A DNA stretch of 64,000 nucleotides from [Phialemoniopsis] sp. UDSM-2020 (Eukaryota > Ascomycota > Sordariomycetes > Thyridiales > Thyridiaceae). A program made the position numbers and the translations under genes. The notes under the pieces were generated by a model. The model worked only from the letters and a program-made list of their open reading frames with translations. It was not told the origin of the DNA and ran no database searches. Location of the stretch: assembly GCA_018873225.1 (NCBI GenBank), contig JAEILZ010000004.1:2170001-2234000 (forward strand). Reading direction: 5' to 3'. Below are positions 1-64,000 of the stretch, in pieces (within the stretch, counting starts at the first letter, position 1; every line of letters begins with the position of its first letter).

Positions 1-2111
<2,111 letters not shown>

Positions 2112-2199
2112 GACGGGTTCGTAGAAGGAGGACTGATAAGTGCTGGTATGGTTGACCAGTGGTTGCTGGAGAGTCCCCCCTCGGAGAGGCTCCATGGCG

Positions 2200-2207
2200 T
2201 ATTTATA
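2200..2207 (-). promoter_or_regulatory. TATA box of the glucoamylase gene
   Basis: On the minus strand the bases read TATAAATA, 89-96 nt upstream of the glucoamylase ATG at 2111, a usual position for a strongly expressed secreted fungal enzyme. A CTGGAG hexamer at about 2166-2171 fits the loose CreA carbon-repression consensus, but such a short match carries little weight. Confidence 0.55.
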
Positions 2208-2653
2208 CCTCGCCGTTCCGGGTTGGGGATATTGGAGGGTGTTCTCACCACAATTGGAAAAAGACGCCGGCACGATTTTTCAGTGGCGTCCCGGGGTCCG
2301 GCAAAGGCCCGACGCCAGCGTGTTGCCCGGCAGTTGAGTGACAAGGCTATGGCGATGTTGACCAGGAGGCTTCAAGCAGCCTTGTCGCTAGATCCAACAG
2401 CTTATTGGATGTGCGGACGTCAAGGCCAACAGTAGAACTTGGAGATGGTAGTCGCACTAGCAAGGGTTACAGAGCACACCATGCAAAAAGACCGACATCG
2501 AGCCGTTGACGATGCTGGTGGGTGATGCAGCAGGGTCACATCGCCAGATCGCTGGCTTGGAGCCCCACGGGGTGGATTCGTACAATGCAGCCGAAGCGAG
2601 CGAGTATCCGGCACCTGAGTATCGAGATGCTTTCTTTTCCACGTGAAGACCTG

Positions 2654-2690
2654 GCCTTGTTTTTGTTCTTGTTCTTGTTCTTGTTCTTGC
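2654..2690. repeat. TTCTTG hexanucleotide microsatellite
   Basis: About four to five tandem copies of TTCTTG, the first degenerate, in the intergenic region upstream of glucoamylase. No coding role seen. Confidence 0.85.
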
Positions 2691-3750
2691 ATGAAGGCCG
2701 GAGATTTGGCTTCTATGACGAGGCGCTTAGAGGGCGTGGCAAGTACGGCCGAGGAGCGGGGTCATCGTCACTGCGTGTGGTTGTTGATGTATTAGTCCAA
2801 GTATTATCAACGACAGCCTCTCTCACTAAGTGAAGCAACTCGAGCCATAGGCAGAAAAAGTATCTCAAGTAAGGTACCCAAGTACCAGGCTGTAAACCTG
2901 TAAACCTCAAAATGGCTGTCTTGGTACCTTTCTGGCCCCTTCCTCCCTCAACTTTCTCAACCTTAAGCTCTCATACTATTGGATTCCTCACAAACATCGG
3001 TCCAGAGCGGTGGGGTTTCCAGTACTTTTGGTATCCAGAACAGGCCTATAGATGCCCGACAGGTCTTTGAGTACTCCATTCCACTCCTTTTGCATTGAAG
3101 AGGCTTGCTCTGTTCCTGCTTCGAGGTGGTACGTACATGTGGTTGGGCCTCCGCCCAGCTCCGCCCGCCCGCAGCTCCCGGAATCTGGGGGAGATGTAGC
3201 CTAGCGTAGACTGACTGCCGCCGTCACGCACCCGTAGAGACACACACCACAGTCGAATCAGGCAATGCAGCCGATCTGATTACAACCGTTGTCCTGTTCC
3301 TGGCGTCCCTTTCGGTGGTGTACGCTAGGCGGCACTCACTCACATGCACCATGCCCTCCGTGAATTGCCCGAACAGAGGCACGTCTCGAGCCCATGAACC
3401 AGCATTCGGCTGCGCAGCTACGAGACCGCTTCAGACTATACCTACAGCAGCAGTAACGGAACGGCAGCGCTTGAGACGCCTGTACGTGATTCACATTGAG
3501 GTATTCGGGCCTTTCCGAGTTCAAGAATTGAGCCAAAGAACAGGCAGTTCCTCCAGCTGACGCACGGGGTCGTCTGCTGCTTCTGCGCCATCCCAAACAC
3601 AAATCAACATTACACTCCCGTTCTATAGGTGACCGTCCTTTTGACGATATGATCGAGTCTCGGCCCCCCTCCAGCACGGTGCAGGTCATGCATGCTCTAA
3701 CCGGCTTCTCGGCCATATCAGACTAGGGAGGGCGCGACACACAAGAGGTT

Positions 3751-3790
3751 CAAACAACAACAACAACAACAACAACAACAATAACAACAA
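3751..3790. repeat. (ACA)n microsatellite
   Basis: About 13 ACA/CAA units with a single interruption (ATA). It lies about 670 nt upstream of the Snu66 ATG. Confidence 0.9.
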
Positions 3791-4455
3791 AACGCGCGCA
3801 AGACAAGGTAAAGAGAATGTAGGCGAAAGTCATGGTTTTCCTCAACCTCATAGATCGACGATCTCGGAAAAAAGGGGTGGAATATGACGTCTCCAGAAGC
3901 GTCAAGTCCACCAGGCTCAGCTTGTTACGGCGATCCTGGCTTTCAAGACTCTGGTTTCTCTGGGATCTGTCGACTGGAAGATTGACACCATGAAAACAGT
4001 GATGGCTCCATAGGTGATCGAACTGCCGCAGCCATCAACCCTGACTCACCGGAGCGAGCAGAGGACGGCTGGGCACAGATCCGTAGTTTGTGAGAGAAGA
4101 GAAAAGAGAAGCGAAAATGAGGACCAGAAAATTTCTTGGGATAAGAAAGTCGCGGTGCAGGGGTGTCTGTGCTGACATAAGCACCACGTGACTCACAGCA
4201 CCTATGCTCGGGACTTGGACGCAGCCAGGACGGACGGACAGTACTGGAGCTAGCCAAGCCAGCCCGTTTCTTTTTTTGGACTGGATGCTAATCGCGATAA
4301 TGCGACACTTCTGCTCTCGCCCTCTCAACAACCTGCCTGCAGTGGACTGCCCCCCTTCCTCTTAATTGTTAAATCTGGTCAGACACATTCAAGTGCATCG
4401 ATACCTTGTGAACACCCGCGAACCCAACCAACACCAATACCCTGGCGCCTTCATC

Positions 4456-6387
4456 ATGGACGCAGCCACGATCGAGGAGACCAACCGACTCCGGGTGGCA
4501 ATGGGCATGAAGCCCTTGCCTGTCCCCGGGGCAAGCGCCGCCAATAAAGACTCTGCCGAAGACGAGGACCCATCCGCAACCTTTGAGGGCCGTATGGCCC
4601 AAGCAGAAGACAACTACAAGAAGATTCGCGACGCCGAGTTGACCAAGAAGAGGCGGGACGAGAAGGCTGCTGCCATCAAAAAGGCCCGAGAAGACGCACA
4701 ACGCTTTGCTGTACTTGAAGGCAAAGGCTTTGGAGATCTCGGTGATGGTGCCGATCTGGATGCTCAGTCCTGGCTCAAGAGCCAAAAGAAACGGCAGAAG
4801 AAGATCGAGAAGGCCCGCAAGCTTGAAGAAGACCAGGCGGCCGCGGAAGCTGCGGCCGCCCAAGAATACTCGTCAAAAGACCTGGCGGGAGTCAGTGTTG
4901 CGCATGACATGTCTAGTTTTCTCGATGGTGACGATCAGATCCTCACGCTGAAAGACACCACGGTGTTGGAGAACGAAGATGAGGGCGATGAGCTGGAAAA
5001 TATCGACATGCGAGAGCGGGAGAAGCTCAACGAGAACCTGAAGCTCAAGAAGAAGAAACCGATCTACGATCCAAACGATATCGACGAGACAGGCGAGCAC
5101 AGCATCCTAGCACAGTATGACGACGAGATCAACGGCAAGAAGAAGAAGAAGTTTACTCTCGATGCAACGGGGACCTCGTCCGATATCGCTGATATACTAG
5201 GTGCACCCACGGAGAATAAGAAGTTACAGAGTCTCAATCTCGATATCGCCGAAGACAAGCCTCAGTCAGACTACTTGGACATCTCAGAGGTCAAGGTCAA
5301 GAAGCCCAAGAAGAAGAAGTCCAAGTCCACGCGCCAGAGGCCTGTCGACGATGATGACGTCCTCTTCCCAGGAGATGATCAGACCATGGATATCGATACA
5401 GCCGCCGGTAGCTTCACCAAGAAGCGCAAGGTGATCGATGATTCCTTCGTCGATGATGAGGATCTGCAATCTACGCTAGCCATGCAGAGGAGAGATGCGC
5501 TGAAAAAGAGGAAACGCATGCGCCCAGAAGATATCGCCAAGTCGCTACGCGAAGAAGCCCAAAGCGCTGGCGCAGAGGTGGCTGATGAGGAGGGTAAAGG
5601 CCTCGTACTGGATGAGATCAGCGGGTTTGTCGGCGCATTGGGCAAACCGAGTGAGGATGATGAACGAAGAGCCCGGGCAAAGAAACCAAGACAAGACGAT
5701 TCCGTGACAAAGATGGAAGGCTCCGAGGATGAGGATACCCACATGGGTATGGCCGACGACCTTCCAAACGACGGCCGAAACGGAGGGGATTCTGAGCAAC
5801 CAGAGCTTACAACCACCGGCGTCGAGGACGAGAAGACGATCAGTCAAGGCCTGGGCGCCACCCTCTCGATATTGAGAGACCGGGGTCTTGTCAAGGAGAC
5901 GACCGGACAAGACCTGAATGAGAATTTCCGCCGCCATGAGCTCTTTGTAGCGGAACGAAACCGCCGCCTGGCCCAGATCGACGACGACGCCAAACGGCAA
6001 CGAGAGCGTGATCGGGCCAGCGGTCTCTGGGATCGCATGTCACAGCGCGAGCGAGAAGAATACTCTCGGAAACAAAATGCGCAACGCGAATACCAAGCAT
6101 CCAAAGTACTTCAGGACATGTTCAACCAAGACTACAGACCCAATTTCAACATCAAATATGTTGATGATCATGGCCGCAGCTTGGATCAGAAGGAAGCCTT
6201 CAAGCTCATGAGCCACCAGTTCCACGGCAAAGGCAGTGGCAAAGGGAAGACGGACAAGATGCTCAAGAAGATTGAGGAGGAGAAGAAACGTGAGGCACAA
6301 AGTATTCTTGATGCCAACGTCAACATGGGCTCGGCAGCAGCCCAGCAGCTCAAGAAGCGCCGTGAGGCCGGGGTTCGGCTGGCATAA
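4456..6387 (+). CDS. SNU66: U4/U6.U5 tri-snRNP protein, SART-1/Snu66 family
   Basis: Nuclear pre-mRNA splicing factor of the tri-snRNP. It is a single uninterrupted exon of 643 codons. The ATG at 4456 is the first ATG of the frame and gives the typical family start, MDAATIEETNRLRVAMGMKP (animal SART1 also opens with an IEETN-L-R segment and a K-PL motif). The protein is highly charged, with Lys/Glu coiled-coil stretches (residues about 50-130), several KKKKK runs, acidic patches, and the conserved C-terminal part (GLGATLSILRDRGLVKE, then NIKYVDDHGRSLDQKEAFK and LMSHQFHGKGSGKGKTDKML) that defines SART-1 proteins. The end MGSAAAQQLKKRREAGVRLA is also family-typical. It is transcribed away from glucoamylase. 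Confidence is high on family and extent; function is taken from the family. Confidence 0.94.
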   Translation: MDAATIEETNRLRVAMGMKPLPVPGASAANKDSAEDEDPSATFEGRMAQAEDNYKKIRDAELTKKRRDEKAAAIKKAREDAQRFAVLEGKGFGDLGDGADLDAQSWLKSQKKRQKKIEKARKLEEDQAAAEAAAAQEYSSKDLAGVSVAHDMSSFLDGDDQILTLKDTTVLENEDEGDELENIDMREREKLNENLKLKKKKPIYDPNDIDETGEHSILAQYDDEINGKKKKKFTLDATGTSSDIADILGAPTENKKLQSLNLDIAEDKPQSDYLDISEVKVKKPKKKKSKSTRQRPVDDDDVLFPGDDQTMDIDTAAGSFTKKRKVIDDSFVDDEDLQSTLAMQRRDALKKRKRMRPEDIAKSLREEAQSAGAEVADEEGKGLVLDEISGFVGALGKPSEDDERRARAKKPRQDDSVTKMEGSEDEDTHMGMADDLPNDGRNGGDSEQPELTTTGVEDEKTISQGLGATLSILRDRGLVKETTGQDLNENFRRHELFVAERNRRLAQIDDDAKRQRERDRASGLWDRMSQREREEYSRKQNAQREYQASKVLQDMFNQDYRPNFNIKYVDDHGRSLDQKEAFKLMSHQFHGKGSGKGKTDKMLKKIEEEKKREAQSILDANVNMGSAAAQQLKKRREAGVRLA

Positions 6388-6745
6388 AACCCGCCGATTA
6401 CAGAGCCTGGATCACAGGCGAGCTTTTGTAGTATACCACTTGGGAATCAAAAGGTGCATATTACCCTTACACTATCTTCCATCGAGCCACTGTCTTATGT
6501 CATGCTGACGTGCAAGTCAAGTCATCTTGCAGAGCCTCTAGTTGAGTATCCGCATGCCAAACTGGTGTATTTGGGTATCGTGACACAGTTGGTGAGTGAG
6601 GTATGTCTCAATGCTGCGATGATCAGTAGTCTGTGACTATCCCGTGCAAAGTCTTAAAGGTACTTGATATGATCCTGTCTGTTTTCGGGCCCCGCCCGGG
6701 CCTCTACAATTTTATTGATCCTGATGTAGACTCAGGCTCTCTATG

Positions 6746-7550
6746 TTACTCTCTTAGATTCGGCTTCCGCGCCAAGACCACATCCATGACGTGGGGCCAG
6801 TACCTCTCTATCATCGAGAGAAAGTCGCTCATGATCTCCGCAGCCATACGACTTTCCGACGCTGGGCTCGCTCCGTTGACCACGGTCGAAGGGCGGGCTT
6901 TGAGCTTCAGTGCCGCTGGCATGGGGCAGGAAGTATGATCGTCACGGACACATCCACCGGCATGCTCGCTATCTGGACCTGGTTCCGTATGGTCGACGTG
7001 GAACCTCTGGTCCGGACGGGCAGGTGCAGTGACCAGCTTTGTAGCCGCTCTAGTGCAATCTGTCTCCTCCTTTCCCATCTGCGCCGCTCTTGAGCGTCGA
7101 GTGACGAAGCGGGCATCTCCATAACCACCGCCGGTATACCTGCCCAAGGGCCTGTTGAGGATATACTCGTCCTGCAATTGCCTGCGGATGCTCCTCTGCA
7201 CGAGCACCGGGTTGGAGACTTTCTGCTGTTGCTGTGATGCTGTGATACTAGAATCAATCTGGATAGGCATCGCCTCCATGTGCGGTGAGCTCCAATACGT
7301 CTTCGTTCTGATCACTTACAGGGCAGTAGACGAGCGAGCTCGAACGCACAGTTCCACAAGCGTCCGGTGGCGTATAAAGTAGCCTGTGTGCAGAATCTCT
7401 AGAGTTGGTTATTGGGGCAACGAGGACTTGACACGAGAAAGCCGAGTCTCCCCTTGAAGGAGGAGGAGTCTCGGCTTTATACATGAATGTATCATTGTCG
7501 ACCTCATCCTGAACTGCACGAGCAAGAGGCTTGTGCAGAACAAGCCGCAT
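6746..7550 (-). CDS. Hypothetical protein, two-exon model (tentative)
   Basis: Not recognised. The proposed model is complement of 7320-7550 and 6746-7258, with a 61-nt intron (GTAAGTGATC donor, TATCCAG acceptor) joining two frames in phase 0 to about 247 residues. The first in-frame ATG is at 7550. The product contains a plausible stretch, VLVQRSIRRQLQDEYILNRP followed by LGRYTGGGYGDARFVTRRSR, rich in basic and aromatic residues and lacking signal peptide or membrane segments. Against it: no family match is recalled, the second half is compositionally ordinary, and other acceptors (for example after CACAGCAACAGCAG) are equally possible. It lies between the 3' ends of Snu66 and Mug190. Treat as a candidate only. 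Confidence 0.33.
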
Positions 7551-8033
7551 TGTCGTCAAATACCTCGCTTTGTTCCCTCCTGCGGCCAAGCCAATTAATT
7601 GGACATAATGTCTCTGAACAAGAGCTCACCAGTCAGGCTGTTCAAGACCATGGGAAACCAGCACAAAGCAACAAAGGCTCATGAAATTCCGCCATTGATC
7701 TTGTTGAATGGATCTCGTCAACTGCTCCTTTGTGAGAGTTGAGTCTATCCCTCCCATCGTGATATCTGCACCACCTAAAAGGACGACAACATGTGGTTTA
7801 ATGCAAGACACTGTTCAGGTCATTACATCAATTCTCATTACCACGATACAATACATGTTGTTGATGACAATTTTCAAACCCAGCCTCGTGTATGCTGATG
7901 AAGCAGGATGAGGCGTGATCCAACCAACCGATACGTCCTTCCAACCGAGTATTTGCCAGCCGGCCGTGTTTTGAATTCTATCATTACGCACTCATCTTTG
8001 TTCCGTCATCCACCCCTCGAAGCTGATCCTAAC
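7551..8033. other. Intergenic region
   Basis: Between the tentative hypothetical gene and the 3' end of the Mug190 gene. I see nothing supportable in it. Confidence 0.5.
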
Positions 8034-11000
8034 CTACACTTCGGTCTCAACGTCTGGCTTGCGCCCGTCGAGAGCACCGAGCTTGGTCACTCGGCGCACA
8101 GCAAAGGTAGCCTCGTCCTTTGCGAATGCGGCATTGCGCATTGGTCGCCTACGTATAAATTGTTAGTCAAACGACACAGCCTGATTATCTGACAAGCAGG
8201 AGTCCTACCACTGCATGAGGCCCCTATGCTTCCGATGCAAGTCTCGACTGCGATCCTTGTAGTCTTTGTACTGCTTAAGCGGGTTCTTGCTGCTCGTGGA
8301 GCCAGCGCTTCCCGACGTGCCCGCTGTGTCGGTGGAGGGGCGCGTCGCCATGGCATCGGCGTGGTCGTGCGACTGGTCCCTGTTGCCACTGGCGCCAGTG
8401 CTGTTGGTCTGTGCATCTTGTATGCCGAGATCCGGGTCGCCCGAGTCATCATCCGAGTCTGTGGCGTACTGGTCGTCGTCGGCAGAGTCGTCAGTCGTGT
8501 TGTAGTTGGGCCCTCCGCGGCCGATCATGTCGGAAGGGTCCTTGCCAAAGGCGCCGCTCCAGTCGGTGCCGTCCTTGGACAGCCACTTTTTCTTGTCCTC
8601 TTCGTGAGCCGTGGCCAAAACGTCGCGACCCTGGGTCAGCGAAGCATCGTGCAGCTTCTGGATGGATGGCGGGACCTCTCCGCGGACCTCCTCCGTGCGC
8701 ACACCTTCCGCGTAGCATGCCTCCCACGTTTCGATGGTCTCGCGCGAGTCGTTGTCGCTGACAAACTTGAGGTGATCACGGTCGGTGCCGGGCTTGAAGC
8801 GACCCCTAAATTTGACGCGGCCGAGCTCCTTGATGTCGATGTCGGGGACAGATTTGTAGTTCTCCTCTGTGATGTAGTTCTGTGAAAGCCGTAGACCATT
8901 GTCACACTGCCAGATAGGGAGGTCGAACTCCTTTTCCTCGTTATCGCAAATGTCCTGCAGCCAGAAGACGGCGAAAATGTTGGTGTTGCGCTTGCCAGAC
9001 TGATGGAATTCAAAGAAGACTGGAGAGCGATAGCGGTAGCGGACGGGCAGGCGGATCTTCTCGGACTTGCTGCCCTCGCCGGAAACGTCCCACTTCAGAC
9101 CGCCATCTCCAGATTGAGAGCAGAGCTCACTCTTGACGGTGGCAGAGCTGCCACCAGTGCGAAGGCGAAGCTTCATCTTCGACGATGGAGCCCAGTTGAC
9201 GGTAGAGATGGTATCAGACAAGAACTCAAAGGTGCCAATCTCGCCAAAGCCAAGCTGAGTGGGAGGAAGCTTGAGTTCGATTGACCTGAATAGGACGCTG
9301 ATGCGGACGCGACCGAAACCAATGCCGCCGTCGAGAGGATACCAGCGGGTGCTCTGGCTGCTCGTCAAAAGGATGTCAGACAGGCGAAGAGGCACGACGC
9401 CAATGATGGGGTCATGCTGCCGGTTGCGAGAATCACGGACGGCGACGGTAACAATGGTAGATCGCCAGTCGCGGATGAATCGCTCCGTGCCGGCCTCGAA
9501 GATCGGCTTTGAGGACACGACCTTGGTGCGGGTTTTGTAGACAAGCTCGTCGTTGACCAGAATGGTGCAGTAGGAGCTCGGCAGCTTCTTACTCTGCTCC
9601 TCCTTGAGCTCACCAGCTTCGGGACGGGCGGGCTCATACTCCTTGCCTTTTCTCTTGCCGTCGGATCCCTTGATGTTTTCCAGTTCGAGGTTCACGATCT
9701 GATGCACGACGACACCAAGTACTCCGCTCGGCCAAAGCGGGTCAGGGGGCGTGTGGACAACCGCATCCTCCTCGGCGGTGTCGAGCGCGCCCCTCTCATC
9801 TTGGAGCTCCTTCTTGTCTTGCAGCTCCTTGGGAAGGTTGGGGTCCTTGCCATCGGTCCTGAGTGCCTTGCGGAACTGGGTCTTGCCGAAGAAGCCAACC
9901 TCCCAATGAAGCTCACCAGGCATGGTACTATCCGCCTTGACACCGCGGAGATTGGAGATTTGCGGGAACATCTTCCCGGGGTGCTGGATGAGCTTCTGGA
10001 TGCTAAGCTCGACCTTGCCGACGACATCATCTGCCGAGGATCGGTCACTGTCCCAGAGCTCAAGAGAAAGCTGCTCATCGGCCTTGATGATGTCAGAAGT
10101 GACCAAGAGCTGGGCGCATTCGGAGAAGACGGGGTTGAGGTCGTCCTGGATGACTCGGGTGCAGTACTGGGGCTTGCCAAACTTGGAGAAAGCAATGCAA
10201 ATGTAAGGGTCGGAGCCACCGCCCTTGCTTCCTCGACGGTCTTGCTTGCTGAGTCCAGTGGCCTTGTGGATGCGAATGAAGAGGACACCCAGCGCCTGGG
10301 TGTCCTTCTGGATATCATCGCCCTGAAGCATCTTGCCGATGTCCAGGGTCATCGACTTGGGCGCCACGTACATGCTGGCAGCAGCGGCAATAGCCCAGTT
10401 GACAAAGTTGGAGATCAGTGGCAGGTTCAGGATATTGGCGCCCTTCTCAACCAGAGGAATGCAGCTGGCCTCGACCTTGGGCAGACCCATGAGAGTGAAG
10501 CTCAGAGTCTTGACGAAGGGCGGTGCGGGCGTCAACGCAACGCGGATGCGGGCTGTGCAGACAAGCCCGTTCAGCTCTACCCAGATGGGGAAGGGAACGC
10601 CGAACAAGCCCTTGATGCCGAGGTAGAAGACCAACTGCATGCCCATGTTACGAGCCTTGGAAGAGACATCGTTGCCCGAGGGCAGGGCATGATACGCGAT
10701 TGTGGCTTCCAGGTTGTAGAAGTCGCCGCCTTCCTCATCCGCGGCGAGTTCCTGGGGGTCCTTGGTCTTTTCGTCGTTCTTGCGGATATCTTCCTTGAGG
10801 TCTTTAACCTGCTCGTCCGGCAGAGCTCGCAAGCTCAGGATTCGGAGAGGGTTGCTTCCTTGGGAGATGTCGTTTACCTTGACGTTCTCAACCACGCCAG
10901 GAACACTGGCTTGCATGACATCCTGTAGCAAGTCAGCCGATGTGTGATTGTGCTTTGAGGTGTGATCTAGCTGTACTTACCTCGAGTGTATCAGCAACGG

Positions 11001-11862
11001 CCGCAAACATCTCGGGGTTGATCAGGCCCCAGACCAGACCAAGAGCCGTGTTCAACCACTCGACGGATTCTGGGATGAGGTTTACGACAGCAGTCTCGCC
11101 GCGCTTCTGCTCGCTGGACCACTCGGTGTCCCTGCCCTGCCGGACAACGTCCTTCATCCATAAGAACACACCGGAAGCAATGCAGATAGCGAGGGGGATC
11201 AACCCCAAGAGCCTGCCGCCGAACATTTTGCCGATAAAGATGATGGCAATGAAAATACCGGCGCACAGGACGTTGGCTCGGGCCTCCATGGCGGCAAACA
11301 TAGGCTCGAAACTAACGGAAGGGGTGGGGTGGAAGAGAACATTGGTCTTCTCGCCGTGGATAGGGACATCGCTGGTGCTACCGGGGACCACGGGATCTGG
11401 TGGCGCGGTGATGTCTTGATTCTTTCGATATTCTTCGCCGGACTGGGTAGCCTCGGTTTTGACGGGAGTGTCTTTACCTAGGTTGGCATTGGGAACGGAA
11501 AGCTGGAATTATGAAAACGGTGAGCTTAGCGAAAGGGGCGGGCCATGGGGCGATGGAAGGCAGCTTACCTGAGGGTCCTTGACCGTTTTCATAAAGGACG
11601 AGTCGATATCCTCAATCTCGACATCCCTTCCGGTGACGGGGTCCCTGACCGTGCGCCGGTGTTTGCCGCTCTTCTTGGGGGTCTCTTTGTGGTCTGTCAC
11701 CTCGCCGGCCTTTTTATTGTTCTTTTTGAGGCTGGCGTCAATCTCGGCATCGCGCTTCGTCTTGTCCCTGTCAAGACTGTCCATAAACTGCTTGATGTTG
11801 GGGATTCTGTTGGTTCCCGAGTAGTGCTGGCCCGAAGGCACGACATGCTCCTGCTCATTCAT
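8034..11862 (-). CDS. mug190: SMP and C2 domain protein, Mug190 type
   Basis: Likely an ER-anchored lipid-transfer protein at membrane contacts, like tricalbins/extended synaptotagmins. Exons: complement of 11569-11862, 10981-11502, 8209-10922 and 8034-8148; 1,214 residues. Residues 1-140 are polar and basic. Residues about 171-215 form a hydrophobic hairpin (LCAGIFIAIIFIGKMFGGRL, LGLIPLAICIASGVFLWM). An SMP-like domain follows (about 235-480, with LPSGNDVSSKARNMGMQLVF), then a C2 domain near 482 (ALGVLFIRIHKATGL, SDPYICIAFSKFGKPQYCTR) and another near 667 (GVLGVVVHQIVNLELENIKG). The acidic Asp/Ser tail ends in a basic terminal exon. That last exon is reached through a 60-nt intron (8149-8208) with a perfect TGACTAAC branch site; without splicing the frame stops at TGG-TAG. 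Family call is secure; lipid transfer is inferred. Confidence 0.9.
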
Positions 11863-12187
11863 CTTGACCTGCTTCGCCTACTACTACGGGCGTATGATGA
11901 CTTGAGAGAAGAGGCTTATCCGATCCCAGGTCCAAGGAATGGTTGCCTTGGCCACATGCAGGCAATGAAATGAGGAAACCTCCAAAGAAGTGTGGTGGTA
12001 TGGTGATGAGTTACAGATTTACAAGGGCAGAAGACGAGGAGGAGGGGTTTGGGTGTACGTAAAGTAGTTAAGTACTTCGTATGCTTTTTTGTGGCAGATA
12101 GTCGAGCTTGGCCGTGCCACCTCGTCAGTGCTAATCCATGGCAGGGAACAGAGAAAAAACAGGCAATTGGGTTTCACACAAGGCACA

Positions 12188-12260
12188 CTACTGCTGCTAC
12201 TGCTACTGCTACTGCTACTGCTACTGCTACTGCTATGATGATGATGATGATTATGATGTT
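12188..12260. repeat. Compound microsatellite (TACTGC)n-(ATG)n
   Basis: About seven copies of a CTACTG/TACTGC hexamer followed by about six ATG/ATT triplets. It sits upstream of the Mug190 start (11862, minus strand). Confidence 0.88.
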
Positions 12261-12764
12261 AAAGGCGGCGCTATCCGAACCATCAAGCCTGCTAACAGAA
12301 GAATGATGAATGATGGGGGTGGGTGGGTGTGTATGACGTCGACGCCGCACCTCACTTTGACCAAAGCTTGCCTGAGCTTGCCCAAGCTTGTCCATCTTTT
12401 GCGGGCGCCACCCCACAAATCCCGGCGGCAGATGGGGCTGGCCAAGGGAGCCAAGCTTCCAACTGAGTCGCTAACGATTCGTAAACCCTGCTCAGTGGTG
12501 GAGAGGGGGGGAGAGGATCTACCTTATCAGCCCCAGCTCCTGGTCGACGCGGTCAAGCTGCTCCGAGTCTTGCAAAGTCCAAACGCGTCCATTGTTGGAG
12601 CTGAAAGGAGCGGTATCACTAGATATGCCAATCCCGGGCAGACCAATCTTGAGATATCTACCTGACCTGTGAGAGACACGGGGAATGCAAAGGACGACGT
12701 ATGCCATTTGCCCAGAATATTTACCATTCCAAGTGAATTACCTGAGAGGAGAGAGTACTCAACT

Positions 12765-12818
12765 TGGTAGGTATGTACCTACTTAGTACCTACCTAGGTA
12801 GGCAAGTAGGTAGGTAGT
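12765..12818. repeat. ACCTAGGTA-type palindromic motif cluster
   Basis: Interleaved TAGGTA, GTACCTA and CCTAGG units in a self-complementary stretch (for example TACCTACCTAGGTAGG). Similar short motifs recur in many intergenic regions of this window and not as clusters in coding exons. Confidence 0.75.
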
Positions 12819-13490
12819 GTGTGGCCTGGACCTGGAGAGTTCCAAGTGTTTGTTCAGCTGGGCAGGGCATGCAATTGACGTCAGTGCCATGGGAATGCTG
12901 TTTCTGAACTTTAAACCACCATCACAAATGATCGACACGGCTGGACTCTGGCCCTGCATCGCACTGCACTACATCGCAGCCCATCGCCAGTGCAACCTCA
13001 GATCGGCTTGATGCCGGCTCGTCTTCTCCCTACCCAGTATGCTTCTTCACGAGCAATCAAAGAATTCTCCGAACGATCCTGCCCCTTCTCCACAGTTACA
13101 AGTGCTTCTTGAAACTAACCGCCGCGGTGTCACGTAATCGCACCGGGATCCATTCAAGCCTTCTTTCACCAAGTCACCTTGTTGCTTCTGTTGCGTGATA
13201 AATATATATAAACATGGCCATGAACATGGATGGATATAGCGATATATGCACTTCAAACCTACTTCGTGAGAAGTCCCAGACCATTCCTTTCCCTGCATGC
13301 AACCGACCGTGATCTCGTTTCTGGCGTGTCGTCCGGGGGTATATAATAGTACAAATACAATTCGGGGAGCATGTAAAAAAAGCTCGCCAAGAAACCAACG
13401 CAATCGCATGCATGCTCTGAAAATGCATGCATCAAGGAAGAAAGACATTTCATAAAAGCCCCCCCAGACCCAAAGCCGATAAGTCCTTTT

Positions 13491-14942
13491 TTACTGGCCT
13501 AATAGATCGGCAGGAATCGGCGTATCCCTCCGGAGCCCTGTCTTGGGGTCAATCAAGTCCTCAGACATGAGTCTGCTCACGCTGCGCGATCTTGACGGCG
13601 CCTTGCGCGTCATTGTAGGGGTGGTCATATCCAGGTCCATGTCGCAGGGGGTAAAGTCCCGGTGCGATGTCACCTGCAGCGAGAAGACGCTGCTCGCATC
13701 TGACATCTCGACGTCCTCCGACTCTCCCACTGTCGACGGCTGGCTCATCTCCGTCTCTATGCTGGGGGTCAGCACGTCGCAGGCATCGGGCTCCTTGGCT
13801 GCCGCAGCCGTGTTGATCGACAACGCCTGCTTGCCCTTCGCTGGCAGCCGAGGGGTCGCGATGATGGGCACCGCAGCTTGAGCCTTGGAAGCCGCCGGGG
13901 TTGTGGAGCTTGCTGCCTTGAGCCCCCCCAGACCTCCACTGCTCTCTTCCTCGTCTTCCTCCTGGCCAATTGTCCACACCCATCTCCTCTTCTTCTCCTT
14001 CTTCTTCCGCTTGCGGATTCCTCCCGACGGCGACACGGGAGACGACGTGCCCAGGCCAGCCATCCGGCGGCGCATCTCCTCAAACGGACCCGGCGTCTGG
14101 CCTCCATCTCGGGTTTCGTTACCAGTATAGGCCATCGCTTGGTCGAGAGCAATTTCTGGGTTCTCTAGCGCGTTGTCTGGCGAGTACGGTGACGCGTCGT
14201 CGCACAGCAAGTCGACGTGAGACCTGGTGTACTTGTTCGTGATGATGGTCTGTGTCAAAGGATCATTGTACCCGACTCTCCTGGCCGCCTTCTCCTTCAG
14301 TCGCAGGGACTGTCGGCGCGGGGAGATGGGCGACTGCGCGCTCCTTGGCGGCAACGGGGAGTTGCGTAGGATGCTATGGAGGGACCGTGTCCGCTGATAT
14401 GGTAGATTTCCAAGCTGGCTAGACGTGGGTGGGAAAGTTGTTCGACGTTGATGGCCACGCGGACTGAGGAGCTGCTCGCCTCTGTAGGGCTGGCTTGAAG
14501 TATCTTGGGACGAGAAGGGGAACGCTCCCTTGGGACCGTGAGCCTCGGTGCCCGCAGAAAGGGGTGGAGTGGCCGTCATTGTGCTGGGGAAATGAATCTC
14601 CATCGCCACAGCCGGAGACATAGGCTGTGCTGTCAGGGGCGTCTCTGGTAGAGTAAATCCGTGAGGTGTCTGTGCTTCTCGCTCCCTGGTGATCCCCTGG
14701 GTCCACAGCTGAAGCTGCGGTTGCCCCTTGGTGTTGATGGCAGTAGGCGGGTCTGCATGGACCGGAGTCGACCGGTCAATGGCTGTTACGTAGACATTGG
14801 AGAGTGTGTTGAAGGCGGTCGGGGAAGTGGGATTCACGGCCGCGGCGAGGACGCGCGAGTTTCTCGTGCTGGTCCCCTGAGAGATGGCCTTGATCTGCAG
14901 AGACAATCTTGGCCTCTTGGGAGGGCTCGAGGGTTCTGACAT
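13491..14942 (-). CDS. Basic, Ser/Pro-rich disordered protein, probably nuclear
   Basis: Function not recognised. Single exon of 484 residues. The ATG at 14942 is chosen because it starts MSEPSSPPKRPRLSLQIKAI, where PPKRPRL is a good nuclear localisation motif; an upstream non-ATG extension is open but less protein-like. The sequence is dominated by Ser/Thr/Pro with short ordered islands: FNTLSNVYVTAIDRSTP near 44-60, the Arg/Ser-rich TRSLHSILRNSPLPPRSAQS, a basic block RKRKKKEKKRRWVWTIGQEE beside an acidic run, and a C-terminal RSRSVSRLMSEDLIDPKTGL with RRDTPIPADLLGQ. Several SP/TP sites suggest phosphorylation. It has no catalytic motif, signal peptide or membrane helix. The length of the open frame and the motif clustering make a real gene very likely. 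Confidence 0.8.
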   Translation of the reverse strand: MSEPSSPPKRPRLSLQIKAISQGTSTRNSRVLAAAVNPTSPTAFNTLSNVYVTAIDRSTPVHADPPTAINTKGQPQLQLWTQGITREREAQTPHGFTLPETPLTAQPMSPAVAMEIHFPSTMTATPPLSAGTEAHGPKGAFPFSSQDTSSQPYRGEQLLSPRGHQRRTTFPPTSSQLGNLPYQRTRSLHSILRNSPLPPRSAQSPISPRRQSLRLKEKAARRVGYNDPLTQTIITNKYTRSHVDLLCDDASPYSPDNALENPEIALDQAMAYTGNETRDGGQTPGPFEEMRRRMAGLGTSSPVSPSGGIRKRKKKEKKRRWVWTIGQEEDEEESSGGLGGLKAASSTTPAASKAQAAVPIIATPRLPAKGKQALSINTAAAAKEPDACDVLTPSIETEMSQPSTVGESEDVEMSDASSVFSLQVTSHRDFTPCDMDLDMTTPTMTRKAPSRSRSVSRLMSEDLIDPKTGLRRDTPIPADLLGQ

Positions 14943-16556
14943 TGTCACAGTGAGCACCGCCAACCGGAGCGGTGTAATATTGTATACCCTCAAGCAAGTA
15001 AGACGCAAGTCGGAAGGGAAGTGAAGAGGCAAGATGAGTGAACCAGGGCGGGGACGAATGAGAGACGTCGCTCAGTCTGTAAGCCCAGCAGACGAGGTCG
15101 TCAACCAAACCCGGTAGAATGGGTCCCGAGGATCAAGCAATTTCAAAGTTTTGAAGAGAGGAACACAAAGGAGAGGGAACTGGGCGGCTATATACAGTCG
15201 AGTGACAAGACACAATACAGACGAGCCCAGCGGCCCGCCCACTCGACCCGGCCAGAGTTGAGTGCAACGACATGGGGCATTGGGGCATCAGATGGAGGGT
15301 AAGCGCCATGGCTAATGCGCGAGACATCTTGCGGCACACCTAGGCGCGATGGGAGAGGTCGAAATCTGGGAACTAGCACGCGATATCAGCCAGTAGGCAC
15401 ATGTTGGTGGAGAGGGGGGGCATGTGGTGTTGGGTTGCCAGAAGCAGGGGGGGGGGGGGGGGGGTGGCTCCGGATTCCCACCAAGAGCCAGAGCAGACTG
15501 CCCGTCTTCACATTGCAACAACGGTCTGGCTGCATCTATTGCATGCGCCTTGGTGTAGGAGGACTCGTTATTGGCTGAGAGGAGGGTGGGAAGGATGCGG
15601 TGTGAAGGCGCAAGCGCCCAACCCTGGTCGCACTGCGGTCTAATCCGCCAATCGCCATCCAGGCGCCATAAGCGCGAGGGGGTGGCACTGGTGGCTCCTA
15701 CAAGTACTGAAGCCATTCACACACACAATGCATTGCATGTCTGCTCGCTCGGGTCTCCCTCACTCCCTCCCTCGCACTCTGTTTCTGGTAAGTCTAGAAG
15801 ACTTGAGAACCTATTCCAACCCCCCTCGCAAAGCCTGGGATGCGGGGTTGGTTGCAGCAGGACTGGGCACTCAATCCGGGCACACACGATGGTGCGTTGC
15901 ATTGCTCTTCGATCAATGCCGTGTAACGGACTGGGAGGAACATCAGCTGCACCAGACTTGGGTGCAAAGCGTCCGAGATCCGCGCCGATGGTGCTGGGGT
16001 CCGGATCATTGATTATGTGAAATGATAACATGGGATTGAAACCTTTCCGATTTGGTATCAATATCAAACCAAGTGAGCCTCAGCCTCCGACTATCCCTCC
16101 CGGTACCCTGGCTATACGTCATTTGGCCGACCAGACAGGCGGACTCACCGTAAGCACACAAGCCTTCATGAGTAAAGCCAGTAGCTAGGGCCATCTTTTC
16201 CGTGATGCCTGAGCTGGAGCCCGAGTTGGGGGCCAAAGGGTTCAATTCAGAAGAGAAGAGGGAAACCTCATGCATTTGTTGGTGGGGGGCTGATTGACCA
16301 GCTGGCGTCGGCTGGCTACTGTAGGTACTTCACACACATAGAGCACACCCTTGCCATCTTTCACCACCCAAGAAGATCGTATATATTCATTTCCTTGCCC
16401 CGGGCAAAGTAGAGTAAAGTTGGTCGCTTTGTGCTGGCGGTTTTGGAGGTTAAAGTGCCTTGATTACAATCTTGTTCCACCTCGCAACCCTCGGCTTGGC
16501 CCTCGCCTGTCTTCATCTCTCGGATTCCGCAGCATGGGGCTCAGTACTGCCAGGAG
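14943..16556. other. Divergent intergenic region upstream of Pol iota
   Basis: No coding sequence supported. It holds an 18-nt G run at 15447-15464 and serves as 5' region for the disordered protein gene and for Pol iota. Confidence 0.6.
15447..15464. repeat. Homopolymer of 18 G
   Basis: Uninterrupted G run on the plus strand in intergenic DNA. The length is likely to be imprecise in sequencing data. Confidence 0.85.
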
Positions 16557-18397
16557 ATGGAGCAACCGAATGTGTCACAGCCGCGGCGCCACGATGACAG
16601 GATCATTCTTCATTTCGTAAGCTAGGGCTACCTACCCAACTTCTCTGTATTCAGCAAGACACGCTGCGGATATTCCCATAAGCCACCCCACTGACCAAAG
16701 ACACTTGCCAGGATTACGACTGCTTCTATGCCCAGGTAGCGGAGAACCGCAATCCGGCCCTCAAGTCACTACCAGTCGGCATCAAGCAAAAGAGCATCTT
16801 GGCAACCTGCAATTATGTGGCACGCCGGCGGGGCGTCAAGAAGCTCATGATCATCAACGAGGCTCGGAAAATCTGCCCTGACTTGGTCCTTGTCGAGGGA
16901 GAGGACCTGACCCCTTTCCGAGATGTGTCAAAGCACCTGTACACCATGCTGCGCTCATACAGCTGGGCCGGCAAAGTCGAGAGGTTGGGGTTGGACGAGG
17001 TCTTCTTCGATGCCACGGATCTAGTGGCTTACAACATGGACCTGCTGAACCCCAACGCCTTATCAGAGTCCTTCTTTTACCTGTCACGGGACGACCCTGA
17101 GAAGGGTTTTGGCTTTGACGCTTCTCAAATCATGGGTTGTACCGTCGGTTCTCCTCTCGAGGCTGTGTCAGGTTATGAGAGCCCCGTATACACGAGACTA
17201 CTCCTCGCCTCACATTTGGCGCGCTTTCTTCGCATGGAGGTTGAGAACGAAGGGTATACTTCAGCATGTGGAATCTCCACCAACAAAGTCCTGAGCAAGA
17301 TGGCTGGTTCGCAGAACAAGCCGCGCAACCAGACCACTCTCCTACCTCTATACGACGCCGACATTCTCTCATTTGTCGATGCTCATCGCCTCCGCCAGAT
17401 CCCTGGCATTGGCTCCAAGACGACACGCATCCTAGAAGCCCATGTTCTGGGGCAAGAGGTCGGCCCAGAGGTGCACACGATGGACTGCAGTGTCACGGCA
17501 GGCCAAGTTCGCAGCCATGCAGACATATCTCCCAGCAAGCTGGAGCGCCTTCTCGGCGGCCAGGGTGCGGAGAGGGGCATTGGTGAGAAGGTCTGGTGCC
17601 TTCTCCACGGAGTCGACGAGACCCCAGTCAAGCCAGCTAGCGACGTGCCCAAACAAATCAGCATCGAGGACACGTACCAGGGCCTCAACACGCCCGCCGA
17701 GATCCTCCAAGAGCTACGTAAGCTATCGCATTCGCTCCTGCGCCGTATGCATGTTGACCTCGTCTCCGACGATATCGATGGCCCGGGCAGGAAGTGGATC
17801 GCCCGGCCCAAGACACTGCGCCTGACGACGCGACCCAAGACATCGGCAGCCGAGGGCAAGCCATACAACTTTCAGCGCGCGAGCCGAAGCCAGGGCCTCC
17901 CCAACTTCGTCTTCGGTTCGGCAGAGGAGAGGGACGACATCGTCAACAGACTAGTCGACGAGTGCCTGCTGCCCATGTTCCACCTACTCAACCCAAGCAA
18001 AGATGAGGGGTGGAACATAGGCCTACTCAACATCTGCGTTACCAACATGGTCTTCGCCGGCAGCGACGACATGGCAGGCAGCGGGCGGGACATCTCGGTC
18101 ATGTTTCGTCGACAAGAAGAAGTACTCAAAGAGTTTACTGTCTATGACGATAGTTCGCCTTCTGTGCAAGGGCTGGGTGGTGACGAGCATGACGACAATC
18201 CAGCGGCTGCCCGGGAGAGTCCCGCGCCTGAGGACGCTCCAGATCAGCAACTGACGTGGGACGATGGTAGCGACATGGGGGAAGAAGACGACAGCTGGAA
18301 GCATCGGGATGGAATGGAGCTCTGCTCGCAGTGTGGCCATTTACTTCCGTTATTTGCCATAGCCGCCCACCAACGGTTTCATGTGTTGGGTGCATAA
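16557..18397 (+). CDS. POLI: Y-family translesion DNA polymerase iota
   Basis: Error-prone polymerase for DNA damage bypass. Exons 16557-16616 and 16712-18397 (intron of 95 nt with a CTGAC branch near 16691), 581 residues. Exon 1 contributes the N-terminus and RIILHF; the join makes RIILHFDYDCFYAQVAENRN, carrying the first metal-binding aspartates (D21, D23). The second acidic pair is D115-E116 in VERLGLDEVFFDATDL, which resembles human Pol iota (VERLGFDENFVDL) more than Pol eta. CNYVARRRGVKKLM and LVLVEGEDLTPFRDVS are also iota-like. A helix-hairpin-helix segment (RLRQIPGIGSKTTRILEAHV) and the little-finger domain follow. The C-terminus carries CSQC-x11-HQRFH (C558, C561, H573, H577), resembling a UBZ ubiquitin-binding zinc finger. 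Subfamily assignment is by motif similarity. Confidence 0.93.
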
Positions 18398-18945
18398 TCA
18401 ATGCCTATCTTCCATTCTATCTTCCCCAGCGACGAGGTAGCTGGAGCTAGAGCTACCCTTATATCCGCCATAGATACCCTTGATTCTCAAAGTACAGACT
18501 ACACATAAGCGAGCAACGCCCCCATTCCCATCATTCCCAATACACAGTGAGAAAGCAGAAAGTAATATATGGAGCCAACCCTACCAACTGGTAAGATACA
18601 GACTTGTCGTACATTAAATCGTAGAATATTGGTGAGAAAGAGCCCTGGTACCATCCGGCTCGGGTATAACGACATATGTGCGATCCTCTTCATCCAAAAC
18701 GCCTCCACCCAGGACACAGTGTACCAAATGACGCCGCCGACCATCATCAAGAGCCTCGGGACGCCGCTCGAAATCGTATAAACCTCCTTCAGGCTCTGGT
18801 TGTGCCTCATTCTCAAAGGACATAGAAAAGGAATGAATGAGAAGGAGCGTTGAGAATAGAAGAGCAATCCACAGATTCTTGGGGGTATCCAGCAGGAGAA
18901 AGCGCGATGCAAAATACAAGACGACACTGAGAAAACAGCGTCTCC
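18398..18945. other. Convergent 3' intergenic region
   Basis: Lies between the 3' ends of Pol iota (+) and the bHLH gene (-). Nothing beyond untranslated sequence is seen. Confidence 0.55.
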
Positions 18946-20432
18946 TCACAGCCCCTCCAGCTGATCTACCAGGCTCTTGTTGCCGGCGAGCAGTTCGTCG
19001 AGCCAATCTCCAGCCATAGTAAGCATAGTGCTCTTACTAAAGCCGCCTTCTTTGAGGCCTGGGACGATGTCACACATGTCGTTGAAGCCATCTCGGATGA
19101 GCGTTCTCCGCTTTTGCTCACTCTTGATGTGGTTCTCCCGTTTTTGCGCCTCGGTGAGATTCTCCCTCGGCTGCTTGGCCAGGCCATTAGCACTCGACTT
19201 GCGCCTCTTGCCGCCAACATCGGCTGTAGAAGCAGCGGCGGCCAAGCTGTCCAGCTTGGGTTTCCGCTTGCGGGCACCCTTGACGCCTGCCGCCGAAGGC
19301 TCATCGATGTCGTCGTCTTCCGGCTCCTCCTTGGCCTTGCTCTTTCTCCTCTTCTTGGGAGGCGCATCGGCATCCTGCCCGGCCTTGGGCGCCACGACCG
19401 CAGTCCGCGTCTTCAATTTGCTGAATGGGGTCGACAACTCGCCGTCGGGTGCCGGACTGGAGGGCCGCGTGGTGGCCGCACTACGGCTGACTTCTAAACA
19501 GCTCATGCACTTCATTTGCTCCTCTGACAAGGCCTCTGCCGTTTCCTTTTGCGACGGCGGCAGGAACGACTGGCCATTGGTGAAGCTCGCGTCGGTGCCC
19601 CATTGCACCTCGACATTCTGTCTCGGCCTCCTCGGGGCCCCTAGGCGAACACTCCCACCACCAAACATCATGTCTGCAAAGGTATGGTCGTGCTCGGACC
19701 CGAGGTGTAGATGGGTGGTATTTGCATCATGGTTCCGAAAATCGTCCAGATCTTGATGCCGTAGATGTCCGACTGGAGGACCGAGAGCGGGTACCTGGGC
19801 AGTGCCAGCTGTGCTGACATGATGCCGGCTGTTGCCGTTGGGTCTTGACATAGACCCATCGTGCAGTGCCGCCGCAGCTTGGAGCACATCCTCGGTGTGG
19901 TGCTGCTCGAGCGGGTGGGCGTGAGCGTGGGTGTGAAGCGCCGGGACGGGTACCTGCGGCTGCGGTGGAACAAGCGGCACAGCAGCACCCATGAGACTGC
20001 TGAATGCATCTTGAGGAAGGCCGTGTATCGGGGGCCCTATTGCATGTGGTTGCTGGCCATATGAGGTAGCGGTTCCTAGAAACTGGGGAGGCAAACTCTG
20101 AAACCATTCGTCGCTAAAGTTCAGCCCTTCGCCGAAGGAGGTTCCGCCGATAGGGTCAGACGTCATGCCGTCGAAGAAGTTGCTGAGAAACTTTGTGTCG
20201 TTGTCAGAGAGGATGGGCGCACCCGGAGCGGGATCGGGAGCATCCTGAAAGAGGAGTTCCTGGGACTGGTTAAAGGAATCTGCATGTTATGGACCTTTGG
20301 TTAGATGTCGGGCCAAGACCAGGATTCAACTGCTTCATGGGAGGGGGCCGGGCTGTACGTACACCCGAACGGCATGCTCGAATCTGCCGGCTGCTGGTGC
20401 TCGTGCTCGTGCTGGTGCTGCCCCGATGCCAT
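18946..20432 (-). CDS. Basic helix-loop-helix transcription factor
   Basis: Probable E-box-binding nuclear regulator. Exons complement of 20363-20432 and 18946-20279, intron 83 nt (GTACGT donor, CATGCAG acceptor), 467 residues from the ATG at 20432 (MASGQHQHEHEHQQ); an ATG at 20456 would add 8 residues. The join yields SSMPFGYSFNQSQELLFQDA. The long N-terminal half is Gln/Pro/His-rich, of activation-domain type. A basic region with PPKKRRKSKAKEE precedes the C-terminal bHLH (about residues 404-460): ENHIKSEQKRRTLIRDGFND (basic region plus helix 1), loop with PGLKEGGFSKS, helix 2 TMLTMAGDWLDELLAGNKSL. The His, Glu and Arg of the basic region fit CANNTG recognition. Yeast Ino4 is somewhat similar, but I do not assign orthology. 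It is divergent from the transhydrogenase gene across a 2.5-kb region. Confidence 0.9.
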
Positions 20433-22918
20433 ACTTTGAGGCTTTAGGGCGAGCATCTGGCGCACTGGATAAGGTCGGACTGGCAGATCAAGATTGGTCG
20501 AGGGATTTGGGAGCCTCGATTGGGATCGAGTTGTGGCAAGAAGCCGGAAGATGTCGTGGCGAAAGCTCCCAGGTAGGTCGGAGGAGGCGGAGGGGAAGTC
20601 GACGACGAGCGGCAGCCGATGCAGAGCCAAATTGTTAATCAGCGCGATGCACGAGGTGAGGGCGTCCTATGCATTGCGCACAACGGTTCAGTTGGGTGAT
20701 GTTGAGATACTGGAATGTGTGAGGGTTTTGGTGGGGGATTTGCGGCTCGGTGAGTCTACTACTAGGTAGGGTGTTTCGTGCGAGCGATTAGAAAAAGACT
20801 AGAATAATGATAATAAGTGATCGGTATGCTTGTTTGCATGCGTGCGGTCAGGCATAGGTAGGTAGGTACTCTGGGTCTTCTCGTGCAAACAGAGAGAGAG
20901 GTGAGAGAGACAGATAGACAGAGACACACACAGTTGAGAGCATGGATGGATGAATTGGCGCGCGAGTCACATGCCAAAAAGTTGCATGCTTAGCTTAGGC
21001 AAACGGGAGAGTGGATTGTGGGTTTTTGTGGTGGAAGGGGGAGAAGAGCACAGGCCCGGGGCTGATGAAATGGCGGGGAAGAAGGGGGGATTACGGACTA
21101 CCGGGAACGCAAAACGCTCACCGTTGATGGAGAACCTTGTCTACTCTTTGGTCATAATCCAATCCTAGAAAACCTACTGGCTCGGCGGGGCCCGGCTGAC
21201 GCTGCACCCATTTTGAGGAGCCGAGCGAAAGGGCTTCAGCGTACACCCAGCTGGAGGTAGGTATCTAGATGGCTTCCCTGACGGCGCCGGAGGACTAGCC
21301 CAGCTTGGTCTAAACCCCCGTTTCGTTTTATGTCCAAGCGGCTACAGATCCAGATCTTGTTTCGTCATACTGCTTGCTTGCCCACCGTTACAGCTCATCT
21401 ATCCCACTTTCCTCGAGGGAGGTCATCTACGGAGTATGGTGCAAACAATCAAAGGTCATCAGGTGTGCTCAATAATCCGGGACGGTAAAGAGTCGGAGCG
21501 GCTGATGGGCAGTGAGCAAAGGTGACTCGATGGCTACGTAGTGCAAGGATGATTGGGGGCTTCCTAGCTTGCATGATCCCTAGGCCGCATTGAGCATCAG
21601 GTGGAGAGCATGATGATGATGTAGACTACTTCGTACCGTATGGCACATCGGAGATAGGTACTGCAGATGTGGTGGGTTGTGGGGGAAAATGGTCTTGGTG
21701 TGCGTACAAGTCAAGAAGACCTGGAGAGAAAGGCCAAGATGGAGATACATCAGCAAGGCATACATCCATCACAGTGAGTCCTTTTAATACTCTTGACACT
21801 GAACTCACCTCAGCTGGCGATCCCACTGCCCACTGTCCACAGCCAGCCCCGCGGCCCTCCTTGTCTGCCCGCACCACGCGAGGTGCTGCTGGTTAGAGAG
21901 CCCCGTTCTTGAACATGAAAACAACATGGATAAACCCACATCCCTGTGTGGATGGATACCCCTACATGTTCAAGTGCGCAGCTCCCTCGAGTGCGCAACA
22001 ACCCAATCTGGACAACCAGGACTACAGTAAATCCATGATGCAGTAGTCTGAACTTGGCCCTGAAGAGACCAATAACTCTGGCTTCCTGAGTACTCAACGA
22101 GGCAGGAGTTAGATTGCTGAGTGTTGGAATAAGACAGCATGGCTTTTTGGGGAGAGGAGCTGGCCTTTCACCGGAGACACACTTAGCTTCCCCGGGCTGG
22201 GCCAAGCATGGTTCAGGTTGAGCTCTTCCCTGAGTAAAGTATCTAAGGGCACAATGAATGCCTCGATCCTCAGCACACACCAAAGATCAATGAATTCTTG
22301 GAGAGCTGCTTGGGAGAAATACAGCCCTGAGTACCTAGGTAGTTCAAGTACTTGGTAGGAGCACCGCGTCTGAGCAGATCTTAACCCTCCCCCTGTCAAT
22401 CGCCCACCTATTTTCCCATTCTCCATTCTACTACCTACCTTAACGTTACCTGGTTCGGCAAGTTGCGTCGCAGTGTCGCTAATCCACACACACACACAAA
22501 CAAAGCAGCTCCAGAAGTGTGTCCCATTGCTAGCCGCTCCCATCAAATCACCTTTAACCGACCCGGGCGGGCACCTTACCTTTTCCCCGCATTGACTCAA
22601 ACCCGCGCGTGCGTCTTCTCCAGACAGGACTCGAGAGGAGGACACAATAGCCACCCCTCCTCCCCGTCTTGTCCTCCCCAACACCAACACCAACACCAAC
22701 ACCAACAACAGCCACACACACTCTCCTTTCCAATCATTCTCGACCTGGCGTCTGAACCCAAGAGCAAGCTGTGCGGATGCGATCACATGGGACCGGTCTC
22801 TCTGGATCCTTCCGTAGAGAGAGGCTAGGAGCTCTCTAAAGCTACTTAGTACTTTTTCTGCTTGGTACCCGAGGTATTCACATACCTCACACACAAACGC
22901 GCGCGGCGACCAGCCAGC
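20433..22918. other. Divergent promoter region of the bHLH and NNT genes
   Basis: 2.5 kb without supportable coding sequence. It holds ACCTAGGTA-type motifs near 20851-20870, 21254, 22330-22360 and 22431-22450, CA/GA-rich simple sequence near 20890-20935, and an ACCAAC array at 22678-22710. Confidence 0.6.
22678..22710. repeat. (ACCAAC)n microsatellite
   Basis: About five tandem ACCAAC units, about 210 nt upstream of the NNT ATG and so possibly within its 5' leader. Confidence 0.85.
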
Positions 22919-25900
22919 ATGTCGTGGTCCTTCGTCCGCCCGACTGTGGCCCAGACTTTCCCTTCGTCGGTGCCAGTCGACCGACTCTCGCGTCTAACTC
23001 TCACTCGAGTGCTCGGTGAGTCTTCTCTGGTGCTTCTGCAGCTGTGACTTGATTAGCGCCTTTCCCCATCTCCAAATCTCTGACACTTTGTTTTCCTCCC
23101 ACCTTAGATGCTGTGCCTCCTGTCACTGTCGGCACGTCCGTAAGCTGCCAACGGCAATGGCATAACACCCTAGGTCGCCGGCAGGCTCAAACCTCGCGAG
23201 CGGTTGTCGTTCGCAAGCCACAGGCTCTCCAATTGGTGCGCCATGCCTCGGTCTTGTCATCCACACCCAAGCAACCTTTCACCACAGCCGCCTATTCTAC
23301 CAAGGTTCTCCCGCCCACCACTCCCTATGCCAACCTGACCATCGGTGTACCCTCTGAAACCTTTCCCAACGAGCGCCGTGTAGCTCTCAGCCCTCAGAAT
23401 GTGGCTCTGCTCCTCAAGAAGGGCTTCGGGCGTGTCCTCGTCGAGCGTGGAGCCGGTATCGAGGCCGACTTCCTGGACGCCGCCTACACCAAGGCCGGCG
23501 CAACTCTGGTCGATCCTGCCGCTGTCTGGAAGGATGCCGACATCGTCCTCAAAGTACGCGGCCCGAGCCCCGTCGAGGTGGACGGTATGAAAGAGGGCCA
23601 GACCTTGATTTCCTTCCTGCAGCCCATGCAGAACAAGCCCCTGGTCGAGAAATTGGCTGGCAAGAAGGCCACTTCATTCGCCATGGACCTGATCCCACGT
23701 ATCTCCAGAGCCCAGGTCTTCGATGCTCTGAGCTCCATGGCCAACATTGCTGGCTATAAGGCCGTGCTGGAAGCTTCCAACAACTTTGGCCGCTTCCTCA
23801 CTGGCCAGGTCACCGCTGCTGGCAAGATCCCGCCGTGTAAGGTTCTAGTCATCGGTGCCGGCGTTGCTGGCCTGAGTGCTATTGCTACGGCTCGTCGCAT
23901 GGGAGCCATCGTCAGAGGTTTCGATACTCGACCCGCCGCTCGCGAGCAGGTCCAGTCGCTTGGGGCCGAGTTCATCGAGGTGGACATCGAGGAAGATGGA
24001 TCTGGAGCCGGCGGTTACGCCAAGGAGATGTCCAAAGAATTCATCGAGGCCGAAATGAAGCTTTTCACTGAGCAGGCTCGTGACGTCGACATCATTATCA
24101 CCACCGCCCTGATTCCCGGCAAGCCAGCTCCCAAGCTGATCACCGCATCCATGCTCGAAGTCATGAGACCCGGCTCTGTCATTGTCGATCTGGCTGCCGA
24201 GGCCGGCGGTAACTGCGAGAAGACCGAGCCCGGAAAGCTTGCCGTCTACAACGACGTCAAGATCATTGGCTACACTGATTTGCCCTCCCGCCTCCCCACT
24301 CAGTCGTCGACCCTCTACTCAAACAACATCACCAAATTCCTGCTCTCCATGAACCCCGTCGAGAAGGAGTTTGGCATTGATCTGACTGATGAGGTTGTCC
24401 GCGGAGCTATCGTCACGCAGAACGGCAACATCTTGCCCCCCGCTCCTCGTCCCGCCCCGCCACCTGCCCCTGCGGCCGCTGCTCCCGCGGCTGCCAAGGA
24501 GGCAGAGGTTGTTGCCCTGACACCCTATCAAAAGACGTCCCGAGAGGTCGCCCTCGTCACTGGCGGTATGGGTGCCGCTCTGGCTCTAGGCAAGCTGACT
24601 GGGCCTATCTTTATGAGCAATGCATTCACTTTTGGTCTGGCTGGTCTGATCGGATACCGAGTCGTCTGGGGTGTCTCTCCTGCTCTGCACTCTCCCCTGA
24701 TGAGCGTGACCAATGCCATCTCCGGAATGGTCGGTGTGGGTGGTCTCTTCGTCCTCGGAGGAGGCTATCTGCCGCAGACCATCCCGCAGGCGTTGGGCGC
24801 TGCGTCCGTCTTGCTTGCCTTTGTCAACATCTCCGGTGGTTTTGTCATTACCAAGCGGATGCTCGACATGTTCAAGCGACCCACTGACCCCCCAGAGTAC
24901 CCTTGGCTCTACGGCATCCCCGCCGTACTGTTTGGAGGCGGCTTCCTGGCGGCGGCTTCGACTGGAGCTGCAGGCCTCGTGCAGGCGGGCTACCTAGTCA
25001 GTTCTGTACTCTGCATCAGCTCCATTTCCAGCTTGGCCTCGCAGACCACTGCCAGGATGGGGAACCTACTCGGAATGCTTGGCGTCGGGTCTGGTGTGCT
25101 CGCATCCCTGCTGGCGGCGGGCTTCTCGCCCGAGGTCCTCACCCAGTTTGGCGGGCTGGCCGCCATTGGAGGCATACTTGGGTTGCTCATCGGCAAGCGC
25201 ATCACCCCTACGGACCTGCCGCAGACCGTCGCGGCGCTGCACTCGGTCGTTGGTCTTGCCGCCGTCATGACCAGCATCGGCAGCGTCATGGCCGATCTCT
25301 CTCACGTATCCACGCTCCATCTCGTGACTGCCTATCTTGGCGTCCTGATCGGCGGCATCACCTTCACTGGTTCTATCGTAGCCTTCATGAAGCTCGCCGG
25401 TCGGATGTCTTCCCGCCCGACGATCCTGCCCGGCCGCCACCTCATCAACTCGGGCATGCTTGCGACAAACATGGCAACCATGGGCGCCTTCATCACCATG
25501 GCGCCTGGCTCGCCCATGATTGCTGCTGGTGCCCTCGCTGCCAACACGGTTCTGTCGTTTGCGCAAGGCTTCACCACGACTGCTGCCATTGGCGGTGCGG
25601 ACATGCCTGTGGTCATCACGGTGCTCAACGCCTACAGTGGGTTTGCCTTGGTTGCTGAAGGCTTCATGCTTGACAACTCTCTGCTCACCACCGTCGGGGC
25701 GCTGATTGGTGTCTCTGGCTCCATCCTCTCTTACATCATGTGTGTGGCCATGAACCGGTCTCTTACCAATGTCTTGTTTGGGGGTATATCGGCTCCACAG
25801 CAAACAGAATACAAGATCGAAGGCTCGGTGACGCAGACCAGTGTAGAGGAGACTGTCGACTCGCTTGCCAATGCCGAGTCGGTCATCATAGTGGTTGGTT

Positions 25901-26493
25901 ACGGCATGGCTGTTGCGAAGGCGCAGTACCCAATCGCGGAAATCACTCGGATGCTACGCTCCAAGGGAATTAATGTTCGCTTCGCCATTCACCCTGTCGC
26001 CGGCCGCATGCCTGGCCAGTGCAACGTGCTGCTCGCCGAAGCTTCGGTTCCTTATGATATCGTCCTGGAAATGGACGAGATCAATGATGACTTTGGTGAA
26101 ACCGACCTCACACTGGTGATTGGCGCCAACGATACGGTCAACCCCATTGCTCTTGAGCCAGGAAGCCCGATTGCGGGCATGCCCGTCCTACATGCTTGGA
26201 AGAGCAAGCAGGTCATTGTCATGAAAAGAGGTCTGGCAAGTGGTTACGGTAAGTCCGAGTCTCTGTTCAGTCCGCGTTGTTATTAGAATTTGGCCACTGA
26301 CAATCTACCTAGCCGATGTTCCCAATCCCATGTTCTACATGCCTGGAACACGCATGCTGTTTGGAGATGCCAAGACTACTTGCGACGGTAAGTCATTACT
26401 CCCTACCGCAGACCTTGGCTGCCGCCCCTTTCAACCCTTTTACTAACCATTCACTATGTAGCCATCAAATCCGCGCTCGAGTCTCGAAATTGA
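22919..26493 (+). CDS. NNT: NAD(P) transhydrogenase, mitochondrial
   Basis: Inner-membrane enzyme that couples proton re-entry to hydride transfer from NADH to NADP+, supplying matrix NADPH. Exons 22919-23015, 23108-26248, 26313-26387 and 26462-26493; 1,114 residues. The first about 100 residues are basic and Ser/Thr-rich with few acidic residues, as in a mitochondrial presequence. Domain I starts near residue 109 ([20 protein letters not shown]), with the Rossmann motif [20 protein letters not shown] near 280. An Ala/Pro-rich linker ([17 protein letters not shown]) leads into domain II with about 12-14 membrane helices (residues about 511-924). Domain III holds [12 protein letters not shown] near 964, [21 protein letters not shown] and the C-terminal [20 protein letters not shown] completed by two small exons. 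The dI-dII-dIII order is that of animal NNT. Identity is very secure. Confidence 0.97.
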
Positions 26494-27224
26494 TCAGCCA
26501 AGAACCGTATACCCGACTTTGACAACCTTTCACCGCACTGTAAATGTCCAATCTGGTCCGCGTTTTCCGTGTTGTACCTAGACTACAAAAGAACTACAGC
26601 ATTACACTAGATGGAATGTCATTTACCACTTCTAGACATGAGCGACCAAATCCGCTCCCTTGCATTGGCTGGCTCGCTATTTTCCCCACTTGTTTGCCCT
26701 TTTCCAGTCTCCTTATGTTTTCTGCTGGACGACGGGTCTCCTGATTTACCATTGATTTCCATTGTCGACGGCCAGCCCTTTCCTTCTTTGTAGATGAGTG
26801 TCATGCTGGAGCACGCGGGTAACAGTCGATCCGGATCGTTCGCTTGAACCTTTCCTTTTGCCAGTATATAACAGTGGTGATCGAGTGTGCACGCAGAAGG
26901 CGCAATCAGGTCATTGAAACGTTTCATCAAAACTCATGATCGCAATGTCAAGTCGTGTTAAATTTGTCGGGACTGGGAATAGCACTATTCGGCATGCTAA
27001 ACATTTGCACGTCTGCTGGATAATGTCGCCGCCATGTGGCATCGTTTCCACAGATACAGTCCTTGGTCAGGTGTCGTGCCAATTAGAATCGCGCAAAGAG
27101 AAGGGATAGACCAGTCCAGTCGAGTTCAGAGTTCTATTCGAGGATACTGGCCATCTTGGGGCTCCTATTTACAAGCTCTCAACTATTCGATACAACACAC
27201 GCCCTTTCTCCAACTCTCGCCTAT
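26494..27224. other. Convergent 3' intergenic region
   Basis: Lies between the 3' ends of NNT (+) and NDUFA12 (-). No coding signal found. Confidence 0.55.
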
Positions 27225-28083
27225 TTATTGCCTGGGCGCTGCCTCGGGTATCCAGGCCGAGATCTTTGGCTTCGTCCTATTCAATGCATTAGCACCACAG
27301 TAGATGCCAGCCAGTGCAGGTCGCTAGAAGACACCACACGTGCTCATGACTTACGTGCTGTAGGGCTTGTAGGCACCACGGGTCGCCGTGTAGTTGGGGA
27401 TGTGCTTCTTGGAGGCCCAGGTGCGGTTGGTCTGGGCGATGGGGTCTTGGTTAGGAGGGGTGTCGATGCCGTACGAGATCCAGAGATGCCACAGGGGCTC
27501 GATGTGTGCACTGGGTCGACTGTGTCAGCTTGAGATCCACCCCCTCGACCATGTTCCATTCTACTGAGTTGGCAGCGGGTTAGTCGGGGTTGACGTACGC
27601 ATCATAGTCGTGCTTCTTGTAGTCGACCCATCTCGTTCGTACTGTGATGCCCGGCCCTGGTCAGTGTACTTGGTCGGTACCATGGGACGAACTATGAGTG
27701 ACGTACGCGGCAGCTCCTCGTCCATGTTCTCGTAGAACTTGTTGCCAAACTTGTCGACGCCAATCAGAGTACCAGCCTTGGTATCACCTATGTAGATGCG
27801 CCGTTAGAACCCCAGTTTGCTCCTGATCTCTGTCGCTATCGAGCACACATACCAATGTACTACATGCCCACAAAAGAGGTTCTGGGTTAGTCTTGAGTAG
27901 TATATATAGTCGAGAAACATGTTTCGGGCGATGCGACATACGTTCAATTGGTGCCAGTATTCCTAGGAGTGCGATCAAAGATTAGCCATTGAGTCCCATG
28001 CGATTGGAGGGCGGCCAGGCGAAGGAGCGTACCTTGAGGCCAATCCGGCGGATATAGCCGAGGGTTCTCGTAATGGTCGACAT
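27225..28083 (-). CDS. NDUFA12: Complex I accessory subunit NDUFA12/B17.2 (about 13.4-kDa subunit of fungi)
   Basis: Structural subunit of mitochondrial NADH:ubiquinone oxidoreductase. Seven exons: complement of 28033-28083, 27942-27962, 27853-27859, 27707-27787, 27599-27641, 27355-27510 and 27225-27276; 136 residues. It reads MSTITRTLGYIRRIGLKEYW, then HQLNYIGDTKAGTLIGVDKF, GNKFYENMDEELPLRTRWVD and YKKHDYDAAHIEPLWHLWIS; the C-terminal RGAYKPYST is extended by a last exon giving TKPKISAWIPEAAPRQ. The GTLIGVDKFGNKFYEN and RTRWVDY motifs are diagnostic. Exon 3 is only 7 nt (TACATTG) and supplies Tyr-Ile plus the first base of Gly. All introns (65-88 nt) are GT-AG and the frame closes exactly. 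It shares a 285-bp promoter with PGS1. Confidence 0.93.
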
Positions 28084-28368
28084 GATGGGCTATTCAATTG
28101 GATGCCTTGAGGTAGACCACCAGGACTGACAAGGAAGAGGTGCTCGAGGTCGAGGTCGTGGGTGATTTGAGGCACTGGGGACGGACTTGCTTGGACTTGA
28201 CCAGAGATGTGGGGGAGACCGGCAAAGCCCGCAGCCAATGACAGAGCTTCGATTGGATCTCTTTATCTGTCGGGCCGGTCTGTACTTTTTTGGCGACCAG
28301 CATTGAGCTTCAATTAATTGACGTCGACTGGACTGGAGCTTCCAGTCATTGATTGATGCAGGCTCGCC
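28084..28368. promoter_or_regulatory. Bidirectional promoter of NDUFA12 and PGS1
   Basis: 285 bp separate the divergent start codons (28083 minus, 28369 plus), so both transcripts must start within it. Both products are mitochondrial inner-membrane components, so shared control is plausible. No specific factor site is claimed. Confidence 0.6.
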
Positions 28369-30054
28369 ATGATAGTCAGGTGCGTCCCAAGGTGTTCGGC
28401 GAGGATATCATCTTCGAAATGCTTGTCCAACACCCAACATAGCACCAGCACGGCCGGGGGGTTTCATGCGCCCCGGTTCCAATTCTACCACCATCATCAC
28501 CACCATCAACATCACCTCCTACACCACCGTCGCCAATTCAGCAGCAGCAGCAGCAGCACCGCAGGTGCAGTACCAACGCCGATGCAGTCGACAAACCCGG
28601 CCGTCATGCTAGCTCCTTTCATAGGCGAGCTCGACAAGATTGCGCCCTCCTTCCAGATCGATGGATCCGACGTCCGCATCCTCAAGACTCCTAGCGACTT
28701 CTACGAAACACTCAAGCTCAAGATCCGAAATGCCGAACAACGCATATTTCTGTCGACTCTTTATATTGGCAAGAGCGAGAGGGAACTCATCACCACGCTG
28801 CAAGAAACCCTGCGCGCCAAGCCTGGCGTCAAACTCTTCATCCTCACCGACGCCCTCCGGGGCACTCGCGAGGCCCCCGACCCGTCTTGCGCCTCTCTGC
28901 TGGCGCCTCTGGTCCAGGAGGTTGGATCAGAACGGGTTGAGATTCGCATGTATCACACACCAAACCTGACCGGTCTTCGCAAGCGACATGTTCCCAAGCG
29001 TATCAACGAGGGCTGGGGCCTGCAACACATGAAGCTCTACGGTGTCGATGAAGAGATCATCCTCTCTGGAGCAAACCTTTCCACCGACTACTTCACCAAT
29101 CGCCAAGACCGCTACCACCTCTTCTCTTCCAAAGACATCACCGACTACTTTTGGACCCTTCATCAGGCTGTTTCCTCCCTCAGCTTTCTGATCAGACCCA
29201 CCGACGCCTCGCCAGCCGGCTTCGAGATGCAATGGCCGACGACCAACGCCGCCCCGTCGCCGTTAGATGACCCTAAGAAGTTTGTGGCTAGCTCTACAAG
29301 ATTGATTAATGACCTAATCCATCCCAAGGCTGGAAGGTCAGCGCCTGGGACACTGGAGGACGGCAGTGGACGAGACACTCGTGTCTATGTCCTTGCTCAG
29401 ATGTCACAGTTGTTGGCACCGGACACCTCGACCGAGCTGCCCGCCATCACCCATATCCTCAAAACACTGGCGTTGCCGCAGTTTCGGGACTCATCCTGGA
29501 CTTTTACTGCGGGCTACTTCAACCCTGCGCCGTCACTGACAAAGCTCCTCCTGTCGACGGCTTCTCATAATAACACCGTGATTACGGCATCGCCCTACGC
29601 AAATGGGTTTTACCAATCTTCGGGTGTTTCTGGTCTGCTTCCAGATGCGTACACCTTCCTTGCACATAGGTTTCTCAAAGCAGTCCACCAGCACAAGCGC
29701 GACTCATCAATTACTCTGAAGGAGTGGCGTAACGGCACTGTTGGCGAGCCTGATGGTTGGACTTATCACGCCAAGGGTCTCTGGGTTACCATGCCCGGAG
29801 AGACTTCACCGTCCATTACCCTCGTGGGGAGTTCAAATTACACCAAGAGAAGCTATTCGCTCGACCTCGAGGCTAATGCTCTTATCGTCACGCGCAACGA
29901 GCAACTCGGCAAGCGCCTGTCCGAGGAGCAACGGTGGCTCCAAGACCACGCCAAGCCAATCACTCGAGAGGACTTTTCTCGGAACGACAGACGCGTCAGC
30001 TTCAAGGTGCGCGTTGCCATGTGGATCGTGCAGCTCGTCGGCGGTGCCCTCTGA
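28369..30054 (+). CDS. PGS1: CDP-diacylglycerol--glycerol-3-phosphate 3-phosphatidyltransferase
   Basis: Mitochondrial phosphatidylglycerophosphate synthase, the committed step toward phosphatidylglycerol and cardiolipin. Single exon of 561 residues. The N-terminus (to about residue 80) is Arg/Ser-rich and carries a long His-rich stretch (FYHHHHHHQHHLLHHRRQF) and a Ser run, interpreted as a presequence with low complexity. Two phospholipase-D-type HKD motifs are present: HMKLYGVDEEIILSGANLS (His220) and YHAKGLW (His467, Lys469) followed by GSSNYTKRSYSLD. Other family features are LSTLYIGKSERELITTL, LTDALRGTRE and TAGYFNPAPSLTKLLL. Length and motif order match fungal/animal Pgs1, not bacterial PgsA. 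Identity is very secure; the export signal is inferred. Confidence 0.96.
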   Translation: MIVRCVPRCSARISSSKCLSNTQHSTSTAGGFHAPRFQFYHHHHHHQHHLLHHRRQFSSSSSSTAGAVPTPMQSTNPAVMLAPFIGELDKIAPSFQIDGSDVRILKTPSDFYETLKLKIRNAEQRIFLSTLYIGKSERELITTLQETLRAKPGVKLFILTDALRGTREAPDPSCASLLAPLVQEVGSERVEIRMYHTPNLTGLRKRHVPKRINEGWGLQHMKLYGVDEEIILSGANLSTDYFTNRQDRYHLFSSKDITDYFWTLHQAVSSLSFLIRPTDASPAGFEMQWPTTNAAPSPLDDPKKFVASSTRLINDLIHPKAGRSAPGTLEDGSGRDTRVYVLAQMSQLLAPDTSTELPAITHILKTLALPQFRDSSWTFTAGYFNPAPSLTKLLLSTASHNNTVITASPYANGFYQSSGVSGLLPDAYTFLAHRFLKAVHQHKRDSSITLKEWRNGTVGEPDGWTYHAKGLWVTMPGETSPSITLVGSSNYTKRSYSLDLEANALIVTRNEQLGKRLSEEQRWLQDHAKPITREDFSRNDRRVSFKVRVAMWIVQLVGGAL

Positions 30055-30716
30055 GGCCCTCATCCACAAGGGGCGTCTTCCGTTCGACTCAATGGATAGA
30101 CCGGGCTACAGGGCCGCTCGCAGCCGATCTTTAATCCTTTGGGTAGTAGGGTCTTTACAATCCCTGAATTTGTATCAAACAGCGCAAACAAGCCTACATC
30201 AGGGCCAGAATGTCGGGTATTGTCCCGGGGCCCCGCAACAAAGCATAACACCCGCCGGGTCGAGTTCTCGGAGGCCCCTCCTCCGCCCTCGGTCCCCACA
30301 CCGCGGCGGACAAATAGGACCGTCCTGTTGCACCAGCACAGAGTTTGCCTCCTCCGCGATCTACAGCCCGTCTCGCCCCTGATATTTGTTTGCCTGGCGC
30401 CTGCCGTCACCCGGGGAGGAGGCTCTCCCCCCCATATTGCGCTGCAAGGAACGGCGCAACCTCTGCGAAGCCGATGCGCAATCTCGTCAGCGGCCCACAT
30501 AGATGATAGACGACGGGATAGGATAGCTGGATCAAAGCTCCGGGAAAACTGGAAAGCGGCATAGAATAGACTTCCTTAACCTTTGTATCATCACCGCCAG
30601 TCAATTGATAAAGGCGCGCCTTGGCTCGCCGCTGCTTCGCCTCAGCAGCCCAGAAAACACTGTTCCACACATCGACCTCGAGCCTTTGTGTTATCCATTG
30701 CCCTCTACCTTGCAAG
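30055..30716. other. Intergenic region upstream of the GH5 gene
   Basis: 3' region of PGS1 and 5' region of the endoglucanase. No gene supported and no clear TATA element recognised. Confidence 0.55.
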
Positions 30717-32311
30717 ATGAAGTTTGCTTTGCTCATTGTGGCGTCGTTGCTGTCGACAGCCTCGGCCACTATCTATTATGCCGGTGTGGCCGAGTCTGGC
30801 GGCGAGTTCGGCGTCTGGAGTGCTGATGCAACCAAGGGCACTGGCTTGCCGGGCACGTTTGGCAAGGAGTATTCCTTTATTAGCGAGACCGGGGTGGATG
30901 TGATGGTTGACCAGAACAAGGTATGCCTTGAGGTTTTCAGGATGTCTACATCGGAGAAAATTTGGGGGGGATCTGTTCCAGTTGCATGCTGATATGGAGG
31001 CCCTCGGTATCTCAGGTCAATCTTTTGCGCGTAGCCTTCCTCCTCGAGCGCATGTGCCCCCTGGCGACTGGCCTCGGCAAGACCTTCGACGAGACGCACT
31101 TTGGCCACTTCAAGGATGCAGTGGACTACGTCACCCTCAAGAAGGGGGCTTGTAAGTGATCCCTTACTCTTCTCCCATGCAGTGCGAACGTGGCACGAGT
31201 CTACCTTGACTTACACGAGAGACGACGGGAAACGACAACACAGACTGCATCCTTGATCCGCACAATTACATGCGATACAATGACCCGTCTTCCCAGCCCT
31301 TCTCGGGGTCTGTGATCGGCAATACCTCCGACTCGACCGCCGCCACGACGGCGCAGTTTGGCGAGTTCTGGGGCGAGTTGGCGGGCCGCTTCAAGGACAA
31401 CGACAAGGTCATCTTTGCGCTCATGAACGAGCCCCATGACATGCCCTCGTCGCTGCTGCTGGCCAACCTGCAGGCCGCTGTCGACGCCATCCGCGCCACG
31501 GGCGCCAAGAACATGATCATGGCGCCCGGGAACTCGTGGCAGGGCGGGCACAGCTGGACCGAGGGAGGAGCCGAGGCATCGAGCCAGTGGATCCACAAGC
31601 TGGTCGACCCGGAGAAGAACCTGGCGGTGGATGTGCACGAGTACCTGGACGAGGACTTCAGCGGCGGCCACACGGCTTGCAAGTCGGACCCGGTGAAGGG
31701 CCTGAGCGGTGTTACGGCGTGGATGAAGGTGAGCGCTCCTTGATTAGACTGTGCGTGGCGACGAAAGGCGCTGACAAGACGTGCCCGGAACAGGAACACG
31801 GCCTCAAGGGCTTCATCACCGAGTTTGGGGGCTCGAACACGACCGAGTGCCACGACATGCTGAACCAGATGCTGGATTACATGGCGGACAACGAGGAGTG
31901 GATTGGCTGGACCGCCTGGGCAGCTGGTAAGTCGTCGCCGCCCCAAGACTGAGGCACCGATCATGCTCTGGACCTACACACGCACAGGCTGACACAGAGG
32001 ATGCAGGCCCCTTTTGGGGACCAAACTCACCCTGCTGCACTGATCAGCGCCAGCTGGGAAGCCTGGAACCCGGCAGCAAGGCGGCTGATGGCAGCCCTGG
32101 GTAAGTAACACCTCACGTCTGTCAATGGCTGAGACACGCCATCGAGAGTGATTGGTCATGTGTACTGACATGGATGCTCGCCCCCTTTAGTTTGTACGAG
32201 ACTGTCTGGCTCGAGACGATCCAGAAGAAAGTGCCGGCTGAGCTGCAGTGGTCAGGCCCCGCGTCAGTCAACGGCGGCGAGCTCACGCCCAGAAAGTGCA
32301 AAAAGCATTGA
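30717..32311 (+). CDS. Secreted endo-beta-1,4-glucanase, GH5 (subfamily 5-like)
   Basis: Cellulase hydrolysing internal beta-1,4-glucan bonds outside the cell. Exons 30717-30920, 31016-31151, 31244-31728, 31794-31926, 32007-32100 and 32191-32311; 390 residues, all joins in frame. The ATG at 30717 gives a clear signal peptide (MKFALLIVASLLSTASA). The start GVAESGGEFG, VNLLRVAFLLERMCP, LDPHNYMRYN, the acid/base motif ALMNEPHDM (Glu176) and the nucleophile region GFITEFGGSN (Glu285) place it in GH5, close to fungal EglB/Cel5-type enzymes. WIGWTAWAAGPFWG is also conserved. There is no cellulose-binding module; the protein ends soon after the barrel (LTPRKCKKH). A CC pair in SPCCTDQ is unusual. 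Exact intron 1 and 4 ends are consensus-based. Confidence 0.93.
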
Positions 32312-33486
32312 AACCAAATGATGTCTTGGGAAATGTACTGTGAGAGACAGAACTGACGAGCGTCATCGCACCGATGAAAAGTTGGACGATACTGGACAGA
32401 TGTAGTAGATATGGATGGGAGTCATGCCTGGATTTGGAAGCCGAACCTACTTTGCTCGCTATCCTTGGACTTGGAACTCATGGCTCGAGGGCACAAGACA
32501 AGTATGCTGTTCCTGAAAGTAATATGGACATGATATCGGCGTTCCTGCACTGGGGTACATTACTAACGGATCACTCAATATCCGCATTTCCAAGCCTTGA
32601 GACCATCCAAGTCACGATGCAGGCCATTCAATTGATGCCAGTTGATGAGGATTAGTTGGTTACTAAGTAGGTTAGCACAACGAAAAGAAGCGAGGGCAAA
32701 AGTGGCGTGTCATCGATCACATTGGAATACGGAGTCGATTCATCGTTTCTCACTCCCTGATGTCCTGACTCGATTCTAGCGGACGATCCCATGGCGATAG
32801 CGCGCGCGTAGAGGGCCCTAGATTCGGTAACCTCAGCTTCCGCGCCCCCCCCCCCTCTACTTGCGGAGTGCTACAGATACATACATAGTAGTCTAGTAGA
32901 GCAGCAACAGCGCTGCTCATCAACAATGGATGTCTGGTGCTGGTGTAGTTATTTCCTTGTTGGTCTGCCGGATCCTCCACAGCCCGGACCACAATCCCTG
33001 CAGCCTGCCCCAGCTAATGCCCCAGGACCACTGCCGCCTTGGCGCCCATCCGAGCGACATGTTTCGTCCTGGAATGCGATTCCGGCTACCTGCTGCTCCG
33101 TTTCAACTGCTGGCCTTGAATCTGTTGCTCCCCCCTCCTCCTTTTACTAGGACGATGGGGTCCTTTGGAGACCGGAGCCCCCCGTTGCATCATCCGGCGC
33201 CGTTGCTTAGCTGCTGCGACCGGCCGTCGATCATGGCACGGATGCCCATCCATCCATCCAATACTCAGATCTCCTAGTCCAAGACAAGACCAGTTGCTCA
33301 CGTCAGAAACATCCTTAAAGGCGGCCCCATGATGCTAACGTCCCTTCTCTTGCGTGGTGGCCTGAACCAGTTCTCTCAGTCTTCTCGCCGTTGAAACGCA
33401 TCCAACTCTTGCAAGCAGGTTGTCCCGGAGTGATATTATATATTTTTAATGTATTGAGTGCGCCTTTCTCCGATGAGGCTGTCTCC
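32312..33486. other. Intergenic region
   Basis: No coding sequence supported. It holds a run of 11 C at 32845-32855 and a TATATTTTT-like stretch at about 33433-33450, 40-55 nt upstream of the next ATG. Confidence 0.55.
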
Positions 33487-34632
33487 ATGCCTCCGTTTCG
33501 CATTGTACGCTTTCCCAGCTCCTCCTCAATCCCCAGTACCTGGTGGTCGGTACCAAGGCGTCACTCCCTAAGCCCAGGGCTCCTACTCGACAATCTGGGT
33601 ATTCCCGTCATGCTTGTCCCTGTAGCGATATTGGCCGTTGTGCTCTCCGTACTTCTATCGACGTCGGATGCTGCTCCGGCCAGCTGCCTCTCGCACGATC
33701 AGCACAATCCTATTGCTGATCTATATCCCGGCAACGCGACCGGCGTCCTGAATGCTACCATAGCTGTTCTCCCCATTACGCTAGAGCTTGCTCGTCAGGT
33801 TATTCCGACGCGATACACGATCCTCGAACATGCGTACCGGGACCTGCTCCCTTCATTCCCTCAGGGCATGTATCCGCTCATCATCCAAGGAGGCCACGAC
33901 CACGACATCCAGCTCAAAGCCTACAATCTTGCTGTCCCCGACTTCTCTGTAAGTGAACTACCGACGCCGCCTTTGGGCCAGCCAGCCCGAGACCAGCAAT
34001 GCCGACTGACACTGACCCTTTGCCATCAGCGCGTTGGCTTTGAATTCCCATTCCTAGACCTCCTCGGCGACGGCCACACGTCCTTTAGCTGGCATCCGGC
34101 ACAGCTCATCTCCGCCGAGAGCCCGGACGCCATCGCAGGGTCCGAGGCGTACGGCACCCTCGTTGCGCCCGCAACCTTTGAGCCGTCATGCGATGCCTAC
34201 TCTTCGGTCGGCGGCAACCTGCTCTTCCGCGCCGCCGCCACCACGGCCGCCCCTCGTTCGTCGGCAGGCTGCAAGAGGTCCTACTTTGCCCATCTCGAGT
34301 TTACCCGACTGAGCCACGCGGATGCGGAGGCGGCGGCTCGGGCCACGTACCCGCTTGCGTTCTTCAAGAACGTCACCAACCAGCCGGCCTTTGCCAACGG
34401 CACCCAGTGCGATCAGCAGATCCGGCTCTTCGACACGGAACTCTCGCATGCGCCTTACGAGCCGCGCTTTGTCGAGGGACGCGTCGCCGCCGACATGCTA
34501 CCACTGCAGGGTAAGCTGGACTGGAGCACCGGCATTTACGGTCTGCAAGTGGCTACGCCCTTTATAGAAAACAACTACCTCGAGTGTCAGTCGCTGCAGG
34601 GATACTCCGGGGCCGACCTTCCAGGAGCTTGA
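33487..34632 (+). CDS. Conserved-looking hypothetical protein with signal/anchor segment; possible acetoacetate decarboxylase-like fold
   Basis: Not firmly recognised. Exons 33487-33948 and 34030-34632 with an 81-nt GT-AG intron (GTAAGTGAAC donor, CTGAC branch, CCATCAG acceptor) that is free of stops and a multiple of three. The ATG at 33487 is used; the next in-frame ATG (33610) would start directly at the hydrophobic segment MLVPVAILAVVLSVLLSTSD, which is either a signal peptide or a membrane anchor. The mature part has several N-glycosylation sequons (NATG, NATI, NVTN, NGTQ) and Cys residues, as expected for a secreted protein. LPITLELARQVIPTRYTILE and YPLIIQGGHDHDIQLKAYNL weakly recall fungal acetoacetate decarboxylase-like proteins. 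Without splicing it would carry a 27-residue insertion. Confidence 0.75.
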   Translation: MPPFRIVRFPSSSSIPSTWWSVPRRHSLSPGLLLDNLGIPVMLVPVAILAVVLSVLLSTSDAAPASCLSHDQHNPIADLYPGNATGVLNATIAVLPITLELARQVIPTRYTILEHAYRDLLPSFPQGMYPLIIQGGHDHDIQLKAYNLAVPDFSVSELPTPPLGQPARDQQCRLTLTLCHQRVGFEFPFLDLLGDGHTSFSWHPAQLISAESPDAIAGSEAYGTLVAPATFEPSCDAYSSVGGNLLFRAAATTAAPRSSAGCKRSYFAHLEFTRLSHADAEAAARATYPLAFFKNVTNQPAFANGTQCDQQIRLFDTELSHAPYEPRFVEGRVAADMLPLQGKLDWSTGIYGLQVATPFIENNYLECQSLQGYSGADLPGA

Positions 34633-34924
34633 GAGATGCGCGCGCCAGCTCCTGTCTTTGTCCTATTCATTGTATATACTTGACCACGTTTGATAGACAT
34701 TGCCGGGCCGTGCACCATGCCCGCAAAGGCTGTGCCAGCGACACTGGGAAGACGTTTCGGGCGCTGGCTACTATATTCCGGTCAATTCTGGAGATCAATT
34801 CGCTAATCTAGTACTGTCCTGTCGTATAGATGACATCGATAGACAAAATGGAACGCTGCACGACCTAAAGTAAGCAGGCAGTGATTTGCATCGCTGTATG
34901 GCTACAAACAGGACGCTGTGTACC
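34633..34924. other. Convergent 3' region
   Basis: 292 bp between two gene ends. Nothing seen beyond untranslated sequence. Confidence 0.5.
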
Positions 34925-37900
34925 TTACGATCGACCCTCTTCTTCGTTCCATAGTAGACTCTTCAAATTATCCATTCTGATCGCCTCCAGTGCCGTGTTT
35001 CGGGGCTCGTTGGGTCTGCCCACTGGTTGTGCCAGGGCCTTTTGCAGCCACTCGGTCGATTTCCTCTGATTCTGCCGCTCTGCAATATCTTCACCTCTCT
35101 TCATCCACACCTCGCAATCTTCGAGTTCTGATGGACAGAGGGCTTCTGAAGAATTGTCTTCTCGATTGGCTGGACCTTCAGTGCTGCCTTTGGATTGCGA
35201 GGGGCGAGCTGGGCTAGAGGTCTGATCTATTGGCAATGGGGGATTCGTTGCTTTTCCCCTGGGCGGCCTCTGTCGCCCCTTTTTCTTTCCTCTTCGATGT
35301 GTCCCGACACTCCCCTCGAAGATATCCGTCCGCTGTTCTGCTTCTTCCGCCGTCGGGTCGACTTCCTCCGTTGGGATTTCTTGCGCCGGTTCCGAGGGCA
35401 GAGATGATGCCGAGCCAGAATCCTTTGGGGCGGGTGTTTCGTCTGAGTTGACTTGAGGATTTGGCACTGGCGATGCAGGCTTTACGCCAGGTTCCGTCCC
35501 GTCCTTTCGCATTGGGTCCAAGCCGTTTGGCTCCTGACTAGCTTCCGTTTCCTTTCGCTGCGAAGCAGCCATTTCGTTAGGCGAGACAGGGGGATAGACA
35601 GAGGCAAGTCCGGGAGATGGGGCAGTCGTCTTCGGTGATGAGGGTCTTGCCGTATTTGAACTTGCCTTTTTCAATTCACTAGATGGTTTCTGGTCAAGAG
35701 GTGTGTCCTTAAGTACCTTCCAGTCAGCTTGTTGCCTCTTCGGAACCAAAGAGTGAGCTTTGCCAGATTGTAATCGGGGCCAGGAGCAGGGCTTAAAGCT
35801 TACGTTCTTTCCCGCCATTGGCTCGAGCTTGTCTTTGAAGTGAGCATTTTGCCCAGGCGAACCGGCTGGCTCCATACCTCGGTTGTGACTGATAGTCTGG
35901 GAACTCGGGCTGGGAGGGTGTTTCGGCAATGTGTTCTTTCGGCGCACCTCGTTCTGCCCCCGGGATGAGGGAGATTCTGGAGGCTCTGAAGACTTGAGAC
36001 GAGATAGGTCGGGTTGTGATGGAGTGTCGAAACCGGTGCGCCTTTGCTGCGAGGGAGCAGTTGTCTTGGTTGGCGCCCCTACGCGCGACGACGGCTGAGA
36101 CCTACGCAGAGGCGACAGTCGATCAAGCCCCCCCTTTATGAGCCCTTCCTGTATTCGCGGCGGCGAACTCAGAGGTTGAGGTGTTTTGTTCAGTGGTCCT
36201 GGTTCCTGGATCCTTCGCTGTTGCTTGAGGGGCATGGGTTCGTTTTCGGATTTTGGACTTCGCTGCGTTTGTGCTCTTTGGTCCAGAGAAGGAGCAGACC
36301 TGAGTAGTGGTTCGGAAACGGACTCCTGCTTTTGCATTCCTGGGTCCGAAGTCCGAGCCGATTCGAGTGGCGATTTGAAGGACGATCTTGATTTTGGCTT
36401 CTGACCGGGCGTCTCTGGTCTAAGCGTCGGAATGCTCTCGAAGCTCGTTTGGGCCGGACTATCCTGCGATGCATCCGTACCGTACCCTTTGGGTGAAAGG
36501 TTATGGGCCTTCTTCAGGGGGGGTTCCGCAGCGGTCTGATCCGCTTGCACACTGGATGTGTCATGACTGAGAGCTTGCAGCTCGTCAAGGGCGCCATCGT
36601 GCCCCGGCGCCTCACCTCGTGCGGGTGGCTCATCGTTGGTAACTCTAGACATTGGAGGATTCTCCTTGGCGGTAGCGTTCAAGCCGAGTTGTCTTTGCCC
36701 AGCGGTCTCTATCTGGACTTGACTGCGTGATGTCTGAGCATTCGTTGGAAGGGCCGGCATATATTTCGGAGCGAAAAAGGATTGTTGCTGAGGGCGTGAC
36801 GTCTGCTGCTGGCTCAAAGCTGCACCAGGCCTAGTGGTCGGAATATTATATTGGTGGTCGACTTGTCCCGGGTGGTGCAGCCCATACTGCTGACCGCCTA
36901 GCATCTGTTCAGATGCCTAGTTCTGAACTCCAAGACCATCGGAACAAACTCTTTGTTCTTGAAATCGCGCTCCATTCGCCCAGGATCCTGTGGTTGAGGG
37001 CAGCTGCGGGCACCAGCCCCGTCCTGGCTCAAACGCGGGTGCTTGTGGGTTCAACATGACGCAGTCGTCTTCATGACTGTGCATAGTCTGTCTTGAATCT
37101 TGATGAGGCAGCAGTGCTCCATGCATTAATTGTGAATCAGAACCCCGTGATGGATCAGTAGAGTGATGGGGCCAAGTACCACATGCAATGACGGGCTGCC
37201 GAGTGGAGGCCTCTGCCGACAAGGGAGATGGTAGGACATCAGAGGATAGAATCCGTGGCGTATGCGGTGGCAGCGAAGAGGAACGCTGCCCGTCGGTTTG
37301 TGCTGGCCTTGGATGACGCACTGCAGTCATGCGCGGAGAAGGCGGCTTGTGAGGGGGTGTGCCTAGCAGAAGAGACCTATCGCTCTGCTCGCCATTGTCC
37401 TCGCCCGGTTGATCTTGATTAAGTGGCTCTTGTAGAACATCCGAGCTATATGGCAATCCTCTGTTTACGAACGGGGATACCAGATAGTCGATCAAATGCT
37501 GGCGATCATGATGGCACGGGTTGACCACGAAGATCCGTAGCGTTCCTAGGTTGGAGAAGGAAAGCAAAGCATTTGCAATGTTGACGACTGGCCCATGATC
37601 AATATCGTCAACTTGCTGACCGATGGACATGGAAGGACACTTCAATATAACATGGACGGTATGGATGAAGTGACACAACGTCTTGTCGCGATACAGTCTG
37701 AAATGGTCACGGAATGGGAAGGGCTTTCGATGCATCTAGTCATCTTGCCAGCCTGCTTCGATCTTGCTCCTGAGCCAGACAGTGATTGTGAGCGGGTGTT
37801 TTCTGAAGAGATATGCCTTGAAACGCTTCTCGTCTGCCGAAGTCGCGGGCTGATCGTGGCTGGGAAGGAGGGAACGACAATTGGAGAAGACCGGGCGAGC

Positions 37901-38156
37901 AGCTATGGGAGCGGGCCGACCATGTCGTATTTGGATGTCAAGCCACGACGCACCGGCCAGGTGAGACAGTGCTTCATGGTTGAGTATCGCCGATTCGACG
38001 GGGCCAGGGGCTTGGAGCAGGTCTGGGGGAGTCTGGAAGAAGTCTGGTGGCAGACTGCTACAGAGTCAGATAGCTCGCATCCAGCGTGTCAGGAGACGAC
38101 GTAGCTTACAAGTCAGCATAATCATCCCAGTCGCCCGGCGCTGCACCATTGTTCAT
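34925..38156 (-). CDS. Large unknown protein whose frame contains two in-frame UAG codons
   Basis: Function not recognised. Exon 1 is complement of 38110-38156 (MNNGAAPGDWDDYAD), exon 2 complement of 34925-38057; the 52-nt intron has a GTAAGC donor and TCTGTAG acceptor and the join gives DYADFSLPPDFFQTPPDLLQ. The frame is 1,059 codons and is interrupted only by TAG at codon 123 (37736-37738) and codon 396 (36917-36919). Sequence on both sides of the first stop is ordered and protein-like: RFKAYLFRKHPLTITVWLRS before, then HRKPFPFRDHFRLYRDKTLC and VVNIANALLSFSNLGTLRIF after. From about codon 270 it is Ser/Pro/Gln-rich disorder, ending in a charged Trp-containing tail (CEVWMKRGEDIAERQNQRKS). 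Both TAGs sit in loops of inverted repeats. Candidate explanations are A-to-I edited premature stops, pseudogene, or sequencing error. Only these two codons break it. Confidence 0.72.
36907..36928 (-). other. Inverted repeat with in-frame TAG in its loop (site 2)
   Basis: On the transcript strand GTTCAG and CTGAAC form a perfect 6-bp stem around the 10-nt loop AACTAGGCAT; the in-frame TAG lies in the loop, with its A at 36918. The pairing is seen directly; its biological meaning is inference. Confidence 0.6.
37722..37749 (-). other. Inverted repeat with in-frame TAG in its loop (site 1)
   Basis: On the transcript strand GATG and CATC pair around the 8-nt loop ACTAGATG. An outer GGC/GCC stem is separated by an internal loop (AA against GAAA). 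The in-frame TAG lies in the loop, with its A at 37737. Confidence 0.5.
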
Positions 38157-39309
38157 GTTTCATGCGATCTATGTCAATCTTGACCAGGGGGGTTGTATCC
38201 GGATGCAGTCGCAGTCCGATGATTATGATGATGATAATGTGATGGCAAAGGGTGTCGGAAGAGATATTAGTAAGTACAAGTAGGAGAGAAACCCATGAAT
38301 GAATGTGAGCACAATCAAGTACTGTAGGTACTTTAGGTGTGCTAGGTGTTTGAAAGAATTGCGACGGCCAGAGTTCAGGCGTTGGTTAATGGTCTTCACC
38401 GTTCTTGCTCATCGAGTTCTACACTGCTTGTCATTCCTCGCGGAAGGTGATGAATAATCAACTGGGACGGACCAGACAGCACTTAAGAACACATCAAAAA
38501 AGACACACAGGGGGTCAATTGGCGGCTTAAAATGTAGATCTCTAAAATGAAACAGCCAACAGATGGGACAACTGATGACGGTGATTAACGACGGATCATT
38601 TCTTCTCTGGGCGGTCCGGATGACAACAGAATGCGTCTCGCCTGCGGTATGCACTGGCTCATGGCCCCTCGTGAGAAGGGCTGAGCAGTGCGTGCCGACG
38701 AGGATCGCCCATGACTATCTTGAAGAAGAAGAAAAAGAAGAAGAAAGAGAAGGAGGGAATTGGGCTGACCCACGATATCAATTTTAGGATAAGCTATCGG
38801 GCTCGGAAGGGGCGTTTCTCCGGTCCCCCAACCCCAGCCATGCCACATCAAACGCAGTTCACCCTGCGAGTAGTTATTACCATCAGCCGCCGTCTCATTG
38901 GACAATGGCCCCAAACCATCCACTCAACCTACGTATTTGATGTACATACTCCGTGCTCCCTGGAGTATCATCAACAACATCAACCAGCCAGCTTCTTAAG
39001 TTTGGTGGTCTCTCTGTCTATAGAATCGTTTGAACAAATCAAAATGCAATGGATTGTTTGCTCCATCTGTACACAGCTATCATAATACAGAAACAGCGGT
39101 GCCGTACTGGCCAAGTGAAGTTAGTTGCCTGATCCGCAACTGGCCTTGCTCCTTCCCTTCTTCCTCCTCTTACGCGCGCACCTCTCTCACTCCGCTTTGC
39201 TTCAAGATACTCCCTGTTTCACACGCAGCCCCTCCCTCACTCCCTCCTTCCAACTCCCTCTCGCTCGTTGCCCGCTCTGCTGTACACTGCAGACCTTGGC
39301 CGATCCAGT
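38157..39309. other. Intergenic region
   Basis: 5' side of the two-UAG gene and 3' side of SDHC. It holds a GAA/AAG-rich purine tract at 38720-38755 and an ACCTAGGTA-like motif near 38325-38350. No coding sequence supported. Confidence 0.55.
38720..38755. repeat. (GAA)n-like purine tract
   Basis: Imperfect GAA/AAAG repeat, purely A and G for about 36 nt on the plus strand. Confidence 0.8.
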
Positions 39310-40110
39310 CTAGATGAAGAAGATGGCCAGCGTCGTCAGAACACTCGCGATGCCCCACTCCCATCCCTTCTTCAGCACGTGTTTCCTGCTGAAGCCGATC
39401 GTCCAGTCGTAGAGCAGATGTCGCACGCCGTTGAGCGAGTGGTACACAAGGGGCCAGGCCAGCACAAACTTGACACCGCCCTTGACCACAGCAGGTAGCT
39501 CAGCAAAGGCAGCCGCAACGCTGGCCGACTCGAGGTGCCAGCCCAGCAGGGGAGCGGCGAGGTAGGCGGTGGCATACACGTAGAGGGCTCCCGACAGGGC
39601 GCCGCCAGTGAAACGTTGCCAGATGGAGCCAGTCAAATACGTCTGCTGGAAATCGTAGATCTCCAGGTGAGGGGAGACAGGACGCCTGAGGCGCTGGCTG
39701 GCCAGGATCTCGTTGCCATCGGCGAGCGATGTCTTTTGGGTCGCGACAGCACTGTGGTCGCAGCCCGGGTTAGTCTACGAGTCCCAGACTTTGATATGCC
39801 TTGTGGCATAGGGGAGGGTGGCTCAAATTACCGGGCCTGCATTGCCGAAATGTTGGAGGCGAGGGTCGCGCGGGCGACATTCTGGGCGAAGAAGCTACCG
39901 GGCTGCTTCACGGCTGCTGCAGGATAAGAGTTAACAATGGGTTCATGGGCCCAACGGGAGATCGTTATCGAAGAAGTGAAGAGGTGTGTCGAGGCATCGC
40001 GGATCGTGGATCTGGGCGGTGCGTGCCGGAGCCGGATTCCGCACAAGGAAGAATGGATCTCGTCACTCACCTCGGCGAAGCGCCGTCAGGCCTACCCTCT
40101 GGGCGTTCAT
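39310..40110 (-). CDS. SDHC: Succinate dehydrogenase cytochrome b560 subunit (SDHC), divergent quinone-site motif
   Basis: Membrane anchor of complex II carrying heme b and part of the ubiquinone site. Exons complement of 40071-40110, 39832-39916 and 39310-39751 (introns of 154 and 80 nt), 188 residues. The start MNAQRVGLTALRRAAVKQPG looks like a presequence. Mature features are RRPVSPHLEIYDFQQTYLTG, SIWQRFTGGALSGALYVYAT, a GWHLES segment, and the heme-ligand motif YHSLNGVRHLLYD (His146). Three membrane helices are visible. The usual fungal PQ-x-TW..SS-x-HRITG block is changed to DFQQTYLTGSIWQRFTG: the Ser and Arg are kept but His is Gln. It could be the sole SDHC or a divergent paralogue of the altSDHC type known from Zymoseptoria tritici. 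Membership in the SDHC family is secure. Confidence 0.92.
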
Positions 40111-40810
40111 TGCGTGGATGTGAATACCGACCGAAAGGGGAGGGAAAGGGTGCTCCTTGGGGATTGCGGTTGTCGCAAGGGCTGAAGGGTTGCGCAAAAA
40201 AAAGACCCAAGACTCTCACAAGAGGCACGAGGGAAAGAAAGGAAGCCGGAATGCAGCCAATTGACTGCCCTGCGAAACGTGCTTCGCTTCCGAGCCGAGA
40301 TGTGCCGAAATTCTCGTCCTTCCCATTGGTGCACGTGCCAGATCACATGCAGCTTGCCCCACCCTCTTCTCTCCTCCAACACTCCCCACGCGCGATACCT
40401 CACGATCAATCAAAGGAATTGGTCACAAGCAAACAGACATATAGTATATATACTTACTAACTAAATAGCCAATCTCGTGTGTGCTCCGATAATACAGTTG
40501 GGCGCTTTCATTGAGCATTACTATCTTCTCTGTCGAGGCCGTGGCAGGGCATCATGGAACAAAGGCAATAATGTGGCGGCAGCATGCAACAGCCTCAAAA
40601 CTTTATTGACACAATGCTTGAGTTGTTGAACTGACGGAGGGAGTACTGAAGGGAATAAAACCCCCATGAAATGTCAAGAGGTATATCAACGCTATAGTTT
40701 TGCCAATCCACACAACCCCGTAGACCCTCCCCCGACCGTGGGGGAAAACGCCGTTCGCCAATCCATTTCCTTTGAGACCTCGATGCTGCAGAACCAGGAT
40801 CTATGGATGT
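40111..40810. other. Intergenic region
   Basis: 5' side of SDHC and 3' side of TAF6. A TATATATAC stretch at about 40441-40452 lies 330 nt upstream of the SDHC ATG. Nothing else supportable. Confidence 0.5.
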
Positions 40811-42357
40811 TTATTCAATACTCCTTGCATCAAGAATCACCTTGTTCAACTGCCTGTCGCCGAGATCAGCCACCCTTCCGCCCACGATGGGGCCTAGAAA
40901 CTCCACAAGCTCGGATCTCTCCTGTTCGCCTGTCTCGTAGCTGACCCCGTTCATCTGCACCTGTGCCAGGAGGAGCCCCTTTTCCTCCTCTCCCGCCGCG
41001 GTGATCAAGCGGATAGCCTTGACAAAGGCACCCACCAGCATCTCGTAGTCGAGCTTGCCAGCTACGCTGGCACTGCCGTTCGTCTCGCGCTCTTGAAGTG
41101 GTTGCAGAATAGCGGCATCGATAGCCTTCATGTTGGATAGCACGAGCACCCGAACAGCCTCTGACCCGCCCGTCGCCGCCAGTCCCGACACGGCGCCGTA
41201 GAGCACCGCTGCCGGCTTGCTCGGGTCGAGCAAGTACTTGAGGCAGGTGCGCGTAAGCTTGGGTCGCAGGAGAGCATTGCTCCGCGCGTAGTTGCGCGCC
41301 AGCTGGCCGAGCAGGCTCGCCGACAGCTCACGCAGCTTGTACTGCTCAGCTACGATGACATCCGCAGCACCGTCGCCGTCTTCTCCAATGGCGTTGGCGT
41401 TGTTGCAGCCAAGTTTGCGGCTCATGAGGCAAGTAAGCACAGGCGCGCTGAGCGCAGCCGCATATGGATCAAGGAAGAGGTTCGGGTTGTCAACGAGGGC
41501 GGCCGTGAGCTCCATCATCTGGCGCAAGGTAAAGGTGTCATCCAGACGATGCGTCACCTGGTTGGTGATAAAGTTGACAAAGTATGGCACGAGTTGGTGG
41601 AGGCCGGGGTCGGAGCGGACGGACTCGAGGGCGGCTTCGCGAAGTCGTAGTACTTCCTCGTCGGGGTTATCATCGAGGACAGCAGCCTGGATCTTGTCAA
41701 AGTATAGCACCAGCTCCTTGCTGATGATGTGCTTGACCGAGGGCTTAAACGAGACATTGTCGTTGCCGGCAAGGGCTGCGAGGGCCGGGTTGGCACCCGG
41801 GCCTTTGGGTACAAGCTCTTGCGAACGCGACTCGGCTGTCGTCGGGTTTTGGGGGATGGAGGGCTGCACGCCTTCTATCGCGAGCCAGTGTGCTGTTGCG
41901 CCACTTCCTGTCAGTCAAGTCGCCCACATAGCGCGCGGCGGGAAGCATGTTGGTTCTCACCTGTGAAGCTCACGTCCCGTGGTACCTTGGGCAGTGGAGC
42001 GTTGATGAGCTTCTCGAAATCCACCTCTTCATCCTCAATGTAGAACAAAGGCTGGCCCGGTCCCAAGCTTGCCTCTCCGTAGCGCAGCGGCCTGGTCGAT
42101 TCGTACCCGTAAAGAGGCTCAACGTCCAGCACCTTGAGCGCTTGCGACACGTCTTGTACGGTGAGGGTGGTCCGGTTGCAAGCGCGCATGAAGCGCAGCG
42201 CCTCGACGATGACTTGACCGATGCGATACTCGACGTCCTGCGATAGACACCGTAGCGCCTCGTCGCTCAGTTGTGATATTCCGACCGACTCGGCGACATC
42301 TTTAACATTGTCGGGATTCCAAAGGAGCTTGGGCTCATCAGATTTGGCAGCGGCCAT
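40811..42357 (-). CDS. TAF6: Transcription initiation factor TFIID/SAGA subunit TAF6
   Basis: Histone-fold subunit shared by TFIID (and SAGA), pairing with TAF9. Exons complement of 41961-42357 and 40811-41892, 68-nt intron, 492 residues. Residues about 10-80 form the histone fold ([40 protein letters not shown] and [20 protein letters not shown]), followed by the diagnostic linker [20 protein letters not shown] with [20 protein letters not shown]. The splice rebuilds [19 protein letters not shown], where [10 protein letters not shown] is a TAF6 hallmark. The C-terminal part is the HEAT-type TAF6C domain ([54 protein letters not shown]). It lies downstream of, and on the same strand as, the KDM5 gene. 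Identity is very secure. Confidence 0.96.
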
Positions 42358-43310
42358 GGTTGCCGACCAGAAGAGTTGACTTGGGCTAGCCTTGCTCGCT
42401 AGCCACGAACGTTCTCAGCAGCTTCCGAGGTCAATCCAGACAAAGCGGGATGGCCAAGCTACTGATGATTAGATGCGAAGGCCCAAATCGCTCACCGGGT
42501 TTGTGATGGAGTGCGACCTACGCGACAGGTCTGGTGATGAGGCGACACCGATGGCGATCAAGTTTGTTGAGCTGGAGAATGCAAGTAAGGTGAGGGAGGA
42601 AGGTGTCAAGTGGAGGCGTTCTGTTCGCTGCAAGGCTACCTACTGACGGAGTACTGAGCTGGCCCGCTAAACTTCATCCAACCTTGGAAGTCTCCAGGGC
42701 TCCATTAATTAGGTACCTCCGGTAGATCCATACTTACTGTAAGTACCTAAAAAAAAAAAAAAGGAAGCCACTAGCTAATAGATAAGTCGTCGGAGAGGTG
42801 CATTCAAAATCAGTCAAAAAAACAATTCCTTTCGTCCACATGAAATAGCTAGGTAGACATGTTTGAATTTGATCTGCGATACCTCAAAAGGAGGTACATA
42901 ATACGTAGATGCACTCAGGTGTCTGGTACCTTGTGCCCGGGACTCCTCGCAGAGAAAAGTCAAATCAATCCCATCTAATGCGAGACATTATCGTAACCCC
43001 CTTTCCCCCTGCTGTTGTTTTACACACCTTGTGAACTCGATTATTCCGATGCAGAAAACGCCCAGCGAGTCCCTCCAAATGATACAGCGAAATTGGTATA
43101 TATACTTGCACAAACTCCATCGTCCAACAAAATCACAACTGCCTCGTCCTTCGCCTCCTCTTCGACGCCGTGAAACACGATGCTGCAATGCTGCACCACA
43201 GCACAGCAATGAATGAACGAAACTGGTGCTAGAAAATGACGCACGAGGATAAAAAAGGAACTCAAATCCGAAGAGCGAAAGAGAGAAAAAAAAGCCCGCC
43301 GACTCAAACA
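42358..43310. other. Intergenic region
   Basis: 5' side of TAF6 and 3' side of KDM5. It holds an ACCTAGGTA-like cluster at 42703-42748 followed directly by a 14-nt A run (42749-42762). No gene supported. Confidence 0.55.
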
Positions 43311-51487
<8,177 letters not shown>

Positions 51488-52519
51488 TCACGACTGGGTG
51501 CTGCCGCGCCCTCTACTCTTCTTGAGCAGCTTTTCCACCTCCTTCTGGCCGCGCACTCGGAGGCTCAACTCTTTCATCATATGGCCCCATTGAACCTCCC
51601 CGCCGCATCGAGGGCAGCTTCCCTCCACGGGGATAATCGGCTCCTCCGCATTTCGCCCTTCGTTGTCGAGCATATGTCGGCTCCAGCAAGATAGATGACC
51701 CACCCCATCACATGTCTCGTTGGTGCACAGAGCGTACAGACCGTGCTCGGGGGCCAAGTGCTCCTTGCAGATCACGCAGTTGCCCTCCTGCTCAAAGTCG
51801 AATACCGAGCGGCCCTTTGCGACGTAGTCTCTCACCGGTGCATAGTCTAGGGGAAGAGAGTGTATACCCCAGGCTTGCGCTACCGTGCTTTCCTCCGCCG
51901 GCTCTTCCGAGCTCGCAGAAACCGCAGCGGCAGCGGGCTCAAAGTCTGTCACCACCTCTCGGTTGATGCTCAAGGGCTCCTTGGACTGCGTGCACCACTT
52001 CTCCCAGGCCGTAAATATGTCGGGTGCGAAAAAGTGCAGCCTCAGTGGCCAGCGGGCGAAGCTCGGCACGCGCAGTAGGAGATGGAGATTAGAAATGACA
52101 GATGACTGGCTGAGCTGAGGCCTCCTCGGGTGCCCGTTCTTCTTCCTCGACGTAGACACTGTCAGTCGCGACGAGGACGGGATGTGTAACGATATGTGGG
52201 GGTTGTTCAGCGCCCACCTGCACCCGGGGTTAGACACAATCGACATGGTGAGAAAGAGCGCATATGTGGAATGTTGAACTCACTCAAACTTCAAAGCAGC
52301 TATCATACTGGGGAAGCCTGTCACGAGGCCGACCATCTGCCATGGCCGTAGGCTATTGCGAGCCGTGCGCGCGGCGCCGCCCGGGATCTCTCCATTATGC
52401 TGCCGAAGCCGCCGGGGAGGATTCGGCGTAGACCCGATATACAGCGACGCGTGACGGACAGTCGACCGTAGGACATAAACTGTGTACAGCGGGGGGATTG
52501 GTTTGGATAGCACCACCAT
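51488..52519 (-). CDS. SLX1: Structure-specific endonuclease subunit SLX1
   Basis: Catalytic subunit of the SLX1-SLX4 nuclease that cuts branched DNA such as Holliday junctions. Exons complement of 52284-52519 and 51488-52217, 66-nt intron, 321 residues. The N-terminal GIY-YIG domain shows [20 protein letters not shown] with [18 protein letters not shown], including the catalytic Arg region, and ends in [17 protein letters not shown] across the splice. The C-terminal RING/PHD-like zinc finger is [18 protein letters not shown], then [11 protein letters not shown] and [10 protein letters not shown]. The SLX4 partner is not in the window. Identity is secure. Confidence 0.96.
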
Positions 52520-53253
52520 CCTTCATCAGGTCTGGCGCATGTTTGATACTGGCGAAGCGTGGGTGAAGAGTGATGCAGTGGGACGAGGCCAGCAGCGCCT
52601 TGGGCTTACGCAAATAATCAGTGCTGGAAATATATCGTCCAAGATATTCGATGTATGCGTTGAGGTCCGCTTAAGATTATTGTCCTGATGGTTATGCGAG
52701 CGTTGCACAATTAGGTGTGTGACTGTGGCCACCCTCTGTTGACAATGGCCCGGGAAGTAGGAAGTGAATGTCAGAGTCATCAAATTAGTTACTTCCTCTA
52801 GTGCTAAGCACCCTGGCACCTAAGTAACCTTACCTAGCACAGAAATAAGGTACCCGTATCTTAAACGGCGACATACGCCCATCCACCTCCCAGACTAACT
52901 ACTTACACTTTCCTAAGCGCCAATCAATCAAAGCCCCAGCAACAACGTCAACCGAGTGCTTCGGGAAGTTTTGAACCACCACCATTTCATCATTACGAAT
53001 AATATCAGCCATTCTCACCAATACACATAGGAATCGCCGATGCAGCCAAGTCTACAGTATCCAAGCCTTTATTACAATTCATTATGTGAGCTGTTTTACG
53101 CACGCCATATCGCGCTTGAGTCCGTATACTGTACAAGTAAGGACTCATCACCATGTGTACAGGCTAAATCGATTTCGAGCCCTTGCGTCGTAGAGCAGCC
53201 CCCTTTTTCTTTCCTTCGTCCGTGTTGCGCAGCCGGTTGCAAAAGCTTCAAAA
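52520..53253. other. Intergenic region
   Basis: 5' side of SLX1 and 3' side of the catalase. It holds ACCTAGGTA-like bits near 52812-52856. No gene supported. Confidence 0.5.
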
Positions 53254-54978
53254 CTAGTGGACACCGTTCGCGGTACCGTTTGCAGCTGCGCCCCTGTGTG
53301 TTCCGTACGTGGGCGCTCCATTGTTTCTCGTTTGCAGCTTGCCAGCCGGGGGCGTAATGTTGTTGGGGTTTCGCAACTTCGCATCCTTGGTCATGCCATT
53401 ATAGCTTCCATTGAACTTGAGATTGGCGATCCCATCGTATCCCTTCTGGCCGGTCGCCTTCTCTAGACGTGATGCGATGTCCTCGTCGACCTCACGGAAG
53501 ATGGCGATCTGCCGCCGAATGAGCTCCTTCTCCTTGCACATCTCCATCTTACCGGATACATTGTTGATGAAGCGTTCTCGTGCCGGCTCATCCCAAACTT
53601 TTTGCCACAGGGCGCGTGGTCCTTTGAAGTCCTCGGGACGGATCTCGGACAGGAACGTGATCGCCCGACCTACAAACTCGCCGTGCGTCTTATCCAGATC
53701 AACCGCGCGCGGGCGGAATTGAATGGGATCGGCAGAAGACAGGTAGTTCGACCGCCCTCCTTGGTTGTAGAACGCCATGGCTCCGTCCCGCTGGAAGTTC
53801 CCATTCCTGAAACGAGGGGAGTTAACGGGCAGCTGCTGGTAGTTCACTCCAATGCGGTGACGGTGAGTGTCAGGATACGAGAACAGACGGGACTGAAGAA
53901 CGGGGTCCGCGCTGGGCTCGATGCCTGGTACCAGATGGGATGGGCTGAAGGCGACCTGTTCAATTTCGGCAAAGTAATTGGCAGCATTCTCGTTGAGAGT
54001 AAACTCGCCAATCTTCCTGCGTGGAAATTGAGCCTGGGGCCAGACGTGCGTCAGATCAAGAACGTTGATGCCATGCTGCTCCCATGCCTCCTCTGCCTGC
54101 TTCGGAGTCATGGTCTGGATCTCGACCGTCCACTTGGGGTAGTCGCCCTTTTCGATGGCCTCGTACAGATCCTTCTGGAAGTAGTCAGAGGAATAGTTTG
54201 CTGAGTCCTCCTGAGTGATGAAGCCGGTCCCCTGCATCGACTTGAAGTGTATCTGCACGTACATCCACTCACTGTCCTTGTTGACAAACTTCAGGCTGTG
54301 ACCGGAGTAGCCGTGCATTTTACGATATCCGTCAGGGATGCCTCGATCTCCCATGAGGATCATAACCTGGTGAATGGATTCGGGGTTGTTGCAGAGATAA
54401 TCCCAGAACATCGTGGAGTCATCCGCGTGCGTCAAGTGTGTAGCGGGATCGCGCTTCTGTGTATGTATGAAATGGACAAATTTCGATGCGTCGCGAAGGA
54501 AGAAAACTGGGGTGTTGTTGAAAACGGCGTCCCAGTTGCCTTCGTCTGTCCTGAACTTGACCGAGAAGCCTCGAGGATCACGAGCGAGGTCGTGTGAGCC
54601 GGACTCGCCACCAACCGTTGAGAAACGGGCCGTCACTGGACATCGTTTACCCTTTGACGAGAAGATGTCGGCAGATGTAAGCTCCGGGATGGGGTCGGTG
54701 CACTCGAAGAAGCCGTGAGCACCACTGCCCTTGGCATGGACGACCCGCTCGGGAATCCGCTCCCGGTCGAAGTGAGAGAGCAGGTCGATAAGGTGAAAGT
54801 CTTGCAACAAGAGCGGGCCGTTCTCGCCAGCTCGCTGCGACTCGTAGGGATGTGGGATGGGTGCGCCATTGCTGGTGGTGTAGATGACGTCGCCCGATGC
54901 TGACTTGCGGTCTGCATCGTAGCTGGCAAAGTTATTGGCCACGTGGGCCGCGAAGGAGGTTTCTGCTGAAGGTGCCAT
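53254..54978 (-). CDS. Heme catalase, small-subunit monofunctional clade
   Basis: Disproportionates hydrogen peroxide. Single exon, 574 residues, ATG at 54978 (MAPSAETSFAAHVANNFASY). Active-site motif FDRERIPERVVHAKGSGAHG (His81), distal Asn in FNNTPVFFLRD (Asn154), proximal heme tyrosine in RLFSYPDTHRHRIG (Tyr368). There is no signal peptide and no C-terminal flavodoxin-like domain, so it belongs with the small-subunit catalases, not the large secreted fungal ones. The C-terminus (NGTANGVH) lacks an SKL-type peroxisomal signal, so a cytosolic or internally signalled location is inferred. The low-complexity tail after residue 545 (Asn/Gly/Ala-rich) is not part of the fold. Confidence 0.96.
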   Translation of the reverse strand: MAPSAETSFAAHVANNFASYDADRKSASGDVIYTTSNGAPIPHPYESQRAGENGPLLLQDFHLIDLLSHFDRERIPERVVHAKGSGAHGFFECTDPIPELTSADIFSSKGKRCPVTARFSTVGGESGSHDLARDPRGFSVKFRTDEGNWDAVFNNTPVFFLRDASKFVHFIHTQKRDPATHLTHADDSTMFWDYLCNNPESIHQVMILMGDRGIPDGYRKMHGYSGHSLKFVNKDSEWMYVQIHFKSMQGTGFITQEDSANYSSDYFQKDLYEAIEKGDYPKWTVEIQTMTPKQAEEAWEQHGINVLDLTHVWPQAQFPRRKIGEFTLNENAANYFAEIEQVAFSPSHLVPGIEPSADPVLQSRLFSYPDTHRHRIGVNYQQLPVNSPRFRNGNFQRDGAMAFYNQGGRSNYLSSADPIQFRPRAVDLDKTHGEFVGRAITFLSEIRPEDFKGPRALWQKVWDEPARERFINNVSGKMEMCKEKELIRRQIAIFREVDEDIASRLEKATGQKGYDGIANLKFNGSYNGMTKDAKLRNPNNITPPAGKLQTRNNGAPTYGTHRGAAANGTANGVH

Positions 54979-56014
54979 TTTTATATGTGTGTTTTAAATA
55001 CTGAGTAGCATGGGAAAACGTCTGAGAAATTGGCACACAGTGGTGAGAAGATCAAGCTGCAAGCTGCGTATGATGGCAAACATTCTTGCATCTTATATGG
55101 CCCATGCCTCGGGGCGAATCTTCCTGAGCCCCAGACATTCTGGACCCGGGCATAGACGTAGGTGGTACTCTAGCCCCTCAGTACCTAGTAGCGTGCGGTT
55201 CCTGTAATTCGCCTTAGATATCGCGGCGATGTGATAGGGTCAGCGATTCTTCTGTCGCGAAAGTGTGAGCCGGTGACGACGTAAAGGTCGGGGGTCTGAA
55301 GCTAAAATAAGTCGATGACATATTGGACATGGAGCGTGATTTGTCAACGCGGACGCCTAACCAGAGGTCTCCTCTTACACGCACCGTCCCTAGGTACTAG
55401 TGCGAGATTGACATAGAGCCACATGTAAGTGATCAAGCGATCTCTTGGTTTGCTTGGAAGCAAGCCCAGTCAGCGCTTGGGTGTCTGGGTGCTGGGGTCT
55501 AAGCACCGAGGCAAGTGAACGATCGATGGGTTTGTGGGAATGGGGCCTGGCGGGCGCATCGAGGATGATGACATTGACTTTTTAGCCCATCCATCCATGG
55601 ATGCCATGCCAAATGCCGGGGTGGACAGGCTCCACTATTCTGAATGATGTGCCGAACACAGACCAATGTCAAATCCACCAGCCACCAGATAGGTAGATTC
55701 ACGGCAGCTTTCCGCTCCGACAGCCAAGTTCAACGTCAGGTCAGGTTGTTTGCCTCAATTGTCTCGATTTCTCCTCTCTTTCGTTCTTGTCGTCGACTGT
55801 GTGAAACTGCCCTTAGGGTTGAGAGGCGCATTGAACGAGTGATATATGAGGTAAGTATTCCAGTATGTTGTATAATACCATACCTACTTCTTGGGGACTT
55901 TATTCCAGGTGCCCCTCGACTGGTATACTACCTAGGTAGGTCCTCACACCATGAGAGCTGCCCCTCACGCCAGATCCCCAACGCCTCGGAATATTCATGC
56001 CCAACAAGCTGCTA
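54979..56014. other. Intergenic region
   Basis: 5' side of catalase and 3' side of SF3A3. It holds several ACCTAGGTA-type motifs (near 55172-55182, 55390-55400, 55871-55880, 55923-55937). No gene supported. Confidence 0.55.
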
Positions 56015-57606
56015 TCAAAGGAGACCCTGCTTTTGCAAATCGTAGTACACTTTTTCAGGCATAACGTTGCCCTCTGCATCTTCCATCTGCACGACCGTGC
56101 CGTCGTCAATCTTGTTCCTTTTCTTGTCGCGCTGAATCTTGTCCCAAAGACGCAACGCTTCCTCGATGCTGGTGATGTCCCGGAAAAGACCAGTGTTGGT
56201 GATGCCGAGACACTTGAGGCCGTAAATATGCCTGGCCTCATTGAAGTGCTTCTCAAAGGCCCGCCGACCCATGTAGACGAAGTTGCCGCAGACCTCGCAC
56301 GGAAACTCGACGCCCAGGCCGTGTAGTCGGTACAGCCAGAAGGGAATAGGCTTTCCGTCCCATGCCAAGGGTAGCTTGAGCGGGTTGTAGATCTTCTCTT
56401 CCCCATCGTCCGCCTCTGCGTCTTCAGCATCCATGGCTTGTGATGTATCGTTGGTCATGTTGAACAGATTCTCCAGCTCTTGCTGGCGCTCTCTCTCCGT
56501 CATGCCCTGTCTCCTCTCGACGTTCACCCTGGTGTCCTCTCTCTCTGTGCTCATTGCGCTTGTTAAGCGCTTGATCCGATACTCCCGCTCAGCAACGGCT
56601 CGCTCCTTCAGGCGCAAGGCCGAGGTCCCGCGAGATCCACCGCCTGTGCCGTTGGCATCGCCCGACGCCTCCTGGACTCTCTGTGACCGTTGCTCTGCCG
56701 CCTTGATGTGTTTGCGACCGGACAGGTGTCCCTTGTACACATTCACATTCTTGAACTCCTTCTCGCAGTCCTCACACCACACCGCCTCTGCAGAGCTGAG
56801 CTGATGCGCAGCTCCGGTTGGGATGGATCCGTCGTCATCTCGTTGCCACAACGGCAATTCGCCTTTCTCCCACGCCCCCTCGAAATCACTGTCCCACGCG
56901 GCAAAGAGCTTGGGTAAGTTCTCCAAGGGGCGCGTCCGCATCATGAACGACTCCAAGTATTGGGCAAGGTCGCCAACGTATTTGAAGTACTGGTCTGTCA
57001 ATTTCTCAGCTCGTTTCAATCCACCCATGCCGGGAGCAAAGTTGTCGAATATCTCGAGATATTGCAGGTACGCGATACGCTTCACGTTGGGCAAATTGAT
57101 AAAGGACTCGTGGCTGGTGTGCAGGTCAAAGAACCGGCCGAAGGCCTCCTCGCCAGAGAACATAGAGTCCACGAGATATGGTTGAGGCTCGGAGCCATCG
57201 CCAGATCGTTTTATTCGGTAGCGGATCTCCGAGTTCTCGGCCTGCTCATTCGGATATCTAGCGTGATGCTCCTTGATGTTGTTGACCTGCTTGTAGAACT
57301 CTTCGAAGGGGTCGCCCGAGCCTATCTGCTGGATTTCCCGGGAACGATCGCCATTGGCATCGCGATAGATGGACAGTAGGTCCGCCGACTGTCTTTGGAT
57401 TTGGTCGAGCAGCTGAGAAACTTCGTGGTCACGGTTCAGTCGATCTCGAATCTATACAGGATGGATGTCAGCAAATGATGAGCCATACTTCACGCGCGCC
57501 ACTGGGCGATACTGACCAGCTTTGGCTCGTCGCTCATGCGATCCGCGATGCCCTGTTCGAGCCGCTCGAGATCTTCTTGCAGCCATCGCTGCTCTTCCAA
57601 CGGCAT
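56015..57606 (-). CDS. SF3A3: Splicing factor 3A subunit 3 (Prp9/SF3a60)
   Basis: Component of U2 snRNP needed for prespliceosome assembly. Exons complement of 57517-57606 and 56015-57451, 65-nt intron, 508 residues. The N-terminus MPLEEQRWLQEDLERLEQGI joins to IRDRLNRDHEVSQLLDQIQR and continues with DPFEEFYKQVNNIKEHHARY and PNEQAENSEIRYR, as in SF3a60. The mid region shows EEAFGRFFDLHTSHESFINL and YLEIFDNF. A C2H2 finger is present (CEDCEKEFKNVNVYKGHLSG, RKH). The C-terminal zinc finger region has PFWLYRLHGLGVEFPCEVCG with FEKHFNEARHIYGLKCLGI, the strongest family signature. It is head-to-head with FAL1. Identity is very secure. Confidence 0.96.
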
Positions 57607-58113
57607 GTTGGCTCCCTTGCCCCGACTAAAAGGGGAGACAGAAGACTTGCAATCTCGACAAAGACTTCGGCTCCTAGGGTCCAGGATCAGGTAGGTGCTA
57701 TTGTCTGGTGTGGTTGACTGGAAGGGAGCCTACTTGATTCGGAGCAGCTGATATAAAGACACGGCCAATTGCGCGAGGCTGGAACAGTGAACCTGAACGC
57801 TGATGAGTACTTTGAATCTGCTGGGATTTTTTCGTGGCCTTGAACCAATCACTGAAGGCGACTTCCAATTTTAAGTGGAGAAGGCCTGGCAGCTCGCCTC
57901 AGCCTGGCCTGTGTGTTTACTGACTGCTCCGTAAAATTTAGCACTCCCGCCCCCCCAAGATCGAATTGGATGGATCATCTCTCAAAATAATATCGAAGCC
58001 ACTCCACCCACGTCTGCTGACAATTTCGTCCTCTCAGTCCGGCGCGCACCATTTTCAGAACTAGAGAAGCAAGGAAGGGCTTTTACGATACACTCCAGTC
58101 AAACAGAAGCACA
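57607..58113. promoter_or_regulatory. Bidirectional promoter of SF3A3 and FAL1
   Basis: 507 bp between the divergent ATGs (57606 minus, 58114 plus). No gene lies inside; both promoters and leaders must. No specific element is claimed. Confidence 0.55.
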
Positions 58114-59453
58114 ATGGCCGAGGGGAACAGTGGCGGCATCGACCGCAAGGCTGATGAGAGAATGGAGTTTTCCACCTCAAAAGAAGTCACGGTCCATCCC
58201 ACTTTCGAATCCATGTCGTTGAAGGGTAAGGCTGAACTCCACGGCGCGACCACGATTCTTTTCGCAGTAGCCATGAGCTAACTTTCGGGGGTTTAGAGAG
58301 TCTTTTGCGTGGCATTTACGCTTATGGCTACGAGTCGCCCTCGGCTGTCCAGTCGCGCGCCATCGTCCAGGTGTGCAAGGGACGGGATACCATCGCCCAA
58401 GCCCAGTCAGGTACTGGTAAAACGGCCACCTTTTCGATCAGCATGCTTCAGGTCATCGATACCGCCGTTCGAGAGACGCAGGCCCTCGTCCTGTCCCCGA
58501 CTCGTGAACTGGCCACGCAGATCCAGAGTGTGGTCATGGCCCTCGGCGACTACATGAATGTGCAATGCCATGCTTGCATTGGAGGCACCAATGTCGGCGA
58601 GGACATCCGGAAGCTCGACTATGGCCAGCACATCGTATCTGGCACCCCCGGCCGCGTCGCCGACATGATCCGCCGCCGTCATCTGCGCACCCGTCACATC
58701 AAGATGCTGGTCCTTGATGAAGCTGACGAGCTTCTTAATCAGGGTTTCAGGGAGCAGATCTACGACGTGTACCGCTACCTCCCGCCCGCAACTCAGGTTG
58801 TTGTCGTCTCGGCTACCCTTCCCTACGACGTGCTCGATATGACGACCAAGTTCATGACCGATCCTGTGCGCATCTTGGTCAAGCGCGATGAATTGACGCT
58901 TGAAGGTCTCAAGCAATATTTCATTGCTGTTGAGAAGGAGGACTGGAAATTTGATACTCTCTGCGACCTCTACGACACCCTCACCATCACACAAGCCGTC
59001 ATCTTCTGCAATACCCGCCGAAAGGTCGACTGGCTCACCGACAAGATGAGAGAAGCAAACTTCACCGTCAGCAGCATGCACGGCGATATGCCCCAGAAAG
59101 AGAGAGACAGCATCATGCAGGACTTCCGGCAGGGCAACAGCAGGGTCCTGATCTCGACCGATGTCTGGGCGCGCGGTATCGATGTGCAGCAAGTGAGCTT
59201 GGTCATCAATTACGACCTGCCTAGCAACCGTGAAAACTATATTCACCGTATTGGTCGGTCCGGTCGCTTTGGCAGGAAGGGTGTTGCCATCAACTTTGTC
59301 ACCAGCGAAGACGTGCGGATCCTACGAGACATTGAACGTGAGTTGCCAGCCTCGACACGACAAAACCGCTGCTCGAAAGCTAACCATCCTACAGTATATT
59401 ACTCCACGCAGATCGACGAGATGCCCATGAACGTGGCTGATTTGATTGCCTAG
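58114..59453 (+). CDS. FAL1: DEAD-box RNA helicase FAL1/eIF4A3
   Basis: ATP-dependent RNA helicase; eIF4A3 is the core of the exon junction complex, and yeast Fal1 acts in 18S rRNA processing. Exons 58114-58225, 58297-59337 and 59395-59453; 403 residues. Motifs in order: Q motif region ([15 protein letters not shown]), I AQSGTGKT, Ia [11 protein letters not shown], Ib [26 protein letters not shown], then [32 protein letters not shown] and [17 protein letters not shown]. The motif Ia to III context and the C-terminus [20 protein letters not shown] are of eIF4A3 rather than eIF4A1 type. The last splice joins DIE-L-YYS exactly. Confidence 0.96.
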
Positions 59454-61234
59454 GGGTAAAGCACGGAAACTTGGCTATTCATCTGAAAATCGGTGTCTGC
59501 GGAGTAAAACCGGGCGATAAGGGCCCGTCCGAGAGAGAGAGAGGAGCGGAGGAATTGGGAGGAAACGGGGACACTTGAGAAGAAGTAAGATCATTGCTCC
59601 GGAGTATGCATGGGTCAAGCTGGACATTTACTGATGCGTGATGCAGTCTCGACAAGTTGCAGACTGTTATGACAGGGTCAGTAGACGGGCACCGATATGG
59701 GGCTGGATCGTCTGGAGGTTGGTTCGCATGTTGATGATGAATCAAAACCTTTGAAAGCAGGAGGCGGTCGACTTTTGGGTTGGCATGTCCAGGACCTTGA
59801 TGTGTGTCTACCCCTAGAAAAGGCGATGCAGGTGCGGACTGCGGTGCATCTCGGCCTGACAACTCATTAGAGCGACCTGTGCCACGGCACAATGCTTCCT
59901 TTGCAATCAATGCTCCATCCATTGTGTGATGAGACCCTCGCGGGTGCCGTGACGACGTGATGTAAAGTGTGCTGAACGCCTGGGAGAGTTGAATAAGAAC
60001 TCGGCAAGCTTGGACATCCAGCTCTTGCCACACTTCGTAGGCAATCACTTGCTGGTATGGTGGGTCGGGGACCGGTTGTAATGTTTACTTCATACGTTTG
60101 GTAGGTCCGGGATAACGATTAGTTGACGAATGCACCCATGCAGATAGAATTTGCGGAGTGCGTGATATAATGGTCTTCCCCTGCTCTTAGGTCCTTGCAC
60201 CAGCACGTTTTGGCCATGCTCCGGCGTGCCATACGTCGTATCCAAGTCTGTAGTAGGCAAAGTAGATACATATGTTCCCTGCTCTTCTTGCATGCACTTG
60301 CAAGGCACAGACTAGGGGCCGGGAGGTGGACCAGGTCTCCGGAAAGCAGGGGTGGTGGTGCCCCGACCTCACTAACATAGATTGAAGCAAATAGGAAGCA
60401 GAAAAGGTAGGTAGCTACTTTACGTACAAGTAGTACTTGGCAGCCGGCTTGACCACACCGTTTTACACACCGAACGACGATGTCTCTCTGTCTCGGGTGC
60501 ACTCTGTCCACTCTGTCCGCATGGAGCACGCCGTACTGTGTCTGATGACAGGTTTTCAGGGCTAGAGAAAGGGCGAAAGCAGGTGCCAGTTTGCAAGGAG
60601 CCAGGTCGTGGTCTTCTCACCCGTGATATTGTGCTAGAGCTTGTGCCCCTGGGTGTCCTTGCAAATTACCTTACTCCGTACACAAAAGGGAAAAGAGGCC
60701 TGGATTTAGTCTACATATGGGAACCCTGGCTCCCCCTAGCCCCTAGCTCGCAGCTGGATCAGCAACACATGGCAAGCCTGTCGGACACTGATTTGGCCAG
60801 CCTTTCTCTTCGTGGTATCAAGGCCGAGTACAGGCCAGGCTCAGGTGATCTCTCCGGTCTGCAGGACACAAGTATGAGTAAGTAAAGGAGCGGTGCCGCG
60901 GCGAGGTCGTCGAGAATGGGACTGGCAAGGAAGGTCTGGGAGCTACCAAGCTATATGGACTGTACTTATGCGCCAAGTGCACTAAAGAATGGCGTTCATT
61001 TTGCTTTTTTCTGTCCCCCAGCCTGCCAGCGGTGCCAGAACCGGGGCCGGCCCAGATCCATGGATTATGACAAGCATGACGCCGATCCGGGAACAGAGAA
61101 CAGATATTTGACGGATGAGAAATCTGACGTACAAGTGGTTGCATTCCCAACTACCTTCCCTACTGTCAGGAATGAATAAGGATGCCCTTTTTTCATACAT
61201 ACAAGTAGAGGCAAGTCTAGAGCCTGTGGGTACC

Positions 61235-61345
61235 GTCGCCTACTCGAGTAGGTACCTTAGGTACTTAATACCCACCCGAATGGTCCCCTGCAATCAAACA
61301 GATCAAGATCGAGTTCGTCCTACCTACCTAGGTACATACGTAGTC
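61235..61345. repeat. ACCTAGGTA-type motif cluster
   Basis: Repeated GTACCTTAGGTACTTAAT, CCTACCTACCTAGGTACATA and similar palindromic bits within about 110 nt. Confidence 0.7.
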
Positions 61346-63041
61346 CAGCTGGCCAAGGTCAGCACGGGCTGCCGACTCCAGTCGCTATGACCTCGAAATG
61401 CCGGGTTGCGGGCGTACAAGTTGCCTACTTTACTTTAGGTACCAATGAACATGCATGGGACGCTCGGACGCTGTACTCACTCATAAGAGGGAACGGCTTC
61501 GCATGAAGTCCTCTATAATAGCGCGAATAGGGAAGCGAGAGAAACAAAAAAAAAAAAATCAACTGGTGCAAGATGTAATGCCAAGGGCCAGGTGAAAGGC
61601 GTCGATTCCCATTCTGGTCTAAGGTCTGCCAGTCCAAATCTCCTTTTGCTGTACGAACTCTAAAATCCGGGAAAGTGCCTGCTGCAAGTCGACAAGGATA
61701 TCATGTCCTCTTTTTTTTTGTCTTTGGTGCGACTCTGCCCGAGCTCGGGGAGCACCTTATCTGGGCCAGACTCACGAGGCCATACCAGACACATCCACGG
61801 ATGCCAGGATAGAAGGGGAAAAGACGGCGAGCGAAGCGGGTGTGGGCCTCCACTCTCTTGCTGGTCGCGCCGTACCTTGCATGTCTGGTTCGCCGCATAC
61901 AACCCCGGACCTTGCACGTTCTACTTAGACTACCTGCCTTCCACATGTGTCGTTACACCGACCAACCCGAGCAGGACCTTTTGCTGATCAATGTGTGTCT
62001 TCGCTTGGTCGAATTCTTTAGCACCGCACCACCACTTTGCGGCGGTCGACCGACCCGGGGGGGGGGGCCAGACCGGGGAGGGGGAGGGGCCCGGACCGCT
62101 TGAAGAAAAAGAGATGAACCCTGTTCTGCTCTGCTCTTTTTGGACTCTCCTCTCCTGCTCATGTCTCCGCTTCCTCCCCATCTCCTCTTGGTCCTAGCAA
62201 ACGGTCGCTCTTGGGCCACAGCTAGACCACAGTAGCTGATCGATAGCGGGAGCGCCAGCCTCACCATGGGCGGGGATGGACTTTCCACACCTGAGGCCGA
62301 TCATGATGAAAGCGGGATGGAGACCTCGCTCGAAGGTCCCTGGACTCACTCTTCAGGGGTACCCATGGCCCCCGAGTCGATGTACGTATGTGCGTATGTA
62401 CAAAGATCTACAGTTGCGTGCCATTGTTCCTTTGACGCAACACAAAAATCACCGAGGTCTTCTTCTCGGTCGAGAGCCGCCTACTTTACACTTTACATAG
62501 CTCCATCCCCTCTCGCAGGATTTCTCTTGCTATTGTCCATTCCCTCCCTCCTTACTCTGCCAGCTCTACCAGCCCGACATAACAACTACTTCGCGTCGCC
62601 GCTTCTACGAACCATACCCATTTCATCTGAACTCATTGTTGGCTGCCAACAGTCAAGCCAAAGGGCATACGCTCTCTAGGTCCTTTTCTTCGACCAAGCG
62701 AAACATAAATTCGAACAGCTCGTCTTCACGCCTGGTCAGTCAATCCACTCGGCCTCCCTGCATATATTCAATGTGTCCATCCGAGTGGAATTGCCAGTGG
62801 CTTCTTCACTCTTTGTCAATACTGTACTCGCCTCGCGCCCGTGTCTGTCCTTATATGTTATGCATCCCCCGGGTCCTTTTTTTTTGGTGGAGAAAGCCGC
62901 TTGTCAAGTCTCCAGGATTGTTGAATAGTCTAGACTACGGATACATACCTACTTTCCTCGAGGACCTGGCCAGTCGACAGCTACCTGTTACCAGGGATTC
63001 CCTGCGTCATTCTTGTCTTGAAAGCATCACTTTGTGGGAAA

Positions 63042-63217
63042 GTGAGCAGGGGTCAACGAGGCGAGGAGGTCGGCACGCAGGTGCCACTGTGTCACTGTGT
63101 CGTGAATATCTTGCTCAGGCCTGGATCAGCAATACTGCTTGTGTTCTCGTTTCCCTCGCTGTTTTTTACATTTCCCTTTTTTCCCTCTTTTCGGCTAACG
63201 CCAACATTTTCGCGCAG
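63042..63217 (+). other. Candidate intron in the 5' leader of the DUF1688 gene
   Basis: A GTGAGC donor at 63042, a CTAAC branch-like sequence at 63194-63199 and a pyrimidine-flanked GCGCAG acceptor ending at 63217 make a 176-nt intron upstream of the ATG at 63545. No translation frame constrains it, so support is from signals only. Confidence 0.4.
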
Positions 63218-63544
63218 TAGGCGACAAAGAGTCCCTTTTAGACTCGGGCAACTTCCCTCGCTGCCTCGCGCTTGCTCATCCATCAGAGTTACGAGGCTCC
63301 AGGATCAGCCCCACGACGGCGAGTCTGGCATGATTTGGAACGTACGAGGAATCGGAAAAGTCAGGCGGTTCTCTCAACCCACCACCTCTTTGGTAGAGCG
63401 ACGAGTCTGTGAGGAAGTCTGGTGAATCCGCAAGGACCACTCTTCTCCACTGCTCTCTCTCTCACCTTCCACCTTCGCCACAAGGCCGCGCCGAAGCAAC
63501 TTTGATATCGGCCCTCTTCACAGCCCAGTCAGAACTGAATCACC

Positions 63545-64000
63545 ATGGGTCTGTTCTCGCGTAAGGACAAGGCGCCGGTGAAGGCGCCCCTAAATACCTC
63601 ACACTCCACCACCTCAGTCCACTCTGGTTCGTCGAGCATCAAGTCGCCCTCAAATACGTCTCGAGCCATGAACCGCTCTTCGGCTGGCGGCCACAGCATG
63701 GCATCCACACCAGCTACTACCCCCCTCACTCCCTTTTCGCCAAAAGCCCCGAAGATGGACCTCCCGAGACCGCCGGACCCGGCCCTAGACCCGGCAGGCT
63801 ATCTGCGGAGCCTGAGCTCCGTACGGGAGCGCTGCCGTAAGACCCGGCCTCTCCAACCCGCTAGACCTGCACAGCATGACGATGCTAACGTTGTCAATCG
63901 ATCGTTGCAGGATTGATCACCGAAAAGGCTGTGCGCAATCAACTCAAGCATTTTGAAGTTGATATGAGAAAATTCCCCGATGCAGTCGCTTTCTGTGCAC
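63545..64000 (+). CDS. DUF1688-type protein (Urc4-like), 5' part; runs off the right edge
   Basis: N-terminal fragment. Exons 63545-63836 and 63911->64000, intron 74 nt (GTAAGA donor, TTGCAG acceptor); the join rebuilds YLRSLSSVRERCRLITEKAV followed by RNQLKHFEVDMRKFPDAVAF. That block, with an N-terminal YLRSL..VRER and an H-F-x-VD segment, is how DUF1688 proteins begin; related Urc4 is linked to uracil catabolism in yeasts, but a role here is not shown. The first 80 residues (MGLFSRKDKAPVKAP and a Ser/Thr/Pro-rich stretch) are disordered and poorly conserved. Most of the domain lies outside the window, so the family call rests on about 50 residues. Confidence 0.68.

What the first reader, a model, noticed from the sequence alone, without database searches (positions are those of the whole stretch)
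34925..38156. A 1,059-codon gene broken only by two in-frame UAG codons: candidate A-to-I recoded gene
Seen: after a well-defined spliced start (intron 38058-38109) a single frame runs 3.1 kb to a normal stop, interrupted only by TAG at 37736-37738 and 36917-36919. No frameshift, TAA or TGA occurs, and ordered protein-like sequence lies on both sides of the first TAG. Known: in Sordariomycetes (Fusarium graminearum, Neurospora) sexual-stage A-to-I mRNA editing turns UAG into UGG and rescues genes with premature stops, and edited sites favour a 5' U and hairpin loops. Inference: this is a sexual-stage gene needing two edits for a full product; otherwise only a 122-residue peptide is made. A decaying pseudogene would be expected to show more varied lesions.
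Basis: partly seen in the sequence, partly recalled or inferred. Interest (0 to 1): 0.87.

Follow-up and report, generated by a model that had tools for sequence, protein, structure and literature searches.

The report
Fungal gene with two editable stops
In a mould whose genome carries the known parts for rewriting RNA, one long gene is interrupted by two stop signals of the kind that such rewriting can turn into ordinary code, so it is probably read in full only after its RNA is edited; this has not been shown with RNA.

Summary
On the minus strand a spliced start (exon 38156-38110, intron 38109-38058) leads into one frame of 1,059 codons, broken only by TAG at 37738-37736 and 36919-36917. 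No consensus intron spans either TAG.

The best reading is premature-stop correction by A-to-I mRNA editing. The genome encodes Tad2-like and Tad3-like proteins and a DUF726 protein with residues reported as needed in Ame1. A PUK1-like kinase in it reads TAG-TGG, the arrangement reported as edited in Neurospora NCU03242. Both window A's lie in hairpin loops in the +/-30-nt fold, as do 119 of 305 control TAGs. TAG 2 has a perfect 7-bp stem, reached by 2 of 304 controls.

Against it: no RNA evidence; no homologue found (fungal coverage unchecked); weak codon bias; folds that change with the length folded; and a kinase site that is paired in most folds. A very young pseudogene remains possible. 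If true, this is a new member of a known kind, notable for two stops 273 codons apart.

The parts
38110..38156 (-). Exon 1: ATG start and first 15 2/3 codons
   Evidence: A at -3 of the ATG
38058..38109 (-). 52-nt intron, GTAAGC...CTGAC...TAG, followed by CAG (tandem acceptor)
   Evidence: consensus only
37739..38057 (-). Exon 2 up to the first TAG (to codon 122); contains no Met
37736..37738 (-). In-frame TAG 1 (codon 123), candidate UAG to UIG site, A at 37737
37729..37744 (-). Weak hairpin around TAG 1: 4-bp stem GAUG/CAUC with 8-base loop (A fourth); the minimum-energy fold adds a C-G pair and a bulge, leaving a 5-base loop (A second)
36920..37735 (-). Middle segment, codons 124-395, open; begins with ATG right after TAG 1
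   Evidence: base use differs by codon position, p = 0.004
36917..36919 (-). In-frame TAG 2 (codon 396), candidate UAG to UIG site, A at 36918
36907..36928 (-). Hairpin around TAG 2: perfect 7-bp stem GUUCAGA/UCUGAAC, 8-base loop ACUAGGCA with the A fourth
   Evidence: 26-nt fold z = -3.29, 61-nt fold z = -0.79
34925..36916 (-). Last segment, codons 397-1059 plus terminal TAA; low-complexity
   Evidence: base use differs by codon position, p = 4e-12

Best explanation
The locus is one protein-coding gene with two genomic UAG codons, corrected in mRNA by the fungal Tad2-Tad3-Ame1 A-to-I editing system. Without editing, ribosomes make a 122-residue product. Editing of A37737 alone gives a 395-residue product, and editing of both A's (UAG to UIG, read as Trp) gives 1,059 residues. 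Shown: the frame, the stops, the lack of a consensus intron across them, genes for the machinery, and a PUK1-like gene with an in-frame UAG in the same genome. Inferred: that this transcript is edited, that editing is sexual-stage, and what the protein does. It has no recognised domain; an ordered N-terminal part of about 200 residues spanning TAG 1, followed by a low-complexity tail, is my own reading of the sequence.
For: Frame and stops. No consensus intron across either TAG; of the 5 other single-stop frames in the survey, 2 show a typical in-frame intron starting GTAAG over the stop. Tad2-like and Tad3-like genes: best PDB matches are the TAD2 and TAD3 chains of 7bv5. The DUF726 protein at C5:3853316-3854433 (minus) has, counting the Ser of GYSLG as S531, E546 and R548, and MV at 501-502; E546/R548 and MV500-501 are reported as needed for Ame1 to contact Tad3, the one-residue offset being taken as a length difference. 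Its paralogue on C1 has R, G and LD at those places. A PUK1-like kinase exon on C1 has GAC-TAG-TGG-AGC and is otherwise open, as in N. crassa NCU03242, where UAGUGG to UGGUGG in perithecia is reported. Published preferred flanking bases: 4 of 6 at TAG 1, 5 of 6 at TAG 2, two of the six being given by UAG itself. Both A's lie in hairpin loops in the +/-30-nt fold used in the literature. SdhC next door ends in TAG, so UAG is an ordinary stop here.
Against: No RNA data. No relative in three protein searches, so orthologous residues could not be checked. GC3 of the last two segments is 0.50 and 0.53, a level reached by 1 of 49 long ORFs sampled. The codon-usage score is highest in the true frame for the first and last segments, but for the middle segment one other frame scores higher. 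Hairpin placement is common: 119 of 305 control TAGs at +/-30 nt, 173 of 304 at +/-15 nt. The fold depends on length: A36918 is paired at +/-20 and +/-75 nt and outside any helix at +/-50; A37737 is paired at +/-50, 75 and 100 nt. As 61-nt stretches neither site folds better than shuffles (z = -0.79 and +0.31). At least 4 of 6 preferred bases occurs at 161 of 304 control TAGs, at least 5 at 54. The PUK1-like site is in a loop only at +/-15 nt and paired at +/-20 to 50 nt, and in the three PDB alignments printed (ULK1) its place holds Leu. Matched stretches of RID-type methylase and SPO22, genes reported as edited in Fusarium, hold no stop here.
Confidence: 0.74

Rival explanations
1. A very young pseudogene: two nonsense mutations arose recently in a dispensable gene and have not yet been followed by other lesions.
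For: Two stops are what about 1.6% neutral divergence would give; 43% of stop-making single changes here make TAG, so both TAG has P about 0.19. Codon bias is weak. No relative was found.
Against: At that divergence about 52 substitutions and, at an assumed 1 indel per 8-15 substitutions, 3.5-6.5 indels are expected; no frameshift is seen (P about 0.001-0.03). At d of 0.1, two stops or fewer has P about 4e-4. Base use by codon position persists to the last segment. GC3 does not fall at TAG 1 (0.60 before; 0.59 in codons 124-215; 0.46 in 216-395). A 7-bp stem centred on TAG 2 is rare.
Confidence: 0.16
2. Two or three separate short genes, or a polycistronic mRNA with re-initiation: ATG follows TAG 1 at once and TAG 2 after four codons.
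For: The ATG placement: Met as next codon has P 0.017, and within five codons 0.08, in this frame (chosen after the fact).
Against: Both downstream ATGs lack a purine at -3 (T and C), while the main start has A. All segments share one frame without a gap. Re-initiation after a 122-codon ORF is inefficient in eukaryotes (general knowledge).
Confidence: 0.06
3. The TAGs are removed by unrecognised introns, or read through by the ribosome without editing.
For: FgBUD14 is reported to combine PSC editing with alternative splicing of the stop-bearing intron. For TAG 2 one in-frame GT..YAG pair has a middling 5' site (GTTTGT), without a branch-like motif.
Against: 0 of 63 and 0 of 145 GT-AG pairs within 250 nt of TAG 1 and TAG 2 combine a good 5' site, a branch-like motif and YAG. 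The bases after each TAG do not match readthrough contexts that I recall.
Confidence: 0.03
4. The UAGs are edited, but by an OLD-type deaminase in hyphae rather than by Tad2-Tad3-Ame1 in fruiting bodies.
For: The genome has 4 matches to the OTT_1508 deaminase family; OLD enzymes are reported to correct UAG in zao genes of Neurospora.
Against: None of the 4 matches is in or near the window (the nearest on C6 is about 1.4 Mb away), and the gene has no recognised zinc finger, whereas OLD and ZAO genes are neighbours.
Confidence: 0.04

Closest known systems
PUK1 of Fusarium graminearum / NCU03242 of Neurospora crassa
   Same: In-frame UAG corrected to UGG; PUK1 also has two UAGs; the annotated intron over them is not real
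   Different: PUK1's two UAGs are adjacent and inside a kinase domain; here they are 273 codons apart in a protein with no known domain, and there is no RNA evidence
The 69 further genes with UAG-to-UGG editing in exons in F. graminearum (PMC4817773, section 12), a majority without known domains
   Same: Uncharacterised protein, UAG within the coding region
   Different: Those were found from perithecial RNA-seq; this one rests on DNA alone
OLD-ZAO modules of Neurospora
   Same: Premature UAG, editing proposed as an on-switch
   Different: No neighbouring OLD gene and no recognised zinc finger here
CHE1 of F. graminearum
   Same: Premature UAG in the coding region
   Different: CHE1 is a zinc-finger factor edited in hyphae, more so after H2O2

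Membership tests
PSC-edited (premature stop corrected) fungal genes | Premature stops are UAG, in a frame otherwise open | tested here: met
PSC-edited (premature stop corrected) fungal genes | Stop not removed by an intron | tested here: met
   (consensus test only, no cDNA)
PSC-edited (premature stop corrected) fungal genes | Coding sequence continues past the stops | tested here: met
   Open frame and base use by codon position in all segments; codon bias is weak and the middle segment scores below one other frame
PSC-edited (premature stop corrected) fungal genes | Edited A in a hairpin loop with preferred neighbours | tested here: inconclusive
   Loop at +/-30 nt for both; strong stem only at TAG 2; other fold lengths disagree; controls often pass
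PSC-edited (premature stop corrected) fungal genes | Organism encodes Tad2, Tad3 and an Ame1 with the Tad3-contact residues | tested here: met
   residues placed by counting, activity not tested
PSC-edited (premature stop corrected) fungal genes | A-to-G in sexual-stage RNA but not in hyphal RNA or DNA | not testable with these tools
   no RNA data reachable
PSC-edited (premature stop corrected) fungal genes | Orthologues with Trp or UAG at the sites | tested here: inconclusive
   No homologue found; fungal coverage of the database was not checked with a control
OLD-ZAO antiviral module | Zinc-finger protein next to an OTT_1508-like deaminase | tested here: not met

The most novel reading that the evidence does not exclude
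A gene under two-step editing control: two UAGs 273 codons apart, each able to sit in an 8-base hairpin loop beginning ACUAG that resembles the tRNA anticodon loop, so that independent editing of the two sites yields three nested products (122, 395 and 1,059 residues) in proportions set by editing level.
Probability: 0.35. Interest if true: 0.6.

Novelty: new member of a known kind. Interest (0 to 1): 0.45.

Why it matters
If edited, this adds an uncharacterised gene to the set whose full product depends on RNA editing, with two distant sites that must both be corrected. It also suggests that DNA alone (long TAG-only frames, an Ame1 residue signature and a PUK1 control) can nominate such genes in a fungus without RNA data. 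An ordinary gene finder would probably report a 122-residue gene or invent introns, as was reported for PUK1 (PMC4817773).

Tried and rejected
Homologues: three searches scored 7,990, 530 and 478 candidates and gave nothing, at E up to 1 for the N-terminal part in the last two; no positive control was run, so this cannot be read as absence. Families: Pfam to E 10, NCBIfam to E 1 and PDB sequences to E 10 gave no match. Paralogue in the genome: none found. Naming the fungus: a 5.8S rRNA search found nothing; an aspartic-protease scan was compared by eye with Cryphonectria endothiapepsin as I recall it, similar but not identical, so the genus stays unknown. Further PSC controls: the matched stretches of RID-type methylases (5 matches) and SPO22 (1 match) hold no stop; the rest of those genes was not read. 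Kinases: 12 of the 137 matches have a TAG inside; I looked at six of these 12, which include all five with TAG as the only stop. In four of the five others the TAG lies at the edge of the match, as at an intron boundary; L023 has several stops in an intron-like stretch. The other six were not looked at.

A genome-wide count of TAG-only frames was planned but not possible; the survey covers 194 kb of 44 Mb.

Full report
What is there. On the minus strand, exon 38156-38110 joins across a 52-nt intron to 38057-34925. The frame has 1,059 codons plus TAA, with TAG at codons 123 and 396 and no other stop. The exon-2 part before TAG 1 has no Met, so the spliced start is needed. The other two minus frames of exon 2 hold 40 and 24 stops, the plus frames 31, 36 and 38. 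In 194 kb (window plus 130 kb of the same genome) six single-stop frames passed the thresholds (each side at least 100 codons, together at least 500): three TGA, two TAA and one TAG, which is TAG 2 of this gene. Among frames of at least 1,000 codons with two inner stops, only this one is divided into three segments of at least 100 codons. Five Markov-1 shuffles gave neither kind. A genome search found no second copy.

Could the stops be spliced out? I listed the GT-AG pairs across each TAG within 250 nt (63 and 145). None combined a good 5' site, a branch-like motif and YAG; for TAG 2 one in-frame pair has a middling 5' site but no branch-like motif. With a similar motif test, two of the five other single-stop frames show typical in-frame introns of 54 and 57 nt starting GTAAG; the other three end a reading frame or are unclear.

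Can this fungus edit? Published work (PMC11087585, outline and sections 17 and 18 read) says editing needs Tad2-Tad3 plus Ame1, a DUF726 protein; MV500-501 and E546/R548 of Ame1 are needed, and MV arose in Sordariomycetes. The genome gave four DUF726 matches, in two genes. Counting the Ser of GYSLG as 531, the C5 copy has E546 and R548 exactly in place and MV at 501-502, one residue off, which I take as a length difference; the C1 copy has R, G and LD at those places. This is by counting, not by alignment to Fusarium Ame1. Of eight deaminase matches, one is Tad2-like and one Tad3-like, with the TAD2 and TAD3 chains of 7bv5 as best PDB matches.

A control gene. The genome search listed 137 kinase-domain matches (124 of 224 candidates scored); 12 have a TAG inside, and I looked at six of these. 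One, at C1:4067587-4067775 with its neighbour 4067944-4068270, has ...YDGRCD-TAG-TGG-S... in an exon of 254 codons otherwise open. PMC4817773 (abstract and sections 4, 12-14 and 16 read) reports that NCU03242, the N. crassa PUK1, has UAGUGG edited to UGGUGG in perithecia. That this is the PUK1 orthologue rests on the identical site and on its kinase type; there is no tree. The 63-residue fragment matches ULK1 best in the PDB, with STK38 and CBK1 a little below; in the three alignments printed, all ULK1, the place holds Leu. Trp there in NDR-type kinases is recalled.

The sites. Published preferences are C/U at -2, U at -1, A/G at +1, G at +2, A/G at +3 and +4, and hairpin loops for over 62% of sites (PMC9600606, abstract and parts 1-2 of 7 of section 3). 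TAG 1 has 4 of 6, TAG 2 and the PUK1-like site 5 of 6; two of the six come with UAG itself. Among 304 control TAGs in long ORFs, 161 have at least 4 and 54 at least 5. In the +/-30-nt fold both window A's are in hairpin loops, as are 119 of 305 controls; the PUK1-like site is not, being in a loop only at +/-15 nt. The longest ungapped stem puts both A's fourth in an 8-base loop beginning ACUAG. TAG 2 then has 7 Watson-Crick pairs, a number reached by 2 of 304 ORF controls and 21 of 3,100 TAGs in all; TAG 1 has 4, reached by 15% of the 304. The minimum-energy fold of TAG 1 instead closes a 5-base loop through a bulge, while the centroid has the 8-base loop. The 26-nt TAG 2 hairpin folds with z = -3.29 and the 23-nt TAG 1 hairpin with -1.05, but as 61-nt stretches the z-scores are -0.79 and +0.31. 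Other fold lengths disagree: A36918 is paired at +/-20 and 75 nt and outside any helix at +/-50; A37737 is paired at +/-50, 75 and 100 nt.

Is it decaying? Random single changes here make TAG 43% of the time, so two TAGs have P of about 0.19. Two stops fit a divergence of 1.6%, about 52 substitutions, at which 3.5-6.5 indels would be expected under an assumed ratio; no frameshift is seen. Base use differs by codon position in all segments (p = 0.045, 0.004, 4e-12). Against this, GC3 of the last two segments is 0.50 and 0.53, a level reached by 1 of 49 sampled ORFs. The codon-usage score is low throughout, though highest in the true frame for the first and last segments; for the middle one another frame scores slightly higher. 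GC3 is 0.60 before TAG 1, 0.59 in codons 124-215 and 0.46 in 216-395, so its fall is not at either TAG; the difference between the first segment and the rest has p = 0.12. I read this as a weakly expressed gene rather than decay from TAG 1 on, but cannot exclude relaxed selection.

What the protein is. No Pfam, NCBIfam or PDB relative and no homologue. From the sequence, an ordered part of about 200 residues seems to span TAG 1 and a long low-complexity tail follows. It was not folded.

Other papers seen: PMC11156358 (section 0, parts 1-2 of 3), PMC11169179 (part 1 of 5), PMC12754623 and PMC7306014 (passages). Qi et al. 2024, on restorative editing, is not held, so whether this gene's orthologue is among published PSC genes was not checked.

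Verdict. The frame and stops are real. Editing is the explanation that best joins the TAG-only lesions, the lack of introns, the encoded machinery and the PUK1-like gene. It stays a candidate until RNA is seen.

Noticed in passing
L022 (G000:C1:4067587-4068270, minus): PUK1-like kinase with in-frame TAG before TGG, as reported for Neurospora NCU03242; a good RNA control for this fungus.
   Followed up: partly
L002/L005 (G000:C5:3853316-3854433) and L003/L004 (C1:8507983-8509042): Two DUF726 genes; only the C5 copy has the Ame1 contact residues. The C1 copy lies near the contig end and has one TAG in one matched stretch, not examined further.
   Followed up: partly
window 38122-38163: A 13-codon upstream ORF (ATG 7 nt before the main start) overlaps the start in another frame.
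   Followed up: no
window 37733-37738 and 36902-36919: ATG follows TAG 1 at once and TAG 2 after four codons, both without a purine at -3.
   Followed up: partly
window 38055-38060: Tandem TAGCAG splice acceptor, which would vary the protein by one residue.
   Followed up: no
window 8208-10931, minus: Mug190-like (meiotically up-regulated family) C2-domain gene in the same window.
   Followed up: no
window 3815-4099, minus: Strong Rfam match to the Aspergillus sRNA Afu_309 (172.3 bits), near a SART-1 gene.
   Followed up: no
G000: C4:3511730, C6:3655494, C9:2656555, C6:4332752: Four OTT_1508-type (OLD-like) deaminase matches; neighbours not examined for zao-like genes with UAG.
   Followed up: no
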